From Kineococcus aurantiacus (GTDB lineage Bacteria > Actinomycetota > Actinomycetes > Actinomycetales > Kineococcaceae), in contig NZ_JACCBB010000001.1 of NCBI RefSeq assembly GCF_013409345.1, positions 1,426,001 to 1,490,000 of the forward strand: a stretch of 64,000 bases of DNA, read 5' to 3'. This document shows positions 1-64,000 of this stretch, piece after piece. The notes below the pieces were generated by a model. The model did no database searches. It had not been told where the DNA came from and saw only the letters and a program-made list of their open reading frames with translations. The position numbers and the translations under genes are program-made. Position 1 is the first letter of the stretch; every line of letters starts with the position of its first letter.

Positions 1-868
1 AGCGGACGACGGTGAAACCGTCCTTCACCAGCAGGCTCGGGATCCACGTGAACGCGCCGTAGTAGCTGAAGTTCACGAAGAACCACACCAGCCACAACCC
101 GGCGGTCCGCGACCGCAGCCCCGCCGACCAGATCCCCCGGGTGGGTGCGGTCGCGGTGTCCGGGACCACGTCGTCGGCGGTCGGGGTCACCCCCGCCGAC
201 ACCTCGAACTCCCGCACGACCCGCGTCGCCTCCTGCACCCGGCCGCGCGAGAGCAGGAACCGCGCCGACTCCGGCAGCCCCCAGCGCACGACGACGGCGT
301 AGACGGCGGGCAGGGCCCCGATGGCCAGCGCCCAGCGCCACCCGTCGGCCGAGCCGGGGACCAGCAGGAAACCCACGAGGGCCGCGACGGTCCAGCCGAC
401 CGCCCAGAACGCCTCCAGCACGACCACGACGCGGCCGCGGACCCGGCGCGGTGCGAACTCGCTGACGAGGGTGGAGGCGACGGGCAGTTCCGCGCCCAGC
501 CCCAGGCCGACGAGGAAGCGGAACACCAGCAGCGCACCGAGGGACCAGGACAGCGCGGCGGCGCCGGTGGCCAGGCCGTACAGCAGCAGGGTGAGCGCGA
601 AGACCTGCCGGCGGCCCACGCGGTCGGCCAGCAGCCCGCCGAGGGTCGCCCCGACCGCCATCCCGGCGAACCCCACCGAGGCGATCCACGACAGCTGCCC
701 CTCGGACAGCTCCCACTGCGTGCGCAGCGCGACGAGGACGTAGGCGACGAGCCCGACGTCGAGCGCGTCCAGCGCCCAGCCGACCCCGGACCCGAGGAGC
801 AGCCGCCGGTGCCGGGCGGTGAAGGGCAGCGCGTCGAGGCGCTGCGAGAGGGTGCGCGGGTCGTCCAC
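1..868 (-). CDS. MFS metabolite:H+ symporter, C-terminus cut off
   Basis: Major facilitator superfamily permease of the inner membrane, closest in feel to the NiaP/SV2/aromatic-acid symporter group; the substrate cannot be deduced. The 289 visible residues start at a GTG and leave the window at its left edge, so the last transmembrane helices are missing. Seen: a short cytoplasmic lead, alternating hydrophobic helices, the loop 2-3 signature LADRVGRRQVF, and a soluble loop between helices 6 and 7 around residues 205-250. A TAGGCT box (882-877) ends 8 nt before the GTG with no Shine-Dalgarno sequence, so the mRNA is probably leaderless. The hairpin at 951-988 separates it from the gene upstream. 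The family call is firm, the substrate unknown. Confidence 0.85.
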   Translation of the reverse strand, partial: MDDPRTLSQRLDALPFTARHRRLLLGSGVGWALDALDVGLVAYVLVALRTQWELSEGQLSWIASVGFAGMAVGATLGGLLADRVGRRQVFALTLLLYGLATGAAALSWSLGALLVFRFLVGLGLGAELPVASTLVSEFAPRRVRGRVVVVLEAFWAVGWTVAALVGFLLVPGSADGWRWALAIGALPAVYAVVVRWGLPESARFLLSRGRVQEATRVVREFEVSAGVTPTADDVVPDTATAPTRGIWSAGLRSRTAGLWLVWFFVNFSYYGAFTWIPSLLVKDGFTVVR

Positions 869-935
869 GCGTCCGGAGCCTAGAGGGTGGTGACCCCGTG
901 ACCCGCCACCATCGCCCCCCTCCGCTCGCCCCCCC

Positions 936-988
936 GTGATCAAACACTCCGGTGATCAAGCACTCCTGTCCACAAGTGCTTGATCACC
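936..988. repeat. Intergenic 16-bp-period repeat, cluster 1
   Basis: Three copies of a 12-mer related to GTGATCRAGCAC: two direct copies at 936-947 (one mismatch) and 952-963, exactly 16 bp apart, and one inverted copy at 976-987. The second and third copies form a perfect 14-bp stem (951-964 with 975-988) around a 10-nt loop, so the element can act as terminator for the reductase gene ending at 1012 and insulate the MFS gene. The same 12-mer recurs near 15,400 and 33,650. It is too short for CRISPR and is seen only between genes. Confidence 0.8.
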
Positions 989-1011
989 GCGGGGAGGGAG
1001 GGAGGAAGGGG

Positions 1012-1755
1012 TCAGCGGGGCGCGCGCCGCCACACCGGGCGCGGGGTGACGGCCATCGCGGCGGCCAGCGCCCGCAACGTCCCGGGGACCCAGACCTCCC
1101 CGCGGCCGGCGGCCAGCGCGGCGGCGACGGCGTCGGCGACCTGGGCGGGGGTGCTGGCCAGCGGCGCCGGGGACATGCCCGTGGTCATGCGGCCCACGAC
1201 GAACCCGGGCCGCACGAGCAGCAGCCGCACACCGCTGCCGTGCAGGGCGTCGGCCAGGCCGGAGGCGAACCCGTCGAGCCCGGCCTTGGCCGACCCGTAC
1301 ACGTAGTTCGCCCGCCGCACCCGCGCCCCGGCGATGGAGGAGAACACCACGACCCGGCCCGCGCGCAGCGGCCGCAGCAGGTTCGCCAGGTGCGACAGGA
1401 CGCTGACCTGGGCGACGAAGTCGGTGTGGACGACGGCGAGCGCGTGCGCGACGTCGTGCTCGGCGCGGGCCTGGTCCCCCAGGACCCCGAAGGCGACGAC
1501 GGCGTCCACGGCCCCGTGCCGGGCGACGACCCCGGCGAGGAACCCCTCGTGGGCGCCGACGTCGTCGGCGTCGAACTCGGCGGTCTCGACGTCGGCGCCG
1601 AGCGCGGTCAGCCGCGCGGTCTCGCCGGCGAGGTCGTGGGACCGGCGCGCGGCCAGGACGACCGTGCGGGCCCCGGCGCGGACGAGGCGCTCGGCCACCT
1701 CCAGGCCGATCTCGCTGCGTCCGCCGAGCACCAGCACGGGGTTGGGGTGCGCCAT
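1012..1755 (-). CDS. DprE2-like short-chain reductase
   Basis: Short-chain dehydrogenase/reductase of 247 residues that resembles DprE2, the NADH-dependent second half of the decaprenyl-phosphoryl-ribose 2'-epimerase that makes the arabinose donor for arabinogalactan. Seen: the nucleotide-binding start VLVLGGRSEIGLEVAERL, the serine region VVVFSSIAGARVRRANYVYGSAKAGLDGF containing the catalytic Tyr and Lys (YxxxK), and the RPGFV segment after it. The ATG at 1755 is chosen because a purine-rich AGGAGAGG lies just upstream. Its usual partner DprE1 (a flavoprotein oxidase) is not in this window, so the substrate is an inference; a stand-alone sugar-lipid reductase is the alternative. Confidence 0.75.
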   Translation of the reverse strand: MAHPNPVLVLGGRSEIGLEVAERLVRAGARTVVLAARRSHDLAGETARLTALGADVETAEFDADDVGAHEGFLAGVVARHGAVDAVVAFGVLGDQARAEHDVAHALAVVHTDFVAQVSVLSHLANLLRPLRAGRVVVFSSIAGARVRRANYVYGSAKAGLDGFASGLADALHGSGVRLLLVRPGFVVGRMTTGMSPAPLASTPAQVADAVAAALAAGRGEVWVPGTLRALAAAMAVTPRPVWRRAPR

Positions 1756-1910
1756 CGGGTCCGGTCCACCTCTCCTGGGGGCGGCCTCGTGCCGCGCGCC
1801 GCGCCCAGTCTCCCCGACGGCGGGCGCGTCCCGGCCGGGTCGGGGGCGGGAAGTGTGCGTTCCCCGTGTGGGGGCCGGGTCCGCGCCGCTCGCGGCCGTA
1901 CCGTGGGGCA

Positions 1911-3158
1911 ATGCCCGCTGAACCGCCCCAGCCGGACCACCCCACCCCCGCGGGGGACGACGCTCAGCGCTGGCACTCCACCACGTACGGCAGGCCCGGC
2001 CGGCGGCCCGTGCGCGCCGCCGCCCAGGCACCGGGGCGCGAGCAGCGGCTCGCCGAGCTGCGCTCCCCCGCCCCGGCGGCGGACCGTCCCGGGCACGGCG
2101 GCGGCCGCGACGCCGGTCAGGGCGGCGGTCAGGGGCGCGGGCCGCAGGTCCGGCGGGCCCCCGACCCCCGGCCGGCGCGCCGGCGCGCCAACGTCCGCCG
2201 CCGCCGGGTGCTGGCCGTCGTGGCCGTCCTCGTGGTCCTGGCCGTGGCGTACCCGGTGGTGCTGGCGGCGCGCGGCTGGTCGGCGGTGGACCGGGTCGCG
2301 GCCCTGCCCACGGGGGACCGGCCGGCCGCGACGCCCGGCACGACGTACCTCATCGTCGGCAGCGACTCCCGCGACGGGCTGAGCCCGGAGGAGATCGCGG
2401 AGTACTCCGCCGGCGGCGACGACATCTCCGGGCAGCGCACCGACACGATCATGCTGCTGCACGTCCCCGCCGGCGGGGGCCCGGCGGCGCTCATCAGCGT
2501 CCCCCGCGACTCGTACGTGCCGATCCCCGGCCACGACAAGAACAAGATCAACGCGGCGTTCGCCACGGGGGGCGCGCCGCTGCTGGTGCAGACGGTCGAG
2601 GGCGTGTCCGGGCTGCGCGTCGACCACTACGTCGAGACGGGTTTCGGCGGGTTCGCGCGGATCGTCGACGCGGTCGGCGGGGTGGAGATGTGCCCGGCGA
2701 CGGCCGTCGACGACGTGCGGGCGGGCCTGGACATCCAGGCCGGGTGCCAGACGATGGACGGCAGGACGGCGCTGGGGTACGCCCGGTACCGCTACAGCGA
2801 CGTCAACGGCGACTTCGGCCGCGTGCAGCGCCAGCGCGAGCTGCTCGGGGCGATCACGGCGAAGGCGGCGAGCCCGGCGACGCTGCTGAACCCGTTCCGC
2901 GCGTTCCCGCTGGCCTCGGCGGGCGGCGGCGCGGTGACGCTCGACGACGACTCCTCGGTCACCGACCTCGTGGGTTTCCTGCGCGGGATGCGCGCGGCGA
3001 CGGGCGCGGACGGCGTCTCGATGACCGTCCCGGTCTCGGACCCGAACCTGCGCACCAGCCACGGGGTCGCGGTGAAGTGGGACACCGAGGAGGCGCTGGC
3101 GATGTTCGAGGACCTCAAGCGGGACGACACGCAGGCGCTGCGCTCCCTGACGCCGTGA
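1911..3158 (+). CDS. LytR-CpsA-Psr (LCP) family cell-wall ligase
   Basis: Membrane-anchored LCP phosphotransferase, a family that attaches undecaprenyl-linked glycopolymers to peptidoglycan. The 415-residue protein has a long, basic, Pro-rich cytoplasmic N-terminus (about residues 1-95), one transmembrane helix (around VLAVVAVLVVLAVAYPVVL) and then an extracellular LCP domain. Conserved elements seen in order: LIVGSDSRDG, RTDTIMLLHV, SVPRDSYVPIPG, NKINAAFA, and YARYRYSDVNGDFGRVQRQ carrying the arginines that bind the pyrophosphate. The ATG at 1911 is supported by a TACCGT box at 1899-1904, six bases upstream, and the absence of a ribosome site, suggesting a leaderless transcript. A perfect hairpin follows at once. 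Which polymer it transfers is not shown. Confidence 0.9.
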   Translation: MPAEPPQPDHPTPAGDDAQRWHSTTYGRPGRRPVRAAAQAPGREQRLAELRSPAPAADRPGHGGGRDAGQGGGQGRGPQVRRAPDPRPARRRANVRRRRVLAVVAVLVVLAVAYPVVLAARGWSAVDRVAALPTGDRPAATPGTTYLIVGSDSRDGLSPEEIAEYSAGGDDISGQRTDTIMLLHVPAGGGPAALISVPRDSYVPIPGHDKNKINAAFATGGAPLLVQTVEGVSGLRVDHYVETGFGGFARIVDAVGGVEMCPATAVDDVRAGLDIQAGCQTMDGRTALGYARYRYSDVNGDFGRVQRQRELLGAITAKAASPATLLNPFRAFPLASAGGGAVTLDDDSSVTDLVGFLRGMRAATGADGVSMTVPVSDPNLRTSHGVAVKWDTEEALAMFEDLKRDDTQALRSLTP

Positions 3159-3199
3159 ACCCCCGCGGTCGAGGACGGCACGTCCTCGACCGCGGGGGT
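3159..3199. terminator. Bidirectional terminator hairpin
   Basis: A perfect 19-bp inverted repeat (3159-3177 and 3181-3199) around a 3-nt loop lies between the converging LCP and subtilase genes and starts one base after the LCP stop codon. There is no clear U-run on either side, as is common in high-GC actinobacteria. Confidence 0.85.
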
Positions 3200-3216
3200 C
3201 CCGGGGGTGGTGCGGG

Positions 3217-4971
3217 TCAGAACGCCGAGACGGCGGTGAGGGCGTTGACGATGCCCTCGCCGTAGAACCCGTTGTCGTCGAGCGTCCCGGCGCAGGTGGC
3301 CGTCGAGACGAGCTCACCGGCCGTGGCGGACACCCGGCGGTAGGTGAACTCCGCCGGCACCGGGCACGGGGTGTCGGTGGCGGTGCCGAGCAGGATCGCC
3401 TGGGTGAGCGCCGGGTCCAGCGTCAGCGTCCCGGGGTGGGCCGGGTCGGGCTTGCCGTACTCGCTGACGACGAGACCGGCGACGCCGGCGGCGTGCGGGG
3501 CGGCCATCGAGGTCCCCTGCAGGTACTGGTAGTAGGCGTCCTGGCCGTCCTTCGTCTTCTCCCGCAGGACCATCGGCGTGTTCGGCTCGCCGTTCTCGTC
3601 GATGGTCCCCTCGGCCTTGGCGACGTTCGCCGGGTAGGCCGCCAGGATCATCCCGCCGGGGGCGCTGCGCCCGTTCGGGGTGTCGTAGGCGTCGCCGCCG
3701 GGGGCGGACACGTCGGACTGCTCGGTGCCGAAGTTCGAGTAGTACGCCTTGCGCCCGGACGGCCCGGTCGAGTTCACCGTCACGACCCCGTCGTTCTCGG
3801 CGGGGACGTTGAGGCAGGTCGCGTTGTCGATGGTGCGGTCCCGGGCGTCCACCGGGTTGCCGTCGGCGTCGACCGGGTAGTCGGGGCTGGTGGAGTCCAC
3901 GCCGGGGGCGCCGAGGTCGGTGGCCTCGTTGCCGCTGGCCGAGACCGGCAGCACGCCCTTGCTGCGGGCGTAGTCGATCGCGCGCTGCACGGCGGCGACG
4001 ATGATGCGCTGCTGCTGCTGCTCGGCGGGCGTGTCGGCCGGGTTGGCCTGGCAGTTGTACAGCCACGGGTCGACGTAGAAGCTCATGTTCACGACGTCGA
4101 CGCCGGAGTCGGCCGCGAACGTCAGCGCGTCGAGGGTGGGCTGCAGGAAGAAGTACCCGGAGTCCTGACCGGCGCGCAGGCTGACGAGGTTGACGTTCGG
4201 CGCGACCCCGGCGATGCCGAGGCCGTTGACGGGCGAGCCGATGGTGCTGGCCACGTGCGTGCCGTGCCCGTCGTCGTCCACGTCGACGGGGTCGACGCAG
4301 CCGGCGACCTCGCACTCCCCGTCGAGGTCGGGCAGGTCGGTGACGAAGTTCCGGCTGCCGGCCGCGTCGAAGTTGGGGGCGATGTCGGGGTGGGTGCCGT
4401 CGACACCGGTGTCGATGATGCCGACGGTGACCTTCTTGCTGCCCGGCTGGGTCCGGTAGGACCCGTCGGTGGTGGCGCCGATGGCCCGCATGTCCCACTG
4501 CAGCGCCGCCAGCGGTTCCTGGCGGGGTGCGCGGGCGGGGGACTTCAGCGTCGAGCGGCCGGCGAGGGTGGCGCGCTCGGCCTGGGTGAGCTTCTCCACC
4601 GCGTCGGCGCTGGAGGCGACGTCGGCGGGAGCCTTGCCGATGCTGCGGTCGGCGGCGGCGCCGACGAGGCCGACGGCGGCGTCGGTCCTGGCGGTGAAGT
4701 CGGTGGCGGCGCTCTCGACGAGGGCGTAACCGACCTCGGCGTTGCTGGACAGCACGGTCCCGCCGGCGGCCTCGATGGCGGAACGGGCGGCGGCGTCGCT
4801 GGTGCCGGCGTCGTAGAGGACGACGTACCGCGTCGTCGCCCCCTGGGTGGTCTTCGTTGTGCTCTGCGCGGTGGTCTGCGCTGCGGTGTCGGCGGACGCG
4901 GACTGCGTCACCGCCAGGGTCGTCGCGAGCAACGCGGTGCTCATCGCGGCCGACAAGACGATCTTGCGCAC
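3217..4971 (-). CDS. Secreted subtilisin-like serine protease (S8)
   Basis: Exported peptidase of 584 residues. It starts at a GTG with GGAGG (4980-4976) four bases upstream, then a Sec signal peptide (basic VRK, hydrophobic core, probable cleavage after ASA near residue 27). An I9-type inhibitor pro-region (about residues 45-125) is followed by the S8 domain with a complete triad: Asp187 in IIDTGVD, His236 in DGHGTHVAS, Ser488 in QGTSMAAPH, and the oxyanion Asn348 in SASGNEA. There is no C-terminal membrane anchor or sorting signal, so the protein should be released. Cysteines such as CEVAGC and NCQAN may form disulfides. A longer frame upstream to 5937 is antisense noise over the neighbouring hydrolase. 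Substrate unknown. Confidence 0.92.
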   Translation of the reverse strand: MRKIVLSAAMSTALLATTLAVTQSASADTAAQTTAQSTTKTTQGATTRYVVLYDAGTSDAAARSAIEAAGGTVLSSNAEVGYALVESAATDFTARTDAAVGLVGAAADRSIGKAPADVASSADAVEKLTQAERATLAGRSTLKSPARAPRQEPLAALQWDMRAIGATTDGSYRTQPGSKKVTVGIIDTGVDGTHPDIAPNFDAAGSRNFVTDLPDLDGECEVAGCVDPVDVDDDGHGTHVASTIGSPVNGLGIAGVAPNVNLVSLRAGQDSGYFFLQPTLDALTFAADSGVDVVNMSFYVDPWLYNCQANPADTPAEQQQQRIIVAAVQRAIDYARSKGVLPVSASGNEATDLGAPGVDSTSPDYPVDADGNPVDARDRTIDNATCLNVPAENDGVVTVNSTGPSGRKAYYSNFGTEQSDVSAPGGDAYDTPNGRSAPGGMILAAYPANVAKAEGTIDENGEPNTPMVLREKTKDGQDAYYQYLQGTSMAAPHAAGVAGLVVSEYGKPDPAHPGTLTLDPALTQAILLGTATDTPCPVPAEFTYRRVSATAGELVSTATCAGTLDDNGFYGEGIVNALTAVSAF

Positions 4972-5004
4972 GTGGCCTCCTGCCTGGGTGTTCGGACCGG
5001 GCCG

Positions 5005-5033
5005 AGCATGGTGCACAGATTGCCCACAGACAA
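5005..5033 (-). promoter_or_regulatory. Candidate promoter of the subtilase gene
   Basis: On the minus strand TTGTCT (5033-5028) and CATGCT (5010-5005) are separated by 17 bases, in the relatively AT-rich gap between the hydrolase stop and the subtilase start. Transcription from here would leave a leader of roughly 27 bases containing the GGAGG site. Both hexamers are only moderate matches. Confidence 0.35.
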
Positions 5034-5078
5034 CCCTTGACGTTCGGCAAGATGCACGGTAGTTGCCCCGAAAACCGA

Positions 5079-6338
5079 TCAGCGGCGCGCCAGGCCGGTC
5101 AGCACGTCGAGCAGCCGGCGCCCGTCCAGCCGCAACCCGTCGTGCTGGTGCTCGTTGGTGACGAACGTCCGCGCCCCGCGGATCGCGCGCGCCGTGTCCC
5201 GCGAGAACGCGTACGGGACGAACATGTCGTCGACGAACACGGCCGCGGCGACGGGCACCGCGTTGTGCGCCAGGACGTCGGCGTCGTACAGCGGCGGCAG
5301 GGTCGCGTCCGCGGCCAGCAGGTGCGCGGCCCCGCGCAGCGGCACCAGCGCGGGGTCCTCGTCGAACTGCCACGGGTACACGTGCTCGCCGGTGAACCGG
5401 AACACCGGCGCGTCGAGGGCGAACTCGGCGAACTCGCCGCGGACCCGCTCGGCCGCCCAGCCCGTCGCCGCCCCCTGCGCGTAGATGCTCTCGTGGACCA
5501 GCGCGTACAGCGGGTGCGCCGCGAACGACAGCCGCCGCCCCACCTCCACCAGGAAACGCTCCCGCAGCCGCCCACCGGGCGTGAACGGGTCCTCCAGCGC
5601 GAAGTGCAGCGCGTCGAAACCCGACACCTGCCCCAGCGCGATCCCGAGCGTGCGGAACCGCCGGCCCGACAGCCGCTCCCCCGTCGGCAGGAACTCCTCG
5701 GTGGCCTCGAGGTGGTCGGCGACGCGCTGCGCCACGGCCAGGTCGCGCGGGTAGCGGGCGAAGAACTCGGCGTTGCGCACCGCGGTCTGGGCGTACGTGG
5801 CGCGGTACACGTCGTCGGCGCTCGTCGCGAGCCCCGGCAGGCCCGCGGTGACGAACACCTCCCGCAGCCCCTGCGGAGCCCGCGACAGGTACGTCGTGAG
5901 GCAGAAACCCCCGTAGCTCTGGCCCAGCGCGGACCACGGCTCACCCCCCAGGGCGGCGCGCAGGAGCTCGGCGTCGGCCACGATCGAGTCGGCCCGGAAG
6001 TGCCTGAGGTAGCGGGCCTGCTCCTCGGCGCTGCCCGTGAGGCTCTGCCGGTCCAGCGGCGTCGACCGGCCCGTCCCGCGCTGGTCGAGCAGGACGACGC
6101 GGAACTCCTCCAGCGCCCGGTCCAGCCAGCCGCCGATCACGTCGGGCCGGTTCGCCGGGTTCCCCGGCCCGCCCTGGAAGAACACCAGCCGCGGCGCGGC
6201 GCGCTGCCCGTCGCGGACGTACTCGCGGGCGAACACCTCGATCGTCCCGGGCGTCGCGCCCGCGTGGTCCAGGGGGACGGTGAGGACGTGCTCGTGGACG
6301 TCGTGGCCGTCGACGCGGTGGGACTCGGTGCTCAGCAC
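5079..6338 (-). CDS. Alpha/beta hydrolase, proline iminopeptidase-like
   Basis: Cytoplasmic alpha/beta-hydrolase of 419 residues in the proline iminopeptidase (S33) group, which removes N-terminal proline or other residues from peptides. Seen: the oxyanion loop FFQGGPGNPANRP, LLDQRGTGRSTP, the nucleophile elbow LGQSYGGF, and an extended lid region of about 150 residues, all typical of this subfamily; the late His motif lies in NEHQHDGL near the C-terminus. A TAGCGT box (6351-6346) sits seven bases before the GTG start, so translation is likely leaderless. It lies upstream of the subtilase on the same strand with a promoter-containing gap between them. Peptidase specificity is inferred from the family. 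Confidence 0.85.
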   Translation of the reverse strand: MLSTESHRVDGHDVHEHVLTVPLDHAGATPGTIEVFAREYVRDGQRAAPRLVFFQGGPGNPANRPDVIGGWLDRALEEFRVVLLDQRGTGRSTPLDRQSLTGSAEEQARYLRHFRADSIVADAELLRAALGGEPWSALGQSYGGFCLTTYLSRAPQGLREVFVTAGLPGLATSADDVYRATYAQTAVRNAEFFARYPRDLAVAQRVADHLEATEEFLPTGERLSGRRFRTLGIALGQVSGFDALHFALEDPFTPGGRLRERFLVEVGRRLSFAAHPLYALVHESIYAQGAATGWAAERVRGEFAEFALDAPVFRFTGEHVYPWQFDEDPALVPLRGAAHLLAADATLPPLYDADVLAHNAVPVAAAVFVDDMFVPYAFSRDTARAIRGARTFVTNEHQHDGLRLDGRRLLDVLTGLARR

Positions 6339-6410
6339 GGCGCCGACGCTACCCGGCCCGCGTCCGGGCGCGGCGTCACCGCGCGCCGGCGGGCCGGGGC
6401 GGAGCGGCCC

Positions 6411-6932
6411 TCAGGAACCGAACCCGACGCTGCCGCGCCGCGTCCGCGCGCGCAGCTTCTCGCCCTTGTCGTGGGCGACCTGCCGCAGCGAGTCCTGGAA
6501 CTCCACCATGCGCGAGCGCAGCTCGGGGTCGGCCGCGGCGAGGATCCGCACGGCCAGCAGCCCCGCGTTGCGGGCCCCGCCGATCGACACGGTCGCGACG
6601 GGGACGCCCGCGGGCATCTGCACGATCGACAGCAGCGAGTCCATGCCGTCGAGGTACCGCAGCGGCACGGGGACGCCGATGACGGGCAGCGGGGTGACGC
6701 TGGCGAGCATCCCCGGCAGGTGCGCGGCGCCGCCGGCGCCGGCGATGACGACCTGCAGGCCGCGCTCGGCGGCGGCCGCGCCCCAGGCCACCATGTCGTG
6801 CGGCATGCGGTGGGCGGAGACGACGTCGGCCTCGTAGCCGACCTCGAACTCCTCCAGCGCCTTCGCGGCCTCCTCCATGACGGGCCAGTCGGAGTCGGAC
6901 CCCATGACCAGTCCCACGCGCACGGTGCTCAC
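6411..6932 (-). CDS. purE: N5-carboxyaminoimidazole ribonucleotide mutase
   Basis: PurE, 173 residues, moves the carboxyl group of N5-CAIR to give CAIR in de novo purine synthesis. Seen: the class signature [10 protein letters not shown] at the N-terminus, SAHRMPHDM with the active-site histidine, [15 protein letters not shown], and [10 protein letters not shown]. The length is that of the bacterial class I octamer. The GTG start overlaps the purK stop by four bases (GTGA), so the two are translationally coupled and purK is read first. No regulatory element separates them. Confidence 0.95.
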
Positions 6933-8179
6933 TCGTCGATCTCCCCCGCGATGAAGGCCGCCGCGTGCCGGGCACGCGCGCGGACGGTGTCCAGGTCGTC
7001 GCCGTAGACGGTGACGTGCCCGAGCTTGCGGCCCGGGCGCTGCTCCTTGCCGTACAGGTGCACCTTGACGCCCGGGTCGTGCGCCATGACGTGCAGGTAG
7101 GACCGGTACAGGTCTTCGTGCCGCTCCTCGATCGCCTTCGGGCCCAGCACGTTCACCATGACCGTCCACGGCGCGCGGGGTTCGGTGGAGCCCAGCGGCA
7201 GGTCCAGGACGGCGCGCAGGTGGTTCTCGAACTGGCTGGTGACCGACCCGTCGATGCTCCAGTGCCCGGAGTTGTGCGGGCGCATCGCGAGCTCGTTGAC
7301 CAGGACGTCCCTGACCGGTCCGTCGGGGGTGTCGCGCTCGACCTCGAACACCTCGACGGCCAGCACCCCGGTGACGCCGAGCCCGCCGGCGATCCGCAGC
7401 GCGACGTCGGTCAGCTCCGCGGCCAGCGCCGGGTCCAGGCCGGGCGCGGGGGCGGTCACCTCGTGGCAGACGCCGTCGCGCTGGACGGTCTCGACGACGG
7501 GCCACGCCGCGGCCTGCCCCGAGGGGCTGCGCGCGACGAGGGCGGCCAGCTCGCGGGTGAAGGGGACGTGCTCCTCGGCGAGCAGGCCGCCGCGGTCGGC
7601 CCAGTCGGCCAGCCACGCCTGCGCCGTCGCCCACTTCTCGTCCTCGGGCCCGGACAGGACGAGGACGCCCTTGCCGTCGTAGCCGCCGCGCGGGGTCTTC
7701 AGCACCACCGGCCAGCCCGCCGAGGCCGCGAACGCCTCCACCGCGTCCCGGTCGGCGACCTGCGCCCACGCCGGGCACGGGACGCCCAGCTCGGTGAGCG
7801 CGCGCCGCATGACGACCTTGTCCTGGGCGTGCACGAGGGCGTCGGCGCCCGGCTGCACGGAGGTGAGCGCCGCCATGGCCCGCAGCCCCTCGCCGGGGAC
7901 GTGCTCGTGGTCGAAGGTGACGGCGTCGCACTCGCGGGCGAAGGCGACGAGGGCCTCGAGGTCGTCGGCCGCGCCGATCGGGGCGGGGGTGATGACCTGC
8001 GCCGCGGAGACGTCGGGCCCCTCGGCCAGGACGCGCAGCCGCAGGCCCAGGGCGGTGGCGGCCGGCTGCATCATCCGGGCGAGCTGCCCCCCGCCGACGA
8101 CGCCCACGACGGGGAACCCGCCCGGCCGGGCGTAGGGGGCCGGGTCCTGGCGGGGGCGGTCCGTGGAGGAGGCGGTCAC
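6929..8179 (-). CDS. purK: N5-carboxyaminoimidazole ribonucleotide synthase
   Basis: PurK, 416 residues, is the ATP-grasp ligase that makes N5-CAIR from AIR, bicarbonate and ATP. Seen: [20 protein letters not shown] at the N-terminus, [27 protein letters not shown], the ATP-grasp segment EVFEVERD...[15 protein letters not shown], and the C-terminal GHVTVYGDD. About 25 extra residues ([19 protein letters not shown]) precede the domain. The GTG at 8179 is chosen because a TACCCT box (8193-8188) lies eight bases upstream and the frame further upstream has no family similarity; the transcript is probably leaderless. First gene of purK-purE. Confidence 0.94.
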
Positions 8180-8326
8180 GTGCGCTAAGGGTAGTGGCCG
8201 CCGGGGCCGCCTCAGGTCACCACCCGCCCGGCCGATGGGCCCCGGGATGCCCACCGCCGCACCGTGCGCGAGGCTTGCCCCCGGCACGTCGCGCAGCGCG
8301 GCGCGCACCCGCGGAAGGGGAACGAG

Positions 8327-8458
8327 TTGGTCACCGTGATCGCCTGCGTGGTGTTCGTCGTCCTCGGCATCGTGGGCGCGGTGAAGATGGAGGACCACCT
8401 CACCCCCCGGGATGCGCCCACCACCGACGCGGGGACACGCACCCCCGCCCGGCGGTGA
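8327..8458 (+). CDS. Small single-helix membrane protein, hypothetical
   Basis: A 43-residue reading frame not recognised by name. From a TTG at 8327, preceded by GGAAGGGGAA, it encodes one hydrophobic helix (VTVIACVVFVVLGIVGAVKM) followed by a short polar, Pro/Thr-rich tail ending in ARR. A GTG at 8336 is an alternative start. It fills the gap between purK and gtrA, which is otherwise empty, and runs in the direction of gtrA. The helix-plus-tail layout and the purine-rich site support a real gene, but the size makes chance possible in such GC-rich DNA. Confidence 0.4.
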   Translation: MVTVIACVVFVVLGIVGAVKMEDHLTPRDAPTTDAGTRTPARR

Positions 8459-8527
8459 CGTGGAGCCGGTTCCCAGCCTGACCCGTCAGACTGCGTGGCC
8501 GCAGGAGCAGTGGCCACGACCGGGGGG

Positions 8528-9157
8528 ATGCGAGTGAGCGGGAACGAGCAGGGCGGCGCGGGTCTCGTGCGACGGCTGCGCGACACCTACGAGGTCCTGG
8601 CCCGCGAGGCCGCCAAGTTCGGGATCGTCGGCGCCGTCGCGTTCGTCACCGACTTCGGGGTCTTCAACCTGCTGCGCTACGCCGGCCCGGGTGGCGAGGG
8701 GGTCCTGCACGGCAAACCGCTCACGGCGAACGTCGTCTCGGTCGTCCTGAGCATCGTGGTGGCGTGGCTGGGCAACCGGTACTGGACGTTCCGGCACCGC
8801 CGGCGCGCCTCGGCCCCGCGCGAGCTGCTGCTCTTCTTCCTGATGAACGGCTTCGGGCTGCTCATCTCCCTGGTGTGCCTGGGGTTCACGTACTACGTCC
8901 TGGACCTGCGCGGTCCGCTGGCGTCCAACGTCTCCGCCAAGGTCGTCGGGGTGGCGCTGGGGACGCTGTTCCGCTGGTGGGCCTACCGCCGGTGGGTGTT
9001 CGTGGAGGAGCTGCGCGAGGAGGGCTGGCAGGCCCACCCCTCCCACGAGAGCGGTCACCCCGGGCACCCCGGGCACCCCGGGGCCGGTGAGCCGGTGTCA
9101 GCGGGGGCGCAGGTGGACGACGTCCGCCGCGGTCAGGCTCGTCCGGGCGCCGTCTGA
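8528..9157 (+). CDS. GtrA-family membrane protein
   Basis: Polytopic membrane protein (209 residues) of the GtrA family, thought to flip or present lipid-linked sugars for cell-envelope glycosylation. Seen: AAKFGIVGAVAFVTDFGVFNLL, VVSVVLSIVVAWLGNRYWTFRHRR (the family's NRxWTF signature), LLLFFLMNGFGLLISLVCLGF, and a last helix ending GTLFRWWAYRRWVF: four transmembrane segments. The C-terminal 45 residues are hydrophilic with an HPG triplet repeat, and their last 60 bases overlap the converging birA gene. In mycobacteria a gtrA gene also lies between purK and birA. The ATG at 8528 follows a G-rich stretch; GTG 8534 is possible. Confidence 0.88.
   Translation: MRVSGNEQGGAGLVRRLRDTYEVLAREAAKFGIVGAVAFVTDFGVFNLLRYAGPGGEGVLHGKPLTANVVSVVLSIVVAWLGNRYWTFRHRRRASAPRELLLFFLMNGFGLLISLVCLGFTYYVLDLRGPLASNVSAKVVGVALGTLFRWWAYRRWVFVEELREEGWQAHPSHESGHPGHPGHPGAGEPVSAGAQVDDVRRGQARPGAV
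9056..9082. repeat. Three tandem 9-bp repeats inside the GtrA tail
   Basis: Three perfect copies of CACCCCGGG encode three consecutive His-Pro-Gly triplets in the hydrophilic C-terminus of the GtrA-family protein. Copy number could vary by slippage without a frameshift. Confidence 0.85.
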
Positions 9158-9919
9158 GGTCCGCACCACCAGCCGGCCGTCGTCGTCGACGTCGAGGGCC
9201 TCCCCCTCCAGCGACGTCCCGTCGGGCAGCTGGGCCCGCACCTGCGCGCCGATCGTCGAGCTGACCGCGCGGTAGTCCGCCAGCGGGGACCGGCCCGCCT
9301 CCCAGTCGTCCAGCCGCAGCCGCAGCGCGCGCAGGTAGCGGCGCAGCACGGTGTCGCGGTCCCGGCTGCCCGAGCCCGCCAGCACGAGGGACGTGGCGGT
9401 CTCGACGGGCAGCTCGTCGGCGCGCAGCGAGACGTTGATCCCGGCCCCCAGGACGACCCGGTCGGGACGGGCCTCGCACAGGACGCCGCACACCTTGCCC
9501 GGACGGTCCGGGCCTGTGACGAGGACGTCGTTGGGCCACTTCAGCCCGGCCTGGACGCCGAGGGCGTCCAGGGCGTCGACGACGGCCAGGCCCGTGACCA
9601 GGGGCAGCAGGGACCAGCGCTCCGGCGCCGGGGTGGGCCGCAGCAGGACCGAGACGGCGAGGGAGGACCGCGGCGGGGCCGTCCAGGTGCGCCCGAGGCG
9701 GCCCCGGCCGGCGGCCTGGTGGTCGGCGACGAGGACCGCGCCGTCGGGGGCGCCGGCGTCGGCGAGCAGGTCGGCGTTGGTCGACCCGGTGCTCGCGACG
9801 ACGTCCAGCCGGCTCCAGCCGCCGGGGCCGACGAGCGCGGTGCGCAGGGCACCGGCCCGCAGCGGGGGGCGGTCGAGGTCGGACCAGGGGGACGGGGAGG
9901 GCTCGGTGGGCTCGCTCAC
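9098..9919 (-). CDS. birA: Biotin--[acetyl-CoA-carboxylase] ligase
   Basis: Monofunctional (group I) biotin protein ligase of 273 residues, which activates biotin as biotinyl-AMP and attaches it to the lysine of carboxyl carrier domains; the target here is presumably the carboxylase at 13470. Seen: STGSTNADLL, the biotin/ATP loop ADHQAAGRGRLGRTW, LKWPNDVLV, KVCGVLCEA, VVLGAGINV, and a C-terminal SH3-like domain (about residues 225-270). It has no N-terminal helix-turn-helix, so it is not a repressor like E. coli BirA. The GTG start has GGGAGG a few bases upstream. Its 3' end overlaps gtrA by 60 bases. Confidence 0.94.
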   Translation of the reverse strand: MSEPTEPSPSPWSDLDRPPLRAGALRTALVGPGGWSRLDVVASTGSTNADLLADAGAPDGAVLVADHQAAGRGRLGRTWTAPPRSSLAVSVLLRPTPAPERWSLLPLVTGLAVVDALDALGVQAGLKWPNDVLVTGPDRPGKVCGVLCEARPDRVVLGAGINVSLRADELPVETATSLVLAGSGSRDRDTVLRRYLRALRLRLDDWEAGRSPLADYRAVSSTIGAQVRAQLPDGTSLEGEALDVDDDGRLVVRTSDGARTSLTAADVVHLRPR

Positions 9920-9964
9920 GCCCCGATCCTCCCAGGCCGATTTCGCCAGGACGCGATCTTGTGG

Positions 9965-9983
9965 TGAGGTGAGGCTCCCCTGA
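9965..9983. promoter_or_regulatory. DtxR/IdeR-like iron box before the siderophore-binding gene
   Basis: The 19-bp sequence TGAGGTGAGGCTCCCCTGA matches the actinobacterial iron-box consensus TTAGGTTAGGCTCACCTAA at 15 of 19 positions and lies 24 bp before the GTG of the siderophore-binding lipoprotein. Such boxes bind Fe(II)-loaded DtxR/IdeR/DmdR repressors. A second box with a nearly identical core lies upstream of sdhCDAB at 53644. No regulator gene of this family is in the window. Confidence 0.7.
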
Positions 9984-10006
9984 CCTTCTCGACCCCGGAG
10001 ATCGCC

Positions 10007-11032
10007 GTGCCCACGACGCGCCGCACGCTGCTGGCCACCCTTCCCCTGATCGCCCTGGTGAGCGCCTGCGGCTCCTCGGAGCAGACCGCCGCCGACCCGG
10101 CCGCCACCGGCACGAGCACCGCCGCCGCCGGGGCGTTCCCCGTCTCCCTCACCCACGCCCTGGGCACCACCACCGTCGAGTCCGCCCCGCAGCGCGTCGT
10201 CTGCCTGGGCTGGGGCTCGCAGGAGGCCGTGTGGGCGCTCGGCGGGCAGGTCGTCGGGATCCCCGAGGTCACCTACGGCGGCCTCGACGACGGCACGCTG
10301 CCCTGGTGGGAGGGCCACTTCGACGCCGCCACCACGACGTTCCTGCCCAACCCCACGTCCGGGGACCTGCCCTTCGAGCAGATCACCGCCCTGACCCCCG
10401 ACCTGATCCTCGCCGTCTACTCCGGCATCACCGCCGACGACTACGCGACGCTGTCGAAGATCGCGCCGACCGTCGCCTACCCCGACCAGCCGTGGCTGAC
10501 GACGTGGCAGGACCAGGTGCGGCTCGTCGGGCAGGCCCTCGGCAGGACCGACGAGGCCACGGCGCTGGTGGCCTCCACCGAGGCCGACCTCGCCGACCGC
10601 GCGAAGACCTCCCCGGTGCTGGCGGGCAAGACGTTCAGCTACGCGTACGCCACCGCCGAGGGGCTGTCGGTCTACCTGCCCGGCGACCCGCGCGTGGACA
10701 TGCTGCACGAGCTGGGCCTCGTCGACGCCCCGGGCATCGCCGCGCTGGCGGCGCAGGCGTCGACGTTCTACGCCGAGGTCGCCAAGGAACGCGTCCGCGA
10801 CCTCGACTCCGACCTCGTCGTCGGCTACGGCGGGCTGACCCGCGACCAGCTGCTCGCCGACCCCGTCTACGCCACCATGCCGGCCGTCGCCTCCGGTGCC
10901 GTCGCCTGGCTCGACGACCCGACCCTGGTGACCGCCACGTCGGCCACGGTGCTCAGCCTGCCGTGGCTGCTGGACCGGCTCGTGCCGCTGCTGGAGACCG
11001 CCGCGCAGCAGGCTCCCGCGACCGGGTCGTGA
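10007..11032 (+). CDS. Iron-siderophore ABC transporter binding lipoprotein
   Basis: Extracytoplasmic solute-binding lipoprotein (341 residues) of the FecB/FepB helical-backbone family, which captures ferric siderophores for an ABC importer. Seen: a signal peptide with two arginines (TTRRTLLATLPLIALVSAC) whose lipobox Cys is about residue 21, a Ser/Thr/Ala linker, the opening APQRVVCLGWGSQEAVWALG, LTPDLILAVYSGI, IAPTVAYPDQPW, and a second lobe ending LDRLVPLLE. The GTG start has GGAG six bases upstream. An iron box at 9965 implies repression when iron is plentiful. No permease or ATPase gene is adjacent, so it must work with components encoded elsewhere. Confidence 0.88.
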   Translation: MPTTRRTLLATLPLIALVSACGSSEQTAADPAATGTSTAAAGAFPVSLTHALGTTTVESAPQRVVCLGWGSQEAVWALGGQVVGIPEVTYGGLDDGTLPWWEGHFDAATTTFLPNPTSGDLPFEQITALTPDLILAVYSGITADDYATLSKIAPTVAYPDQPWLTTWQDQVRLVGQALGRTDEATALVASTEADLADRAKTSPVLAGKTFSYAYATAEGLSVYLPGDPRVDMLHELGLVDAPGIAALAAQASTFYAEVAKERVRDLDSDLVVGYGGLTRDQLLADPVYATMPAVASGAVAWLDDPTLVTATSATVLSLPWLLDRLVPLLETAAQQAPATGS

Positions 11033-11048
11033 TCACTAGGGTCGTCCC

Positions 11049-12671
11049 GTGAGCGAGCAGCGGCGGGCGACCGCGGTGGACGAGGTGGCCGAGCGGTACC
11101 TGGAGACGGTGCTGCGGCTGCAGCCGACGGCGGCACTGAGCCTGGGGGTCCCCGACGCCGCCCCCGGGCTCGGGGACCGCTCCCCCGCCGGGCTGGCCGC
11201 CGTCGCCGACGCCCAGCGCGCCACCCTGCGCGCGCTGGCGGCGGCCCCTGTCGAGGACGACGTCGACCGGGTCACCGCGGCGGCCCTGCAGGACCGGCTC
11301 GGGCTGGAGGTGGCGCTGCACGACGCGGGGGAACTGCTGGGGGACCTCAACGTCATCGCCTCCCCCGTCCAGGACCTGCGGATGGTCTTCGACCTGCTGC
11401 CGACGGGCACCGAGGAGGAGCGGCGGGCCGTCGGCGAGCGCCTGGCCGCCGTCCCGGCCGCCGTCGCGGGGTACGTGGAGAGCCTGCGGGCCGCGGCCGC
11501 CGCGGGCCGGGTCGCGGCGGCCCGGCAGGTGCGGGCGTGCGCGGCCGAGGCCGGGCAGTACGCGACGGGCTTCTTCGGGCAGTTCGGCGCCGAGCACGGC
11601 GCGCCGGTCGCGGGAGCGGCTGCGGCGCAGGCCTACGGGGAGCTGGCCGGGTTCCTGGGCGAGGAGCTGCTGCCGCAGGCGCCGGCCGCCGACGCCGTGG
11701 GCCGCGACCGGTACGAGCTGTGGTCGCGCTACTTCACGGGGGCCGCCGTGGACCTCGACGAGACGTACGCGTGGGGCCTGGAGGAGGTCGCCCGGCTGCG
11801 CGCGGAGATGGCGGTGGTGGCCCGGCAGGTCACCGGGTCCCCGGACGTGGACGCGGCCGCCGCCGCGCTGGACGCCGACCCCGCCCTCGTCGTCGAGGGT
11901 GCGGCGAACTTCCGCGCCTGGATGCAGGACCGGTCGGACCGGACGGTGGACGCCCTGCACGGCACGCACTTCGACGTCCCCGAGCAGATCCGCCGGCTGG
12001 AGTGCCGGATCGCGCCCACCACCAGCGGCGGCATCTACTACACCGGCCCCAGCGAGGACTTCACCCGCCCGGGCCGGATGTGGTGGGCCGTCCCGGCGGG
12101 GCAGACGACGTTCTCGACGTGGCGCGAGGCCACGACCGTCCACCACGAGGGCGTGCCCGGCCACCACCTGCAGATCGGCCAGACGGCCGTGCGCAGCGAG
12201 GTGCTGAACCGGTGGCGGCGGCAGGGGTGCTGGGTCTCCGGGCACGGGGAGGGCTGGGCGCTGTACGCCGAACGGCTCATGCAGGAGCTGGGGTTCCTGG
12301 ACGGCCCCGGCGAGGTGCTGGGGATGCTCGACGCGCAGCTGCTGCGCGCGGGCCGGGTTGTGCTGGACATCGGGCTGCACTGCGGGCTGCCCGCCCCCGA
12401 CGGCGGCCCGTGGACGTACGAGAAGGCGTGGGCCTACGTGCAGTCGGTGTCGGGCAACCACACCGACGTGCTGCGGTTCGAGCTGGACCGCTACCTCGGC
12501 TGGGCCGGTCAGGCGCCGAGCTACAAGGTCGGCGAGCGGTTGTGGACGGCGCTGCGCGACGACGTGCGGGCGCGCGAGGGGGCGGCCTTCGACCTGCGCT
12601 CCTTCCACCGGCGCGCGCTGGACGTGGGGTCGGTCGGGATGGACGTGCTGCGCTCCGCGCTGCTGCCCTGA
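11049..12671 (+). CDS. DUF885 family putative zinc carboxypeptidase
   Basis: Cytoplasmic protein of 540 residues in the DUF885 family, whose fold and motif relate it to M32/M3-like metallopeptidases. Seen: the putative zinc motif HHEGVPGHHL (H366, E367, H372), then GHGEGWALYAERL around residues 399-409 with a second glutamate, then YEKAWAYVQSVSGNHTDVLRFELDRYLGWAGQAPSYKVG, a hallmark of the family (the tail Q-x-x-S-Y-K-x-G binds the C-terminal carboxylate in relatives). No signal peptide is present. A TAGGGT box (11037-11042) precedes the GTG by six bases, indicating leaderless expression apart from the lipoprotein gene 16 bp upstream. Substrate unknown. Confidence 0.85.
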   Translation: MSEQRRATAVDEVAERYLETVLRLQPTAALSLGVPDAAPGLGDRSPAGLAAVADAQRATLRALAAAPVEDDVDRVTAAALQDRLGLEVALHDAGELLGDLNVIASPVQDLRMVFDLLPTGTEEERRAVGERLAAVPAAVAGYVESLRAAAAAGRVAAARQVRACAAEAGQYATGFFGQFGAEHGAPVAGAAAAQAYGELAGFLGEELLPQAPAADAVGRDRYELWSRYFTGAAVDLDETYAWGLEEVARLRAEMAVVARQVTGSPDVDAAAAALDADPALVVEGAANFRAWMQDRSDRTVDALHGTHFDVPEQIRRLECRIAPTTSGGIYYTGPSEDFTRPGRMWWAVPAGQTTFSTWREATTVHHEGVPGHHLQIGQTAVRSEVLNRWRRQGCWVSGHGEGWALYAERLMQELGFLDGPGEVLGMLDAQLLRAGRVVLDIGLHCGLPAPDGGPWTYEKAWAYVQSVSGNHTDVLRFELDRYLGWAGQAPSYKVGERLWTALRDDVRAREGAAFDLRSFHRRALDVGSVGMDVLRSALLP

Positions 12672-12705
12672 CGCTGCGTCGTCACCGGGCGCGGGGGGGG
12701 TTAGC

Positions 12706-12750
12706 ATCGTTGTGACAACGCTGCCGTTGATCGCGAGCGTTGTCACAACG
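12706..12750. promoter_or_regulatory. Twin 13-bp palindromes, a candidate operator pair
   Basis: Two 13-bp palindromes, CGTTGTGACAACG (12708-12720) and CGTTGTCACAACG (12738-12750), lie exactly 30 bp apart centre to centre, on the same DNA face. With flanks they form a 17-bp perfect inverted repeat (12706-12722 with 12734-12750). They sit between the DUF885 stop and the maf start. Each arm being palindromic by itself suits cooperative binding of two repressor dimers better than a plain terminator hairpin. The binding protein is unknown. Confidence 0.65.
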
Positions 12751-12794
12751 ATCCGGACCCCCGGCGCCCACGGCGCGCGTGGAACGATGACGGC

Positions 12795-13421
12795 GTGACG
12801 TCGTTGCTCCTCGCCTCCGCCTCCCCCGCCCGCCTCGCGACCCTGCGCGCCGCCGGCCTGGACCCGGCGGTGCTGGTCTCCTCCGTCGACGAGCCCGCCG
12901 TCGTCGAGCGCTACGGGGTGACCGACCCCGAGGACGTGTGCCTGGTGCTGGCCAAGGCCAAGGCCGAGGACGTCGCGGGCGACGACGAGCGCCCCGAGGA
13001 CTCGCTGATCCTGGGGTGCGACTCCGTCCTCGCCTTCGACGGGCAGGTCCTCGGCAAGCCGGCCGACGCGGCCGAGGCCACGGCGCGGTGGGAGGCGATG
13101 CGCGGCGGCACGGGCGTCCTGCACACCGGGCACTGGCTCATCGACGACCGCGAGGACGGCTCGGGCGCCACGATCGGCGGGGTCGCGAGCGTCACGGTCC
13201 ACTTCGCCGACGTGACCGACGCCGAGATCGCGGCGTACGTCGCGACGGGTGAACCGCTGAAGGTGGCGGGCGCGTTCACGGTCGACGGGCTGGGCGGGGC
13301 GTTCGTCAAGGGCGTCGAGGGGGACCACCACGCGGTCGTGGGCGTCTCGCTGCCGCTCCTGCGCGACCTGGTCCGCGAGGCGGGGGTCGCCTGGACCGAC
13401 CTGTGGGCCGCGCGCGGGTAG
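12795..13421 (+). CDS. Maf-family nucleotide pyrophosphatase
   Basis: Maf/YhdE-type nucleoside triphosphate pyrophosphatase (208 residues) that hydrolyses non-canonical or modified NTPs. Seen: LLASASPARLATLRAAGL (the family S-x-S-P-R-R motif in a variant with Ala before Arg), SSVDEPAVVE, LGCDSVLAFDGQVLGKP with the catalytic aspartate, and the tail DGLGGAFVKGVEGDHHAVVGVSLPLL. The GTG start lacks a strong ribosome site. As in mycobacteria it is followed closely by the biotin-dependent carboxylase alpha gene (48-bp gap). The twin palindromes 45 bp upstream are the best candidate for control. Confidence 0.88.
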   Translation: MTSLLLASASPARLATLRAAGLDPAVLVSSVDEPAVVERYGVTDPEDVCLVLAKAKAEDVAGDDERPEDSLILGCDSVLAFDGQVLGKPADAAEATARWEAMRGGTGVLHTGHWLIDDREDGSGATIGGVASVTVHFADVTDAEIAAYVATGEPLKVAGAFTVDGLGGAFVKGVEGDHHAVVGVSLPLLRDLVREAGVAWTDLWAARG

Positions 13422-13469
13422 TCTCAGCCCTCCGCCCCGCTCCCGCCCTCGACTCCCCGGAGACGCCGC

Positions 13470-15353
13470 ATGACCTCCCCCGATCCGACCGCTGTCACGG
13501 GTCCGGTGACGAAGGTCCTCGTGGCCAACCGCGGGGAGATCGCGGTCCGCGTGGTCCGCGCCGCCCGCGACGCGGGCCTGGCCTCCGTGGCCGTCTACTC
13601 CGAGGGCGACCGGGACGCGCTGCACGTGCGCAGCGCCGACGAGGCGTTCTCCCTGGGCGGCAAGACCGCCAAGGAGACCTACCTCGACGGCGCCAAGATC
13701 ATCGAGGTGGCCCTGCGGGCCGGCGCCGACGCCGTCCACCCCGGGTACGGGTTCCTGTCCGAGAACGCCGCGTTCGCGCAGGCCGTCATGGACGCGGGCC
13801 TGACCTGGGTCGGCCCGCCGCCGGCGGCCATCGAGGCCCTGGGCGACAAGGTCTCGGCCCGGCACCTGGCGGCCCGGGCGGGCGCCCCGCTGGTCGCCGG
13901 GACGCCGGACCCGGTCTCGGGGCCGGAGGAGGTGCTGGCCTTCGCCGACGAGCACGGCCTGCCCATCGCCATCAAGGCCGCCTTCGGCGGTGGCGGCCGG
14001 GGCCTGAAGGTGGCCCGCGCCCGCGAGGACGTGCCGGAGCTGTTCGCCTCCGCGGTCCGCGAGGCCGAGGCCGCGTTCGGCCGCGGTGAGTGCTTCGTGG
14101 AGCGCTACCTGGACCGTCCCCGGCACGTGGAGACGCAGGTGCTGGCCGACGCGCACGGCGGGGCCGTCGTCGTCTCGACGCGCGACTGCTCGCTGCAGCG
14201 CCGGCACCAGAAGCTCGTGGAGGAGGCGCCCGCGCCGTTCCTGACGCCCGAGCAGGACGCCGAGCTGCGCCGCGCGTCCCTGGCGATCGTCCGCGAGGCC
14301 GGGTACGTCGGCGCGGGCACGGTGGAGTTCCTCGTGGCCGCCGACGGGACGCTGGCCTTCCTGGAGGTCAACACCCGCCTGCAGGTGGAGCACCCGGTGA
14401 CCGAGGAGGTCAGCGGCATCGACCTCGTCGTGGAGCAGTTCCGCATCGCCCGCGGTGAGCACCTGGGCTACTCGGAGGTCGCCACCCGCGGGCACTCCAT
14501 CGAGTTCCGCATCAACGGCGAGGACCCGAGCGCGAACTTCCTGCCCCGCCCGGGCAAGCTCACCCGGTTCTCGCTGCCGTCGGGCCCGGGCGTGCGCGTC
14601 GACACCGGCATCGACCCGCGCGCGGCGGCCGTCAACGGCGGGGTGGAGATCTCCCAGGACTTCGACTCGCTGCTGGCCAAGCTCATCGTGACCGGCGCGA
14701 CGCGCGAGCAGGCGCTGGCCCGCGCGGCCCGCGCGCTCGGCGAGTTCGTCGTCGAGGGTGTCCCGACGGTCATCCCCTTCCACCGCACGGTCGTGACCGA
14801 CCCGGCGTTCGCGGCGACGAGCGCGGAGGGTTTCACCGTCCACACCCGCTGGATCGAGTCCCCCGAGTTCGACACCTCGAAGATGCCCGGCTCCGGTGCG
14901 CTGGAGGCCGGCGGTGAGGGTGCGCCGCACCGGGAGACGATCGTCGTGGAGGTCGCCGGCAAGCGCCTGGAGGTCTCGATCCCGGTGGAGCAGCTCAACG
15001 CGCAGCTGTCCCGGGCGGGCCAGGAGATCTCCCGCGCGGGCGTGGCGACGGGGGCGGCCGTGGCCCGGGCCTACCGGTCGGCGACGCACCGCGGCGGCCG
15101 CAAGGGCAAGGCCGGCGGCGGGTCGGCGGGGAACCCGAACGCGCTGGTGACGCCCATGCAGGGCACCATCGTCAAGATCGACGTCGCCGAGGGGGACGTG
15201 GTGGCCGAGGGCGACCTCGTCGCGGTCCTGGAGGCGATGAAGATGGAGCAGCCGCTGCTGGCGCACCGCGCGGGCACCATCACCGGCCTGACCGCCAAGG
15301 CCGGCGACACGACCACCACGGGCGCGGTGCTCTGCGAGATCGTCGACGCCTGA
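13470..15353 (+). CDS. Acyl-CoA carboxylase biotin-carrying alpha subunit (AccA3-type)
   Basis: Alpha subunit of an acetyl/propionyl-CoA carboxylase (627 residues) that joins biotin carboxylase and biotin carrier domains; it carboxylates biotin with ATP and bicarbonate and supplies AccD-type beta subunits for malonyl- and methylmalonyl-CoA. Seen: [14 protein letters not shown], the ATP-grasp loop [11 protein letters not shown], the catalytic segment [18 protein letters not shown], then a linker (about 450-545) and the carrier domain with the biotinylation motif EAMKMEQ at Lys591. The ATG has CCGGAGA upstream. Beta subunit genes, normally near birA and maf in mycobacteria, are absent from this window. 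Confidence 0.93.
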
Positions 15354-15383
15354 CGGTCCCCCGCCGGAGCGCCCGCCCCAGGA

Positions 15384-15430
15384 GTGCTCGACCGCCGGAG
15401 TGCTCGATCAGCGTGATCGAGCGCTCCGGC
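15384..15430. repeat. Intergenic 16-bp-period repeat, cluster 2
   Basis: Degenerate copies of the GTGATCRAGCAC 12-mer at 15384 (inverted, 9/12), 15400-15411 (inverted, 11/12) and 15413-15424 (direct, 11/12). The first two start 16 bp apart, the same period as in the clusters at 936 and 33626. The last two copies make the terminator stem between the carboxylase and lpdA. Confidence 0.7.
15394..15430. terminator. Bidirectional terminator hairpin
   Basis: Stem 15394-15410 with 15414-15430 (17 pairs, one G-U) around a GCG loop, between the converging carboxylase and lpdA genes; built from the repeat family described at the same place. Confidence 0.8.
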
Positions 15431-15449
15431 GGCTGAGCACGCCTCGGGG

Positions 15450-16889
15450 CTACTCCCCCATGACGTGCAGCTGCCGCGCCGCCTCGGCGATCGACCCCGA
15501 CAGCGAGGGGTAGATCGTGAACGCGTGCGCGACGTCGTCGACGTTGAGCCGCTTCTCGACCGCCAGGGTCACCGGGAAGATCAGCTCGCTGGCCCGCGGG
15601 GCCACCACCACACCACCGATGACGGTGCCGGACCCGGTGCGGCAGAACAGCTTCACGAACCCGTCGTGGATGCCGAGCATCTTGGCGCGGGCGTTGGTCG
15701 CCAGCGGCAGCTTGACGATCTCCCCCTGCGCCTCGCCGGAGTCGATCTGCGCCTGCGTCCAGCCGACGGTCGCGATCTCCGGGGAGGTGAAGACCGTGGA
15801 CGCCACCGAGCGCAGCCTCAGCGGCGCGACGGAGTCGCCGAGGGCGTGCCACATCCCGATGCGGCCCTGCATGGCCGCGACGGAGGCCAGCGGGAACACG
15901 CCCGTGCAGTCCCCGGCCGCGTAGACGCCGCGGGCGGAGGTGCGGGACACCTTGTCGGTCTCGACGTGCCCCGACTCCGACGTCCAGATGCCCGCCTCCT
16001 CCAGCCCCAGGCCGGCGGTGTTGGGGACCGCGCCGACCGCGACGATGCAGTGCGACCCCTCCACGGTGCGCCCGTCGGACAGCGTCACGACGACGGTGTC
16101 GCCGTGCCGCTCGACCTTCTCCGCCCGGGACCGGGACAGGACGTCCATGCCGCGGCGGCGGAACACCCCTTCGAGGACCTCGGCGGCGTCGGCGTCCTCC
16201 CCGGGCAGGACCCGGTCGCGGGAGGAGACGAGCGTGACGTGGGCGCCGAGCGCGTCGTAGGCGTTGGCGAACTCGGCGCCCGTCACACCGGACCCGACGA
16301 CGATCAGGTGCTCGGGCAGCTCGGTGAGGTCGTACACCTGCTTCCAGGTGAGGATGCGCTCGCCGTCGGGCTGGGCGTCGGGCAGGACCCGCGGGCTGGC
16401 GCCCACGGACAGCAGCGTGACGTCGGCCTCGACGCGCGCACCGGCGTCCTCGCCGTCGCGCACGACGATGGTGTGCGGGCCGTCGAGGGCACCGGAGCCG
16501 GACAGGATCCGCACGCCCTCCTTCTCCAGCCGGGCGCGCACGTCCGCGGACTGGGCGGCCGCGAGCGCCTTGACGCGGGCGTTGACGCGGCCGAGGTCGA
16601 CGGTGACGGCCCCGGCCGGTTCGGTGTCGGGTGCGCTGCCGCCGGGGAAGCGCACCCCCAGCTCGGAGGCGCCGCCGACGGTGGCCATGAGCTCGGCGGT
16701 GGCGATGAGCGTCTTGGACGGGACGACGTCGGTGAGGACGGTCGACCCGCCGAGGCCGTCGCGCTCGACGACGGTGACGTCGGCGCCGAGCTGGGCCGCG
16801 ACGAGGGCCGCCTCGTACCCGCCGGGCCCGCCGCCGAGGATGGCCACCCGGGTCGCGTTGTTGACTGAGGACGCACTGGTGGGACTCAC
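15450..16889 (-). CDS. lpdA: LpdA-type NAD(P)H quinone reductase
   Basis: Flavoprotein of the pyridine nucleotide disulfide oxidoreductase fold (479 residues), matching mycobacterial LpdA (Rv3303c), an NAD(P)H:quinone reductase linked to oxidative-stress defence. Seen: the FAD site VAILGGGPGGYEAALVAA, the NAD site LIVVGSGVTGAEFANAY, GVYAAGDCTG, and the dimer domain. The redox disulfide of true lipoamide dehydrogenases is missing: GLGGSTVLTDVVPSK has Thr50 and Val55 at the cysteine positions, and the catalytic His-Glu pair is replaced by Tyr and Gly in FTIYPSLSGS. So it cannot reduce lipoamide by the classic route. Start GTG; AGGGGAG lies just upstream. Divergent from the GGCT gene. Confidence 0.88.
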   Translation of the reverse strand: MSPTSASSVNNATRVAILGGGPGGYEAALVAAQLGADVTVVERDGLGGSTVLTDVVPSKTLIATAELMATVGGASELGVRFPGGSAPDTEPAGAVTVDLGRVNARVKALAAAQSADVRARLEKEGVRILSGSGALDGPHTIVVRDGEDAGARVEADVTLLSVGASPRVLPDAQPDGERILTWKQVYDLTELPEHLIVVGSGVTGAEFANAYDALGAHVTLVSSRDRVLPGEDADAAEVLEGVFRRRGMDVLSRSRAEKVERHGDTVVVTLSDGRTVEGSHCIVAVGAVPNTAGLGLEEAGIWTSESGHVETDKVSRTSARGVYAAGDCTGVFPLASVAAMQGRIGMWHALGDSVAPLRLRSVASTVFTSPEIATVGWTQAQIDSGEAQGEIVKLPLATNARAKMLGIHDGFVKLFCRTGSGTVIGGVVVAPRASELIFPVTLAVEKRLNVDDVAHAFTIYPSLSGSIAEAARQLHVMGE

Positions 16890-16918
16890 ACCCCCATGCT
16901 CCCCTACCCTTCATCTCC

Positions 16919-17380
16919 GTGCCTGCTTCGCCCGCCTACGCCGCGTACGCGACCAACCTCGACCCCGAGGTCATGTCCCGCAAAGCCCCGCACTCCCCGC
17001 TGCGCTCCACGGGGTGGCTGCAGGACTGGCGGCTGACGTTCGGCGGGGAGGACCGCAGCTGGCAGGGGCCGCTGGCGACGGTGGTGGAGGCCCCCGGTGA
17101 GCAGGTGTACGTCGCGCTGTACGACCTGACCGAGGCCGACGAGGTGCGCATGGACGCCGCCGAGGGCATGGACATCGGCCTGTTCCGCAAGATCAGGGTG
17201 CGGGTGAAGACGCTGGACGGCGACGTCGTGGCGTGGACGTACGTGCTCGACGACTACGAGGGCGGCCTGCCCACGGCGCGGTACCTCGGCGGCCTCGCCG
17301 ACGCGGCCGAGGCCGGCGGCGCCCCGCACGACTACGTGCTGGGCCTGCGGGCCCGCCCCTGCCGCTCCAACGACGCCTGA
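16919..17380 (+). CDS. Gamma-glutamylcyclotransferase-like protein
   Basis: Small cytoplasmic protein (153 residues) with the GGCT/AIG2 fold, whose members release 5-oxoproline from gamma-glutamyl compounds or gamma-glutamylamines. Seen: YAAYATNLDPEVM (variant of the YxYGSNL substrate loop, with Ala-Thr for Gly-Ser), GWLQDWRLTFGG, ATVVEAPGEQVYVALYDL, and an acidic stretch DAAEGMDIGLFRKIRV where the catalytic acid usually sits. A TACCCT box (16905-16910) ends eight bases before the GTG start, with no ribosome site. The 29-bp gap to divergent lpdA must hold both start signals. Substrate unassigned. Confidence 0.75.
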   Translation: MPASPAYAAYATNLDPEVMSRKAPHSPLRSTGWLQDWRLTFGGEDRSWQGPLATVVEAPGEQVYVALYDLTEADEVRMDAAEGMDIGLFRKIRVRVKTLDGDVVAWTYVLDDYEGGLPTARYLGGLADAAEAGGAPHDYVLGLRARPCRSNDA

Positions 17381-17444
17381 GGCGCGCGGCGGCGCCCGGC
17401 ACCGCCCCGGCGGGCGCCCGGGCGCGCTCACTACGCTGGCGGGC

Positions 17445-18281
17445 GTGACCGCGACCCCGCCCGCCGGCCTCCTGGCCGAGGACCCGTCCACCGTCGCCGA
17501 GGAGGCCGCCGCCGGGCTGGCCGAGCGGACCGGCGTGCCCCGGCACGACGTGGCGCTCGTGCTGGGCTCGGGGTGGGCCGCGGCCGCCGACCGGCTCGGG
17601 GAGGTCGTGGCGTCCCTGCCGGCGACGGACCTGCCCGGTTTCCGGGCCCCCGCCGTCGTCGGGCACGCGGGCACGGTCCGCTCGATCCGCGTGCCGCGCC
17701 CGGACGCGGACCCGCTGCACGCGCTGGTGCTGCCGCGCACCCACCACTACGAGGGCCACGGTCCGCGGGCGGTGGCGCACGGGGTGCGGGTGGCGGCCGC
17801 GGCGGGCTGCCGGACGGTCGTGCTGACCAACGGGTGCGGCGGGCTGGACCGGACGATCCCGCCCGGTTCGCCCGTGCTGATCTCCGACCACCTCAACCTC
17901 ACGGGCGCCACCCCGCTGGAAGGGCCGACGTTCGTCGACCTGACCGACCTGTACTCGGCGCGGCTGCGCGCCGTGGCGCGCACGGTGGACCCGTCGCTGC
18001 GCGAGGGCGTGTACGCGCAGTTCCCCGGCCCGCAGTACGAGACCCCCGCCGAGGTGCGGATGGCGGGGGTCCTGGGCGCGTCCCTGGTGGGGATGTCGAC
18101 GGCGCTGGAGGCGATCGCGGCCCGGCACGCCGGCCTGGAGGTCCTGGGGTTCTCCCTGGTGACGAACCTGGCGGCGGGGGTGTCGGACCAGCCGCTGTCC
18201 CACGAGGAGGTCCTGCAGGCCGGCCGGGACGCCGCCGGCCGCTGCGCGGACCTCCTCGCGGGGGTCGTGCGCCTGCTCTGA
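17445..18281 (+). CDS. punA: Purine nucleoside phosphorylase
   Basis: Trimeric-type purine nucleoside phosphorylase (278 residues): splits inosine and guanosine with phosphate into base and ribose 1-phosphate. Seen: VALVLGSGWAAAADRLGEV (phosphate loop), HAGTVRSIRVP, RTHHYEGHGPRAVAHGVRVAAAAGC, VLTNGCGGLD, SDHLNLTGATPLEG, YAQFPGPQYETPAEVRMAG, and VGMSTALEAIAARHAGLEVLGFSLVTNLAAG with the Met and Asn of the base site. TACGCT at 17432-17437 lies seven bases before the GTG, implying a leaderless mRNA. In many actinobacteria this gene stands with the phosphomutase found here 3 kb downstream; an ABC exporter and a GTPase have come between. Confidence 0.92.
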   Translation: MTATPPAGLLAEDPSTVAEEAAAGLAERTGVPRHDVALVLGSGWAAAADRLGEVVASLPATDLPGFRAPAVVGHAGTVRSIRVPRPDADPLHALVLPRTHHYEGHGPRAVAHGVRVAAAAGCRTVVLTNGCGGLDRTIPPGSPVLISDHLNLTGATPLEGPTFVDLTDLYSARLRAVARTVDPSLREGVYAQFPGPQYETPAEVRMAGVLGASLVGMSTALEAIAARHAGLEVLGFSLVTNLAAGVSDQPLSHEEVLQAGRDAAGRCADLLAGVVRLL

Positions 18282-19082
18282 TCAGCGCGCGGCGGCCCGC
18301 CGGTACTGGCGGGTCGCCAGCGGGACGAACACCGCGAGGACCACCACGACCCACAGCAGCGTGTACAGCTCGGCGTTCTGCATCGACCAGGTGCCCAGCT
18401 GGGTGCCGGGCGGGACGTTGCCGAAGCGCTCGCGCGCGGCCTGCACGAGGGTGGAGACGGGGTTCCACTGGGCGATGGCCTTCAGCGGGCCGGGGAAGGA
18501 CTCCAGCGGGACGAAGGCGTTGGTGATGAACGTCAGCGGGAAGATCGTCAGGAACGTGAGGTTGTTGAACGCCTCCGGGGTGCGGATGAGCAGGCCCAGC
18601 AGGCCCATCACCCACGACACCGCGTAGGCGAACAGCAGCAGCAGGGCGTACCCGACGACGGCGTCCAGCAGCGAGGTCCGGATCCGCCAGCCGATGACGA
18701 GGCCGGTCAGGGACATGATGACGGTGACGATGACGTTGAGGACGACGTCGGAGGCCGTGCGGCCCACGAGCACCGACGACTGCGTCATGGGCAGCGACCG
18801 GAACCGCTCGATGATGCCCTTCTGCATGTCGTCGGCGATGCCGGCGCCGGTGACGGTGGCGCCGAAGATGACCGTCTGGGCGAAGATGCCCGGCACGAGG
18901 AACTCCCGGTAGTTCCCCCCGCCCACGGCGATGGCGCCGCCGAAGACGTAGCCGAACAGCAGGATGAACATGATGGGCGAGATGAGGGTCCCCACGAGCA
19001 GGTCGGGGATCCGGGTGATCTTCAGGATGTTCCGCTTGGCGATCACCGAGCTGTCGGCGACGACCTCGGCCACGGCGCTCAC
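18282..19082 (-). CDS. ABC-2 type exporter permease (DrrB-like)
   Basis: Membrane subunit (266 residues) of an ABC-2 exporter of the DrrAB type, which pumps drugs or lipids outward. Seen: an N-terminal cytoplasmic helix SVIAKRNILKITRIPD, then six hydrophobic segments, and the signature stretch GIIERFRSLPMTQSSVLVGRTASDVVLN found in this subfamily before TM3. The GTG start overlaps the ATPase stop by four bases (GTGA). The stop codon abuts that of converging punA with no gap. Substrate unknown. Confidence 0.88.
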   Translation of the reverse strand: MSAVAEVVADSSVIAKRNILKITRIPDLLVGTLISPIMFILLFGYVFGGAIAVGGGNYREFLVPGIFAQTVIFGATVTGAGIADDMQKGIIERFRSLPMTQSSVLVGRTASDVVLNVIVTVIMSLTGLVIGWRIRTSLLDAVVGYALLLLFAYAVSWVMGLLGLLIRTPEAFNNLTFLTIFPLTFITNAFVPLESFPGPLKAIAQWNPVSTLVQAARERFGNVPPGTQLGTWSMQNAELYTLLWVVVVLAVFVPLATRQYRRAAAR

Positions 19083-20095
19083 GAGCGCACCCCCTGCACC
19101 GTCCGGGCCGGCTCCCCGCCGGCGACCTCGTCGGCGGGTTTGCCCGTCAACGTCAGGAACACGTCGTCCAGCGTGGGCCGGCGCAACCCCGCGTCGAGCG
19201 GGACGACGCCGACGTCGCCGAGGCGCTGGAGCACCTCGACCAGCACCCGGGTGCCCGAGGTCACCGGGGCGGTGACCCGCCGGGCGCGGCGCTCCACCTG
19301 CAGCTCCCCGACGGCGACCTCGTGCAGGACGGCGGCCGCGGTGTCCACGTCCGCGTCGGACCCGACGACGACCTCGACGCGCTGGCCGCCGACCTGGGTC
19401 TTCAGGTCGTCGGCGGTGCCGCGGGCGATGACGCGGCCGTGGTCGATGACGACGATGTCGTCGGCGAGGCGCTCGGCCTCCTCCAGGTACTGCGTCGTCA
19501 GCAGCAGCGTGGTGCCGCCACCGACCATGCGGGTCAGCAGGTCCCACATGTCGTTGCGGCTGCGCGGGTCCAGGCCCGTGGTGGGCTCGTCGAGGAACAG
19601 CACCGGCGGCTCGGCCACCAGCGCCCCCGCGAGGTCGAGGCGGCGCCGCATGCCGCCGGAGTACGTCTTGGCGACCCTCTTGGCCGCGTCGGTGAGGTCG
19701 AACTGCTCAAGCAGCTCCCACGCCCTCTCCCGGGACCGCTTGCGACCCAGGTGGTAGAGCCGCCCCACCATGTCGAGGTTCTCGAACCCGGTGAGGTTCT
19801 CGTCGACGGCCGCGTACTGGCCCGACAGGCCGATGCGCCGACGGACCTCCCGCGGGTCGGCCACGACGTCCACGCCCGCGACCGTCGCGCTGCCCCCGTC
19901 GGGGACCAGCAGCGTCGTGAGCATCCGGACCGTCGTCGTCTTCCCCGCGCCGTTGGGCCCCAGCAGGGCCAGGACGGTGCCCGTCGGCACCGCCAGATCG
20001 ACGCCCGCCACCGCTGTGACGTCGCCGTACCGCTTCACGAGCCCTCGCGCCTGGACCGCCGGCGGCTGGGCCGTCAGTTCTTCGACCGGTGCCAT
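19079..20095 (-). CDS. ABC exporter ATPase (DrrA-like)
   Basis: ATPase (338 residues) of the DrrA family that powers the permease just downstream. Seen: Walker A LGPNGAGKTTTV, Q-loop SGQYAAVDENLTGFENL, signature YSGGMRRRLDLAGAL, Walker B PPVLFLDEPTTGLD, the His switch TTQYLEEAERLAD, and the C-terminal DrrA-type extension with TLDDVFLTLTGKPADE. ATG at 20095 chosen: TACTGT (20108-20103) lies seven bases upstream, so the transcript is probably leaderless; an in-frame GTG further out would lie upstream of that box. Two-gene operon with the permease. Confidence 0.92.
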   Translation of the reverse strand: MAPVEELTAQPPAVQARGLVKRYGDVTAVAGVDLAVPTGTVLALLGPNGAGKTTTVRMLTTLLVPDGGSATVAGVDVVADPREVRRRIGLSGQYAAVDENLTGFENLDMVGRLYHLGRKRSRERAWELLEQFDLTDAAKRVAKTYSGGMRRRLDLAGALVAEPPVLFLDEPTTGLDPRSRNDMWDLLTRMVGGGTTLLLTTQYLEEAERLADDIVVIDHGRVIARGTADDLKTQVGGQRVEVVVGSDADVDTAAAVLHEVAVGELQVERRARRVTAPVTSGTRVLVEVLQRLGDVGVVPLDAGLRRPTLDDVFLTLTGKPADEVAGGEPARTVQGVRS

Positions 20096-20221
20096 GGGAC
20101 CGACAGTAGGTGCAGCTTCCGACACGTCGCACCGCCCTTTCCCCCGCCTCGCGGGTCTCGCGGGGGTGGACCGGGCGCGGGCGCGGAACTCATCGCCCGC
20201 GCGCACGCGGCGGGCCGGGCC

Positions 20222-21235
20222 TCAGACCCCCTCGGTGCTGCGCAGGACGCCCATCATCGCCATCTCGTCGCGCAGCGGCTCCCCGTCGTGGACGCAGTCG
20301 CGCAGGTCCCGGCGCAGCGCGTCGGCGTCCAGGCCGGCGCCGACGAGGACGAGCTCGGTGGCGCGGTCCGACCCCGGCGGCCAGGCGCCGCGCTCGAAGC
20401 GGACGGCCGCGCCGACGGTCTGCAGCAGGTACCGCTGCCCGGAACCCTCCACGGCGAACCGCACGAAGCCCTTCACGCGGAAGACCCCGGAGGGGCGGCG
20501 CTCGAGGAAGGCGACGAACCGGCGGGGGTCCAGCGGCGCCTCGCTGCGGAACTCGACGGCGTCGTACATCGAGTGGACGTGCGTCCCGGGGTCGCCGGGG
20601 TCGTGGACCACCTCGCCGAGCGCGAGCTGCCGCTGCCGCGCGGGCGGGGTCTCGAACAGCAGCCGCGGGTCGAGCTGCCCCTTCGCGGCGGGGACGACGG
20701 GCGCCCAGGCGTTCAGGCCCCGGCAGACCGCGGCGAGCCGGGCGGCCTCCTCCGCCGGCACGAGGTCGGTCTTGGTGAGCAGCACGACGTCGGCCATGGC
20801 GACGTGGTCGTCGAGCTGGGGGTGCCGCAGCCGGGTCGCCTCGAACTCCACGGCGTCGACGGCGACGACGAGCCCGCCGTAGCGGACGCCGGGCACGGTG
20901 GTGGTCAGGACCCGGCGCACCATGGCCGACGGCTCGGCGACGCCGCTGGCCTCGACGACGACGGCGTCCAGCCCCGGGCCGCGCCGGGGGGCGGTGAGGC
21001 GGGCGAGCAGCTCGTCGACGCTGCCGTCGTCGGTGGAGCAGCACAGGCAGCCGTTCTCCAGCGACACCGCGCTGTCGGCCCAGCCGGCCACCAGGAGGGC
21101 GTCGATCCCGACGGCGCCGAAGTCGTTGACGACGACACCGAGCCGCACGTCGGCCGCCGACCGGAGCAACTGGTTGAGCACCGTCGTCTTGCCCGCCCCG
21201 AGGAACCCGGCGAGGACGACCACGGGGGTGCTCAC
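20222..21235 (-). CDS. COG0523 (CobW/ZNG1-type) metallochaperone GTPase
   Basis: G3E-family GTPase (337 residues) of COG0523, whose members deliver zinc or cobalt to client enzymes. Seen: Walker A LAGFLGAGKTTVLNQLL, the metal-binding CxCC motif in SLENGCLCCSTDDGSVDEL, VEASGVAEPSAMV, the base-specificity motif LLTKTD, and the C-terminal CobW domain with FRVKGFVRFA. The GTG at 21235 is preferred over an ATG nine bases earlier because GAGGAT then stands at normal spacing. Divergent from the phosphomutase (37-bp gap). No zinc-uptake operator or client gene is obvious nearby, so the metal is open. Confidence 0.85.
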   Translation of the reverse strand: MSTPVVVLAGFLGAGKTTVLNQLLRSAADVRLGVVVNDFGAVGIDALLVAGWADSAVSLENGCLCCSTDDGSVDELLARLTAPRRGPGLDAVVVEASGVAEPSAMVRRVLTTTVPGVRYGGLVVAVDAVEFEATRLRHPQLDDHVAMADVVLLTKTDLVPAEEAARLAAVCRGLNAWAPVVPAAKGQLDPRLLFETPPARQRQLALGEVVHDPGDPGTHVHSMYDAVEFRSEAPLDPRRFVAFLERRPSGVFRVKGFVRFAVEGSGQRYLLQTVGAAVRFERGAWPPGSDRATELVLVGAGLDADALRRDLRDCVHDGEPLRDEMAMMGVLRSTEGV

Positions 21236-21272
21236 GGGCGTCATCCTCGCACGCCCCTCGTAGGGTGGGGCC

Positions 21273-22928
21273 GTGAGCGACGAGCTGTTCGACCGGGTCC
21301 GCGCGTGGATCGCCGACGACCCCGACCCCCGGACGCGCTCGGAGCTGCAGGCCCTGCTCGACGACGGTTCCGCGGCGGCCCGGGCCGACCTGGCGGACCG
21401 GTTCCGCGGTCCCCTGGAGTTCGGCACGGCGGGGTTGCGGGGGGTGGTCGGCGCCGGTGAGCACCGCATGAACCGCGCCGTGGTGCAGCGCGCGGCCGCG
21501 GGTCTGGGGGCCTGGCTGACGGCCCGGTTCGACCGTCCCCGCGTGGTGGTCGGGCTCGACGCCCGGCACGGGTCGCGGGAGTTCGCCGACGACTCCGCGG
21601 CCGTCCTGACGGCCGCGGGCTGCGAGGTGCTGCTGCTGCCCGGGCCGCTGCCGACACCGGTCCTGGCCTTCGCCGTGCGGCACCTGGACGCCGACGCGGG
21701 CGTCATGGTCACCGCGAGCCACAACCCGGCCCGCGACAACGGCTACAAGGTCTACCTGGGCGGGCGGGCCGCCGGTCCCGAGGGGCGCGGGGTGCAGATC
21801 GTGCCGCCGGTGGACGCCGGGATCGCCGAGCGGATCGCCGCGGTGGGCCCGCTGGCCGGCCTGCCGCGCGCCGCGGACGGCTGGACGGTCCTGGGGCCGG
21901 GGATCGTCGAGGAGTACCTGTCCGCCGTCACCGCCGCCGTGGACCCCGCCCCGGGCCGCGACCCGCGGGTCGTGGTCACCGCGATGCACGGCGTCGGCAA
22001 CTCCGTGCTGCTGGAGGCGCTGCACCGCAGCGGTTTCACCGACGTGCACCCCGTCCCTGAGCAGGCCGACCCGGACCCGGCGTTCCCGACGGTCCCGTTC
22101 CCGAACCCCGAGGAACCCGGCGCGCTGGACCGGGCGGTCGCCCTCGCGGAGCGGGTCGGCGCCGACGTCGTCCTGGCCGTCGACCCCGACGCGGACCGGT
22201 GCTGCGTCGCGGTGCCCGGCCCGGGGGGTTTCACCCAGCTCTCCGGTGACGAGCTGGGCCGCGTCCTGGGTGCGGAACTGGCCCGCTCCGGCGCGGTGCT
22301 GGCCTGCTCGGTGGTCAGCTCGCAGGCGCTGCGGCGGGTCGCGGACCGGACCGGTGCGCGGTTCGCGTCCGCGCTGACGGGTTTCAAGTGGATCGCGCGG
22401 GTCCCGGACCTGACGTTCGGGTACGAGGAGGCCATCGGCTACTGCGTGGCCCCGGAGGTGGTGCGGGACAAGGACGGGATCTCCGCCTCGCTGCTGGTGG
22501 CGGGGATCGTGCGCCGCGAGCTGGCCGCGGGCCGGACCCTGCGGGACCTGCTCGACGACCTCGACCGCCTCGACGGCGTGCACCTGACGGCGCCGGTGAC
22601 GGTCCGCGTCGAGGACCTGTCCCTCATCCCGGCGGCGATGGCGCGGCTGCGCACCGACCCGCCCGCGCACCTGGGGGGTTCGGCGGTGACCTCGGTCGAG
22701 GACCTCGCCGAGGGCCTGGACGGGTTGCCGCCCACGGACGGCCTGCGGTTCCGGACGGCGGACGGGACCCGGGTGGTGGTGCGCCCGAGCGGGACCGAAC
22801 CGAAGCTGAAGTGCTACTGCGAGGTCGTCGCCGACGTCGAGGGGGACCTGCCCGGCGCGCGCCGCGCGGCCCGCGAGCGGCTGGACGGGGTGCTGCGGGA
22901 CGTGCGGGCGGCGACCGGGCTGGCCTGA
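21273..22928 (+). CDS. Phosphohexomutase/phosphopentomutase, PmmB type
   Basis: Alpha-D-phosphohexomutase superfamily enzyme (551 residues), corresponding to mycobacterial PmmB. In this neighbourhood the likely role is to convert ribose or deoxyribose 1-phosphate from nucleoside phosphorolysis to the 5-phosphate; phosphomannomutase is the database habit. Seen: FGTAGLRGVVGAGEHRMN, the catalytic serine loop VMVTASHNPARDNGYKVY, the metal loop DPDADRCC, the sugar loop GYEEAIGYC, and the phosphate loop VRPSGTEPKLKCY. TAGGGT (21261-21266) lies six bases before the GTG, so leaderless. Pairs functionally with punA. Confidence 0.9.
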   Translation: MSDELFDRVRAWIADDPDPRTRSELQALLDDGSAAARADLADRFRGPLEFGTAGLRGVVGAGEHRMNRAVVQRAAAGLGAWLTARFDRPRVVVGLDARHGSREFADDSAAVLTAAGCEVLLLPGPLPTPVLAFAVRHLDADAGVMVTASHNPARDNGYKVYLGGRAAGPEGRGVQIVPPVDAGIAERIAAVGPLAGLPRAADGWTVLGPGIVEEYLSAVTAAVDPAPGRDPRVVVTAMHGVGNSVLLEALHRSGFTDVHPVPEQADPDPAFPTVPFPNPEEPGALDRAVALAERVGADVVLAVDPDADRCCVAVPGPGGFTQLSGDELGRVLGAELARSGAVLACSVVSSQALRRVADRTGARFASALTGFKWIARVPDLTFGYEEAIGYCVAPEVVRDKDGISASLLVAGIVRRELAAGRTLRDLLDDLDRLDGVHLTAPVTVRVEDLSLIPAAMARLRTDPPAHLGGSAVTSVEDLAEGLDGLPPTDGLRFRTADGTRVVVRPSGTEPKLKCYCEVVADVEGDLPGARRAARERLDGVLRDVRAATGLA

Positions 22929-22979
22929 ACCGGCGACGGGGCGGTGCGAGCCGGCCCGTCGTCGCACCCCGGGGGCCCC

Positions 22980-23030
22980 TTGCAGGCGGAACAGCGATCC
23001 GGTTAAAGTTCCGGACGAGTGTTCCGCTTC
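22980..23030 (+). promoter_or_regulatory. Promoter with flanking inverted repeat before SDR gene
   Basis: TTGCAG (22980-22985) and TTAAAG (23003-23008) are 17 bp apart, unusually AT-rich for this DNA. An 8-bp inverted repeat, GCGGAACA (22986-22993) and TGTTCCGC (23020-23027), brackets the -10 region, as expected for a repressor site. The regulator is not identified. Confidence 0.5.
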
Positions 23031-23047
23031 TTCGGCAGGAGGTCCCC

Positions 23048-24010
23048 GTGACCCAGCACCCCCTCGGCTCCGGTTTCACCGCGGCCTCGACCACCACCGA
23101 CGTCCTCGCCGGCCGCGACCTGACCGGCACCCGGGTCGTCGTCACCGCCGGCCACCGCGGCCTCGGGCTGGTCACCACCCGCGCGCTGGCCGCCGCCGGC
23201 GCCCACGTCACCGTCGCGACCCGCCACCCCGCGCTCGCCGCACGCACCCTGGCCGGCGTGGACCGGGTCGCGGTGGCCGGGCTCGACCTGCTCGACCCCG
23301 CCTCCATCGACGCCTTCACCCGCGCCTGGGACGGGCCGCTGCACGTCCTGGTGAACGCGGCCAACCTGCCCGCCCCCGCGCAGGTCGAGCGCGACGCCCG
23401 CGGGGTCGAGAAGCAGTTCGCCACCGGGCACCTCGGGCACTTCCAGCTCACCACCGGCCTGCTGCCGGCCCTGCGCGCCGCCGGGGCCGCCCGCGTCGTC
23501 ACGCTGTCCTCCGGGGCCCACCGGTTCGGGCGGATCCGCTGGGAGGACCCCGGGTTCACGACCGGCTACCACCCGCAGGCGGCCTACGCCCAGACCAAGC
23601 TCGCCAACGTCCTGTTCAGCGTCGGGCTGGACCGCCGGTACGCCGCCGACGGGGTCCGCGGCTACGCCGTCCACCCCGGCGTCGTCCTGATGGGCGCCCT
23701 CGACGACCCGGTCTGGGCGGCGACCCTGCGCGAGCAGGGGCTCCTCGACGCCGGCGGCCGCCCCGTGATCGACCCCGCGCGGGGCAAGAAGACGCCGGAG
23801 CAGGGGGCGGCGACCGTCGTGTTCGCGGCCACCAGCCCCCTGCTCGCCGACGTCGGCGGCGTCTACCTCAAGGACAACGACGTCGCCCCCGTCGACGACG
23901 AGGTGCGGGAGCTGACGGCCGACGTCATCCCCTCCGACGCGACCTCGGCCGCCCTCGACCCCGCCACGGCGCAGCGGCTGTGGGGTTTCAGCGAGCGCCT
24001 GGTCGGCTGA
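23048..24010 (+). CDS. Short-chain dehydrogenase/reductase
   Basis: SDR of 320 residues, similar in layout to retinol/light-dependent protochlorophyllide-type reductases, with a long C-terminal part. Seen: VVVTAGHRGLGLVTTRALAAAGAHVTVATR (cofactor site; the Arg after the second strand favours NADP), LHVLVNAANLPAPA, the serine in RVVTLSSGAH, and YAQTKLANVLF with the catalytic Tyr and Lys. The GTG start has a perfect AGGAGG five bases upstream, unlike the many leaderless neighbours, and a bracketed promoter at 22980. It converges on another SDR with a 10-bp gap. Substrate unknown. Confidence 0.85.
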   Translation: MTQHPLGSGFTAASTTTDVLAGRDLTGTRVVVTAGHRGLGLVTTRALAAAGAHVTVATRHPALAARTLAGVDRVAVAGLDLLDPASIDAFTRAWDGPLHVLVNAANLPAPAQVERDARGVEKQFATGHLGHFQLTTGLLPALRAAGAARVVTLSSGAHRFGRIRWEDPGFTTGYHPQAAYAQTKLANVLFSVGLDRRYAADGVRGYAVHPGVVLMGALDDPVWAATLREQGLLDAGGRPVIDPARGKKTPEQGAATVVFAATSPLLADVGGVYLKDNDVAPVDDEVRELTADVIPSDATSAALDPATAQRLWGFSERLVG

Positions 24011-24020
24011 GCCGGCCGGT

Positions 24021-24764
24021 TCAGGGGCGCTGCGCGGCGGGCCGGACGACGACCTCGTTGACGTCGACGTCGGCCGGTTCCCCGACCGCGTAGGCGATCG
24101 CCCGCCCGATCGCGGCCGGGGCGATCGCCTCCCGGCGGTACTCGGCCATCGCGGCCGCGGCGGTGGCGTCGGTGATGTGGGTGGCCAGCTCGCTCTCGAC
24201 GACCCCGGGGGTGATGGTCGTGACGCGCACCGACGGCGGCAGTTCCAGCCGCAATCCCTCCATGAGCGCCCACACCGCGTACTTGGTGGCGCAGTAGACC
24301 CCGGCGGTGGGGCTGACCTGGTGGGCGCCGACGGAGGCCGTGGTGACGAAGTGCCCCGAGCCCTGGCGCAGGAAGTGCGGCAGGACGGCGGCGATGCCGT
24401 GCAGCACGCCCTTGACGTTGACGTCCACGGTGCGGTCCCACTGCTGCGTCAGCAGGGAGGTGAAGGGGGACAGCAGCATGACGCCGGAGTTCGCGACGAG
24501 GACGTCGAGGCGCCCGTGCTCGGCCACCACGCCGTCGACGACGGCGCGGAAGGCGGCGGGGTCGGTGACGTCCAGCACGGCGGTGGAGGCCGACCCGCCG
24601 GCGCGGGTGATCCCCCCGGCGACCTCGGCGAGCCGGTCGGCGCGCCGGGCGGTGAGGACGACGTGGTGCCCGGCCGCGGCCAGTTCACGGGCGGTCCCCT
24701 CCCCGATGCCGCTGGAGGCGCCGGTGACGAGGACGGTCTTGCGGACGGTGGTTCCTGTGGTCAT
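24021..24764 (-). CDS. SDR family oxidoreductase (YdfG/RhlG-like)
   Basis: Classical SDR of 247 residues. Seen: TVLVTGASSGIGEGTARELAAAGHHVVLTARRADRL (NADP-type site), LDVLVANSGVMLL, TASVGAHQVSPTAGVYCATKYAVWALMEGL with Ser, Tyr and Lys of the active site, and TITPGVVESELATHI. Divergently transcribed from the XRE/MmyB-type regulator, an arrangement repeated in many actinobacteria, where the regulator controls the reductase. No clear ribosome site precedes the ATG. Physiological substrate unknown. Confidence 0.88.
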   Translation of the reverse strand: MTTGTTVRKTVLVTGASSGIGEGTARELAAAGHHVVLTARRADRLAEVAGGITRAGGSASTAVLDVTDPAAFRAVVDGVVAEHGRLDVLVANSGVMLLSPFTSLLTQQWDRTVDVNVKGVLHGIAAVLPHFLRQGSGHFVTTASVGAHQVSPTAGVYCATKYAVWALMEGLRLELPPSVRVTTITPGVVESELATHITDATAAAAMAEYRREAIAPAAIGRAIAYAVGEPADVDVNEVVVRPAAQRP

Positions 24765-24863
24765 GCCCCGAGCTTCGCGGCGCCGCGGCGCGGGGGCAGA
24801 CCGCGCGGGGGGTGGTAGCGGCGCACCCACCCTTCGGGGGCGCACCGGCCCTACGGTGGGGGC

Positions 24864-25730
24864 GTGACCGCTCTCGGGGACTTCCTCCGCGCCCGCCGCG
24901 CCGACGTCTCCCCCGCCGACGCGGGGTTGCCGGCCGGTACCCGGCGCCGCGTACCGGGCCTGCGCCGCAGCGAGGTCGCGCTGCTGGCCGACATCAGCGT
25001 CGAGTACTACGTGCGGCTGGAGCAGGGCCGTGAGCGCAACCCCTCGCCGGCCGTGCTGGACGCCCTGGCCGCGGCGCTGCGCCTGCCCCGCGACGGGGCC
25101 GAGCACCTGTACCGGCTGGCCGGGCTCGCCCCGGTGCCGACGGCCGGCGGGCCCGAGCGGGTGGACCCGCGGCTGGTGGGGCTGCTGGCGGCCTGGCCGG
25201 CGACGCCCGCGCTGGTGCTGGGCCGCGCCCTGGACGTGCTGGCCAGCAACCCGCTGGCCGAGGAGCTCTTCGGGGGTTTCCCGGCGACGCGCAACCTCGT
25301 GGAGTTCGTGTTCCTGACCCCGGCGGCCCGCACGCTCTACCCGGACTGGAACGTCGTGGCGCGCAACACGGTCGCCGCGTTCCGCCTCGCCGACGGCGCG
25401 CACCCCGGCGACCCCCGCATCCGGTCCGTCCGCGAGGCCCTGCGGGGCAGCGAGGAGTTCTCCAGGTGGTGGGACCGGCACGACGCGCGCGGCAAGACCG
25501 CCGAGCGCAAGCGGTTCGCGCACCCGCGGGCGGGGGAGTTCACGCTGGACGTGCAGACCTTCGACGTCCGCGACGGTGCGGGGCAGCAGCTCGCCGTCTA
25601 CCACGCCGCCGCGGGGACCCCCTCCGCCGACGCCCTGACCCTGCTGGGGATGCTCGCCGCCCAGCGCACCGCTCGGACCACCGCTCAGACCACCGCTCAG
25701 GTGACGTCGACGAACACCGGGTTGGTGTAG
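24864..25730 (+). CDS. XRE regulator with MmyB-like ligand domain
   Basis: Transcription regulator (288 residues): an N-terminal helix-turn-helix of the XRE type (about residues 1-80, GLRRSEVALLADISVEYYVRLEQGR) and a C-terminal MmyB-like domain (about 95-265), which in relatives binds a fatty-acid-like ligand. Here SNPLAEELFGGFPATRNLVEFVFL and the WNVVARNTVAAFR segment represent that domain. TACGGT at 24852-24857 lies six bases before the GTG, implying leaderless translation and making the 99-bp divergent region with the SDR the likely site of autoregulation. The last residues come from a 12-bp tandem repeat and overlap the converging PHP gene by 34 bases. Confidence 0.88.
   Translation: MTALGDFLRARRADVSPADAGLPAGTRRRVPGLRRSEVALLADISVEYYVRLEQGRERNPSPAVLDALAAALRLPRDGAEHLYRLAGLAPVPTAGGPERVDPRLVGLLAAWPATPALVLGRALDVLASNPLAEELFGGFPATRNLVEFVFLTPAARTLYPDWNVVARNTVAAFRLADGAHPGDPRIRSVREALRGSEEFSRWWDRHDARGKTAERKRFAHPRAGEFTLDVQTFDVRDGAGQQLAVYHAAAGTPSADALTLLGMLAAQRTARTTAQTTAQVTSTNTGLV
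25667..25702. repeat. Three tandem 12-bp repeats at a convergent overlap
   Basis: Three near-identical 12-bp units (CACCGCTCRGAC, last two bases varied in copy 3) encode TARTTAQTTAQV at the regulator's C-terminus. The stop codon of the converging PHP gene (25697-25699) lies in the third unit, so repeat expansion may have created the overlap. Confidence 0.75.
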
Positions 25731-27256
25731 CACCACAGGTCGTCCCACGGGTCGGAGTCCCCGATCCGGTCCACCTCGGGGTGCCCGTCGGCGCGCGCGT
25801 GCTTGCCGTCGCTGCCGCGGAACCGCACGTACAGCGGGTCGGCGACGCCCCGCAGGACGGTCCGGAACACCTGCCGCCCGCCCGTGCGGGGCATCTCGAA
25901 GCTCTCCACGACGCGGGTGCCCGGCGCCTCGAACAGGTCGCGGTCCCCGGCCCGGCCGGTGACGGTGCCGACGATGACGTCCCAGCGCGCCGAGCGCGGC
26001 ACCTCACCGCTGCCGTTGGGCGCGGTGGCGGGGTCGACGGTGAGCTCGACCTCGACGTCCCCGCCGCGCCGGACCGTGGTGCGCCCCCCGAACGTCACGC
26101 CGGGGCCGGGACCGGCGGCGCGCACCCGCCCCTCGACGGCCCGCACGAGCCCGCCGTGGACGACGAAGACCCGCCCGCCGCGCAGGGCCGCCATGACCGA
26201 GCGGTAGTCGCGCGACACCGCACCCACGCACGTGCGGGAGTAGAACCCGGGGGCGAAGTCGACGTACCCGTGCTGCACGACGCCGGTCTCGACGGGTTCA
26301 CCGCGCGAGCCGTGCTCGCGGTAGTGCTCCAGGGAGGGGTGGCCGACGCGGACGGTGTCGCCGATGTCGAAGTGGTTGTCGGAGTTGGCGGTGATCCACC
26401 ACGGCAGCCCCTCGGCGAGCAGCGAGTCCCACAACCCGCCCACGCGGGCGGTGGCGGCGTCGAAACCGCCCCAGGTGCGGTACTGGTCGAGGTCGTAGCC
26501 GGGGAAGGACCACCTCCCCGGGGACTCGTCGTACTGGCCGCGTCCCCGGCCCCGGCCCAGGGGGGCGGGCAGCGCGGCGGCCTGGTGACCGGGCGCCCCC
26601 TCCCAGCCGACGAACACCCCGGGGGCGGCGTCGCGCCAGCCGCGCACCTTCGAGGGGGAGACGCGGCCGGTGCGCATGGGGTGGTTGGACAGCACGAGGG
26701 CCTCCCCCACGGTGCCGGTGCGCAGTTCCTCCACCAGCCAGGCCAGGGCGTCGAGCCCGAGCTGCTCGGCGACCGGGCCGCCCTCGACGGAGTGCTCGAT
26801 GAGCCGGGGTCCGGTGGGGTTCTGCCGGGCGGCCAGGACGTCGCCGTCGAACATCCGCTCGAACCGCTGCAGCAGGTCGGGGGTGTCGGCGTGGTCGGGG
26901 GCGATGAAGGTGGCGTGCTCGGCGCCGGGGACGTTCCACTCCATGCCCTGGAAGACGAGGACGTCGTGGCGCCGGCGGGCCTGCTCGATGAGCGGGGTCT
27001 GCAGGGCGACGGACTGCTTGGCGTGGTCGGGGCCGCCGTGGTCGGTGATGACCAGCCAGTCCAGCCCGCACTCGTGGCCGCGGCGGACCTGGTCGTCGAC
27101 GGAGTACATGGCGTCGCGCGAGAAGGTCGTGTGGATGTGGTGGTCGCCGGCGTACCAGGCGAAGTCGCGGTCGTCGCCGTCGGAGCTCACCGGGTCCGGC
27201 GGCAGCGGGGTCGGTGCGTGGGGGTGGGGGTGGGGGTGGGCGGCCACGGGCCACAC
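25697..27256 (-). CDS. CehA/McbA family PHP-domain metallohydrolase
   Basis: Probable metal-dependent hydrolase (519 residues) of the CehA/McbA group, PHP-fold proteins that include carbaryl hydrolases. Seen: YAGDHHIHTTFSRDAM (first metal cluster), DWLVITDHGGPDHAKQS, LVFQGMEWNVPGAEHATFI, LSNHPMRT, ITANSDNHF, then a C-terminal beta-rich region (about 350-519). No signal peptide, so cytoplasmic. The start is uncertain: GTG 27256, GTG 27247 and GTG 27189 all fit, and the first two add a His-Pro run encoded by a GGGGGT repeat. Natural substrate unknown; phosphoesterase or ester hydrolase are both possible. Confidence 0.8.
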   Translation of the reverse strand: MWPVAAHPHPHPHAPTPLPPDPVSSDGDDRDFAWYAGDHHIHTTFSRDAMYSVDDQVRRGHECGLDWLVITDHGGPDHAKQSVALQTPLIEQARRRHDVLVFQGMEWNVPGAEHATFIAPDHADTPDLLQRFERMFDGDVLAARQNPTGPRLIEHSVEGGPVAEQLGLDALAWLVEELRTGTVGEALVLSNHPMRTGRVSPSKVRGWRDAAPGVFVGWEGAPGHQAAALPAPLGRGRGRGQYDESPGRWSFPGYDLDQYRTWGGFDAATARVGGLWDSLLAEGLPWWITANSDNHFDIGDTVRVGHPSLEHYREHGSRGEPVETGVVQHGYVDFAPGFYSRTCVGAVSRDYRSVMAALRGGRVFVVHGGLVRAVEGRVRAAGPGPGVTFGGRTTVRRGGDVEVELTVDPATAPNGSGEVPRSARWDVIVGTVTGRAGDRDLFEAPGTRVVESFEMPRTGGRQVFRTVLRGVADPLYVRFRGSDGKHARADGHPEVDRIGDSDPWDDLWCYTNPVFVDVT

Positions 27257-27328
27257 CCTGCCAGGGCGGCCGGGCTGTCCTCCGAACGGCCCTCTCCCAG
27301 CACGGGGAGATCAGTAGACTCACCGGCT

Positions 27329-28729
27329 GTGAGCACTTCGCCACCGGAGGCTCCCGCGGGCCTGTCCGCCCCGCGGGAGTCCCCGTTGCGCGTGACCACC
27401 CTCGACCTGCCCGCCGCCGACGAGTCGCTGGCCGCCGTGCCCGCTCCCACCCCCGCCCTGCCCGCGGAGGTCCCCGAGCTCGTCCTGGCCGACGGCCCCG
27501 ACGGCCCCGACGGCTCCGCGCCGGCCACCGGGGACCTCCTCGACGTCCTGGCGCCCACGACGGGGGAACGGCTGCTGCGCGTGCAGGACACCGGCCCCGA
27601 CCTCGCGCGGGACATCGCCTCCGCCGTCGCGGCCACCAGCGCCAGCGACTGGGCGTGGCTGTCGCCCGAGGACCGCGCGCGCTTCCTCTTCGCCGTCGCC
27701 GACGTCCTCGCCGACCACGTGCGGGCGCTGGCCGTCACCGCGGCCCTGACGACGGGCCGGCCGCTGGCCGCCGGGTTCACCCGCGACGCCCCCGCCGCCC
27801 ACGCCGCTGCCTTCTCCGCGGCCGGCTGGGCCGACAAGCTCCCGGCCGTCGGCGCCGCGCACCGCCCCGGCGGCGGGGTCGTCGTCGTCCTCGCGACGTG
27901 GCGCACGAGCACCGCCGACGCCCTGAGCGCGATCGTCGCGGCCCTGGCCACCGGCTGCGGGGTCGTCCTGCGGGCCCGCCCCGCCGCGGCCGCGACCGCC
28001 CGCCAGCTCGTGCGCCTGGCCGAGGAGGCGGGTCTGCCGCCGGGGCTGGTCCGGGCCGCCCCCGGTGCCGACGCCGCCGCGGACGCCGTCCTGTGGTCCC
28101 ACGACGCCCTCGTGGCCGTCCGCGCCGACGGGTCCGCCGACGACCTGCGCAGGGTGGGCGTGGCGCTGGCCCACCGCGGAACCCCTCTGCTGCAACGCCT
28201 CGACGCCCCCCACGTGGACGTCGTGCTGGCCGGGGCGGACCTGGAGCAGGTGAGCACGGCCCTCGTGGAGGCCAGCGCGGGCGGCGCCCACCAGCGCCCG
28301 GGCGGCTCGCGCGTCCTCGTCGCCCGGTCCGTCGCCGACGCCCTCACCGCCCGCACGGCCCCCGTCGTCGCCCGGCTGCGGACCGGCCACCCCCTCGACC
28401 GCGCCACGGTCGTCGGCCCCGTCCCGACCCCGCACCTGGCCCGCGCCGCCCGGGAGGTCCTCGACTCCACCGACGGGCTGCCCGCCGGACTCCCGCCGGG
28501 CGGCTGGTGGGCCCCCCCGGGCCTGGCGACGGTCGGGCGGCACAGCGCCTGGCCCCCACCCGGTCCCGTGCTGGGCGTGCGCTCGATCCGCTCCCCCGCC
28601 GACGCGCTGCCGCACCTGGCCGGAGCCGGCTCGGTGACGGTGTGGGGTGGTGAGCTCGGCGCGGAGGTCCCGGCCCCGCCGGACCCGCGCCGCGACGCGC
28701 TCGACCTCGTCCGGGCCTGCCGTGCGTGA
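27329..28729 (+). CDS. Aldehyde-dehydrogenase-like protein lacking the catalytic Cys
   Basis: Protein of 466 residues with the aldehyde dehydrogenase fold but probably not the activity. Seen: a Pro/Ala-rich N-terminal 50 residues; LLDVLAPTTGERL, WAWLSPEDRARFLFAVADVLADH, ALTTGRPLAAGF, GGGVVVVLATWRTSTADALSAIVAALATGCGVVLRARP (cofactor-binding part), and AGGAHQRPGGSRVLVARSV, where the family G-Q-x-C motif has Pro324 in place of the catalytic cysteine. TAGACT (27315-27320) stands eight bases before the GTG. The stop overlaps the start of the next gene, a second shortened relative, so the pair are coupled. From memory such pairs stand near deoC in other actinobacteria, hinting at a role around deoxyribose aldehydes. 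Confidence 0.7.
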   Translation: MSTSPPEAPAGLSAPRESPLRVTTLDLPAADESLAAVPAPTPALPAEVPELVLADGPDGPDGSAPATGDLLDVLAPTTGERLLRVQDTGPDLARDIASAVAATSASDWAWLSPEDRARFLFAVADVLADHVRALAVTAALTTGRPLAAGFTRDAPAAHAAAFSAAGWADKLPAVGAAHRPGGGVVVVLATWRTSTADALSAIVAALATGCGVVLRARPAAAATARQLVRLAEEAGLPPGLVRAAPGADAAADAVLWSHDALVAVRADGSADDLRRVGVALAHRGTPLLQRLDAPHVDVVLAGADLEQVSTALVEASAGGAHQRPGGSRVLVARSVADALTARTAPVVARLRTGHPLDRATVVGPVPTPHLARAAREVLDSTDGLPAGLPPGGWWAPPGLATVGRHSAWPPPGPVLGVRSIRSPADALPHLAGAGSVTVWGGELGAEVPAPPDPRRDALDLVRACRA

Positions 28730-29369
28730 GGCGTCCCGGCCGCACCCCGCCCCACCCGTCCCGGTCGCCCAGAGCGCGGCCCGCCGCGGCCGCGCGCTGC
28801 TCGCGGCGGCCTCGGAGGTCGAGGCGGACCGGAACCGGTTCGTCGAGCAGGTCCGGCGGGCCCACCGCTGCCGGATCTCCGAGGCCGTGGCCCAGGTCGA
28901 CGGCTGCGTCGACACCATCGTGCGGTGGGCCGGGTGGGCCGACAAGCTCGACCTGCTGCTGCCCGTCGCCGCGGGCGGGCGCCGGCCCCCGCCGGTCGCG
29001 ATCCTTCCGCCGGAGGCGTTCCTGGGGGCCGCCCGGTCGCTGTGCTCGGCGCTGGCCGCCGGGGCCCGCTGCGTCGTGGCCCACGAGTCGGTCGCCGTGG
29101 GCTCGCTCGTGGACGTCGTGGCCGCGGAGTTCCCCGCCGCGGCCGTCACCGTCGTGGCCCGCGACCCCCACACCGTGCGCGCGCTCGCGACGACCGTCGC
29201 CCTGCTGGACGCGCGCGCCGCGGACGCGGAGTTCGACGCGGACCTGAGGCTGGCGTGCGCGCAGGCCGGGACGCGCGTCCTGGCCCCGCTGCCGGCCGAG
29301 CGGCTGGCCGCCCTCGACGACCTGGCCCTGGTCGAGGACCTGTTCGCGGGCGCGACCCGGCCGGCCTGA
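28722..29369 (+). CDS. Shortened aldehyde-dehydrogenase-like partner
   Basis: Protein of 215 residues resembling the N-terminal cofactor half of an aldehyde dehydrogenase. Seen: a helical start SAARRGRALLAAASEVEADRNRFV, RISEAVAQVDGCVDTIVRWAGWADKLDLLLP, then AILPPEAFLGAARSLCSALAAGARCVVAHESVAVGSLVDVVAAEF, the counterpart of the family's P-x-N-P cofactor segment. There is no catalytic half. The GTG start overlaps the preceding stop by eight bases (GTGCGTGA), so it is translated together with the first relative; I infer that they form a complex. Function unknown. Confidence 0.6.
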   Translation: MREASRPHPAPPVPVAQSAARRGRALLAAASEVEADRNRFVEQVRRAHRCRISEAVAQVDGCVDTIVRWAGWADKLDLLLPVAAGGRRPPPVAILPPEAFLGAARSLCSALAAGARCVVAHESVAVGSLVDVVAAEFPAAAVTVVARDPHTVRALATTVALLDARAADAEFDADLRLACAQAGTRVLAPLPAERLAALDDLALVEDLFAGATRPA

Positions 29370-29375
29370 CCGCAC

Positions 29376-29864
29376 CTACCCCGTGCGGCGGCGCGGCCGG
29401 GCCGACCGCGGTGGCCGGGACCGCAGGCGGTCGCGCACCGGGTCCAGCACCCCGCGCAGGGTCTGCAGGTCCCGGGGCGGCAGCGCCTCGAGCAGCAGCT
29501 CCCGCACGACCTCCACGTGCCCGGGCATGACCCGCGCCAGCAGGTCCCGGCCCTGCGCGGTCAGCCGCACGACGGTGCTGCGCTCGTCGTGGCCGTCGCG
29601 CTCGCGGGCGATGAGGCCGCGTTTCTCCAGCTGCCCCGCCTGGTAGCTGAACCCGCTGCGGCTGTAGACGATCCGGTCGGCCAGGTCGGTCATGCGGTAG
29701 TCCGGGGCACCGGGTTCGCCCAGGGTGGCCAGGACCTGGAACTGCACGGGGCTCAGGTCGCCGTCGGCGCGCAGCTGGTCGCTGACGGCCTGCTCGAGCA
29801 GGTTCCCCACCTCGGTCAGCGTGAAGTACGCCGCCAGTTGCTCCTCGCTCAGTCCCCGGGCCAC
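29376..29864 (-). CDS. MarR family regulator of the adjacent oxidoreductase
   Basis: Winged-helix MarR repressor (162 residues). Seen: LSPVQFQVLATLGEPGAPDYRMTDLADRIVYSRSGFSYQAGQLEKRGLIARERDGHDERSTVVRLTAQG covering recognition helix and wing (the DxRxxxVxLT wing motif is intact), flanked by dimer helices, with a basic tail. GTG 29864 is preferred over 29870 because TAGGAT (29876-29871) is then exactly six bases upstream, giving a leaderless start. Two palindromic operators at 29881 and 29917 separate it from the divergent oxidoreductase, so it likely represses both itself and that gene. The inducer is unknown, perhaps an electrophile or quinone. Confidence 0.85.
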   Translation of the reverse strand: MARGLSEEQLAAYFTLTEVGNLLEQAVSDQLRADGDLSPVQFQVLATLGEPGAPDYRMTDLADRIVYSRSGFSYQAGQLEKRGLIARERDGHDERSTVVRLTAQGRDLLARVMPGHVEVVRELLLEALPPRDLQTLRGVLDPVRDRLRSRPPRSARPRRRTG

Positions 29865-29880
29865 CCGCACATCCTACTTG

Positions 29881-29930
29881 CGTCGAATTCGAAGCAGTCG
29901 TACGCTCACCCCAGTGCTTCGAATTCGAAG
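29881..29930. promoter_or_regulatory. Two MarR-type operators in a divergent region
   Basis: The palindrome CTTCGAATTCGAAG (29917-29930, perfect) and a sister site CGTCGAATTCGAAG (29881-29894) share the core TCGAATTCGAAG and are 36 bp apart centre to centre. The first lies five bases upstream of the MarR -10 box. TACGCT at 29900-29905 between them could be the -10 box of the oxidoreductase gene, placing the second operator in its early leader. Confidence 0.75.
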
Positions 29931-29952
29931 TACACGAGGAGAGGAGACCACC

Positions 29953-30858
29953 GTGCGCACCGTCCGCGTCACCCGCTACGGCACCCCCGACGTCCTGCAG
30001 GTCACCGACGTCGACCGGCCCGTCCCCGGCGAGGGCGAGGTCCTCGTCCGCGTCGCGGCCACCACCTTCAACCCCGTCGACGCCGCCGTCCGCGGCGGGT
30101 GGATGACCGAGCTCATCCCCCTCCAGCTGCCCTACACCCCCGGCATCGACCTCGCCGGCACCGTCGTGGACACCGGCGAACCGGTCATCGCCTTCCTCGG
30201 CGTCCCCGTCGGCGGCGGCGCGGCCGAGTACGCCGCCGTCCCCCGCGACCTGCTCGTGCCCGCCCCCACGTCCGTCCCGCTCGCCGACGCCGCGGCGCTG
30301 CCCATCGCCGGCCTCACCGCCCGGCAGGGCCTGTTCGACCACGGCGGCCTGCGCGCCGGCCAGCGCGTCCTCGTCAACGGCGCCGGCGGTGGCGTCGGCG
30401 GTTTCGCCGTCCAGCTCGCCAAGCGCGCCGGAGCGCACGTCATCGCCACCGCCGGCCCCCGCAGCCGCGCCGCCGTCGAGGCGGCCGGGGCCGACGAGGT
30501 CGTCGACCACACCCGCGTCGCCCTCGCCGACGCCGTGACCGCCCCCGTCGACCTGCTCTTCAACAACGTCTCCGGGGACCCCGCCGAACTCAGCCGGCTC
30601 ACCGGTCTCGTCCGCGACGGAGGCACGGCCGTGAGCGCTCCGCCGCTGCCCCTGACCGACGACGACGCCCGCGGCGTGCACTGGAAGGTCATGTACGTGC
30701 GCAACGACACCGCCCAGCTCGCCGAGCTCGCCCGCGCCGTCGACGCCGGGGAACTGCGCCTCGACGTCTCCGACCGCCGCCCGCTCGCGGACCTGGCCGC
30801 CGTCCACGCCGACGGCGAGGCGGGACGGCTGCGGGGCCGCGTCGTCATCACCGTCTGA
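29953..30858 (+). CDS. NADPH:quinone oxidoreductase-like MDR protein
   Basis: Zinc-free medium-chain dehydrogenase/reductase (301 residues) of the quinone oxidoreductase group. Seen: RYGTPDVLQVTDVDRPVPGEGEVLVRVAATTFNPVDAAVRGG, LPYTPGIDLAGTVVDTG, AAALPIAGLTARQGLFDHGGL, the NADPH site VLVNGAGGGVGGFAVQLAKRAGAHVIATAG, and the GADEVVDH stretch. The structural and catalytic zinc cysteines of alcohol dehydrogenases are absent. The GTG start has GAGGAGAGGAG upstream, so unlike its divergent regulator it has a leader with a ribosome site. Probably induced when the MarR protein is released. Confidence 0.85.
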   Translation: MRTVRVTRYGTPDVLQVTDVDRPVPGEGEVLVRVAATTFNPVDAAVRGGWMTELIPLQLPYTPGIDLAGTVVDTGEPVIAFLGVPVGGGAAEYAAVPRDLLVPAPTSVPLADAAALPIAGLTARQGLFDHGGLRAGQRVLVNGAGGGVGGFAVQLAKRAGAHVIATAGPRSRAAVEAAGADEVVDHTRVALADAVTAPVDLLFNNVSGDPAELSRLTGLVRDGGTAVSAPPLPLTDDDARGVHWKVMYVRNDTAQLAELARAVDAGELRLDVSDRRPLADLAAVHADGEAGRLRGRVVITV

Positions 30859-30902
30859 AAACCCCTCGCCGCCGGATCGGGCGGAAACCTAGCCTCGGGG
30901 AC

Positions 30903-31973
30903 GTGGAGAACGGAACGAACCCCGACCCCCTGGCCCGGCTCGGCTGGGACGACGACTGGGCCCGGCGCTGGGCGACGTTCCGCTCCGGCCACCCCGAGGA
31001 GCACCTGCTGCCCGCGCGCGTGGTCCGGGTCCACCGGGGGGCGTGCGACGTCGAGACCCCGCTGGGACCGCAGCGGGTGGCGACCCCCGCCGGTCACCTC
31101 GTGCCCGACCCCACGACGGGCGACTGGGTCGGCCTCCTGCTCGACGACCCGCAGGGGGTCCGGGCCGTCGGCGTCCTGCCGCGCCGCACGGTGCTGGCCC
31201 GGGCGTCGGTCACCGGCCGCTCGGCCGAGCACCGGCTCGCGGCGAACGTCGACACCGTCGTGGTGGCGATCGGCGCCGAGTCCCGCACGACCGTCGGGCG
31301 CGTCGAACGCTTCCTCGCCCTGGCCTGGAACTCCGGGGCGACCCCCGTCGTCGCGCTCACCAAGTGCGACCTGCTGCCCGGCGACGAGCTCGACGAGACC
31401 CTCGCCCGGGTCCGCGGCGACGCCGTCGGGGTCGACGTCGTCCCGGTCCGGCAGGACGACCCGTCGACCGTGGAGGCGCTCCGGGACCGCCTGCGCGGCA
31501 CCGTGATCCTCCTCGGTTCCTCCGGGGCCGGGAAGTCGACGCTGGCGAACCTGCTGCTCGGCGAGGAGCGCTTCGCCGTCGGGGCCGTCCGCTCCGTCGA
31601 CGGCAAGGGCCGGCACACGACGGTGACGCGCGAACTCGTGCCCGTCCCCGGCGGGCTCGTCCTCGTCGACACCCCCGGCCTGCGCAGCCTGGGGGTCGGT
31701 GAACTCGGCGGCGCCCTCGGGACGACGTTCGCCGACGTCGAGGACGTCGCCGTGGACTGCCGGTTCTCCGACTGCTCGCACACGAGCGAACCGGGGTGCG
31801 CCGTGCTGGCCGCCATCGAGTCCGGGGTGTTCGACCGGCGCCGCCTCGACAGCCTGCGCAAGCTCGAGCGCGAGCAGGCCTGGTTCGCCTCCCGCACCGA
31901 CGCCCGGCTGGCCGCCGACCGCCGGCGCGAGTGGAAGAAGCTCGTCAAGGCGAACCGGAACCGCTACTCCTGA
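30903..31973 (+). CDS. rsgA: Ribosome small subunit-dependent GTPase A
   Basis: RsgA (356 residues), a circularly permuted GTPase that checks late 30S ribosome assembly. Seen in permuted order: an OB-fold region (about 40-110, PARVVRVHRGACDVET), G4 VVALTKCDLL, then P-loop LLGSSGAGKSTLANLLLG, the switch region RHTTVTREL, G3 LVDTPGLRSLG, and a C-terminal zinc finger DCRFSDCSHTSEPGCAV. TAGCCT (30890-30895) is seven bases before the GTG, implying a leaderless transcript. The last ten bases overlap the converging gene. Confidence 0.93.
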   Translation: MENGTNPDPLARLGWDDDWARRWATFRSGHPEEHLLPARVVRVHRGACDVETPLGPQRVATPAGHLVPDPTTGDWVGLLLDDPQGVRAVGVLPRRTVLARASVTGRSAEHRLAANVDTVVVAIGAESRTTVGRVERFLALAWNSGATPVVALTKCDLLPGDELDETLARVRGDAVGVDVVPVRQDDPSTVEALRDRLRGTVILLGSSGAGKSTLANLLLGEERFAVGAVRSVDGKGRHTTVTRELVPVPGGLVLVDTPGLRSLGVGELGGALGTTFADVEDVAVDCRFSDCSHTSEPGCAVLAAIESGVFDRRRLDSLRKLEREQAWFASRTDARLAADRRREWKKLVKANRNRYS

Positions 31974-32590
31974 CCGGCCCTCGCGGCGACGGGCGGCGTC
32001 ACGGGCGGCGTCACGGGCAGCGTCACGGGCAGGGTTCGGCCGAGCCAGCCGGCCAGCCGCGCGTGCGCGGGGGCGTCGTCGGCCACCGCGACGGGCGGGG
32101 CGAACGGGAAACCCTCGCGCTGGGCGGGGACGACGCGCAGCGCGACCTGCAGCACCCCGGCGAGGAACTCCTCGTCGAGCAGGTCGGTGCGGTCGATCGC
32201 GACGGCGAGGTCGACGGCGTGCGTGGCGAACTCCTGCACGTAGATCGTCGCCCCCACCGCGCCGGGCACGTCCCCGGCCGGGTGGTGGACGGTCGCGGTC
32301 AGGACGGCGTCGTCGGCCCACGCCCGGCGGACGTCGGCGGCACCCGCGGTGAACGCGGCGGCGAAACCCCCGGCGGGTTCCTCGTCGAGCAGGCTGGGCA
32401 GGTCGGAGGGGAAACCCCCGCGGGCGATGTGGGCGACGCGGGTCGTGACGGCGACGAGGTGCCCGAGGAGGGCCCGCACGTCCCAGTCGGTGCAGGGGGT
32501 CGGCCGGTCGAGGGTGTCGGCGGGCACGGCCGCGACGAGGAGGCCGGCGAGGTCGGCGGCGCGGTGCAGGGGTTCACGGGGATCGGTCAC
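31964..32590 (-). CDS. TIGR03086-type DinB/maleylpyruvate isomerase-fold protein
   Basis: Protein of 208 residues in the actinobacterial TIGR03086 group, four-helix-bundle proteins related to mycothiol-dependent maleylpyruvate isomerase and DinB. Seen: PTPCTDWDVRALLGHLVAVTTRVAHIARG (the typical W-D-V-R-x-L-x-x-H metal-ligand start) and YVQEFATHAVDLAVAIDR with the second histidine motif. Most members have no assigned reaction. The start at GTG 32590 has GGAGAG eight bases upstream. The C-terminus [16 protein letters not shown] comes from a 12-bp tandem repeat. Divergent from a WYL regulator with a clear operator in between. Confidence 0.8.
   Translation of the reverse strand: MTDPREPLHRAADLAGLLVAAVPADTLDRPTPCTDWDVRALLGHLVAVTTRVAHIARGGFPSDLPSLLDEEPAGGFAAAFTAGAADVRRAWADDAVLTATVHHPAGDVPGAVGATIYVQEFATHAVDLAVAIDRTDLLDEEFLAGVLQVALRVVPAQREGFPFAPPVAVADDAPAHARLAGWLGRTLPVTLPVTPPVTPPVAARAGQE
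31989..32036. repeat. Four tandem 12-bp repeats in a C-terminal tail
   Basis: Four 12-bp units of ACGGGCRGCGTC type (the last diverged) encode a Pro-Val-Thr repeat at the end of the TIGR03086 protein, just inside the overlap with rsgA. Confidence 0.75.
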
Positions 32591-32610
32591 GAGGAGCACT
32601 CTCCTCAGTG

Positions 32611-32633
32611 AAGGTGACACCTCCTGTCACCTT
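32611..32633. promoter_or_regulatory. Operator between WYL regulator and its divergent target
   Basis: A perfect 9-bp inverted repeat AAGGTGACA (32611-32619) and TGTCACCTT (32625-32633) with a 5-bp spacer lies in the 62-bp divergent gap, the natural site for the WYL regulator to control itself and the TIGR03086 gene. Confidence 0.75.
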
Positions 32634-32652
32634 CTCGTGGGAACCTCGACGG

Positions 32653-33633
32653 GTGCGCGCCGACCGCCTCCTGTCCCTGCTGTTCCTGCTGCAGACGCAC
32701 GGCCGGATGTCCGCCCCCGACCTCGCCGTCCGCCTGGAGGTCTCGACGCGCACCGTCCTGCGCGACGTCGAGGCGCTGTCGAGCGCCGGGGTCCCGGTGT
32801 GGACCGAACGGGGGCGCGGCGGCGGCATCTCCCTGCTGGAGGACTGGCGCACCGACGTCACCGGGTTCACCCCCCACGAGGCCCGGGCGCTGTTCTCCGG
32901 CACCTCCGGCCCGGCGGACCCGCAGCACCGGGCGTGGGAGTCGGCCGTCCGCAAGCTCCTGGCGGCCACCCCCGCCGCGGACCGGGAACCGTTCCGGCGC
33001 GCCGCCGAGCGCATCCTCGTCGAACCCGCCGGCTGGCGCTCCCGGGAGCAGAACCCCCCGCACCTGGCCGCGCTCCAGGAAGCCGTCTTCTCGGCCCGCG
33101 CGGTCCGGGTCACCTACCGCCCGGCCGGGGCGCGGCGGACGTCCACGCGGACCCTCGACCCGATCGGCCTCGTCGCCAAGGGCGGCACCTGGTACCTGGT
33201 CGCCCGGGCCGGGGACGACGAGCGCCTGTTCCGCGTCGACCGCGTCGCCGGCCTGGAGGTGCTGCCCGACCCCGTCGCCGCCGACCTGCCGGGGCTGGGC
33301 GCGGTGTGGTCGCGGCTGCGCGACCGGGTGGAGCGGCGGGAGGTCCCCGGCGTCGCGGTCCGGTTCCGGGTCTCCCCGCAGGACGCCGGGCTGGTGCTGC
33401 GCATCGCCGACGCCCAGCTCGTCGCCGAACCCGAGGTGAGCGACCACGGCACGTCCCTGGAGGTCCGGGCGACGTTCCGCGCGCTGCCGGCCGCCCGCGC
33501 CGTCCTGCTCGGGATGGGGTCGGCGCTGACCGTGCTGGACCCCCCCGAACTCGTCGCGGACCTCGTGCGGACGGCCCGCGACGTGCTGCGGACGTACGAG
33601 CAGAAACCCGTGCCTGATCACGGAAGTGCTTGA
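32653..33633 (+). CDS. WYL-domain transcription regulator (YafY type)
   Basis: DeoR/HTH_11-WYL regulator of 326 residues. Seen: N-terminal winged helix RADRLLSLLFLLQTHGRMSAPDLAVRLEVSTRTVLRDVEALSSAGVPVWTERGRGGGISL, a linker, the WYL domain (about 140-210; ligand-sensing loop ending GTWYLVARAGDDERLFRVDRV), and a C-terminal WCX domain. The GTG at 32653 begins the helix-turn-helix directly; an upstream ATG would read through the operator. Divergent from a TIGR03086 protein, a widespread pairing. Its stop codon and last codons lie inside a repeat unit of the intergenic family starting at 33626. Confidence 0.88.
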   Translation: MRADRLLSLLFLLQTHGRMSAPDLAVRLEVSTRTVLRDVEALSSAGVPVWTERGRGGGISLLEDWRTDVTGFTPHEARALFSGTSGPADPQHRAWESAVRKLLAATPAADREPFRRAAERILVEPAGWRSREQNPPHLAALQEAVFSARAVRVTYRPAGARRTSTRTLDPIGLVAKGGTWYLVARAGDDERLFRVDRVAGLEVLPDPVAADLPGLGAVWSRLRDRVERREVPGVAVRFRVSPQDAGLVLRIADAQLVAEPEVSDHGTSLEVRATFRALPAARAVLLGMGSALTVLDPPELVADLVRTARDVLRTYEQKPVPDHGSA

Positions 33634-33720
33634 TCACGGGGGTGCTCGATCACCGCGGGAGGGGCGTCCCCCCTCGGTGATCGAGCACAGCGGTGATCAA
33701 GCACAGCGGTGATCGAGCAC
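33626..33720. repeat. Intergenic 16-bp-period repeat, cluster 3
   Basis: The fullest copy of the family: two inverted units (33626-33637, 33642-33653) and three direct units (33677-33688, 33693-33704, 33709-33720) of GTGATCRAGCAC. All units match the 12-mer perfectly, and units within each half start exactly 16 bp apart, the direct ones joined by AGCG. The halves face each other around a G/C-rich hairpin centre. The array fills the whole gap between the WYL and adenosine deaminase stop codons and supplies the WYL stop. Confidence 0.88.
33642..33688. terminator. Long bidirectional hairpin
   Basis: Arms 33642-33655 and 33675-33688 pair over 14 bases, extended inward by a G-rich/C-rich segment around a CGT loop, between converging genes. 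Made of one inverted and one direct unit of the repeat family. Confidence 0.8.
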
Positions 33721-33728
33721 GGCGGGGG

Positions 33729-34826
33729 TCAGGCGGAGAAGGCCGGGCGGATCACGTCGCTCGCCAGCGCCAGCCGGTCGGGGAAGGGCAGGAACGAGGC
33801 CGACAGGGCCGTGATGGTGGCGCGCTCGACGTCGGCGAGGTCCCAGCCGGCCTCGTCGACCAGCAGCGCGAACTCGCGCGAGAGCGACGTGCCGGACATG
33901 AGCCGGTTGTCGGTGTTGACGCTGATGGAGAACCCGAGGTCCTTCAGCACCGTGATCGGGTGCGCGGCGACGCTCGGGGCCGCGCCCGTCTGGACGTTGC
34001 TGGACGGGCACAGCTCCAGGACGATCCCGCGGTCGCGGACCCACGCCGCCAGGCGCCCCAGCGTCGCGTTCGGCAGGCCGTGGGCGTCGGTGCCCTCCCC
34101 GAGCTGGACGTCCTCGACGATGCGGACGCCGTGGCCGATGCGCTCGGCGCCGCAGGTGTGCAGCGCGTCGGCGATGCTGGGCAGGCCCTCGGCCTCGCCG
34201 GCGTGGATCGTCACGGGGAAGTTCTCGGCGTGCAGCCGGTCGAAGGCCGCGAGGTGGTTGGAGGGCGGGAAACCGATCTCGGCGCCGGCGATGTCGAACC
34301 CGACGACACCGGCGTCGCGGTGCCGCAGCGCGAGCTCGGCGATCTCCAGGCCGCGGTCGGCGTGCCGCATGGCGGTGACGAGGGTCCCGACCTTGACGGG
34401 GGTCCCGGCCTCGGCGGCCAGCTGCTCCCCGCGGCGCATGCCCTCCTCGACGGCCAGGACGACCTCGTCGAGGGTCAGGCCCTGCTGCAGGTGCTGCTCG
34501 GGGGCGTAGCGCAGCTCGCCGTAGACGACGCCGTCGGCGGCGAGGTCCAGGACGGCCTCGGTCGCCACGCGGGCCAGCGACTCGCGGTCCTGCATGACGG
34601 CGATGGTGTGGTCGAAGGTCTCCAGGTAGCGCACGAGGGTGCCGGAGTCGGCCGCGTCGCGGAACCAGGCGCGCAGTTCCTCGGGGTCGGTCGTGGGCAG
34701 GCGGTGGCCGTTGGCGGCGGCGATCTCGACGATCGTCGAGGGCCGCAGGCCGCCGTCGAGGTGGTCGTGCAGCGACACCTTCGGCAGGGCGCGGATCCGG
34801 TCGATCGTGCTCGTGTTCTCGCTCAC
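33729..34826 (-). CDS. add: Adenosine deaminase
   Basis: Adenosine deaminase (365 residues), hydrolyses adenosine and deoxyadenosine to inosine and deoxyinosine, feeding purine nucleoside phosphorylase at 17445. Seen: zinc site [51 protein letters not shown] with catalytic Glu, [14 protein letters not shown], and the metal aspartate in [14 protein letters not shown]. The insertion around [19 protein letters not shown] is usual for actinobacterial forms. GTG start; a CAGGAT box seven bases upstream resembles the leaderless signal but lacks the first T. In mycobacteria add adjoins deoA and cdd; here a 9 kb insert parts them. Confidence 0.94.
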
Positions 34827-34848
34827 GGACCCGATCCTGCCAGGCGCC

Positions 34849-35472
34849 TCACGCGGTCCGCACCAGCGCGACGAGGTAGCGGCACGGCTGCCCGGAGGCG
34901 TTCTCGTAGACGCAGTCCTGCGGGGCCCCCAGCCGCAGGCAGTCCCCGGCGCCCAGCTCGTGCACGACGGCCCCCTCGTGGAAGCGCAGCGCGCCGTCGA
35001 GGACCCAGACCTGGTGGTGGGTCCCGGCGTACGTCGCGGCGGGGAACCCGGCGCGCGCGCCGGCCGGCAGCACGACCTCGATGAGCTCCAGCGGGCCTCC
35101 CGTCCCGGGCGTGACGGCCCGGCGCACGTACCCCGTCGCGGGGTCGGTCCACACGGGCTGGTCCGCGCGCCGGGCCACGGGCTCCTCGGAGCCCTCGGCG
35201 CGCGCCACGAGCTGCGACAACGTCAGCCCGAGGGCGCCTGCGAGCCGGCCCAGCAGCACCGCGGTGGGTTGCGCCGCACCGCGCTCGACCTTGGTGATCA
35301 TGGCGCGCGAGACCCCCGAGGCCTCGGCGAGCGCCGCGACCGACAGCCCGCGGGCGGTGCGGACGGCGACGAGGGTCTCGGCGAGGGAGTTCGACAGGTC
35401 CACGGTCGAGGGAGTCGAGGGAGTCGTGTCCGTCGGAGCCGTGGTCGGGGGAGCCGGGTTCGACGGAGCCAT
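34849..35472 (-). CDS. XRE-cupin transcription regulator
   Basis: Regulator of 207 residues: a low-complexity Thr/Pro/Ser start (about 1-27), an XRE helix-turn-helix (about 30-88, [52 protein letters not shown]) and a C-terminal cupin barrel (about 125-190, [28 protein letters not shown]). Such proteins often control genes for small-molecule acetylation or amine metabolism. TATGGT (35485-35480) lies seven bases before the ATG, so the start is probably leaderless. Only 39 bp separate it from the divergent acetyltransferase, its likely target. Confidence 0.87.
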
Positions 35473-35511
35473 GCTCGACACCATAGTCGACAACATGACT
35501 ACCATCGTGAC
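35473..35511. promoter_or_regulatory. Compact divergent leaderless promoter pair
   Basis: The 39-bp gap holds two outward -10 boxes, TATGGT (35485-35480, minus) and TACCAT (35500-35505, plus), 7 and 6 bases from their start codons. Between them is GTCGAC (a palindrome) within repeated TCGACA-like steps. Any -35 element of one gene must overlap the -10 region or coding start of the other, so one bound regulator could block both. Confidence 0.6.
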
Positions 35512-36021
35512 ATGAGGACGATCAGACCGGCCACGGCCGGGGACGCCGCCGCGTGCGCCGCGCTCTACGCGCCCTACGTCGAGGAGACCGCCGTCACCTT
35601 CGAGACCGAGGCGCCGGACGCCGGCGAGTTCGCCCGGCGCATCGCCGCCGCCCACGACTGGCTCGTCCTGGCCGACGACGGCGTCGTGCGCGGCTACGCG
35701 TACGCCGCCCCGTACGCCGCCCGCGCCGCCTACGCCTGGTCGGTGGAGGTGAGCGTCTACCTGCAGCAGGGGCTGCGCCGCTCCGGGGCCGGCCGGGCGC
35801 TCTACGGGGAGCTGTTCGACCGCCTGGAGCGCAAGGGCTTCCGGATGCTCGTCGCGGGCATCACCCTGCCCAACGAGGCGAGCCTGGGCCTGCACCGGGC
35901 GCTGGGCTTCACCGACGTGGGCACCTTCACCGACATCGGGTTCAAACTCGGTCGCTGGTGGGACGTGCACCGCCTGCAGCGACCCCTCGGCCCGCGCGGG
36001 GCACCGGGACCCGTGCGCTGA
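35512..36021 (+). CDS. GNAT N-acetyltransferase, phosphinothricin/methionine-sulfoximine type
   Basis: GNAT acetyltransferase (169 residues) of the PAT/MnaT/YwnH group, which N-acetylates phosphinothricin, methionine sulfone and related amino acids. Seen: RTIRPATAGDAAACAALYAPYVEETAVTFETEAP, GYAYAAPYAARAAYAWSVEVSVYLQQGLRRSGAGRALYGELFDRLERKGFRMLVAGITLPNEASLGLHRALGFTDVGTF, with the acetyl-CoA loop Q-x-G-L-R-R-S-G-A-G and the closing GFKLGRWWDVHRLQRPL. Translation probably starts at the ATG without a leader. Its last 80 bases overlap the converging EamA gene. Probably controlled by the divergent XRE-cupin protein. Confidence 0.88.
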   Translation: MRTIRPATAGDAAACAALYAPYVEETAVTFETEAPDAGEFARRIAAAHDWLVLADDGVVRGYAYAAPYAARAAYAWSVEVSVYLQQGLRRSGAGRALYGELFDRLERKGFRMLVAGITLPNEASLGLHRALGFTDVGTFTDIGFKLGRWWDVHRLQRPLGPRGAPGPVR

Positions 36022-36922
36022 ACCGCGTCTCGACCCGCTGGCCGGCGAACGTCGCCCCCAGCAGCAGCACCGCCCCCACGACCCCGGCGACCCCCAGCGC
36101 GTCCCCGGCCAGGGCCAGCCCGAACACCACCGCCCACAACGGCTCGGTGCCCAGCAGCAGGCTGGCCCGGGCCGCGGACGTGCGCCGCACGGCCCACGAC
36201 TGGGCCAGGAACGCGAAGACGCTGCACCCCAGCGCGAGGTAGGCGATCCCGGCCCACTGGGCCGCGGTGGCGCCCTGCACGACCGAGAGCGTGGCGCCCG
36301 GGGCGAGCGCGACCCCGACGACCGCGCCCACGACCGTCTGCACGAACGTCAGCCCGCGCAGGTCCAGCGGCACCCGCCGCGTGACCCGCCCGATGGCCGT
36401 GACGTGGCAGGCCCGGACCACGGCCGCGGCCAGCACCAGCAGGTCGCCGCCCGTCGGCGTGCGCCAGCCCCCGCCGCCGACGAGCAGCACCACGCCGACG
36501 ACCGCGACGAGCGCCGCCGCGAAGAACGACGGCGGCAGCCACGCCCGCGCCGCGAAACCCTCCACGAGGGGCGTCAGCAGGATGGTCGTGGAGATGAGCA
36601 GACCCGCGTTGGTGGCGCTCGTGCCCGCGACGCCGAACGTCTCCAGCAGCAGGATCGCCGCCTGGGACAGCCCCAGCACCAGACCCCACCGCAGCTCCTG
36701 CCGCCCCACCCGCGCCCGCGTCACCGCGACGACGACACCCAGGGCCAGGGCCGCCCCGGCGTAGCGCAGCGCCAGCACCGGCAGGACGCCGGCGACGTCG
36801 ACGAGCACCTTGGCCGCCAGGTAGCTGCTGCCCCAGACCACCGCGACACCCAGCAGCAGGGCGTCCACCCGTCGATCACGCACGGGACGAGCCTGCGGCC
36901 CGACGACCGTCAAGTCCAGCAC
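35942..36922 (-). CDS. EamA/DMT superfamily transporter
   Basis: Ten-helix drug/metabolite transporter (326 residues), two EamA repeats. Seen: ALLLGVAVVWGSSYLAAKVLVDVAGVLPVLALRYAGAAL at the N-terminus, AAILLLETFGVAGTSATNAGLLISTTILLTPLVEG, and the second repeat ending LLLGTEPLWAVVFGLALAGDALGVAGVVGAVLLLGATF. Such proteins export amino acids or toxic metabolites; substrate unknown. GTG start with AGGAA six bases upstream; divergent from the LysR regulator 32 bp away. The hydrophilic tail overlaps the acetyltransferase gene by 80 bases, the longest overlap here. Confidence 0.87.
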   Translation of the reverse strand: MLDLTVVGPQARPVRDRRVDALLLGVAVVWGSSYLAAKVLVDVAGVLPVLALRYAGAALALGVVVAVTRARVGRQELRWGLVLGLSQAAILLLETFGVAGTSATNAGLLISTTILLTPLVEGFAARAWLPPSFFAAALVAVVGVVLLVGGGGWRTPTGGDLLVLAAAVVRACHVTAIGRVTRRVPLDLRGLTFVQTVVGAVVGVALAPGATLSVVQGATAAQWAGIAYLALGCSVFAFLAQSWAVRRTSAARASLLLGTEPLWAVVFGLALAGDALGVAGVVGAVLLLGATFAGQRVETRFSARVPVPRAGRGVAAGGARPTSDRV

Positions 36923-36954
36923 GAGTTCCTGACACCGGGGTTTAGATTGGCTTC

Positions 36955-37839
36955 ATGGACGAACGGCACCTGACGGTGCTGCGGGAACTCGCCGAGCGCG
37001 GCAGCCTCGTCGCCGTCGCCCGCGCGCTGCACGTCACCCCCTCCGCCGTCTCCCAGCAACTGGCCGCGCTGCAACGCACCTGCCCCGTCCCGCTGACCGA
37101 GAAGCGCGGCCGCACCCTGGCCCTGACCCCCGCCGGGGAGGCGCTGGCCGCCGCCGCGGTCGACGTGGCGACCGCCATGGACGCGGCCCGGCGGGCCGTC
37201 ACCGGGCACCTGGAGTCCCCCACCACCGGGGTGAGCGTCGCCGCCTTCCACTCCGCCGCCCTGGCCTGGTTCGGCCCGCTGCTCACCGCCCTGGACGGCA
37301 CACCCCCGCTGCGCTGCGCGGACCAGGACGTCGCCCAGCACCTGTTCCCGGCCCTCGTCGCCGACTACGACGTCGTCCTCGCCCACCGGCCCGAGGCCGG
37401 CCCCGGCTGGCCCGCCCGCCGGCTGCGGGTCGTCCCCCTGCTCCTGGAACCCCTGCACGTGGCGCTCGCCGCCGGCCACCCGCTGGCCGACCGCGAGGAG
37501 CTCACGGTCGCCGACGTCGCCGGCGAGCGCTGGATCTCCGTCCACGAGGGGTTCCCGCTGGCGGGGGCGCTGGACGTCGTGGCCGCCGCGGCCCGCCGGC
37601 CCCTGGACGTCGTGCACCGGATCAACGAGTTCTTCGTCGCGGCCTCCGTCGTCGCCTCCGGGGACGCGGTGGCGCTGCTGCCCTCGCGCACCTCCCGGCC
37701 CGAGCCGGGCGTGGTCCTGCGGCCGCTGGCCGACGTGTCGGTCAACCGCCGCGTCGACGCCCTGCTGCGCCCGGAGGCGCTGGCCCGGCGGGGGGTCCGG
37801 ACGGTGCTGGACGCGCTGCGCGACCTGGCCCGGTCCTGA
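36955..37839 (+). CDS. LysR family transcription regulator
   Basis: LTTR protein of 294 residues. Seen: N-terminal winged helix DERHLTVLRELAERGSLVAVARALHVTPSAVSQQLAALQRTCPVPLTEKRGRTLALTPAGEAL, and a two-lobed effector domain (about 90-290; VAAFHSAALAWFGPLL, ADYDVVLAHRPEAGPGWPARRL, LAAGHPLADRE). TAGATT (36943-36948) is six bases before the ATG, so leaderless. Classic divergent layout with the EamA transporter, which it probably controls. The MFS gene follows downstream after 94 bp with its own promoter. Confidence 0.9.
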   Translation: MDERHLTVLRELAERGSLVAVARALHVTPSAVSQQLAALQRTCPVPLTEKRGRTLALTPAGEALAAAAVDVATAMDAARRAVTGHLESPTTGVSVAAFHSAALAWFGPLLTALDGTPPLRCADQDVAQHLFPALVADYDVVLAHRPEAGPGWPARRLRVVPLLLEPLHVALAAGHPLADREELTVADVAGERWISVHEGFPLAGALDVVAAAARRPLDVVHRINEFFVAASVVASGDAVALLPSRTSRPEPGVVLRPLADVSVNRRVDALLRPEALARRGVRTVLDALRDLARS

Positions 37840-37933
37840 CCCGCGCCCGGCCCGCCGCCGGGGCGGAGGGCGGGGGCCGCGCGCGGACGGCGGGGTCGAC
37901 CTGCAGCGCGCTGGAGGTCCTAGCGTGAGGCGG

Positions 37934-39325
37934 GTGACCCCCAGCACCGCCGCCCGCACCGCCCCGCCCGCCCGGACCGCGGGGATCTTCTCCCGCAGGT
38001 ACCTGGTCACGACGGCCGGGACGACGGCGCTGGTGTTCCTCTCGGCGTTCGAGAGCCTGGCGGTGACGACCGTCATGCCGCTGGTCAGCGAGGACCTGGG
38101 CAGCCGGGACACCTACGCGACGGCCTTCGCCGCGACCCTCGCGGCCAGCGTCCTGGGCATGGTCGCCGCCGGCGGCTGGTCGGACCGCCGCGGCCCGGGC
38201 CGCCCGCTGCTCGTCGCGGTCGCCGTGTTCTGCGCCGGCCTGCTCGCCGCGGCGCTGGCCCCCTCGGCGGGCGTCTTCGTCGCCGCCCGGTTCCTGCAGG
38301 GCCTGGGGGCCGGCGGGATCAGCGTCACCCTGTACGTGCTGGTGGCGCTGGCGTACCCGCCGGCGCTGCGCCCGGCCGTCTTCGGCGCCTTCGCCGCGGC
38401 CTGGGTGGTGCCCTCCTTCGTCGGCCCGCCGCTGGCCGCCCTGGTGGCCGAGACGTTCAGCTGGCACTGGGTCTTCACCGGCGTGCTGCTCCTCGTGCTC
38501 GTCGCCGCCGGCGCCGTGCTGCCCACGCTGCTGCGGGTGCGGCCCACCACCACGACCACCGACCCGTTCCCGCGCAGCCGGTTCCTGGCCGCGGCGGGGG
38601 TGTCGCTGGCCGTCGTCGCGCTCAGCTCGGCCGCTGCGGCGGGACGCTGGCGCTGGCTCGCCGCGGTGGTCGCGGTCGTCGTGCTCGTCGCCGCCGTCCG
38701 CCCGCTGCTGCCGCCGGGGACCCTCACCGCGCACCGCGGCCTGCCCGCGACGGTCCTGCTGCGGGGGCTGCTCGCGGCGACGTTCTTCAGCACCGAGGTG
38801 TACCTGCCGCTGATGCTGCACGAGCGGTTCGGGGTGCGGCTGGCCCTGGCCGGTTCGGTCCTGACGGCCGCGGCGCTGGCGTGGGCGGGCGCCTCGGCCG
38901 TCCAGGGCCGCATGGGCTCGCGGCTGCCGCACGCGCGCGCCGTGCGGGTCGGGACGGTGCTCCTGCTGGCCGGGGTCGCCGCGCAGGCCGCCGTCGCGGT
39001 GCTGGGCCCGGGGGTGCTGGTGGCGGCCCTGGCCGGCAGCGCCGGGTGGTTCCTGGCCGGGGCGGGCATGGGACTGGGTTTCCCCCGCACGACGGTGCTC
39101 GTCCTGGAGCAGTCGGCCCCCGGGCAGGAGGGCGCCGGGTCGGCCGCCCTGACCATCAGCGACGCGACCGGGGGCGGCACCGCGACGGCGCTGACCGGGC
39201 TGGTCTTCGCCGCCGTCTCCGCGGCCTCGGCCCGCGCGGGGTTCGCGGTGACGCTGGGGCTGTGCGTCGCGTTCGCGGTGGCGGCCCTCGTCGTGGCGCG
39301 CCGGGTCTCACAGCCGGCGCACTGA
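37934..39325 (+). CDS. MFS efflux transporter (DHA-type)
   Basis: Drug-efflux-like MFS protein of 463 residues. Seen: FLSAFESLAVTTVMPLVSEDLG in TM1, loop motif GGWSDRRGPGRPLL, FLQGLGAGGISVTLYVLVALAYPP (the motif-C-like antiporter region), and twelve or more hydrophobic segments; long alanine/valine helices in the C-terminal half. TAGCGT (37921-37926) is seven bases before GTG 37934, which is therefore preferred to the GTG at 37925 inside the box. Substrate unknown. No regulator is divergent to it; the LysR gene upstream is in tandem. Confidence 0.87.
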   Translation: MTPSTAARTAPPARTAGIFSRRYLVTTAGTTALVFLSAFESLAVTTVMPLVSEDLGSRDTYATAFAATLAASVLGMVAAGGWSDRRGPGRPLLVAVAVFCAGLLAAALAPSAGVFVAARFLQGLGAGGISVTLYVLVALAYPPALRPAVFGAFAAAWVVPSFVGPPLAALVAETFSWHWVFTGVLLLVLVAAGAVLPTLLRVRPTTTTTDPFPRSRFLAAAGVSLAVVALSSAAAAGRWRWLAAVVAVVVLVAAVRPLLPPGTLTAHRGLPATVLLRGLLAATFFSTEVYLPLMLHERFGVRLALAGSVLTAAALAWAGASAVQGRMGSRLPHARAVRVGTVLLLAGVAAQAAVAVLGPGVLVAALAGSAGWFLAGAGMGLGFPRTTVLVLEQSAPGQEGAGSAALTISDATGGGTATALTGLVFAAVSAASARAGFAVTLGLCVAFAVAALVVARRVSQPAH

Positions 39326-39368
39326 CCGGTCACCGCGGAACCACGGGTCGGTACCCGACGGTGTTCCC

Positions 39369-40367
39369 ATGACGGATGACCGCCGCTACGAAGGCCGCCC
39401 CCTCCCCCGCCCCCACGAGGACGTCGACGACCAGGGCCTGGCGTTCGACCTCGCGACGATGCTGGACCGCCGCCGCGCGCTCGGGTTCCTGGGCCTGGGC
39501 GCGACCGGGCTCGCGCTCGCCGCGTGCGGCAGCCAGGACACCACTGCCGCGTCCTCCGGTTCGTCCTCCGCCTCGTCCTCCGCCTCCTCCGCAGCGAGTT
39601 CGGGCTCCCTGGCCGAGATCCCCGACGAGACCGCCGGCCCCTACCCCGGCGACGGGTCCAACGGCGCCGACGTCCTGGAGCAGAGCGGGATCGTCCGCAG
39701 CGACATCCGCTCCAGCTTCGGGTCCTCCACGACCACGGCCGAGGGCGTCCCGATGACCCTGACCCTGGACGTCGTGGACCTGGCCGGCGGGAACGTCCCC
39801 TTCGAGGGCGTCGCCGTCTACGTCTGGCACTGCGACCGCGACGGGAACTACTCCCTCTACACGACGGCCGACACGAACGAGAACTACCTGCGCGGGGTGC
39901 AGGTCGCCGACGCCGACGGCAGCGTGACGTTCACCAGCACCTTCCCGGCCTGCTACTCCGGGCGCTGGCCGCACGTCCACTTCGAGGTGTACCCGTCGGT
40001 GGACGACATCACCGACGTCGCGAACTGCATCGCCACCTCCCAGGTGGCGCTGCCCCAGGACGTGTGCGACACCGTCTACGCCACGGCCGGGTACGAGGAC
40101 TCCGTCGCGAACCTCGCGGGCGTGACCCTGGCCACCGACAACGTGTTCGGCGACGACGGCGGCGCCAGCCAGCTGGCGACGGTGACGGGCGACGTGGCGA
40201 ACGGGTACGCCGTGTCGCTGACCGTGGGCGTCGACACCACCACCGAGCCCACCGCCGGCACCATGGCCGGCATGGGCTCGGACACCTCCGGGCACCCCGC
40301 GGGCGGCCCCGGCGACGGCGGGACGCCCCCCTCGGGCGCCCCCGCCGCGGCGGGGGCCGCGGCCTGA
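39369..40367 (+). CDS. Secreted intradiol-dioxygenase-like Tat lipoprotein
   Basis: Extracellular lipoprotein (332 residues) with an intradiol ring-cleavage dioxygenase-like domain. Seen: a twin-arginine-type signal (DRRRALGFLGLGATGLALAAC) with lipobox Cys near residue 55, a Ser/Ala linker, then the domain (about 85-250): IPDETAGPYPGDGSNGADVL, YVWHCDRDGNYSLYT (Tyr/His ligands), FPACYSGRWPHVHFEVY (His ligands for Fe(III)), and a Gly/Pro/Ala-rich tail. Family members act on catechols; the outside location suggests attack on plant- or soil-derived aromatics or a non-catechol role. The ATG lies in an imperfect inverted repeat (39337-39367). Confidence 0.8.
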   Translation: MTDDRRYEGRPLPRPHEDVDDQGLAFDLATMLDRRRALGFLGLGATGLALAACGSQDTTAASSGSSSASSSASSAASSGSLAEIPDETAGPYPGDGSNGADVLEQSGIVRSDIRSSFGSSTTTAEGVPMTLTLDVVDLAGGNVPFEGVAVYVWHCDRDGNYSLYTTADTNENYLRGVQVADADGSVTFTSTFPACYSGRWPHVHFEVYPSVDDITDVANCIATSQVALPQDVCDTVYATAGYEDSVANLAGVTLATDNVFGDDGGASQLATVTGDVANGYAVSLTVGVDTTTEPTAGTMAGMGSDTSGHPAGGPGDGGTPPSGAPAAAGAAA

Positions 40368-40398
40368 CCCCGTCCCCCCGGCCGGTACGGTTCCGCGC

Positions 40399-40746
40399 GT
40401 GCGTCGATCCGCGTGGGGTCTGCTGGCCGGGGCGGTCCTGTCCGAGGTGACCGCGACGCTGTCGCTGCGGGCCGCCACCACCGAGCCCCTCTGGTACGGC
40501 CCCGTCGTCGCCGGGTACCTCGCGGCGTTCGTCCTGCTGGCCGCGGTCCTGCGGCGCGGCATGGCGATCGGTGTCGTGTACGGGCTGTGGGCCGCGGCCG
40601 GGGTGGTGCTCACGGCGCTCGCGGGGGCGGCGCTGTTCGCCGAGCCCCTCACCCCGCTGATGGCGGCCGGGATCGCCCTCGTCGTCGCCGGGGTCCTGCT
40701 CGTCGAACTGGGTTCGCGGCACCCCGGGGAAGGGACCGGGCGGTGA
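40399..40746 (+). CDS. Small multidrug resistance protein, subunit 1
   Basis: SMR transporter of 115 residues with four helices. Seen: the essential membrane glutamate in LLAGAVLSEVTATLSLRAA, PVVAGYLAAFVLLAAVLRRGMAIGVVYGLWAAAGVVLTALAGAALF, and a last helix ALVVAGVLLVELG. TACGGT (40386-40391) is seven bases before the GTG, so leaderless. Its stop overlaps the start of a second SMR gene by four bases, so the two likely form a heterodimeric pump such as EbrAB or YkkCD; these export quaternary amines or guanidinium compounds. Confidence 0.9.
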   Translation: MRRSAWGLLAGAVLSEVTATLSLRAATTEPLWYGPVVAGYLAAFVLLAAVLRRGMAIGVVYGLWAAAGVVLTALAGAALFAEPLTPLMAAGIALVVAGVLLVELGSRHPGEGTGR

Positions 40747-41063
40747 GCTGGGTGTTCCTGGCCGGGGCCATCGCGTGCGAGGTCGCCGCGACGGCCGTCC
40801 TGCGCGTCTCCGACGGCGGGCGCGTGCGCCGGTGGATCCCCGTCGTGGGTCTGGGTTACCTCGTCTCCTTCGCCTTCCTGTCCCTGGCCCTGCGGGCCGG
40901 GATGCCCGTGGGCGTCGCCTACGGCGTGTGGTCCGCCGTCGGTGTCGCCGCGACGGCGCTGCTGGCCCGTGCGCTGTTCGGGGACCCGCTGACCCGGACG
41001 ATGCTGCTGGGGGTGCTGCTCATCGCCGCCGGGGTGCTGCTGGTGGAACTCGGCGCGCACTGA
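40743..41063 (+). CDS. Small multidrug resistance protein, subunit 2
   Basis: SMR transporter of 106 residues, coupled to the first by a GTGA overlap. Seen: membrane glutamate in FLAGAIACEVAATAVLRVSDG, PVVGLGYLVSFAFLSLALRAGMPVGVAYGVWSAVGVAATALLARALFGDPL, and LLIAAGVLLVELGAH. The two subunits carry differently charged loops, which in paired SMRs sets opposite insertion. Drug profile unknown. Confidence 0.9.
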   Translation: MSWVFLAGAIACEVAATAVLRVSDGGRVRRWIPVVGLGYLVSFAFLSLALRAGMPVGVAYGVWSAVGVAATALLARALFGDPLTRTMLLGVLLIAAGVLLVELGAH

Positions 41064-41152
41064 GGCCCGGACCGGGCGGGGCCACGATTGCCCCCCGGCG
41101 ACGGTTGCCGTCCTGCGAGGATCGAGGTCCGCCGACCGTCCCCGGAGGACCG

Positions 41153-41719
41153 ATGCCCCGCGCCACCACGACCCTGAGCACCTCCACCCGCCTCACCGGC
41201 GACGACCTCGAACAGGCGTGGAAGGTCTACGAGGTCGCCTTCTCCAGCCTCACCACCCGGGCCGTGCAGCAGCACCTCATGACCCGCGCGGAGTTCGAGG
41301 AGGTCTGCTCCGACGAGCGGGTCCTGAAGTACGTCGCCCGCGACGTCGACCGGGACGACGCCGTCTGCGCGTTCGCCACGTTCTCCAACGACCTGTCGAC
41401 GGTCTACCAGCTGTCCGAGGACTACTACCGCGCCCGGTGGCCCCGGCAGTTCGCCGAGGGCAGCATCTGGTACATCGGCTGCGTCGGGGTGCACCCGTCG
41501 TACCGCAGCAGCGGGGTCTTCGTGAAGCTCGTCGAGGCCATGTGCCGCGTCGTCCACGAGCAGGGCGGCGTCGCGAGCCTGGACATCTGCCGCTACAACG
41601 ACGAGCGGCTGGCCCTGCCGCGCCTCATCGAACGGGTCGTGCACTCCTTCGGCCACGCCGCCGAGGGCGAACGGCTCGACGAGCAGACGTACTGGGCCTA
41701 CGACTTCAGCCGCGTCTGA
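41153..41719 (+). CDS. GNAT-fold acetyltransferase-like protein
   Basis: Protein of 188 residues with a GNAT-like core: WKVYEVAFSSLTTRAVQQHLMTRAEFEEV, VCAFATFSNDLSTVYQLSEDYYRARWP, and the acetyl-CoA motif WYIGCVGVHPSYRSSGVFVKLVEAMCRVVHEQGGVASLDICRYND. The cofactor loop has Ser-Ser-Gly where many active enzymes have R-G-x-G, so the activity is uncertain. ATG start with CGGAGG upstream. The last 22 bases overlap the converging GGDEF-EAL gene. No recognised substrate. Confidence 0.7.
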   Translation: MPRATTTLSTSTRLTGDDLEQAWKVYEVAFSSLTTRAVQQHLMTRAEFEEVCSDERVLKYVARDVDRDDAVCAFATFSNDLSTVYQLSEDYYRARWPRQFAEGSIWYIGCVGVHPSYRSSGVFVKLVEAMCRVVHEQGGVASLDICRYNDERLALPRLIERVVHSFGHAAEGERLDEQTYWAYDFSRV

Positions 41720-43959
41720 CGTCCGGCCGTCCCCGCGGCCAGGTACCGGGCGACGTCGGTGGCCGACTGGGCCCGGTGCCACAACCACCCCTGCCCGTGC
41801 GCGACGCCCAGCTCGCGCAGGGCGGCGCGCTGCTCCTCGGTCTCCACGCCCTCGGCCGTCACCGCCAGGTCCAGGGCCTCCCCCACGGCGACGACGGCGC
41901 GGACGACGGCCAGGTCGGCCGCGTGCTGGTCGAGGCCGGCGACGAAGCTGCGGTCGATCTTCACGCGGGTCACGGGGAAGCTGCGCAGGTACCCCAGCGC
42001 GGAGTACCCCGTCCCGAAGTCGTCGACGGCCAGGCCCACCCCCAGGGCGCGCAGGCCGGCGAGCAGGTGCAGGGTCTGGTCGTCCTTCTCCAGCATCGAC
42101 GACTCGGTGATCTCCAGCAGGAGGGCGCCGCCCTCCACCCCGCTGGCCGCGAGCCGCTCCGCGACGGTCCGGGCGAAGAACGGGTCGAGCAGCTGGCGCG
42201 GCGAGACGTTCACCGAGACGAGGAAGTCGGTGCCGACGACCCCCTCCCGCCGCCACCGGGCGAGGTCGTCCAGCGCGGTGCCCAGCACCCAGCGCCCCAC
42301 GTCGACGACGAGCCCGGTCTCCTCCAGCACCGGGACGAACCTCGTGGGCGGGACGGGCCCGTGCAGGGGGTGGGTCCACCGCAGCAGCGCCTCCACCCCC
42401 CGCGGCTCCCCCGTGGCCAGGGACACGATGGCCTGGTAGTGCACCTGCAGGGTCTGCTCGGCCACCGCGCTGCGCAGGTCCAGCTCGAACTCGACCTCGT
42501 CGCCGATCTCCCGGCGCAGGGAGTCGTCCCAGACGACGAACTGGTTCCGGCCGTGCGACTTCGCCCGGTACATCGCGACGTCGGCCTCCCGCAGCGCCGT
42601 CGCCACCGACCGCGCCACCTCCGCGACCCCGATCGAGGCGGAGACCACGACCTCCCCCACGCGCAGCCGCAGCGGCGCCCGCAGCCCGCCGAGCAGTTCC
42701 TGCGCCAGGTCCGTCGCGGTGTCCTGCCCGCCCTCGACGACCACCACGAACTCGTCCCCGGCCAGCCGCCCGATGACCGCGCCGTCCGGGGCCAGGCGCC
42801 GCAGCCGGTCCGCGACCTCCCGCAGCAGCGCGTCCCCCACCACGTGCCCGTGGGTGTCGTTGACGCGCTTGAACCCGTCGAGGTCGACGAACAGCAGGAA
42901 GCGGCGGACGCCCGGCGCGGCCACCTCGACGCGGCGCTCGAACTCGTCGCGGTCCAGCAGGTCGGTCAGCCCGTCGTGCGTGGCGCGGTGCTCCAGGACG
43001 GCCTTGGCGCTGGCCTGCCCGTTGACGGCCGAGACGGCCCGGGCCACGACGAGCCCGATCGTGGTGCACAGCACCGCGAACGCCGCGACCTGACCGGCCC
43101 GGTCCTGCCCGCCGCGCGTGCTGGCCAGGTACGCCGCACCCGTCAGGGACACGCACAGCACGACCAGGCGCGCCGGTGACCAGGCGTCGAAGGTCCTCGA
43201 CGGGGGCGCGGTCCGGCCCCGCGGCGGCAGGTGCAGGACGGCGACGCCCAGCAGGCAGCACGCCACCACGAACGGCGCGTCGAACGCCGTGGGCGCCACG
43301 AACCAGCCCCACCGGCCCAGGACGGCGTACCCGAGGTCACCGACGAGGAGGAAGGCCAGGGCCGCGCCCAGCCAGCGGTGCGCCAGGACCCCCGGGGCGA
43401 TGAGCAGCAGGTCCAGGCCCAGGACGACGACCACGACGTCCAGCAGCGGGTAGACCCCGGCCAGCACGGACCCCGCGACGGTGCGGCCCGGCAGTTCCAG
43501 CACCGGCAGGACGAGGAACTGCACCGCGGCCGCGGCGGCGGCCAGGCTCGCGATGAGCACGTCGTACACGACCTCGCGCCGCAGCCCGCCGGCGCTGGAG
43601 GCCAGCCGGGCCAGGGCGACGGCGAGCAGCACGTACCCGCAGATCGAGAAGGGGTCGGGGGCGAAGGCCTGCACCCCGGGCCGGCCGTCGGCCCAGGGGC
43701 GCAGCGCGGCCCCCAGCAGGAACAGGCCGAGGCTGACGGGGATGAGCGACCAGCTCAACGGCGGGCGCGGGCGGCGGCGGGCGACGGTGACCGTCGCCAG
43801 CGCGACGACCCCGAGGCCGACCAGCCCGAAGACCGCCGAGCGCACGGCGTCGGGCAGGGGGGTCAGGTAGGTGCCCGCCACCGCCGCGACGGCGGCGGCC
43901 CAGCCGGTCCACCCCCACCGCGGTGCGGTGCCGCTCACGCCCGCCGTCCCGTCGCGCAC
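41698..43959 (-). CDS. Membrane GGDEF-EAL cyclic-di-GMP enzyme
   Basis: Composite cyclic-di-GMP signalling protein of 753 residues. An N-terminal region of about eight hydrophobic segments (residues 20-310) anchors it; then a GGDEF domain (about 320-480: THDGLTDLLDRDEFERRV, FVDLDGFKRVNDTHGHVVGD, active-site loop RLAGDEF at 400-404) and an EAL domain (about 495-740: EAL at 523-525, LLLEITESSML, DDFGTGYSALGYLRSFPVTRVKID, TAEGVET). The GGDEF loop reads A-G-D-E-F, a variant that can still be active; no RxxD inhibitory site is visible five residues upstream. The EAL motifs look complete, so phosphodiesterase activity is likely. Confidence 0.9.
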   Translation of the reverse strand: MRDGTAGVSGTAPRWGWTGWAAAVAAVAGTYLTPLPDAVRSAVFGLVGLGVVALATVTVARRRPRPPLSWSLIPVSLGLFLLGAALRPWADGRPGVQAFAPDPFSICGYVLLAVALARLASSAGGLRREVVYDVLIASLAAAAAAVQFLVLPVLELPGRTVAGSVLAGVYPLLDVVVVVLGLDLLLIAPGVLAHRWLGAALAFLLVGDLGYAVLGRWGWFVAPTAFDAPFVVACCLLGVAVLHLPPRGRTAPPSRTFDAWSPARLVVLCVSLTGAAYLASTRGGQDRAGQVAAFAVLCTTIGLVVARAVSAVNGQASAKAVLEHRATHDGLTDLLDRDEFERRVEVAAPGVRRFLLFVDLDGFKRVNDTHGHVVGDALLREVADRLRRLAPDGAVIGRLAGDEFVVVVEGGQDTATDLAQELLGGLRAPLRLRVGEVVVSASIGVAEVARSVATALREADVAMYRAKSHGRNQFVVWDDSLRREIGDEVEFELDLRSAVAEQTLQVHYQAIVSLATGEPRGVEALLRWTHPLHGPVPPTRFVPVLEETGLVVDVGRWVLGTALDDLARWRREGVVGTDFLVSVNVSPRQLLDPFFARTVAERLAASGVEGGALLLEITESSMLEKDDQTLHLLAGLRALGVGLAVDDFGTGYSALGYLRSFPVTRVKIDRSFVAGLDQHAADLAVVRAVVAVGEALDLAVTAEGVETEEQRAALRELGVAHGQGWLWHRAQSATDVARYLAAGTAGRQTRLKS

Positions 43960-43993
43960 CCCCGCACCCCCTGCGCCGTCCGGGCGGTGGACG

Positions 43994-45277
43994 TCAGGCG
44001 GTGATCCGCTGGTGGACCAGCGGGACCGGTGCGGGGGCGGTGGGGGTCACCGGGAAGCCGCCCTCGAGGGCCTGCACGGCCCAGTCGAACCGCTCGGGGG
44101 TGTCGGTGTGCAGGGTCGCGATCCGCTGCCCGGCGCGCACGGCGTCCCCGCGCACGGCGTGCAGCTCGACCCCGGCGCCGGCCTGCACGGCCTCCTCGCG
44201 CCGGGACCGCCCGGCCCCCAGCCGCCACGCGGCGACCCCCACGGCGAGGGCGTCGACGTCGAGGAAGCCGTCGGCGGGGGCGAGGACGTCGTGGGTGTGC
44301 CGCGCGACGGGCAGCGCCGCGTCCGGGTCCCCGCCCTGGGCGGCGACCATCCGCCGCCAGGCGTCCATCGCGCGGCCGTCGGCCAGGGCGTCCGCGGGGT
44401 CCACGGCGTCCAGCCCGACCGCCGCGAGCATCTCCCGGGCCAGCACCAGGGTGATCTCGACGAGGTCCGCGGGCCCGCCGCCGGCGAGCACCTCGACCGA
44501 CTCGCGGACCTCCAGGGCGTTGCCGGCGGTGCGTCCCAGCGGCGTCGACATGTCGGTGACGACGGCGACCGTGCGCACCCCCGCGTCGGTGCCCAGGCCG
44601 ACCATCGTCCGCGCCAGTTCCACCGAGTCCTCCAGGGACTTCATGAACGCGCCGGAACCGGTCTTGACGTCGAGGACCAGCGCGCTGGTGCCCTCGGCGA
44701 TCTTCTTGCTCATGATGGAGCTGGCGATGAGCGGGATCGCCTCGACCGTGCCCGTCACGTCGCGCAGCGCGTAGAGCTTCTTGTCCGCCGGGGCCAGGTC
44801 ACCCGTGGCGGCGCAGATCACGGCACCCACGTCGGTGAGCTGGTCGCGGATCTGCGGCAGCGTCAGCGACGCCCGCCAGCCGGGGATCGCCTCGAGCTTG
44901 TCGAGGGTGCCGCCGGTGTGGCCGAGCCCGCGGCCTGACAGCTGCGGGACGGCGGCCCCGCAGGCCGCGACGAGCGGCGCCAGCGGCAGCGTCACCTTGT
45001 CCCCCACCCCGCCGGTGGAGTGCTTGTCGACGCTGGGCCGCGGCAGGTCGGTGAAGTCCAGCCGCGCCCCCGAGGCGATCATCGCGCCCGTCCAGCGCGA
45101 GACCTCCCGCCGGCTCATGCCGTTGAGCAGCACGGCCATCGCGAGCGCCGACATCTGCTCCTCGGCGACCTCGCCGCGGGTGTAGGCGTCGACCACCCAG
45201 TCGATCTGCGCGTCGGACAGCTCCCCCCGGTCGCGCTTGGTGCGGATGACGTCGACGGCGGCGAACTGCTGGCTCAC
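43994..45277 (-). CDS. deoA: Thymidine phosphorylase
   Basis: Pyrimidine nucleoside phosphorylase (427 residues) converting thymidine or uridine and phosphate to base and (deoxy)ribose 1-phosphate. Seen: MAVLLNGMSRREVSRWTGAMIASG, the phosphate site VDKHSTGGVGDKVTLPLAPLVAACG, SGRGLGHTGGTLDKLEAIPG (family signature), DGRAMDAW, and a C-terminal domain (about 345-425). Last gene of the nucleoside operon; its GTG overlaps the cdd stop by four bases. Expression therefore follows the importer upstream. Confidence 0.94.
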   Translation of the reverse strand: MSQQFAAVDVIRTKRDRGELSDAQIDWVVDAYTRGEVAEEQMSALAMAVLLNGMSRREVSRWTGAMIASGARLDFTDLPRPSVDKHSTGGVGDKVTLPLAPLVAACGAAVPQLSGRGLGHTGGTLDKLEAIPGWRASLTLPQIRDQLTDVGAVICAATGDLAPADKKLYALRDVTGTVEAIPLIASSIMSKKIAEGTSALVLDVKTGSGAFMKSLEDSVELARTMVGLGTDAGVRTVAVVTDMSTPLGRTAGNALEVRESVEVLAGGGPADLVEITLVLAREMLAAVGLDAVDPADALADGRAMDAWRRMVAAQGGDPDAALPVARHTHDVLAPADGFLDVDALAVGVAAWRLGAGRSRREEAVQAGAGVELHAVRGDAVRAGQRIATLHTDTPERFDWAVQALEGGFPVTPTAPAPVPLVHQRITA

Positions 45278-45705
45278 TGCGGTGCCTCTCCGGGGTTCTT
45301 GCGCGCGGGGTCGGTCAGGTCGTGCGGCCCGAACGCGTCGGGCAGCACCTCGGTCATGGGGACGACGCCGCGGGGGGAGTCGACGAGCAGGTCCGGGCCG
45401 CCGAACTCGTACAGCAGCTGGCGGCAGCGCCCGCACGGCATGAGGACGTTGCCGACGGCGTCGACGCACGCGAAGGCGACGAGCCTGCCGCCGCCGGTCA
45501 TCTGCAGCTGCCCCACGAGGGTGCACTCGGCGCACAGGGTGACGCCGTAGGAGGCGTTCTCGACGTTCGCGCCGGACACGACGCGCCCGTCCTCGACGAG
45601 GGCGGCGGCCCCGACGGGGAAGTTCGAGTACGGCGAGTAGGAGTGCGCCAGCGCGGCGCGGGCCGCGGCCCGCAGCGCGTCCCAGTCGGCGACCGGGCCC
45701 GTCAC
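45274..45705 (-). CDS. cdd: Cytidine deaminase
   Basis: Homotetramer-type cytidine deaminase (143 residues) that turns cytidine and deoxycytidine into uridine forms. Seen: AHSYSPYSNFPVGAAALVEDGRVVSGANVENASYGVTLCAECTL with substrate Asn/Glu and the first zinc Cys next to the catalytic Glu, then VLMPCGRCRQLLYEF with the other two zinc cysteines. Its GTG overlaps the permease stop and its stop overlaps the deoA start, each by four bases: a tightly coupled operon. Confidence 0.95.
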   Translation of the reverse strand: MTGPVADWDALRAAARAALAHSYSPYSNFPVGAAALVEDGRVVSGANVENASYGVTLCAECTLVGQLQMTGGGRLVAFACVDAVGNVLMPCGRCRQLLYEFGGPDLLVDSPRGVVPMTEVLPDAFGPHDLTDPARKNPGEAPQ

Positions 45706-47015
45706 GGGTAGACCTCCCCGCTGGCCGCCGGGGGCCGGACCCGCCCGACGAAACCGGCCACGGCCAGGATCGTGGCGAGGTAGGGCAGCATCGACAGGAA
45801 GCTGGAGGGCACCGCGGCGGGACCCTGCAGGATCCCCACGAGGGTCTGCAGGGCGGCGAAGAAGCCGAAGAGCAGCGACGCCGCGACGGCCCCGCGCGGG
45901 GTCCAGCGCCCGAAGATCACCGCGGCGAGCGCGATGAACCCCTTCCCGGCGGACATGTTCTCGGTGAACGGGCCGATGGTGCCGATCGACAGGTAGGCCC
46001 CCGCGAGACCGGCGATCGCGCCCGCGACGACGACGTTGACGTACCGCACGCGCAGCACGTCGATCCCGACGGTCGCGGCCGCCTTGGGGTGCTCGCCGAC
46101 GGCCCGCGTGCGCAGGCCCCACTTCGTGCGGAACAGGACGACCTGCAGCGCGATGATCACGACGTACATGGCGTAGACGAGGACGTTGGCCTGGAACAGC
46201 AGCGGCCCGAGCACGGGGATGTCGGCCAGCCCGGGGACGCGGAGCGGCGACAGCACGCCCGGGGAGTTGTACCGCTGGGTGTCGGTCTGCATGAGCGCCT
46301 TGTAGGCCCAGCCGGTGAAGCCCAGGGCGGCGGCGTTGAGCACGACGCCGAGGATGACCTGGTTGACGCGGTAGCGGATCGCGAACACCGCGAGCAGCCA
46401 CCCGACGACCGCACCGGCCAGCACGGCGCCGACGACGCCCGCGCCGAGGTTGCCGGCCATCGACCCGACCAGCGCACCGGCGAAGGCGCCGGTGAGCATC
46501 TGCCCCTCGATGGCGACGTTGACGACGCCCGAGCGCTCCCCCAGCACCCCGGCGAGCGCGCCGAGGATCAGCGGGGTCGCGAGGAACACCGTCTGCTGCA
46601 GGAGCTTGACGAGGTCCATCGACTGCGCGTCCTGGCCGGACATGACCCAGCACAGGAAGGCGACGACGAAGCACAGCAGCGTCACGGCGACGACGGCGGG
46701 ACCGCGCCGGGCGCGGAACCCCTTCGCCAGCTGGAACAGCCCGAGCAGCACGACGACGGCGCCGAGCACGACGGGGGTGACGGTGCCGGGGACGGTCAGG
46801 TCGGGCAGGGTGACCGACGAGCCGCCGCCGAAGCGGAACGTGGCGTCGGCGGCTCCGGACCCCAGGCCCCAGCCCAGCACGGTGACGAGGCCGACGACGA
46901 CGAGCAGCACCCCCGTGACGACCCGCTTGCGCAGGCTGACGGGCGGTTCGACGTGGTCCAGCTGGACGACCGCGGCGGGGGTCTCGGGGCTCACGGGCGC
47001 GCTCAACGGGTCCAC
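45702..47015 (-). CDS. Nucleoside ABC importer permease 2 (BMP/PnrA system)
   Basis: Inner-membrane permease (437 residues) of the BPD_transp_2 family used by BMP-dependent nucleoside importers. Seen: about ten helices; GVLGERSGVVNVAIEGQMLTGAFAGALVG (family EAA-like signature around G-x-x-N-I/V-x-x-E-G-Q), YRVNQVILGVVLNAAALGFT, GEHPKAAATVGIDVLRVRYVNVVVAGAIAGLAGAYLSIG, and the tail FGRWTPRGAVAASLLFGF. The N-terminal 40 residues are poorly conserved; GTG 47015 overlaps the previous stop by 13 bases, with GTG 46994 a possible alternative. Confidence 0.9.
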   Translation of the reverse strand: MDPLSAPVSPETPAAVVQLDHVEPPVSLRKRVVTGVLLVVVGLVTVLGWGLGSGAADATFRFGGGSSVTLPDLTVPGTVTPVVLGAVVVLLGLFQLAKGFRARRGPAVVAVTLLCFVVAFLCWVMSGQDAQSMDLVKLLQQTVFLATPLILGALAGVLGERSGVVNVAIEGQMLTGAFAGALVGSMAGNLGAGVVGAVLAGAVVGWLLAVFAIRYRVNQVILGVVLNAAALGFTGWAYKALMQTDTQRYNSPGVLSPLRVPGLADIPVLGPLLFQANVLVYAMYVVIIALQVVLFRTKWGLRTRAVGEHPKAAATVGIDVLRVRYVNVVVAGAIAGLAGAYLSIGTIGPFTENMSAGKGFIALAAVIFGRWTPRGAVAASLLFGFFAALQTLVGILQGPAAVPSSFLSMLPYLATILAVAGFVGRVRPPAASGEVYP

Positions 47016-48229
47016 CCCCCGGCCAGCTCGGAACCGACCCCGGCGCCACCGCCGGAACGCAGGCGGAACACCGCCCGGACCAGGGCCGGGGCGGCGATGA
47101 ACAGGACGACGAGGGCCTGCAGGACCCCGACGAGGTCGACGGGGACACCCGTGACGGACTGCATCTGCACGGCCCCGGCGCGCATCCCGCCGAACAGCAG
47201 CCCGGCCGCGATGATCCCGTACGGGTTGTTCCGCCCCAGGAGGGCGACCGTGATGGCGTCGAAGCCGATGTTCCCGGCGACGCTGCCGGTGACGCTGCCG
47301 GTGACGCCGAGGACCTGGGTGGCCCCGGCGAGCCCGGCGAGCCCACCGGCCAGCGCCATCGAGACGACCTGCAGGCGGCCCACGTCCATGCCGGCCGTGC
47401 GGGCGGCGTCGGGGTTGGCCCCCACGGCCCGCAGCCGGAAGCCCAGCCGGGACCGGTCGAACAGCCACCAGACGAAGACGGCCGCCAGCACCGCGAGCAG
47501 CAGGCCCAGGTTCACGCGCAGCGAGGACCCCAGCAGCTTGGGCAGCACGGCCGTGCCCGCGACCTGCTCGGAGATGGCCTGCGTGTACGGCGCGCGCTGG
47601 AAGCCGTGGACGGACAGCAGGTAGGTCAGGAGGTTGACGGCGACGTAGTTCAGCATGATCGTCGTGATGACCTCGTGGGCCCCGGTGCGGGCCTTGAGCA
47701 GGCCCACGACCCCGCCCCACACGAGCCCACCGGCGACCCCCGCCACGAGGGCGACGAGGAGGTGCAGCACGACGGGCAGGTCGAGGGCGAAACCGACCCA
47801 GGCCGCCGCGACGGCGCCGACGATGATCTGCCCCTGCGCCCCGATGTTGAACAGGCCCACCCGGAAGGCCAGCGCCACGGCCAGCCCGGCCAGGACCAGC
47901 GGGGTCGCGTTGACGAGCGTCTCCGAGATCGGCCGCAGCGCGGTGACCCCGGAGAAGTTCGGGTTGTAGACCGCGCCCTGCAGCAGGGCCAGGTAGGCGT
48001 CGCGGACGGAGTACCAGACGTTGGCCAGGAAGTCCCACGGGTAGCTGAACAGGTACCCGGCGCTGCGCCGGGACGGTTCGTCGCCGATGACGATGAGGAC
48101 CGCGCCGACGACGAACGCGCCGACGACGGCGAACACCGTGACGAGCCAGCTGCCGCCCCACTGCAGCCGGCGCCGCCGCGCCCCCGGCGATCCGGCCGGG
48201 GCCTCCTTCTCGACCGAGGTCGAACTCAC
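47003..48229 (-). CDS. Nucleoside ABC importer permease 1 (BMP/PnrA system)
   Basis: Partner permease (408 residues). Seen: a basic lead, [79 protein letters not shown] (family G-x-x-N-I-G-x-x-G-Q signature), [29 protein letters not shown], and [44 protein letters not shown]. The GTG start overlaps the ATPase stop by four bases (GTGA). Confidence 0.91.
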
Positions 48230-49740
48230 GCGTGTCCCTTCCCCGTGGTGGCGCCCGCCATGAGCAGCCCCAGTTCCTCCTGCGTCGCCTCCGGCCCGAC
48301 CTCGCCGGCGATCTTCCCGCGGTACATGACGACGATCCGGTCGGCCAGCGCGCGGACCTCGTCGAGCTCGGTGGACACGAGCAGCACCGCCGCGCCCCGG
48401 TCCCGTTCGGCGACGATGCGCTGGTGCACGAACTCCTGGCTGCCGACGTCCACGCCGCGGGTGGGCTGGGCCACGACCAGCAGCTTCAGGGGGCGGGACA
48501 TCTCCCGGGCCAGGACGACCTTCTGCTGGTTGCCGCCCGACAGCGTCGAGGCCGCGGCCTGCGCGGAGGGGGTGCGGATGTCGTACTCGGCGATGCGCTC
48601 GGCGGCGTTGCGCCGCACGGCCTCGCGGTTCACGGTCGGGCCGGTGGCGAACGCGGGTGAGTCCACCAGGTCCAGCACGAGGTTCTCGGCGATGCTGAAG
48701 GACCCGACGAGCCCGTCGTGCAGCCGGTCCTCCGGCACGTACCCGACGCCGAGGCCCAGCACGTCGGCGATGCCGCGGCCCGTGACGTCGGTGCCGGCGA
48801 TCCGCACGGACCCGGACTCCACGGCCTGCAGGCCGACGACGCTGCGCGTCAGCTCGGTCTGGCCGTTGCCGTCGACGCCGGCGATCGCGAGCACCTCCCC
48901 GGCCCGCACGTCGAGGTCGATGTCGTCCAGCAGCACCGTCCCGGAGGGGTCGACGACGCGGACGCCCGCCACCTGCAGGACGGTCCCGCCGGGTTCGGCG
49001 TCCTGCTTCTCCACGCGCAGCCGCACGTCGCGGCCCACCATGAGCGCCGCGAGCTCCTCGGGGGAGGCCTGCGGGGAGGCCTCCCCGACGACCCTGCCGC
49101 GGCGGATGACGGTGATGCGGTCGGCGACGGCCTTGACCTCGCGCAGCTTGTGCGTGATGAACACGATGGAGGTGCCCGCGTCGGCGAGCTCGCGCATGAC
49201 GCGCATGAGGTCGTCGGTCTCGGCCGGGGTCAGCACGGCCGTGGGTTCGTCCAGGACGAGGACCTTCGCGTCGCGCAGGAGCGCCTTGACGATCTCGACG
49301 CGCTGCTGGACGCCGACGGCGAGGTCGGCGACGAGGGTGTCGGCCGGGATCTGCAGGCCGAAGCGCCGGGAGGTCTCCTCCACGCGCTGCCGGGCGCGGC
49401 GGCGGTCCAGGAAGCCGCCGCCGGTGGTGAGCTCGGCGCCCAGCACGATGTTCTCGGTGGCGGTGAACGTGGGGACGAGCATGAAGTGCTGGTGCACCAT
49501 GCCGATCCCGGCGGCCATGGCGTCGCCCGGGGAGGAGAACTCCACGGGTTCGCCGTCGACGAGGATCTGCCCCTCGTCGGGCGTGTACAGGCCGTAGAGC
49601 ACGTTCATCAGCGTGCTCTTGCCGGCCCCGTTCTCGCCGAGGAGGGCGTGGATCTCACCCTCGCGGACGACGAGGTCGATGGAGTCGTTGGCGACGAGGG
49701 GCCCGAAGCGCTTCGTGATGCCCTTGAGTTCGAGTTGCAC
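48226..49740 (-). CDS. Nucleoside ABC importer ATPase (RbsA-like, two domains)
   Basis: Double ATPase of 504 residues that drives the importer. First domain: Walker [18 protein letters not shown]-loop [13 protein letters not shown], Walker [15 protein letters not shown], with a diverged signature [15 protein letters not shown]. Second domain: degenerate Walker [17 protein letters not shown], canonical signature [18 protein letters not shown], and a Walker B variant [12 protein letters not shown] in which Gln replaces the catalytic-side Glu. So each composite site is asymmetric, as in RbsA and other CUT2-like ATPases. GTG start; 36 bp after the BMP gene. Confidence 0.93.
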
Positions 49741-49776
49741 GTGCGCTGCGTTCCCCTCGTCGCCCTCGTCGTCGTC

Positions 49777-50874
49777 TCAGCTGGCCTTGATGGCGCTCGG
49801 CGACGTGATCTCGATGCTGCCGTCGATGATGCCCTGCTTGACGGTGTCCAGCTCGGTCTTCAGCTCGGCCGGGACCTGCGCGTCGAACTGGTTGAACGGC
49901 GCCAGGCCGGTGCCCTCGTTCTCCAGGTTGCCCACGTAGGCGCCGGTGGGGGCGTCGCCGTCGGCGGCCTTGAGGACGTAGTCCTTCACGGCGTCGGTGA
50001 GGTTCTTGGTCACCGAGGAGATGAAGTACTTGCAGTACTGCTCGGCGCTGACGCAGCCGTCGGTGTCGACCCAGATGAGGTTCAGCGACCCGCCCGCGGC
50101 CTCGGCCGCGGCCCCGGCGCCCAGGCCGGACTGGCCCGCGACCGGCATGACGACGTCGGCGCCCTGGGAGGCGAGGGTCTCGGTGATGGACCGGCCCGCG
50201 GCCTGGTCGGTGAAGGAGTTCGAGAAGGTGCCGCCGCTGGGGTTCTTCTCGTCCCAGCCCAGGACCTTGACGCTCTTGCCCTTCTGCTGGTTGTAGTACT
50301 GCACGCCCTCCCAGAAGCCGTCCATGTAGATGGTGACCGGCGGGATGTTCAGGCCGCCCCAGGTGCCGACGGTGCCCGTCTTGGTCATGCCCGCGGCGAG
50401 GTAACCACCGAGGAAACCGCCCTCGACGGTGTTGTACTCGAAGCCGTAGACGTTGTCGGCGACGGGCGCGGAGTCGATCTCGGCGAACTTCTGGTCGGGG
50501 TTCTGCGCCGCGACCTCCTTGACGGCGTCCGACATCAGGCCGCCGACGGCGACGACGGTGCCGCAGCCCTTGCCGACCTCGGCGGTCAGGTTGGGGACGT
50601 AGTCGGCGTCGCTGTTGGAGGCGACGTAGGAGATGTCGATGTTCGGGTTCTCCTCCTTGGCGGCCTCGAAACCGGCGTAGGAGGACTGGTTGAACGAGCG
50701 GTCGTCGACACCGCCGGTGTCCAGGACCATGCAGGCCTTGAACGCGTCGCCGGACCCGCCGGCCGCGCTCTCGGTGGACCCCGAGCCCTCGGTCGGCCGG
50801 CTGCCGCAGGAGGCGAGCAGCAGGGCGGCCACGCCCACGGCGGCCACCGGGGCGAAGCGGTGGATCGTCTTCAT
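49777..50874 (-). CDS. BMP-family nucleoside-binding lipoprotein
   Basis: Solute-binding lipoprotein (365 residues) of the PnrA/BMP family that captures nucleosides. Seen: signal MKTIHRFAPVAAVGVAALLLASC with lipobox Cys23, a Ser/Gly/Thr linker, KACMVLDTGGVDDRSFNQSSYAGFEAAKEE (nucleoside site), GVEAVGGLMSD-like loop VVAVGGLMSDAVKEV, YGFEYNTVEGGFLGGYLAAGM, FWEGVQYYNQQKGKSV, and GADVVMPVAGQSG. A GGAGG site lies eight bases before the ATG. First gene of the six-gene uptake and salvage operon ending with deoA; the 146-bp upstream gap must carry its promoter, though no convincing -35/-10 pair stands out. Confidence 0.93.
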   Translation of the reverse strand: MKTIHRFAPVAAVGVAALLLASCGSRPTEGSGSTESAAGGSGDAFKACMVLDTGGVDDRSFNQSSYAGFEAAKEENPNIDISYVASNSDADYVPNLTAEVGKGCGTVVAVGGLMSDAVKEVAAQNPDQKFAEIDSAPVADNVYGFEYNTVEGGFLGGYLAAGMTKTGTVGTWGGLNIPPVTIYMDGFWEGVQYYNQQKGKSVKVLGWDEKNPSGGTFSNSFTDQAAGRSITETLASQGADVVMPVAGQSGLGAGAAAEAAGGSLNLIWVDTDGCVSAEQYCKYFISSVTKNLTDAVKDYVLKAADGDAPTGAYVGNLENEGTGLAPFNQFDAQVPAELKTELDTVKQGIIDGSIEITSPSAIKAS

Positions 50875-51020
50875 GTGGATGTCCTCCAGGTCGGGGTGTT
50901 CGCGTCGATGCTTCGCCTCCGGCACGCGCTGGTGCGAACGCGCCGTCATCGTAGTGTGCGAAATCGTCTCCTCCGCCCGTCCGGGCGGGCAGGTTGTCCA
51001 GATCGAGACCTCGCGAGCGG

Positions 51021-52259
51021 TCAGTGCGCGGGCGGGCGGGCGGGCAGGGCGCGCGCTGACGCGGCGGTCAGCGCGAGCACCCCCATCCCCACGGCGATGG
51101 CCGACTCGTCGGGGGCGAAGTCCCCGCGGTGCAGGTCGTAGGTGGGGCCGCCGGGGGTGCGGGTCCCCAGCCGGACCATCGCGCCGGGCACGTGGTGCAG
51201 GTACCAGGCGAAGTCCTCCCCGCCGAGGGACTGCCGCGTCGGCAGGACGTCGTCCTCCCCCAGCAGCGCCCGCGACGCCGCCTCCAGGGCCGCGGTGGAG
51301 TGGACCTCGTTGTCGACCGGCGGCACCCCGCGCACGAGGCTGACCTCGGCGCGCACCGCGTAGGGCCGCACGAGGTCGGCCACGACGTCCTCGACGAGCT
51401 CGCCGGCGTGCTGCCACGCCTCGGTCTCCATGCAGCGCAACGTCCCCGAGGCGTAGCCCTCGGCGGGGACGGCGTTGGGGGCGTCCCCGGCGTGGACGGC
51501 GCCCCAGGTGAGGTTCACCCCGGCGCGGGGGTCGACGCGGCGGGCCAGGACCGCGGGCAGCTGGGTGACGACCTGACCGAGGGCGAAGACGAGGTCGCCG
51601 GCCAGGTGCGGGCGCGAGGTGTGCCCGCCGGTGCCGTGCAGCCGGACGGTCACGTGGTCGGAGGCCGAGGTGATGGGCCCGGCCTTCAGGCCCACGGTCC
51701 CGACGTCCAGGGTCGGGTCGCAGTGCAGGCCGTAGATGGCCGCGACGTCCTCCAGGGCCCCGGCCCCCACGACGTCGATCGCCCCGCCGGGCATGACCTC
51801 CTCTGCGGGCTGGAAGACCAGCCGGACGCCGTGCGGCAGATCACCCGTCCGGGCGAGGTCGGCCAGCACGAGCCCGGCCCCGAGGACGGAGGCGGTGTGC
51901 ACGTCGTGGCCGCAGGCGTGGGCGACGCCGGGGACGGTGGAGGCGTAGGGCAGGCCCGTGGACTCCGGGGTGCGCAGGGCGTCGAGGTCGGCGCGCACGG
52001 CCACCCGGGGACCGGCGGGGCCGACGTCGGCGATGAGGCCGGTGCCGGGCAGCAGCTTGACGTGCGCGCCCGTGCCGGTGAGCAGCTCGGCGACCCGGGC
52101 CGTCGCGCGGTGCTCGGTGCGGGCCAGTTCGGGGTGGGCGTGCAGCTCGCGGCGCAGGGCCCGGGCCGTCGGCTCGTGGCTGACGACCAGGTCCGCGATC
52201 CGCTCGGCGAGCTCGCCCGGACCGGCCGCGGTCCGCGGGGTGCTCGTGTCGCTGGTCAC
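51021..52259 (-). CDS. M20D-type amidohydrolase
   Basis: Zinc/manganese amidohydrolase (412 residues) of the M20D group (hippurate hydrolase, IAA-amino-acid hydrolase, N-acetyl-diaminopimelate deacetylase relatives). Seen: LRRELHAHPELARTEH, AVRADLDALRTPESTGLPYAS, metal ligands in HACGHDVHTASVLG, FQPAEEVMPGGAIDVV, GLHCDPTLDVGTVGLKAGPITSASDHVTVRLHGTGGHTSRPH (dimer domain) and SLGGEDFAWYLHHVPG. TAGCGT (52273-52268) is eight bases before the GTG, so leaderless. Substrate unknown. A short palindrome at 50973-50988 may end its transcript. Confidence 0.88.
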   Translation of the reverse strand: MTSDTSTPRTAAGPGELAERIADLVVSHEPTARALRRELHAHPELARTEHRATARVAELLTGTGAHVKLLPGTGLIADVGPAGPRVAVRADLDALRTPESTGLPYASTVPGVAHACGHDVHTASVLGAGLVLADLARTGDLPHGVRLVFQPAEEVMPGGAIDVVGAGALEDVAAIYGLHCDPTLDVGTVGLKAGPITSASDHVTVRLHGTGGHTSRPHLAGDLVFALGQVVTQLPAVLARRVDPRAGVNLTWGAVHAGDAPNAVPAEGYASGTLRCMETEAWQHAGELVEDVVADLVRPYAVRAEVSLVRGVPPVDNEVHSTAALEAASRALLGEDDVLPTRQSLGGEDFAWYLHHVPGAMVRLGTRTPGGPTYDLHRGDFAPDESAIAVGMGVLALTAASARALPARPPAH

Positions 52260-52315
52260 GTTCCCCGACGCTACCCGCGCCGGACCCGTGCCGCCGACCT
52301 CACCCCGCGGCACGC

Positions 52316-53497
52316 TCAGACGACCTTGTCGTGCCCGGCCTCCTGGGCCCGTTCCACGAGCTTCTTGACCTCCTGGGCGCGCGCCCGCGTCGTCACCATG
52401 AGCGCGTCGGGGGTGTCGACGACGACGAGGTCGTCGACCCCGAGCAGCGCCACGACGCGGTCGTTGGCCGGGACGACGAGGCCGCCGGCGACCCCCTCGG
52501 TCAGGACGAGGGAGGCGTCCCCGAGCACCTTGGGCTGGTCGACGTCGGCGGGCAGCAGCTCGGCCAGGGAGGAGAAGTCCCCGACGTCGTCCCACCCGAA
52601 GGTCGCCGGGACCACGGCGACGCGGCCCTCCTCGGCGGCCGGCTCGGCCACCGCGTGGTCGATGGCGATGGCCGGCAGGGCGGCCCACTGCTCCTCCAGG
52701 ACGGCGTCGCGCTGGGGGGTGTCCCAGGCGTCGGCGATGCGCTCCAGCCCGGCGTGCAGCGCCGGGGCGTGCGCGGCGAGCAGTTCGAGCAGGACGTCGG
52801 CGCGGGCGACGAACATGCCGCCGTTCCAGCGGTAGTCCCCGGTCGACAGGTACGCCGAGGCGGTGCGGGCGTCGGGCTTCTCCTTGAACTGCACGACGCG
52901 GCGGGCGTTGGGGGCCCCCTGCAGCCGCAGCCGCTTGCCGAGGCGGATGTACCCGAAGCCGGTGGCGGGGTGGGAGGGGGCGATGCCGATGGTCACGACG
53001 AAACCGCGCCGGGCGGTGACGACGGCCTCCTCGACGGAGCTCTCGAAGTCGTCGCGGCCGGAGATGTTGTGGTCGGCGGCGAAGGAGCCCAGGACCGCGT
53101 CGGGGTCGCGGCGGACCAGGACGGCGGCGGCCAGGCCGATGGCGGCGGCGGAGTCGCGCCGGCACGGCTCGCGCAGGACGTTGGCCGCGGGCAGCTCGGG
53201 GAGCTGGGCGGAGACGGCGTCGGCGTGGGAGCGGCCGGTGACGACCAGCAGCCGGTCGGCGCCGGCCAGCGGCAGCAGCCGGTCCCAGGTCTGCTGCAGG
53301 AGCGTGCGCCCCCGGCCGGTCAGGTCGAGCAGGAACTTGGGGCGGTCGCTGCGCGACAACGGCCACAGGCGGGTCCCCGCACCACCGGCCGGGACGACGG
53401 CGTGGAAGTCGGACAGGTCGATCTGGGCGTCCTCGAGGTCGTCGTCCGACCACGCCGACCAGGAGCCGGGACCGTTGCTGCGCGCACCGTCAGTCAT
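52316..53497 (-). CDS. manC: Mannose-1-phosphate guanylyltransferase
   Basis: GDP-mannose pyrophosphorylase (393 residues), short type without an isomerase domain; makes GDP-mannose from GTP and mannose 1-phosphate for envelope glycans. Seen: FHAVVPAGGAGTRLWPLSRSDRPKFLLDLTG (nucleotide loop and signature Arg/Lys), REPCRRDSAAAIGLAAAVL, GSFAADHNI, VTIGIAPSHPATGFGYIRLG, FKEKPDARTASAYLSTGDYRWNGGMFVARADVLL, FGWDDVGDFSSL, and VVALLGVDDLVVVDTPDALMV. TAGGTT (53510-53505) is seven bases before the ATG. Displaced compared with mycobacteria, where the homologue lies before the LCP gene. Confidence 0.93.
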   Translation of the reverse strand: MTDGARSNGPGSWSAWSDDDLEDAQIDLSDFHAVVPAGGAGTRLWPLSRSDRPKFLLDLTGRGRTLLQQTWDRLLPLAGADRLLVVTGRSHADAVSAQLPELPAANVLREPCRRDSAAAIGLAAAVLVRRDPDAVLGSFAADHNISGRDDFESSVEEAVVTARRGFVVTIGIAPSHPATGFGYIRLGKRLRLQGAPNARRVVQFKEKPDARTASAYLSTGDYRWNGGMFVARADVLLELLAAHAPALHAGLERIADAWDTPQRDAVLEEQWAALPAIAIDHAVAEPAAEEGRVAVVPATFGWDDVGDFSSLAELLPADVDQPKVLGDASLVLTEGVAGGLVVPANDRVVALLGVDDLVVVDTPDALMVTTRARAQEVKKLVERAQEAGHDKVV

Positions 53498-53830
53498 GGC
53501 CCGGAACCTACCGGTGCGGCCCGCGCCGCAGGAGCCCCCGAGGACCCCGTTCGGGCGGCTGGACGTGATCTGCGCCACGTTCGGGCCACCCGCGTCTCCG
53601 ACACGGCGTAGGAGGTTGCGCGGGACCCGTCCCGTGGTCCACGGTAGGTGAGGCTCGCCTGCGTGACCTGGGCCTCACGGCGCCGTGAGTCCTTCATCAC
53701 AAATGCCCCACCGGCTCCCCGTGGGGCACCTCCGGCGTGCCCGCGCGCCTACAGTGGGTGCCAGACGCCGCCGCCCGCGCGCCGTAGCTCCGGTGGACCC
53801 GGCGTCGAGGAGCACTCGAGGAGGACGCTG
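53498..53830. promoter_or_regulatory. manC-sdh divergent region with iron box and hairpins
   Basis: This 333-bp gap carries no convincing gene. It holds the leaderless start signal of manC (53510-53505), an iron box (53644-53662), a perfect 16-bp palindrome CTCACGGCGCCGTGAG (53674-53689), a hairpin with 8-bp arms (53704-53711 and 53721-53728), a possible -10 box TACAGT (53750-53755) for sdhC, and AGGAGG (53819-53824) six bases before the sdhC GTG. From that -10 box the sdh leader would be about 70 nt. Confidence 0.55.
53644..53662. promoter_or_regulatory. DtxR/IdeR-like iron box upstream of sdhCDAB
   Basis: GTAGGTGAGGCTCGCCTGC matches the consensus TTAGGTTAGGCTCACCTAA at 14 of 19 positions and shares AGGTGAGGCTC-CCTG with the box at 9965. 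It lies about 170 bp before the sdhC start and about 88 bp before the proposed -10 box, a distance that would suit activation or an unseen upstream promoter better than direct blocking. Confidence 0.6.
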
Positions 53831-54262
53831 GTGGCCACGAGCCTGACCCCACCCGGACAGGGCGCACCCGCCGGGAGGACCACGCAGGGGATCCGACCCG
53901 CAGGAACCCTCTACCGCGGCCGCGAGGGCATGTGGTCCTGGGTGATGCACCGCATCTCCGGCGTGCTGATCTTCTTCTTCCTCTTCGTGCACGTGCTGGA
54001 CACCGCGACGGTGCGCGTCTCCCCCGAGGTCTACAACGGGGTCATCGGCCAGTACAAGAACCCCGTCATGGGCCTGGGCGAGGCCGGCCTGGTCGGCGCC
54101 GTCGTCTTCCACGCGCTCAACGGGGTCCGCATCATCCTCGTCGACTTCTGGTCCGGCGGCACCAAGCACCAGCGCAAGCTGTTCTGGGGCGTCGTCGCGG
54201 TCTGGGTCGTCCTCATGGTGCCCTTCCTCGTCCGCCACCTGACCATCGTCTTCACGCACTGA
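53831..54262 (+). CDS. sdhC: Succinate dehydrogenase cytochrome b subunit
   Basis: Membrane anchor (143 residues) of succinate:quinone oxidoreductase. Seen: YRGREGMWSWVMHRISGVLIFFFLFVHVLDTATV (helix 1 with family Ser/His-Arg and a haem-ligand-type His), PVMGLGEAGLVGAVVFHALNGVRIILVDF (helix 2 with H-x-x-N-G-x-R signature), and a third helix VVAVWVVLMVPFLVRHLTIVF. GTG start with AGGAGG six bases upstream. First gene of sdhCDAB, 13 bp before sdhD. Confidence 0.93.
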   Translation: MATSLTPPGQGAPAGRTTQGIRPAGTLYRGREGMWSWVMHRISGVLIFFFLFVHVLDTATVRVSPEVYNGVIGQYKNPVMGLGEAGLVGAVVFHALNGVRIILVDFWSGGTKHQRKLFWGVVAVWVVLMVPFLVRHLTIVFTH

Positions 54263-54275
54263 GGGGCCGCGCGCC

Positions 54276-54782
54276 GTGAGCACCGATCAGACCCCCGGCG
54301 GCAGCTACGCCCCCGCCCTGGAGACCCCCCGCTCCCCCTACAAGCGCAACAAGCCGACCCGGACCAACTGGGAGCTCTACGGCTGGCTGTTCATGCGCAT
54401 GTCCGGCGTCGTCCTCATCGTCCTGGTCTTCGGGCACCTGTTCGTCAACCTCATGACGGGCGAAGGCATCCACCAGGTCGACTGGGGTTTCGTCGCCGGG
54501 AAGTGGTCCAGCCCGTTCTGGCAGGTCTGGGACCTGCTGATGCTGTGGCTGGCCCAGCTGCACGGCACCAACGGCGTGCGCACCATCATCAACGACTACG
54601 CCGAGCGCGACCGGACGCGGTTCTGGCTGAAGATGGCGCTGTACCTGGCGACCGTCGTCGTCATCGTCGTCGGGACCCTGGTGATCTTCACCTTCGACCC
54701 GTGCGCGGACCCGAGCTCGACGCTGGACGTGTGCCGCCCGGCGATCGACGACGTGCCCACCGTCACCAGCCCCAACACCTGA
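54276..54782 (+). CDS. sdhD: Succinate dehydrogenase membrane anchor subunit
   Basis: Second membrane anchor (168 residues). Seen: a polar N-terminus (about 30 residues), NWELYGWLFMRMSGVVLIVLVFGHLFVNLM (helix 1 with R-x-S-G and His), FWQVWDLLMLWLAQLHGTNGVRTIINDY (helix 2 with H-G-x-N-G-x-R) and ALYLATVVVIVVGTLVIFTF (helix 3). With SdhC it binds haem and menaquinone. GTG start. Mycobacterial Sdh2 has the same two-anchor layout. Confidence 0.92.
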   Translation: MSTDQTPGGSYAPALETPRSPYKRNKPTRTNWELYGWLFMRMSGVVLIVLVFGHLFVNLMTGEGIHQVDWGFVAGKWSSPFWQVWDLLMLWLAQLHGTNGVRTIINDYAERDRTRFWLKMALYLATVVVIVVGTLVIFTFDPCADPSSTLDVCRPAIDDVPTVTSPNT

Positions 54783-54803
54783 TCCGAGAACGGGAGCAGC
54801 ACC

Positions 54804-56636
54804 ATGCAGACGCACCAGTTCGACGTCGTCATCGTCGGCGCGGGCGGCGCGGGGATGCGCGCGGCCCTGGAATCGGGCCAGCGGGCCCGCACGGCCGTGC
54901 TCACCAAGCTCTACCCGACGCGCTCGCACACCGGTGCGGCCCAGGGCGGCATGTGCGCCGCGCTGGCCAACGTCGAGGAGGACAACTGGGAGTGGCACAC
55001 CTTCGACACCGTCAAGGGCGGTGACTACCTCGTCGACCAGGACGCCGCCGAGGTGATGTGCAAGGAGGCCATCGACGCGGTCCTGGACCTGGAGAAGATG
55101 GGCCTGCCGTTCAACCGCACGCCCGAGGGCAAGATCGACCAGCGCCGCTTCGGCGGGCACACCCGCGACCACGGCAAGTCCCCCGTGCGCCGGTCCTGCT
55201 TCGCCGCCGACCGCACCGGTCACATGATCCTGCAGACCCTCTACCAGCAGTGCGTCAAGCACGAGGTGGAGTTCTTCAACGAGTTCTACGTCCTGGACCT
55301 GCTCCTCGTCCCGACCACCGAGGCGAAGACGGGCACCGAGATCGAGGGCGCCGCCGACCAGCCCGGCCTGCGGACCCCGCCGAGCATCGGCACCCCCGGC
55401 GACCAGCGCATCGCCGGCGTCGTGGCGTACGAGCTGGCCACCGGCGAGATCCACGTCTTCCAGGCCAAGTCGGTCGTGCTCGCCACCGGCGGTGCGGGCA
55501 AGGTCTACAAGACGACCTCGAACGCGCACACCCTCACCGGCGACGGCATGGCCATCGCCTACCGCCGCGGCCTGCCGCTGGAGGACATGGAGTTCTTCCA
55601 GTTCCACCCGACCGGCCTGGCGGGCCTGGGGATCCTGCTGTCCGAGGCCGCCCGCGGCGAGGGCGGCATCCTGCGCAACGCCGACGGCGAGCGGTTCATG
55701 GAGCGCTACGCCCCCACCATCAAGGACCTCGCCCCGCGCGACATCGTCGCCCGGTCGATGGCCAACGAGGTGCGCGAGGGCCGCGGCGCCGGGCCGAACA
55801 AGGACTACGTCCTGCTCGACCTGACCCACCTGGAGCCGGCGCACATCGACGCCAAGCTGCCCGACATCACCGAGTTCGCCCGCACCTACCTGGGCGTCGA
55901 GCCGTACACCGAGCCCGTCCCGGTCTACCCCACCGCGCACTACGCGATGGGCGGCGTGCCGACGAACGTCGACGCCGAGGTGCTGCAGGACAACACCCGC
56001 GTCGTGCCCGGCCTGTACGCGGCCGGGGAGGTCGCCTGCGTGTCGGTGCACGGCTCGAACCGGCTGGGCACCAACTCCCTGCTCGACATCAATGTCTTCG
56101 GCCGCCGCGCCGGCATCGCCGCCGCGGAGTACGCGAACAAGGCCGAGTGGATCGCCGTGCCCGAGGGCTCGGAGGTCCCGGTCGTGAACTGGATGGCCGA
56201 GCTGCGCGACCGCCCCCAGGGCGAGCGCGTCTCCGACATCCGGCGCGAGCTGCAGGAGACGATGGACGCCAACGCGCAGGTGTTCCGCACCGAGGCCACC
56301 CTCAAGCAGGCCCTCACCGACATCGAGCGGCTCAAGGAGCGGTACTCGCGCGCCTCCGTCCAGGACAAGGGCAAGCGGTTCAACCTCGACCTCCTCGAAG
56401 GTCTCGAGCTGGGCTTCCTGCTCGACCTCGCCGAGGCCATGTGCCTGGGTGCCCTGGAGCGCAAGGAGTCCCGCGGCGGCCACTTCCGCGAGGACTACCC
56501 CAACCGCGACGACGTGAACTACATGCGGCACACGATGGTCTACCGCGAGCCCGCCGCCGACGGGTCCTACACCACGCGCCTGGACTTCAAGCCCGTCGTC
56601 CAGACCCGCTACCAGCCGATGGAGCGCAAGTACTGA
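54804..56636 (+). CDS. sdhA: Succinate dehydrogenase flavoprotein subunit
   Basis: Catalytic FAD subunit (610 residues), oxidises succinate to fumarate on the cytoplasmic face. Seen: FDVVIVGAGGAGMRAALESG (FAD site), YPTRSHTGAAQGGMCAAL with the histidine that carries covalent FAD, FNRTPEGKIDQRRFGGHTRDHGKSPVRRSCFAADRTGH, LATGGAGKVYKTTSNAHTLTGDGMAIAYRRGLPLEDMEFFQFHPTGL (substrate site), AHYAMGGVPTNVD, GLYAAGEVACVSVHGSNRLGTNSLLDINVFGRRAG, and the C-terminal helical region. Its TGA overlaps the ATG of sdhB (ATGATG-type junction sharing one base). Confidence 0.96.
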   Translation: MQTHQFDVVIVGAGGAGMRAALESGQRARTAVLTKLYPTRSHTGAAQGGMCAALANVEEDNWEWHTFDTVKGGDYLVDQDAAEVMCKEAIDAVLDLEKMGLPFNRTPEGKIDQRRFGGHTRDHGKSPVRRSCFAADRTGHMILQTLYQQCVKHEVEFFNEFYVLDLLLVPTTEAKTGTEIEGAADQPGLRTPPSIGTPGDQRIAGVVAYELATGEIHVFQAKSVVLATGGAGKVYKTTSNAHTLTGDGMAIAYRRGLPLEDMEFFQFHPTGLAGLGILLSEAARGEGGILRNADGERFMERYAPTIKDLAPRDIVARSMANEVREGRGAGPNKDYVLLDLTHLEPAHIDAKLPDITEFARTYLGVEPYTEPVPVYPTAHYAMGGVPTNVDAEVLQDNTRVVPGLYAAGEVACVSVHGSNRLGTNSLLDINVFGRRAGIAAAEYANKAEWIAVPEGSEVPVVNWMAELRDRPQGERVSDIRRELQETMDANAQVFRTEATLKQALTDIERLKERYSRASVQDKGKRFNLDLLEGLELGFLLDLAEAMCLGALERKESRGGHFREDYPNRDDVNYMRHTMVYREPAADGSYTTRLDFKPVVQTRYQPMERKY

Positions 56637-57475
56637 TGTCGACGTTCGAGACGAGCCCGCAGGAGACCAACGCCGAAGCGGCGTCGGCCAAGTCGGCCGA
56701 GACGGCTCGCAGCGGTTCCGGCAGGAAGGCTCCCGTCGAGGGTCAGGGCGGCACCGGCGAGATCCCCTCGTTCACCGTCACCCTGAAGCTGCGCCGGTAC
56801 GACCCGGAGAAGGACTCCGAGCCGCACTGGGAGACGTACGACCTCACGATGCACGGCACCGACCGCGTGCTCGACGCCCTGCACAAGGTGAAGTGGGAGC
56901 AGGACGGCACCCTGACGTTCCGCCGCTCCTGCGCCCACGGCGTCTGCGGTTCGGACGCCATGCGCATTAACGGCCGCAACCGGCTCGCGTGCAAGACGCT
57001 GCTGAAGGACCTCGACATCAAGAAGCCGATCGTCGTGGAACCCATCAAGGGCCTGCCCGTCGAGAAGGACCTCATCGTCGACATGGAGCCGTTCTTCGCG
57101 GCCTACCGCGAGGTCATGCCGTTCCTCATCACCAAGGGCGCCGAGCCGACCCGCGAGCGCATCCAGTCCCAGGCCGACCGCGAGCGCTTCGACGACACCA
57201 CCAAGTGCATCCTGTGCGCGGCGTGCACGTCGAGCTGCCCGGTGTTCTGGAACGACGGCCAGTACTTCGGCCCCGCCGCGATCGTCAACGCGCACCGGTT
57301 CATCTTCGACAGCCGCGACGTCGGCTCGGACCTGCGCCTGGAGATCCTCAACGACAAGGAGGGCGTGTGGCGCTGCCGCACGACCTTCAACTGCTCCGAG
57401 GCGTGCCCGCGCGGCATCCAGGTGACCCGCGCCATCGCCGAGGTCAAGCAGGCGCTGATCGCCCGCAAGCTCTGA
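56636..57475 (+). CDS. sdhB: Succinate dehydrogenase iron-sulfur subunit
   Basis: Iron-sulfur subunit (279 residues) passing electrons from FAD to quinone. A polar extension of about 40 residues (Glu/Ala/Ser-rich) precedes the usual fold. Seen: [2Fe-2S] site FRRSCAHGVCGSDAMRINGRNRLAC, with Asp at the third ligand position as in E. coli; [4Fe-4S] site CILCAACTSSCP; [3Fe-4S] site with CRTTFNCSEACPRGI. A hairpin terminator follows 13 bp after the stop. Confidence 0.96.
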   Translation: MSTFETSPQETNAEAASAKSAETARSGSGRKAPVEGQGGTGEIPSFTVTLKLRRYDPEKDSEPHWETYDLTMHGTDRVLDALHKVKWEQDGTLTFRRSCAHGVCGSDAMRINGRNRLACKTLLKDLDIKKPIVVEPIKGLPVEKDLIVDMEPFFAAYREVMPFLITKGAEPTRERIQSQADRERFDDTTKCILCAACTSSCPVFWNDGQYFGPAAIVNAHRFIFDSRDVGSDLRLEILNDKEGVWRCRTTFNCSEACPRGIQVTRAIAEVKQALIARKL

Positions 57476-57487
57476 CCCACCGCGCGC

Positions 57488-57518
57488 AGGGCCCGTCCGG
57501 ACGTCCCGGGCGGGCCCT
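57488..57518 (+). terminator. Terminator of the sdh operon
   Basis: Stem 57489-57500 with 57506-57517 (12 pairs, one G-U) plus an outer A-T pair, 5-nt loop, 13 bp after the sdhB stop and before the promoter of the next gene. Confidence 0.8.
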
Positions 57519-57567
57519 TCGTCGTCCCCGGCGACCCGCTCCCCCGCCCGGGCCGTAGGCTCCCCGC

Positions 57568-58179
57568 GTGCCGGAGCTCGTCGAACGTTCGCTGTCGGTG
57601 GCCGGGCGGGCGCTGGACCTGCTGCTGCCCCGCGACCTGGAGGAGCTGTTCACGCCCCGGGCGTACGCCGACGAGCGGTTCGCGCCGTACTGGGCCGAGC
57701 TGTGGCCGAGCGCGCTGGCCCTGGCCGACGCCGTGGCCGCGGTGGCGCCGGGCACGCGGACGCTGGAGCTCGGCTGCGGCCTGGGCGTGCCGTCCCTGCG
57801 GGCCGCGCTGGCCGGGCACGACGTCACCGCGACCGACTGGACCCCCGACGCGGTGGCGCTGCTGGAGGGCAACGCCGCCCGCAACGGCGCCCGCCTCGCG
57901 GTGCGCGCCTGGGACTGGACGACCGACCCGGCGCCCCTGGACCCGCCGTTCGACCTCGTCGTGGCCGCCGACGTCCTCTACGAGCGCGCGCAGGTCGGCA
58001 CGGTCCTCACGGCGCTGCCCGCGCTGGTGGCCCCCGGCGGGCAGGTGTGGGTCGCCGACCCGGGCCGTCCCGCCGCGCGCGAGTTCACCGCGCGGGCCGC
58101 GCGGGACTGGGCGGTGGACCGGGTGCCGCACGCCGGGCCGGCCGAGGTGGCGATCCACCGGCTGCGCGCGCCTGCGTAG
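57568..58179 (+). CDS. Class I SAM-dependent methyltransferase (METTL/NNMT-like)
   Basis: Methyltransferase of 203 residues. Seen: YWAELWPSALALADAVAAVAPGTRTLELGCGLGVPSLRAALAGHDVTATDWTPDAVALLEGNAARNG (pre-motif and SAM site, with the W-P-S-x-x-L start of the lysine/protein methyltransferase 16 group), PPFDLVVAADVLYERAQVGTVLTALPALVAPGGQVWVADPGR. The D-V-L-Y motif replaces D/N-P-P-Y of nucleic-acid enzymes, favouring protein or small-molecule targets. TAGGCT (57556-57561) is six bases before the GTG, so leaderless. Target unknown. Confidence 0.85.
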   Translation: MPELVERSLSVAGRALDLLLPRDLEELFTPRAYADERFAPYWAELWPSALALADAVAAVAPGTRTLELGCGLGVPSLRAALAGHDVTATDWTPDAVALLEGNAARNGARLAVRAWDWTTDPAPLDPPFDLVVAADVLYERAQVGTVLTALPALVAPGGQVWVADPGRPAAREFTARAARDWAVDRVPHAGPAEVAIHRLRAPA

Positions 58180-58209
58180 AGTGCGGGCAGGGCCACACCG
58201 GGGAGACGC

Positions 58210-59865
58210 ATGCGCCACCAGGACCGCTACCTGCAGATCAGCCGGATCCTGTCCCGGCACGGCCTGGGCTACTTCATCGACGCCCTGGGGCTCGAGCGGT
58301 GGGTGCGCACGGACTGGGACCTGTTCGGCCACCCCCGCGAACGGGAACGGCACACCCGCGCCGAGCACGTCCGGCTCGTCATGGAGGAGCTCGGCCCGAC
58401 GGCCGTCAAGATCGGGCAGATCCTCTCCACCCGCCCCGACCTGCTGTCCCCCGCGTTCCAGCGCGAGCTGGAGAAGCTCCAGGACAGCGCGAGCCCCGTG
58501 CCGTGGGAGGTCGTCCGCGCCGCCGTCGAGGAGGAGCTGGGCGCGGACCCGGAGGAGCTGTTCGTCCACTTCAGCCGCGACCCCCTGGCCAGCGCCTCGA
58601 TCGGGCAGGCCCACACCGCGGTCCGCGAGGACGGCACGCAGGTCGTCGTGAAGGTCCGCCGCCCCGGGGTCGTCGAGGAGGTGGAGGGCGACCTGGAGAT
58701 CCTGCGGACCCTCGCCGTCCAGGCCTCGCGCCGCTGGTCGGTGGCGGCCGACTACGACGTCGTCGGTCTGGCCACGGACTTCGCCGACACCCTCCGGGCC
58801 GAGCTGGACTACCTGTCCGAGGGGCACAACGCCGAGCGCTTCGCGCGCAACTTCCACGGCGACCCCGACATCCGCGTCCCCCAGGTCTACTGGGAGACGA
58901 CGACGTCGCGCGTCATCACGCTGGAGCGGTTGCACGGGATGAAGATCAGCGACACCGCAGCGCTGGAGGAGAACGGGATCGACCGGTCCGCGCTGGCCGC
59001 GCGCGCGACGCGGCTGCTGGCGGACATGGTGTTCGAGCACGGGTTCTTCCACGCCGACCCGCACCCGGGCAACTTCCTCATCGAGCCGTCGGGACGCATC
59101 GGGCTGCTGGACTACGGGATGGTCGGGGAGGTCGACGAACGCTCCCGCGAGCACCTGGCGATGCTGCTGGCGGCCTTCGACCGCCGCGACCCCGCCCGGA
59201 TCGCGGCGGCGTTCGCGACCATCGGCGTCACCGAGCACCGCGTCGACCGGGTGCGCCTGACGACCGACTGCGCGCACCTGCTGCGCACCTACGAGGGCCT
59301 GCCGCTGGGACGCATCAAGGTCGGCGACATCGTCCGGGACGTGCTGGAGATCCTGCGCCGGCACCACCTGGCCCTGCCGCGCAACCTGGCCCTCGTCGTC
59401 AAGATGATCGTCATGACGGAGGGGCTCGGCGCGAGCCTGGACCCGGACTTCCAGCTCGGGCGCATCCTCGGCCCGTACGCGCGGCGCCTCGTCCGGCGGC
59501 ACTTCGACCCGCTCGTGCTGGCCAAGCGCGTCCGGCAGGCCGGGGTCGACGTGGCCCAGCTCGGCGTCGAGCTGCCCGGCCAGCTCGGCCGGCTCCTCGA
59601 CGTCCTGGACCGCGACGGGATCTCCGTCTCGTTGCGGACCGACGAGCTGGACCCGCTGGTGGCGCGGCTGGAGCGGATCGGCAACCGCCTCGTCGTCGGC
59701 CTCGTCGTCTCCGCGGGGATCGGGGCCCTCGCCACCCTCGGTTCCACCGACCCCGAGCGGCTGAAGCCGCACGAGACGAAGGTGGTCGCGGTGGGCGGGG
59801 CGGCCCTGGCGGGCCTCACGGGTTACCTGGGCTGGACCGCCCGCGGCCACCGCCGCCGCCGCTGA
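58210..59865 (+). CDS. UbiB/ABC1 (ADCK) atypical kinase
   Basis: UbiB-family atypical kinase/ATPase (551 residues), linked in other organisms to quinone synthesis or lipid-precursor extraction. Seen: the KxGQ extension in LGPTAVKIGQILSTRPDLL, the Ala-rich nucleotide loop LASASIGQAHTAV, VVVKVRRPGV with the ATP-contact Lys, catalytic FFHADPHPGNFLI, the metal Asp in GLLDYGMVGEV, and two C-terminal hydrophobic segments (LVVGLVVSAGIGALATL and VVAVGGAALAGLTGYLG) that anchor it. ATG start with GGGGAG upstream. The stop codon is inside the terminator hairpin. Confidence 0.92.
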   Translation: MRHQDRYLQISRILSRHGLGYFIDALGLERWVRTDWDLFGHPRERERHTRAEHVRLVMEELGPTAVKIGQILSTRPDLLSPAFQRELEKLQDSASPVPWEVVRAAVEEELGADPEELFVHFSRDPLASASIGQAHTAVREDGTQVVVKVRRPGVVEEVEGDLEILRTLAVQASRRWSVAADYDVVGLATDFADTLRAELDYLSEGHNAERFARNFHGDPDIRVPQVYWETTTSRVITLERLHGMKISDTAALEENGIDRSALAARATRLLADMVFEHGFFHADPHPGNFLIEPSGRIGLLDYGMVGEVDERSREHLAMLLAAFDRRDPARIAAAFATIGVTEHRVDRVRLTTDCAHLLRTYEGLPLGRIKVGDIVRDVLEILRRHHLALPRNLALVVKMIVMTEGLGASLDPDFQLGRILGPYARRLVRRHFDPLVLAKRVRQAGVDVAQLGVELPGQLGRLLDVLDRDGISVSLRTDELDPLVARLERIGNRLVVGLVVSAGIGALATLGSTDPERLKPHETKVVAVGGAALAGLTGYLGWTARGHRRRR

Positions 59866-59885
59866 CCCCTCGCCGGGGTCAGCGG
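59859..59885. terminator. Bidirectional terminator overlapping a stop codon
   Basis: Perfect 11-bp stem (59859-59869 with 59875-59885), 5-nt loop. The left arm contains the last codons and TGA of the UbiB gene; it separates this gene from the converging lysine hydroxylase gene. Confidence 0.8.
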
Positions 59886-59901
59886 GTGCGCCGACGAGGG
59901 G

Positions 59902-60897
59902 TCAGGAGAAGCTGGCCTGCACGACGCGGCCGCCGCCGGGGCGGGCGAACCGGGAGCGCCGCAGGTCGCGGACGACGAAGCCGCGGGTGATGAAGCGGTC
60001 GGTCCCGTCGAAGCGCGGCGCGAACGGGGACCGGCCGTGCATGGCGCGCAGGTTGTCCAGCAGCAGGACGTCGCCGGGCTGCAGGGTGACGGCGTGCCGG
60101 TGGGCGACGTAGACCTCCAGCACGCGTTCGAGCAGCGCCTGCGCGTGCTTGGTGATGCCGTGCATGAGGTCCTGGTCGACGAGCATCGTCGGGTCGTCGA
60201 CGTCGCCGGACAGGATCGGGAACGGACCGCGCACCTCGCGGGTGTCGAGGAAGTCGGCGAAGGACTCGTCGACCAGGGTCGTCCACAGCGGCCGGAACAG
60301 CTCCATGACGTCGGTGGGGTCGACGTGGGCGAGCAGGTCCAGGGCGCGGAAGGCGTAGGTCGCGGCGTCGGCGTCGCCGCGCAGGCAGCCCAGGACGACG
60401 TAGTCGGGCCGCAGGTCGGAGAAGCACTGCTCGGTGTGGGCCTCCAGCTCCACGCGCGAGCCCTGCGACTGCTGGGTCGCGGCGAGGCGGGCGTTGGGGA
60501 CCATGTCCTGCAGCAGGTGCCCGTGGCCCTCGGCGGCGTAGCCGACCATGTGCCCGAGGGCGTGGCTGACGACGGCCTGCTGGCGGGCGAGCAGGGTGCG
60601 CGCGCCGACGCCGCCGGTGTTGTCCGGCGGGGTGGCGGGCAGGTCCCCGACGTCCAGGCCGCGCAGCACGAGCACGCCGGAGTCGGAGCCGCGCTCCTCG
60701 AAGGCCCACAGGGTCTCGGCCAGGCCCTGCGGCAGCTCGCGGGCGAGCAGCCGGGCCTGGCGGCCGAAGGCCTCGGGTTCGGTCACGGGGTCGGCGGTCA
60801 CCCGTGAGCCCAGGGCGGCGAGCGCGGACCGCTCCTCCACCGCGAGCTCACGCAGGGTCGGCACCACGGCCGAGGAGTCGAGGAACACCGAGGACAC
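59902..60897 (-). CDS. Fe(II)/2-oxoglutarate L-lysine 3-hydroxylase homologue
   Basis: Clavaminate-synthase-like oxygenase (331 residues). By memory it is strikingly similar along its length to KDO1 of Catenulispora, a hydroxylase of free L-lysine at C3. Shared stretches include AEGHGHLLQDMVPNA, SRVELEAHTEQCFSDLRPDYV with iron ligands His154 and Glu156, LWTTLVDESF, FPILSGDVDDP, DQDLMHGI, LLLDNLRAMHGRSPFAPRFDGTDRF with His287 and the 2-oxoglutarate Arg, and the last residues GRVVQASFS. No signal peptide. GTG 60897 is chosen for its GGGAG site; a longer frame to 60978 runs through the promoter. Product use (antibiotic building block, catabolism) is unknown. Confidence 0.8.
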   Translation of the reverse strand: MSSVFLDSSAVVPTLRELAVEERSALAALGSRVTADPVTEPEAFGRQARLLARELPQGLAETLWAFEERGSDSGVLVLRGLDVGDLPATPPDNTGGVGARTLLARQQAVVSHALGHMVGYAAEGHGHLLQDMVPNARLAATQQSQGSRVELEAHTEQCFSDLRPDYVVLGCLRGDADAATYAFRALDLLAHVDPTDVMELFRPLWTTLVDESFADFLDTREVRGPFPILSGDVDDPTMLVDQDLMHGITKHAQALLERVLEVYVAHRHAVTLQPGDVLLLDNLRAMHGRSPFAPRFDGTDRFITRGFVVRDLRRSRFARPGGGRVVQASFS

Positions 60898-60905
60898 GAG
60901 CAGCT

Positions 60906-60961
60906 CCCATCGTCGACGCACGTCAGTGTGCGGGTCACACCGTAGCGCGTCGAACGATGGG
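60906..60961 (-). promoter_or_regulatory. Operator-rich promoter of the lysine hydroxylase gene
   Basis: A TACGGT -10 box (60944-60939, minus) would start a leader of about 35 nt. It is touched by GTGTG-N5-CACAC (60926-60940), and both lie inside a larger imperfect inverted repeat: CCCATCGTCGACG (60906-60918) and CGTCGAACGATGGG (60948-60961). Confidence 0.6.
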
Positions 60962-61000
60962 CAGTCTGCCCAGTCCACTCCTCGATGTCTAGGCAGATTG

Positions 61001-62263
61001 TCAGCGCTTGATCATGCCGTGCGGGTCGATGACGAACTTCTTGGGAGCGCCGGCGTCGAACTCGGCGTAGGCGGCCGGGGCCTCGTCCAGCGAGATCGGG
61101 GTCGCGCCGACGGCCTTCGCGATCTGCACCTTGTCGTGCAGGATCGCCATCATCAGCTGGCGGTGGTACTTCATGACCGGGCACTGGCCGGTGGTGAACG
61201 ACAGCGACTTGGCCCACCCGGTGCCCAGGTCCAGCGACAGGGAACCGCGCTTGGCCGCCTCGTCGACCCCGCCGGGGTCGCCCGTGACGTACAGGCCGGG
61301 GATGCCCAGCGCTCCACCGGCCTTGGTGAGCTGCATGAGCGAGTTCAGCACCGTCGCCGGGGCCTCCGTCGCCGAGCCGGCCCCGTGGCCGCGGGCCTCG
61401 AAACCGACGGCGTCGACGCCGGCGTCGACCTCGGGGACCCCGAGGATCTGCTCGATCTGGTCCTTCGGGTCGCCCTGCGACACGTCGACGGTCTCGCAGC
61501 CGAAGCTGCGGGCGCGCGCGAGCCGGTCGGCGTTCAGGTCGCCGACGATCACGACGGCCGCCCCGAGCAGCTGCGCACCGACCGCGGCGGCCAGGCCCAC
61601 GGGACCGGCCCCGGCGACGTACACCGTCGACCCCACGCCGACGCCGGCGGTGACCGCGCCGTGGAACCCCGTCGGGAAGATGTCCGAGAGCATCGTCAGG
61701 TCGAGGATCTTCTCCATGGCCTGGTCCTTGTCGGGGAACCTCAGGCAGTTGAAGTCCGCGTAGGGCACCAGGACGTACTCGGCCTGGCCGCCGACCCAGC
61801 CACCCATGTCGACGTACCCGTACGCCGAGCCGGGGCGGTCGGGGTTGACGTTCTCGCAGATGCCGGTCTTGCGCTCCTTGCAGTTCCGGCACCGGCCGCA
61901 GGCGATGTTGAACGGCACCGAGACGAGGTCGCCGACCTTCAGGAACTCCACGTCGCGGCCGACCTCGACGATCTCGCCGGTGATCTCGTGGCCGAGGACG
62001 AGGTTCGGCGGGGCGGTCGTGCGGCCGCGGACCATGTGCTGGTCCGAGCCGCAGATGTTCGTCGCGACGAGCTTCAGGATGACGCCGTGGTCGACCTTGC
62101 GGCCGACGTTGGCGGGGTTCACGCCCGGGCCGTCCTTGAGCTCGAAGGTCGGGTAGTCGATGGTCTGGACCTCGACCCGGCCGGGGCCGAGGTAGGCGAC
62201 GGCCCGGTTGCCGCTGGGCGTGGCGCCGTTGACGCTGAGGTCGGACGCGGTGGTGGTCGACAT
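61001..62263 (-). CDS. fdhA: Glutathione-independent formaldehyde dehydrogenase (zinc MDR)
   Basis: Zinc-dependent medium-chain dehydrogenase (420 residues) of the Pseudomonas formaldehyde dismutase/dehydrogenase type, using NAD. Seen: NRAVAYLGPGRVEVQTIDYP, catalytic zinc site ATNICGSDQHMVRGR and LGHEITGEIVEVG, structural zinc cysteines in FNIACGRCRNCKERKTGIC, the long insertion GSAYGYVDMGGWVGGQAEYVLVPYADFN, LTMLSDIFPTGFHGA, the NAD site VYVAGAGPVGLAAAVGAQLLGAAVVIVGD, and DAVGFEARGHG. The ATG at 62263 is preferred over a longer frame that would read through the palindrome at 62284. Real substrate may be another aldehyde. Confidence 0.9.
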   Translation of the reverse strand: MSTTTASDLSVNGATPSGNRAVAYLGPGRVEVQTIDYPTFELKDGPGVNPANVGRKVDHGVILKLVATNICGSDQHMVRGRTTAPPNLVLGHEITGEIVEVGRDVEFLKVGDLVSVPFNIACGRCRNCKERKTGICENVNPDRPGSAYGYVDMGGWVGGQAEYVLVPYADFNCLRFPDKDQAMEKILDLTMLSDIFPTGFHGAVTAGVGVGSTVYVAGAGPVGLAAAVGAQLLGAAVVIVGDLNADRLARARSFGCETVDVSQGDPKDQIEQILGVPEVDAGVDAVGFEARGHGAGSATEAPATVLNSLMQLTKAGGALGIPGLYVTGDPGGVDEAAKRGSLSLDLGTGWAKSLSFTTGQCPVMKYHRQLMMAILHDKVQIAKAVGATPISLDEAPAAYAEFDAGAPKKFVIDPHGMIKR

Positions 62264-62283
62264 GGCGGGGACCCCTCTCACGG

Positions 62284-62305
62284 GCGCCGACACCGGTGTC
62301 GGCGC
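62284..62305. promoter_or_regulatory. Perfect 22-bp palindrome before fdhA
   Basis: A perfect palindrome with centre ACACCGGTGT and GCGCCG ends lies 20 bp before the fdhA ATG, in the gap after the MarR gene. With no loop it suits a dimeric regulator better than a terminator, although it could also slow transcription from MarR. Confidence 0.65.
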
Positions 62306-62363
62306 TGTGGGGCCACCCAACCGCCGCCCGGCCGGTCGCGCAAGGGCGGACCGGCGGCGCCGG

Positions 62364-62831
62364 TCACCCCCGCGGGGGGCGGGAGGCGGTCAGGAGCGGT
62401 TCGCCGAGCGACCCGCCGAGCCGCTCGGTGAGGTGGGCGAGGACGTGGACGGCGTCGGCGAGGGTGTCGAGGTCGGCCGGCCTCAGGTGCTGCCGGAGGC
62501 CGTCGGCGATGCGCCGGACGCGGCCCTCGCGGTCGGCCCGGAGCACCGCGCGCCCCTCGTCGCTGAGGTCGAGCAGGACCTTGCGCCCGTCGGCGGGGTG
62601 GGGCGTGGTGGTGAGCCAGCCGAGCCCGACGAGCTCCTTGACGGTGACGGCCATGGTCTGCGGGCGTACGCGGCGGCGGGCGGCGAGGTCGGAGGACGTC
62701 ATGGCGCCCTCGCGGTCGAGGGTGCCCAGCACGACGGAGCGGATGGGCGGCAGGGCGTTGTCCTCGTTGACGGAACGGCCGAGCGCGCCGAACACCAGGC
62801 GCAGGTCGTGGGCGAGGTCCCGGGTGTCCAT
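62364..62831 (-). CDS. MarR family regulator
   Basis: Winged-helix regulator of 155 residues. Seen: LPPIRSVVLGTLDREGAMTSSDLAARRRVRPQTMAVTVKELVGLGWLTTTPHPADGRKVLLDLSDEGRAVL, with the DGRKxxLxLS wing motif. TAGCCT (62843-62838) is six bases before the ATG, so leaderless. Divergent from a metallo-beta-lactamase-fold gene across a 61-bp region with two inverted repeats, and upstream of fdhA on the same strand; it may regulate either. Confidence 0.87.
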   Translation of the reverse strand: MDTRDLAHDLRLVFGALGRSVNEDNALPPIRSVVLGTLDREGAMTSSDLAARRRVRPQTMAVTVKELVGLGWLTTTPHPADGRKVLLDLSDEGRAVLRADREGRVRRIADGLRQHLRPADLDTLADAVHVLAHLTERLGGSLGEPLLTASRPPRG

Positions 62832-62892
62832 GGGACGAGGCTACCGCAAACCTTCAGTGACAACTGAACAGTTTCGACTGTAGGGTTTCGGC
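62832..62892. promoter_or_regulatory. Divergent leaderless promoters with MarR operator
   Basis: Two outward -10 boxes, TAGCCT (62843-62838) and TAGGGT (62881-62886), each six bases from an ATG. Between them lie TTCAGT-N4-ACTGAA (62853-62868) and CAGT-N4-ACTG (62869-62880), back to back: likely the site by which MarR controls both genes. Confidence 0.75.
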
Positions 62893-63516
62893 ATGGAGCT
62901 CACCAAGCACACCCACGCCACGGTCGTCCTCACCGAGGGCGGTTCCTCGCTGCTGATCGACCCGGGCGCCTACACGCCGAACACGCCGGACCTCCTGGCC
63001 GCCGCCGACGCCGTGCTGTTCACCCACGACCACCCCGACCACGTCGACGCCGACGCCCTGCGGGCCGAGCTGGCCCGGCGCCCCGACCTGCCCGTCTTCG
63101 GCCCCGGCTCCGTGGCCGACGCCGTCGAGGGCGTCCGCCACGTCGGCGCCGGCGACGAGTTCGACGCGGCGGGTTTCACCGTCACCGTCTTCGGCGGGCA
63201 GCACGCCCCCATCCACCCCGACCTGCCGCCGGTGGAGAACGTCGCGTTCCTCGTCGACGGCACGGTCTTCCACCCCGGCGACGCCTACGAGGTGCCCGGC
63301 GTGGAGGTGCGGACGCTGCTGGTGCCCACGAGCGGGCCGTGGGCCAAGCTCAGCGAGGGCGTCGACTTCCTGCGCGCCGTGAAGCCGCAGCGGGCCATCG
63401 CCATCCACGACCTCATGCTCTCCGAGCCCGGTCAGCAGAGCACGTCGCAGTTCACCGAGCAGCTGACCGGGACGCCGCTGGAGATCGTCCCGGTCGGCTC
63501 CACCGTCACCCTCTGA
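62893..63516 (+). CDS. Metallo-beta-lactamase-fold hydrolase (UlaG-like)
   Basis: MBL-fold protein of 207 residues of the Zn-hydrolase/UlaG-like group. Seen: MELTKHTHATVVLTEGGSSLLIDPG, metal motif FTHDHPDHVDADAL, FGGQHAPIHPDLPPVENVAFLV, VFHPGDAY, LLVPTSGPWAKLSEGVDFLRAVKPQRAIAIHDLML. Such proteins hydrolyse lactones, phosphodiesters or similar; substrate unknown. Starts leaderless after TAGGGT. Divergent from and probably regulated by MarR. Its last 11 bases overlap the converging glucosidase gene. Confidence 0.87.
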   Translation: MELTKHTHATVVLTEGGSSLLIDPGAYTPNTPDLLAAADAVLFTHDHPDHVDADALRAELARRPDLPVFGPGSVADAVEGVRHVGAGDEFDAAGFTVTVFGGQHAPIHPDLPPVENVAFLVDGTVFHPGDAYEVPGVEVRTLLVPTSGPWAKLSEGVDFLRAVKPQRAIAIHDLMLSEPGQQSTSQFTEQLTGTPLEIVPVGSTVTL

Positions 63517-64000
63517 GCGCCGCCGGCACCGCGTTGGCCGCCACGACCGTGGCGTACCACAGGGCGCTGTCCTTCAGGGTGCGCTGCTGGGTCGCGTAGT
63601 CGACGTGGACGATGCCGAACCGCTTGGAGAACCCGTAGCTCCACTCGAAGTTGTCCAGGAAGGACCACAGGTAGTAGCCGGTCACGGGGGCCCCGGCCTC
63701 CACGGCGTCGAGCACGGCCGCGAGGTGGTCGCGCAGGTAGCGGGTGCGCTCGACGTCGTGGACCTGCCCCGCGGTGACGACGTCGTCGTAGGCGGCGCCG
63801 TTCTCGGTGACGAGCAGCTCCAGGCCGGGGTGCTCGCGGTGCAGGCGCAGCAGCAGCTCGGTCATGCCGCGCGGGTCCACGCTCCAGCCCATGGCCGTCC
63901 GGTGGCCGGGCAGCTCGGGGAACTCGACGTCCTCGCAGGCCACCCAGGGGCTGTGCGCGCTGTTCCCGTGCCCGTCGGCCTCGGCCCGCGGGGCCGCCCC
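63506..64000 (-). CDS. GH1 beta-glucosidase, N-terminus off the edge
   Basis: C-terminal 164 residues of a family 1 glycoside hydrolase; the start lies beyond the right edge. Seen: ELLVTENGAAYDD with the catalytic nucleophile Glu (T-E-N-G), VEAGAPVTGYYLWSFLDNFEWSYGFSKRFGIVHVDYATQQRTLKDSALWYATVV, the substrate-binding tail. Probably a cytoplasmic beta-glucosidase; the usual sugar ABC importer and LacI regulator would be expected beyond the edge. Its stop overlaps the MBL gene. Confidence 0.92.
   Translation of the reverse strand, partial: GAAPRAEADGHGNSAHSPWVACEDVEFPELPGHRTAMGWSVDPRGMTELLLRLHREHPGLELLVTENGAAYDDVVTAGQVHDVERTRYLRDHLAAVLDAVEAGAPVTGYYLWSFLDNFEWSYGFSKRFGIVHVDYATQQRTLKDSALWYATVVAANAVPAALRG

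What the first reader, a model, noticed from the sequence alone, without database searches (positions are those of the whole stretch)
59902..60961. Free-lysine 3-hydroxylase homologue under an operator-rich promoter, with no biosynthetic cluster
The oxygenase keeps all iron and 2-oxoglutarate residues and resembles KDO1 nearly end to end, yet its neighbours are a UbiB kinase and formaldehyde dehydrogenase, not peptide synthetases. Its promoter is wrapped in two nested inverted repeats, so it is tightly controlled. What a Kineosporiales cell does with hydroxylysine is unexplained; stress or osmolyte roles, or formaldehyde-linked lysine chemistry with fdhA, are open ideas.
Basis: partly seen in the sequence, partly recalled or inferred. 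Interest (0 to 1): 0.6.

Follow-up and report, generated by a model that had tools for sequence, protein, structure and literature searches.

The report
Lysine 3-hydroxylase in lysine-linked regulon
This Kineococcus gene almost certainly makes an enzyme that adds a hydroxyl group to the free amino acid lysine, as already shown for a close relative, and its switch looks the same as the one in front of the cell's lysine-making genes, which gives a first testable idea of what the enzyme does in the living cell.

Summary
The gene (corrected CDS 59902-60897, minus strand) encodes a KDO1-type L-lysine 3-hydroxylase: 49% identical to KDO1, with the iron, 2-oxoglutarate and lysine-contact residues named in the KDO1 structure paper all kept. 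The enzyme is not new: the K. radiotolerans enzyme (K3H-1/KradKDO) is published as making (3S)-3-hydroxylysine. The gene is single copy, in 10 of 11 genomes of the genus, without biosynthetic partners.

New here is the control. Like boxes precede aspartokinase (lysC) in 9 of 11 genomes, a keto-acid decarboxylase in 4, peptide-transport genes in 6, and one Lrp/AsnC regulator gene in 10 of 11. I infer an Lrp-type, lysine-linked regulon in which the hydroxylase most likely drains excess lysine; regulator, effector, direction and the fate of 3-hydroxylysine are inferred. The fdhA/formaldehyde idea is not supported.

The parts
59902..60897 (-). CDS of the KDO1-type L-lysine 3-hydroxylase, 331 aa, GTG start, stop codon included
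60904..60908 (-). Shine-Dalgarno-like GGGAG, 6 nt before the GTG
   Evidence: read from the sequence; similar stretch before the start in the orthologues (by eye)
   Evidence: present in 6 of 10 orthologues
60939..60944 (-). predicted -10 (TACGGT); transcription start about 60932, not mapped
   Evidence: motif by eye; conserved in 10 orthologues as GCTACGGTG, GCTACGCTG or GCTAGCGTG
60958..60972 (.). proximal operator box TGGGCAGACTGCCCA, over the expected -35
   Evidence: perfect box; at most 3 mismatches in 10 of 10 orthologues
60990..61004 (.). distal box CTGACAATCTGCCTA (minus strand), 3 mismatches, overlapping the fdhA stop codon
   Evidence: 31-32 bp spacing in 8 of 10 orthologues at up to 4 mismatches
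61001..62263 (-). fdhA, glutathione-independent formaldehyde dehydrogenase (neighbour, not thought to be a partner)
   Evidence: TIGR02819 above cut-off
58210..59865 (+). ABC1/UbiB-family gene, convergent neighbour (not thought to be a partner)
   Evidence: PF03109

Best explanation
The gene makes an Fe(II)/2-oxoglutarate dioxygenase that turns free L-lysine into (3S)-3-hydroxy-L-lysine. It is a stand-alone gene with its own promoter. A regulator of the Lrp/AsnC family, most likely the one encoded at G000:C1:2917278 (an orthologue in each of the 11 genus genomes, with a like box before its own gene), binds two boxes three helical turns apart; the near box covers the -35, so the regulator probably represses the gene. 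The same regulator would bind upstream of the lysC-asd promoter, where activators usually sit, and before a keto-acid decarboxylase and peptide-transport genes. The simplest use is a lysine valve: with lysine scarce, synthesis is supported and the hydroxylase shut; with lysine plentiful, for instance from peptide uptake, the hydroxylase is released and drains lysine into 3-hydroxylysine. Shown here: enzyme class and active site, conserved boxes and their spacing, the same box before lysC, decarboxylase, transport and Lrp genes. From print: activity of the K. radiotolerans enzyme. Inferred: regulator family and identity, effector, direction of control, fate of 3-hydroxylysine, and the hairpin as an insulator against fdhA read-through.
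For: Enzyme; published activity of KradKDO (PMC12930750). Boxes: two-box pattern 12 forward matches in 11 genomes against 0 for the reversed control, 7 of 12 at hydroxylase promoters; single box 35 against 12, 20 of 35 at the named targets. lysC box in 9 of 11 genomes at one of two places 32 bp apart. Box before the Lrp gene in 10 of 11. Permuted-motif control: 0, 0, 4 and 3 of 500 as good for lysC, decarboxylase, Lrp and hydroxylase. Sites of 13-17 bp spaced two or three turns are typical of Lrp proteins (PMC2995911, passages). A Pseudomonas strain with its three lysine-degradation routes removed took up all lysine, made more biomass and kept no 3-hydroxylysine when given KradKDO or KrhiKDO.
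Against: No binding or expression data. Engineered E. coli with the K. radiotolerans enzyme accumulates 3-hydroxylysine to 110.5 g/L (passages of PMC12930750), so common housekeeping enzymes need not consume it. The threonine-aldolase-like gene has no box with up to 3 mismatches (0 of 11 loci). Other targets (peptide transport, decarboxylase, one acetolactate-synthase-like gene) suggest a general amino-acid regulon rather than a lysine one. G008 lacks the hydroxylase but keeps the lysC box. lysC of G006 has no box and that of G007 only a weak one; two of the nine have 4 mismatches. In an ungapped test the lysC box is not among the most conserved stretches (rank 36 of 146 and 44 of 146). FL11, a lysine-binding Lrp protein, is the closest solved relative of the candidate regulator but also of three paralogues, so it says nothing on the ligand.
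Confidence: 0.45

Rival explanations
1. 3-Hydroxylysine is a building block (siderophore amine, peptide or envelope component) of a product made by genes elsewhere; the shared box only ties it to lysine supply.
For: Family members AsnO, VioC and clavaminate synthase serve such pathways (recalled; names). Sharing the box with lysC fits co-repression by lysine as well as it fits a valve.
Against: No cluster beside the gene in the window genome; no gene family shared by more than 9 of 16 non-Kineococcus loci. The rest of the genome was not searched for peptide synthetases.
Confidence: 0.2
2. The regulon is a general feast/famine response with another effector (leucine, several amino acids or none), and 3-hydroxylysine serves stress, osmotic balance or nitrogen storage.
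For: Targets include peptide transport, a decarboxylase and one acetolactate-synthase-like gene; Lrp proteins often take several ligands.
Against: lysC is the most widespread target apart from the hydroxylase and the regulator (9 of 11). No evidence for a stress role was found or sought.
Confidence: 0.2
3. The boxes are read by a regulator of another family.
For: GC-rich palindromes are used by many families; the regulator was chosen only by the box before its gene.
Against: 15-bp sites in three-turn register at several promoters and the box before one AsnC gene in 10 of 11 genomes; of 18 other AsnC loci looked at, 6 have a box with 3-4 mismatches and the only one repeated is a different motif.
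Confidence: 0.2
4. The inverted repeat 60906-60961 is itself the operator of a repressor.
For: Arms kept in 6 of 10 orthologues with two pairs changed on both sides; it spans the -10.
Against: Absent in 4 of 10 that keep the gene and the 15-bp box; all six with it have fdhA upstream, and one arm holds the ribosome-binding site, as expected of an RNA hairpin.
Confidence: 0.12
5. The hydroxylase works with fdhA in formaldehyde-linked lysine chemistry.
For: fdhA lies directly upstream on the same strand in 8 of 10 orthologues.
Against: Not so in the other 2; own promoter and operator; in 6 of the 8 a hairpin would block translation from fdhA transcripts.
Confidence: 0.03

Closest known systems
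KradKDO / K3H-1, L-lysine 3-hydroxylase of Kineococcus radiotolerans (PMC12930750)
   Same: Same genus and enzyme; G004, whose replicon sizes fit K. radiotolerans (inferred; 4.76 Mb chromosome in the abstract of PMC2587704, seen in a listing), has a 91% identical orthologue.
   Different: No functional difference found; the published work I saw treats it as a biocatalyst.
KDO1 of Catenulispora acidiphila (PDB 6f2a, PMC6224419)
   Same: 49% identical, same Fe, 2-oxoglutarate and lysine-contact residues, closest structure.
   Different: Shorter lid (4-residue gap in the alignment); loop residues T167 and H164 replaced by Q and A, also in the G004 orthologue.
Lrp/AsnC (feast/famine) regulons, e.g. 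LysM of Sulfolobus and FL11 of Pyrococcus (review PMC2995911, passages)
   Same: Sites of about 15 bp spaced three turns, a site before the regulator's own gene, lysine-synthesis and peptide-transport targets.
   Different: A free-lysine hydroxylase among the targets; binding and ligand untested here.

Membership tests
KDO1-type L-lysine 3-hydroxylase (clavaminate-synthase-like) | 2-His-1-carboxylate iron triad | tested here: met
   H154, E156, H287; invariant in 15 aligned proteins
KDO1-type L-lysine 3-hydroxylase (clavaminate-synthase-like) | 2-oxoglutarate residues R328, R332, T204 of KDO1 | tested here: met
   R301, R305, T180
KDO1-type L-lysine 3-hydroxylase (clavaminate-synthase-like) | lysine side-chain pocket (D234, D268) and S168, S236 of KDO1 | tested here: met
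   D210, D241, S144, S212
KDO1-type L-lysine 3-hydroxylase (clavaminate-synthase-like) | fold of KDO1 | tested here: met
   Foldseek ranks 1-8 are KDO1 chains, TM 0.82-0.85 by query; model mean pLDDT 75.1, residues 133-149 below 50
KDO1-type L-lysine 3-hydroxylase (clavaminate-synthase-like) | activity on free L-lysine at C3 | not testable with these tools
   reported for the K. radiotolerans enzyme (PMC12930750)
Lrp/AsnC regulon | 13-17 bp imperfect palindromic sites | tested here: met
   15-bp TGGRCARWYTGYCCA; yardstick from PMC2995911
Lrp/AsnC regulon | sites in two- or three-turn register | tested here: met
   31-32 bp at the hydroxylase (8 of 10), decarboxylase (3 of 4 regularly) and peptide-binding protein (4 of 4)
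Lrp/AsnC regulon | regulator gene carrying the site | tested here: met
   10 of 11 genomes at up to 4 mismatches; G008 has 5
Lrp/AsnC regulon | DNA binding and amino-acid effector | not testable with these tools
   FL11 similarity shared with three paralogues
Lysine riboswitch control | riboswitch match near the hydroxylase, lysC or the Lrp gene of the window genome | tested here: not met
   at E up to 0.1 only 4 sub-threshold microRNA-family matches, all in L171
UbiB (equivalog), neighbour gene | score above the TIGR01982 cut-off | tested here: not met
   405.8 against 487.55 bits; ABC1 domain PF03109 met

The most novel reading that the evidence does not exclude
Kineococcus uses C3-hydroxylation of free lysine as a one-gene outlet for excess lysine, set against aspartokinase by a single Lrp-type regulator: the box sits over the -35 at the hydroxylase and upstream of the promoter at lysC, so disposal and synthesis are switched in opposite senses, and 3-hydroxylysine feeds a catabolic route not yet described.
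Probability: 0.3. Interest if true: 0.65.

Novelty: new member of a known kind. Interest (0 to 1): 0.42.

Why it matters
Lysine hydroxylases of this type have been mined as biocatalysts; the papers I looked into do not say what they do at home. Sharing an operator with lysC, peptide uptake and an Lrp gene yields a concrete hypothesis (lysine balance), a candidate regulator and a short stretch of DNA to test. If true, it would be a lysine outlet apart from the decarboxylase, monooxygenase and aminotransferase routes, and would explain why the gene stands alone.

Tried and rejected
Rejected: a partnership with fdhA or the UbiB-family gene (neighbours change between genomes); a lysine riboswitch; FL11 similarity as a sign of lysine sensing (three paralogues give the same top hit); threonine aldolase as a co-regulated consumer (no box with up to 3 mismatches in 11 loci). 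Lysine epsilon-aminotransferase: no genus genome passes the TIGR03251 cut-off (0 of 11), but none of the 14 control genomes does either, so this is weak. Seen but not tested as regulators: the window's MarR gene and an IclR gene near the decarboxylase in G001 and G003. A conserved partner gene outside Kineococcus was looked for; the most widespread neighbour families occur in 9 and 8 of 16 loci. One genome (L123) has a lysine/arginine/ornithine-type transporter and a TPP decarboxylase nearby, all below the curated cut-offs; the other loci do not repeat it.

Limits of the counts. One search left out L001 and L005 (hydroxylase), L141 and L142 (Lrp) because of other spacing, and L178 and L179 (lysC) because they have no clear box; its lysC result was against me (ranks 36 and 44 of 146), possibly because rows were not gapped. 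Of the 35 forward matches, 15 lie elsewhere, several inside coding sequence. For one search the motif had been drawn from the hydroxylase promoters, 2 of 11 lysC promoters and 2 of 4 decarboxylase promoters had been found by the motif scan, and orthologous promoters are not independent. Among 18 other AsnC loci, 11 show no HTH frame at the place scanned, and one (L154) was left out, so that control is rough. The covariation rests on six sequences; one of its five measures (further pair types, 5 against 5.6) is no better than shuffles. Shuffles kept single-base composition only. One search used two peptide patterns and may leave out near relatives of the window; one search sampled 394 genomes of the class and scored 5 candidates in each.

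Full report
WHAT IS THERE. The open frame 59902-60978 on the minus strand encodes a clavaminate-synthase-like Fe(II)/2-oxoglutarate dioxygenase. Its best solved relative is KDO1, L-lysine 3-hydroxylase (3e-85; next AsnO, 4.4e-34). Nine orthologues place the start at the GTG at 60897: a GTG or ATG stands there in all ten, giving 331-332 aa. Over this protein KDO1 is 49% identical (161 of 330), and the residues that the KDO1 paper names for iron, 2-oxoglutarate and lysine (PMC6224419; section 4 read whole) are kept. They are invariant in 15 aligned proteins from Kineococcus, Microbacteriaceae and relatives, and one Solirubrobacteraceae MAG. An AlphaFold2 model (mean pLDDT 75.1; residues 133-149 below 50) is closest to KDO1 chains, Foldseek ranks 1-8. 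NCBIfam gives only matches below cut-off, best GntD, clavaminate synthase and VioC.

WHERE IT OCCURS. The own genome (5.03 Mb, two contigs) has one copy; 10 of 11 genus genomes have it. The genus is Kineococcus: four contigs have the lengths of named records of K. vitellinus, K. siccus, K. rubinsiae and K. indalonis. Of 394 genomes sampled from the class, the own one included, no other exceeds 194 bits, against 671-723 within the genus. A pattern scan of named genomes gave 20 loci, 4 Kineococcus and 16 others at 51-59% identity: Salinibacterium, Rhodoglobus, Leifsonia, Microbacterium, Leucobacter, other actinobacterial records and one Solirubrobacteraceae MAG. In 14 of these 16 a tRNA-Leu gene lies divergently just upstream, but no protein family accompanies the gene in more than 9 of 16. 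It is a stand-alone gene in both groups.

THE ENZYME IS KNOWN. PMC12930750 (section 21 and passages read) states that KradKDO of K. radiotolerans, also called K3H-1 or K3H, has been shown to make (3S)-3-hydroxy-L-lysine, and tested KrhiKDO (K. rhizosphaerae) and LrubKDO (Leifsonia rubra). It also reports that a Pseudomonas strain with three lysine-degradation genes removed, given KradKDO or KrhiKDO, took up all lysine, showed more biomass and no product, and concludes that 3-hydroxylysine seems to be metabolised there. PMC12925044 (passages) used a K3H gene that it attributes to Kocuria radiotolerans.

THE OPERATOR. Before all ten orthologues lies a 15-bp palindrome, TGGGCAGACTGCCCA in the window (60958-60972), 24-26 bp before the predicted -10, with 0-3 mismatches. 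A second box lies 31-32 bp upstream of it in 8 of 10 at up to 4 mismatches; in the other two I see only a weaker one by eye. An exact two-box pattern gives 12 forward matches in 11 genomes and none for the reversed control: 7 at hydroxylase promoters, 3 (two overlapping) before a keto-acid decarboxylase, 1 before a peptide-binding protein, 1 inside a gene in G004, probably chance. Single boxes with up to 1 mismatch: 35 forward against 12 for the control; 20 lie before the hydroxylase (7), decarboxylase (4), aspartokinase (2), peptide-binding proteins (6) and an acetolactate-synthase-like gene (1, by eye). In the own genome up to 2 mismatches gives 18 forward against 9. G008, the one genome without the hydroxylase, has no box with up to 1 mismatch.

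THE REGULON. Aspartokinase was fetched from all 11 genomes; in G001 aspartate-semialdehyde dehydrogenase follows. A box lies at -78/-79 or -110/-111 from the GTG in 9 of 11, with 1-4 mismatches; the two places are 32 bp apart, in helical register. G006 has none, G007 a weak one at -81. A TAGAAT or TAGACT ends 7-8 nt before the GTG, so the transcript looks leaderless (by eye) and the box lies upstream of the promoter, where activators bind; at the hydroxylase it covers the -35. This contrast underlies the proposed opposite control and is inference. The decarboxylase (nearest TIGR03393, 461.9 bits, below its cut-off of 946) has three boxes 31-32 bp apart in G000, G005 and G003, and three at 42 and 31 bp in G001, at 1-4 mismatches. 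A peptide-binding-protein gene has two boxes 32 bp apart in G001, G003, G009 and G010; another, of dpp type, has one in G000 and G002.

THE REGULATOR. Such sites fit the Lrp/AsnC family: 13-17 bp imperfect palindromes, spaced two or three turns (PMC2995911, passages). Genus genomes have 4 to 11 AsnC-domain matches. One group has a member in each of the 11 genomes; in 10 of 11 a box with 3-4 mismatches lies at the same place, 36-50 bp before its presumed GTG in nine of them. In those nine this stretch ranks second of 136 in conservation; the hydroxylase box ranks second of 108 in eight genomes. Of 18 other AsnC loci, 6 have a box with 3-4 mismatches, at scattered places. Against 500 permuted palindromes of equal composition, 0 do as well for lysC and the decarboxylase, 4 for the Lrp gene and 3 for the hydroxylase. 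The ligand is unknown: FL11, which binds lysine, arginine and glutamine, is the closest solved relative, but also of three paralogues.

THE INVERTED REPEAT. As RNA, the 72 nt before the start plus 9 nt of the gene fold at -41.9 to -47.5 kcal/mol in six genomes (shuffle means -24.7 to -34.0) and at -29.0 to -37.8 (means -26.0 to -33.8) in four. In six aligned sequences 97.1% of cells pair, two pairs change on both sides, and slid registers pair 19.6-62.5%: modest support. One arm holds the ribosome-binding site; the other lies before the predicted transcription start. A transcript from the gene's own promoter would lack that arm; one running on from fdhA would have both and hide the site. fdhA is upstream in 8 of 10 genomes, and the six with the hairpin are among them. 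I read it as a translation insulator; a DNA-binding role is not excluded.

WHAT IT MOST LIKELY DOES. The hydroxylase shares its box with lysine supply and peptide uptake. The most economical reading is a drain for excess lysine, in line with the Pseudomonas result. Against it: E. coli with the K. radiotolerans enzyme accumulates the product to 110.5 g/L (passages), no co-regulated consumer was found, other targets are not lysine-specific, and the direction of control is unproven.

IN PRINT. Full-text searches for Kineococcus with hydroxylysine (one paper, PMC12930750), for Kineococcus with Lrp, lysine and regulon (one listing, on Streptomyces orphan proteins), for threonine aldolase with 3-hydroxylysine (none) and for 3-hydroxylysine with gene clusters (one, on cepafungin) showed no report of this regulation or of a physiological role in the listings and passages seen. 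The library lacks most subscription papers.

Noticed in passing
G000:C1:2128124-2130307 and the like places in L184-L193: A paralogous keto-acid decarboxylase lies beside a divergent AsnC gene in ten genus genomes; in some of them another palindrome, TGGTCGATCCGACCA, stands between.
   Followed up: partly
L123-L134, L137, L138: Homologues outside Kineococcus sit just downstream of a divergent tRNA-Leu gene in 14 of 16 loci, with another promoter-region inverted repeat, TTACACTC...GRGTGTAA, in some (by eye).
   Followed up: partly
lysC upstream regions in L169-L179: lysC looks leaderless in all 11 genomes (TAGAAT or TAGACT 7-8 nt before the GTG), and nine share a TGAGCACGGCC-like stretch (TGGGCACGGC or TGGACACGGCC in some) further down (by eye).
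   Followed up: no
L070 and L083 (G002, G010): A related palindrome, TGGACCGTYTGTCCA, lies near a TetR-like gene (L070) and a like sequence context in L083, probably another regulator's site (by eye).
   Followed up: no
L074 and L075 (G004:C2:4616542-4624542 and 4719896-4727896): Two places about 100 kb apart in G004 share the same sequence around a box before a small gene.
   Followed up: no
window 5012-5026: A box with one mismatch (TGCACAGATTGCCCA) lies just past the 3' end of a proline-iminopeptidase-like gene (by eye).
   Followed up: no
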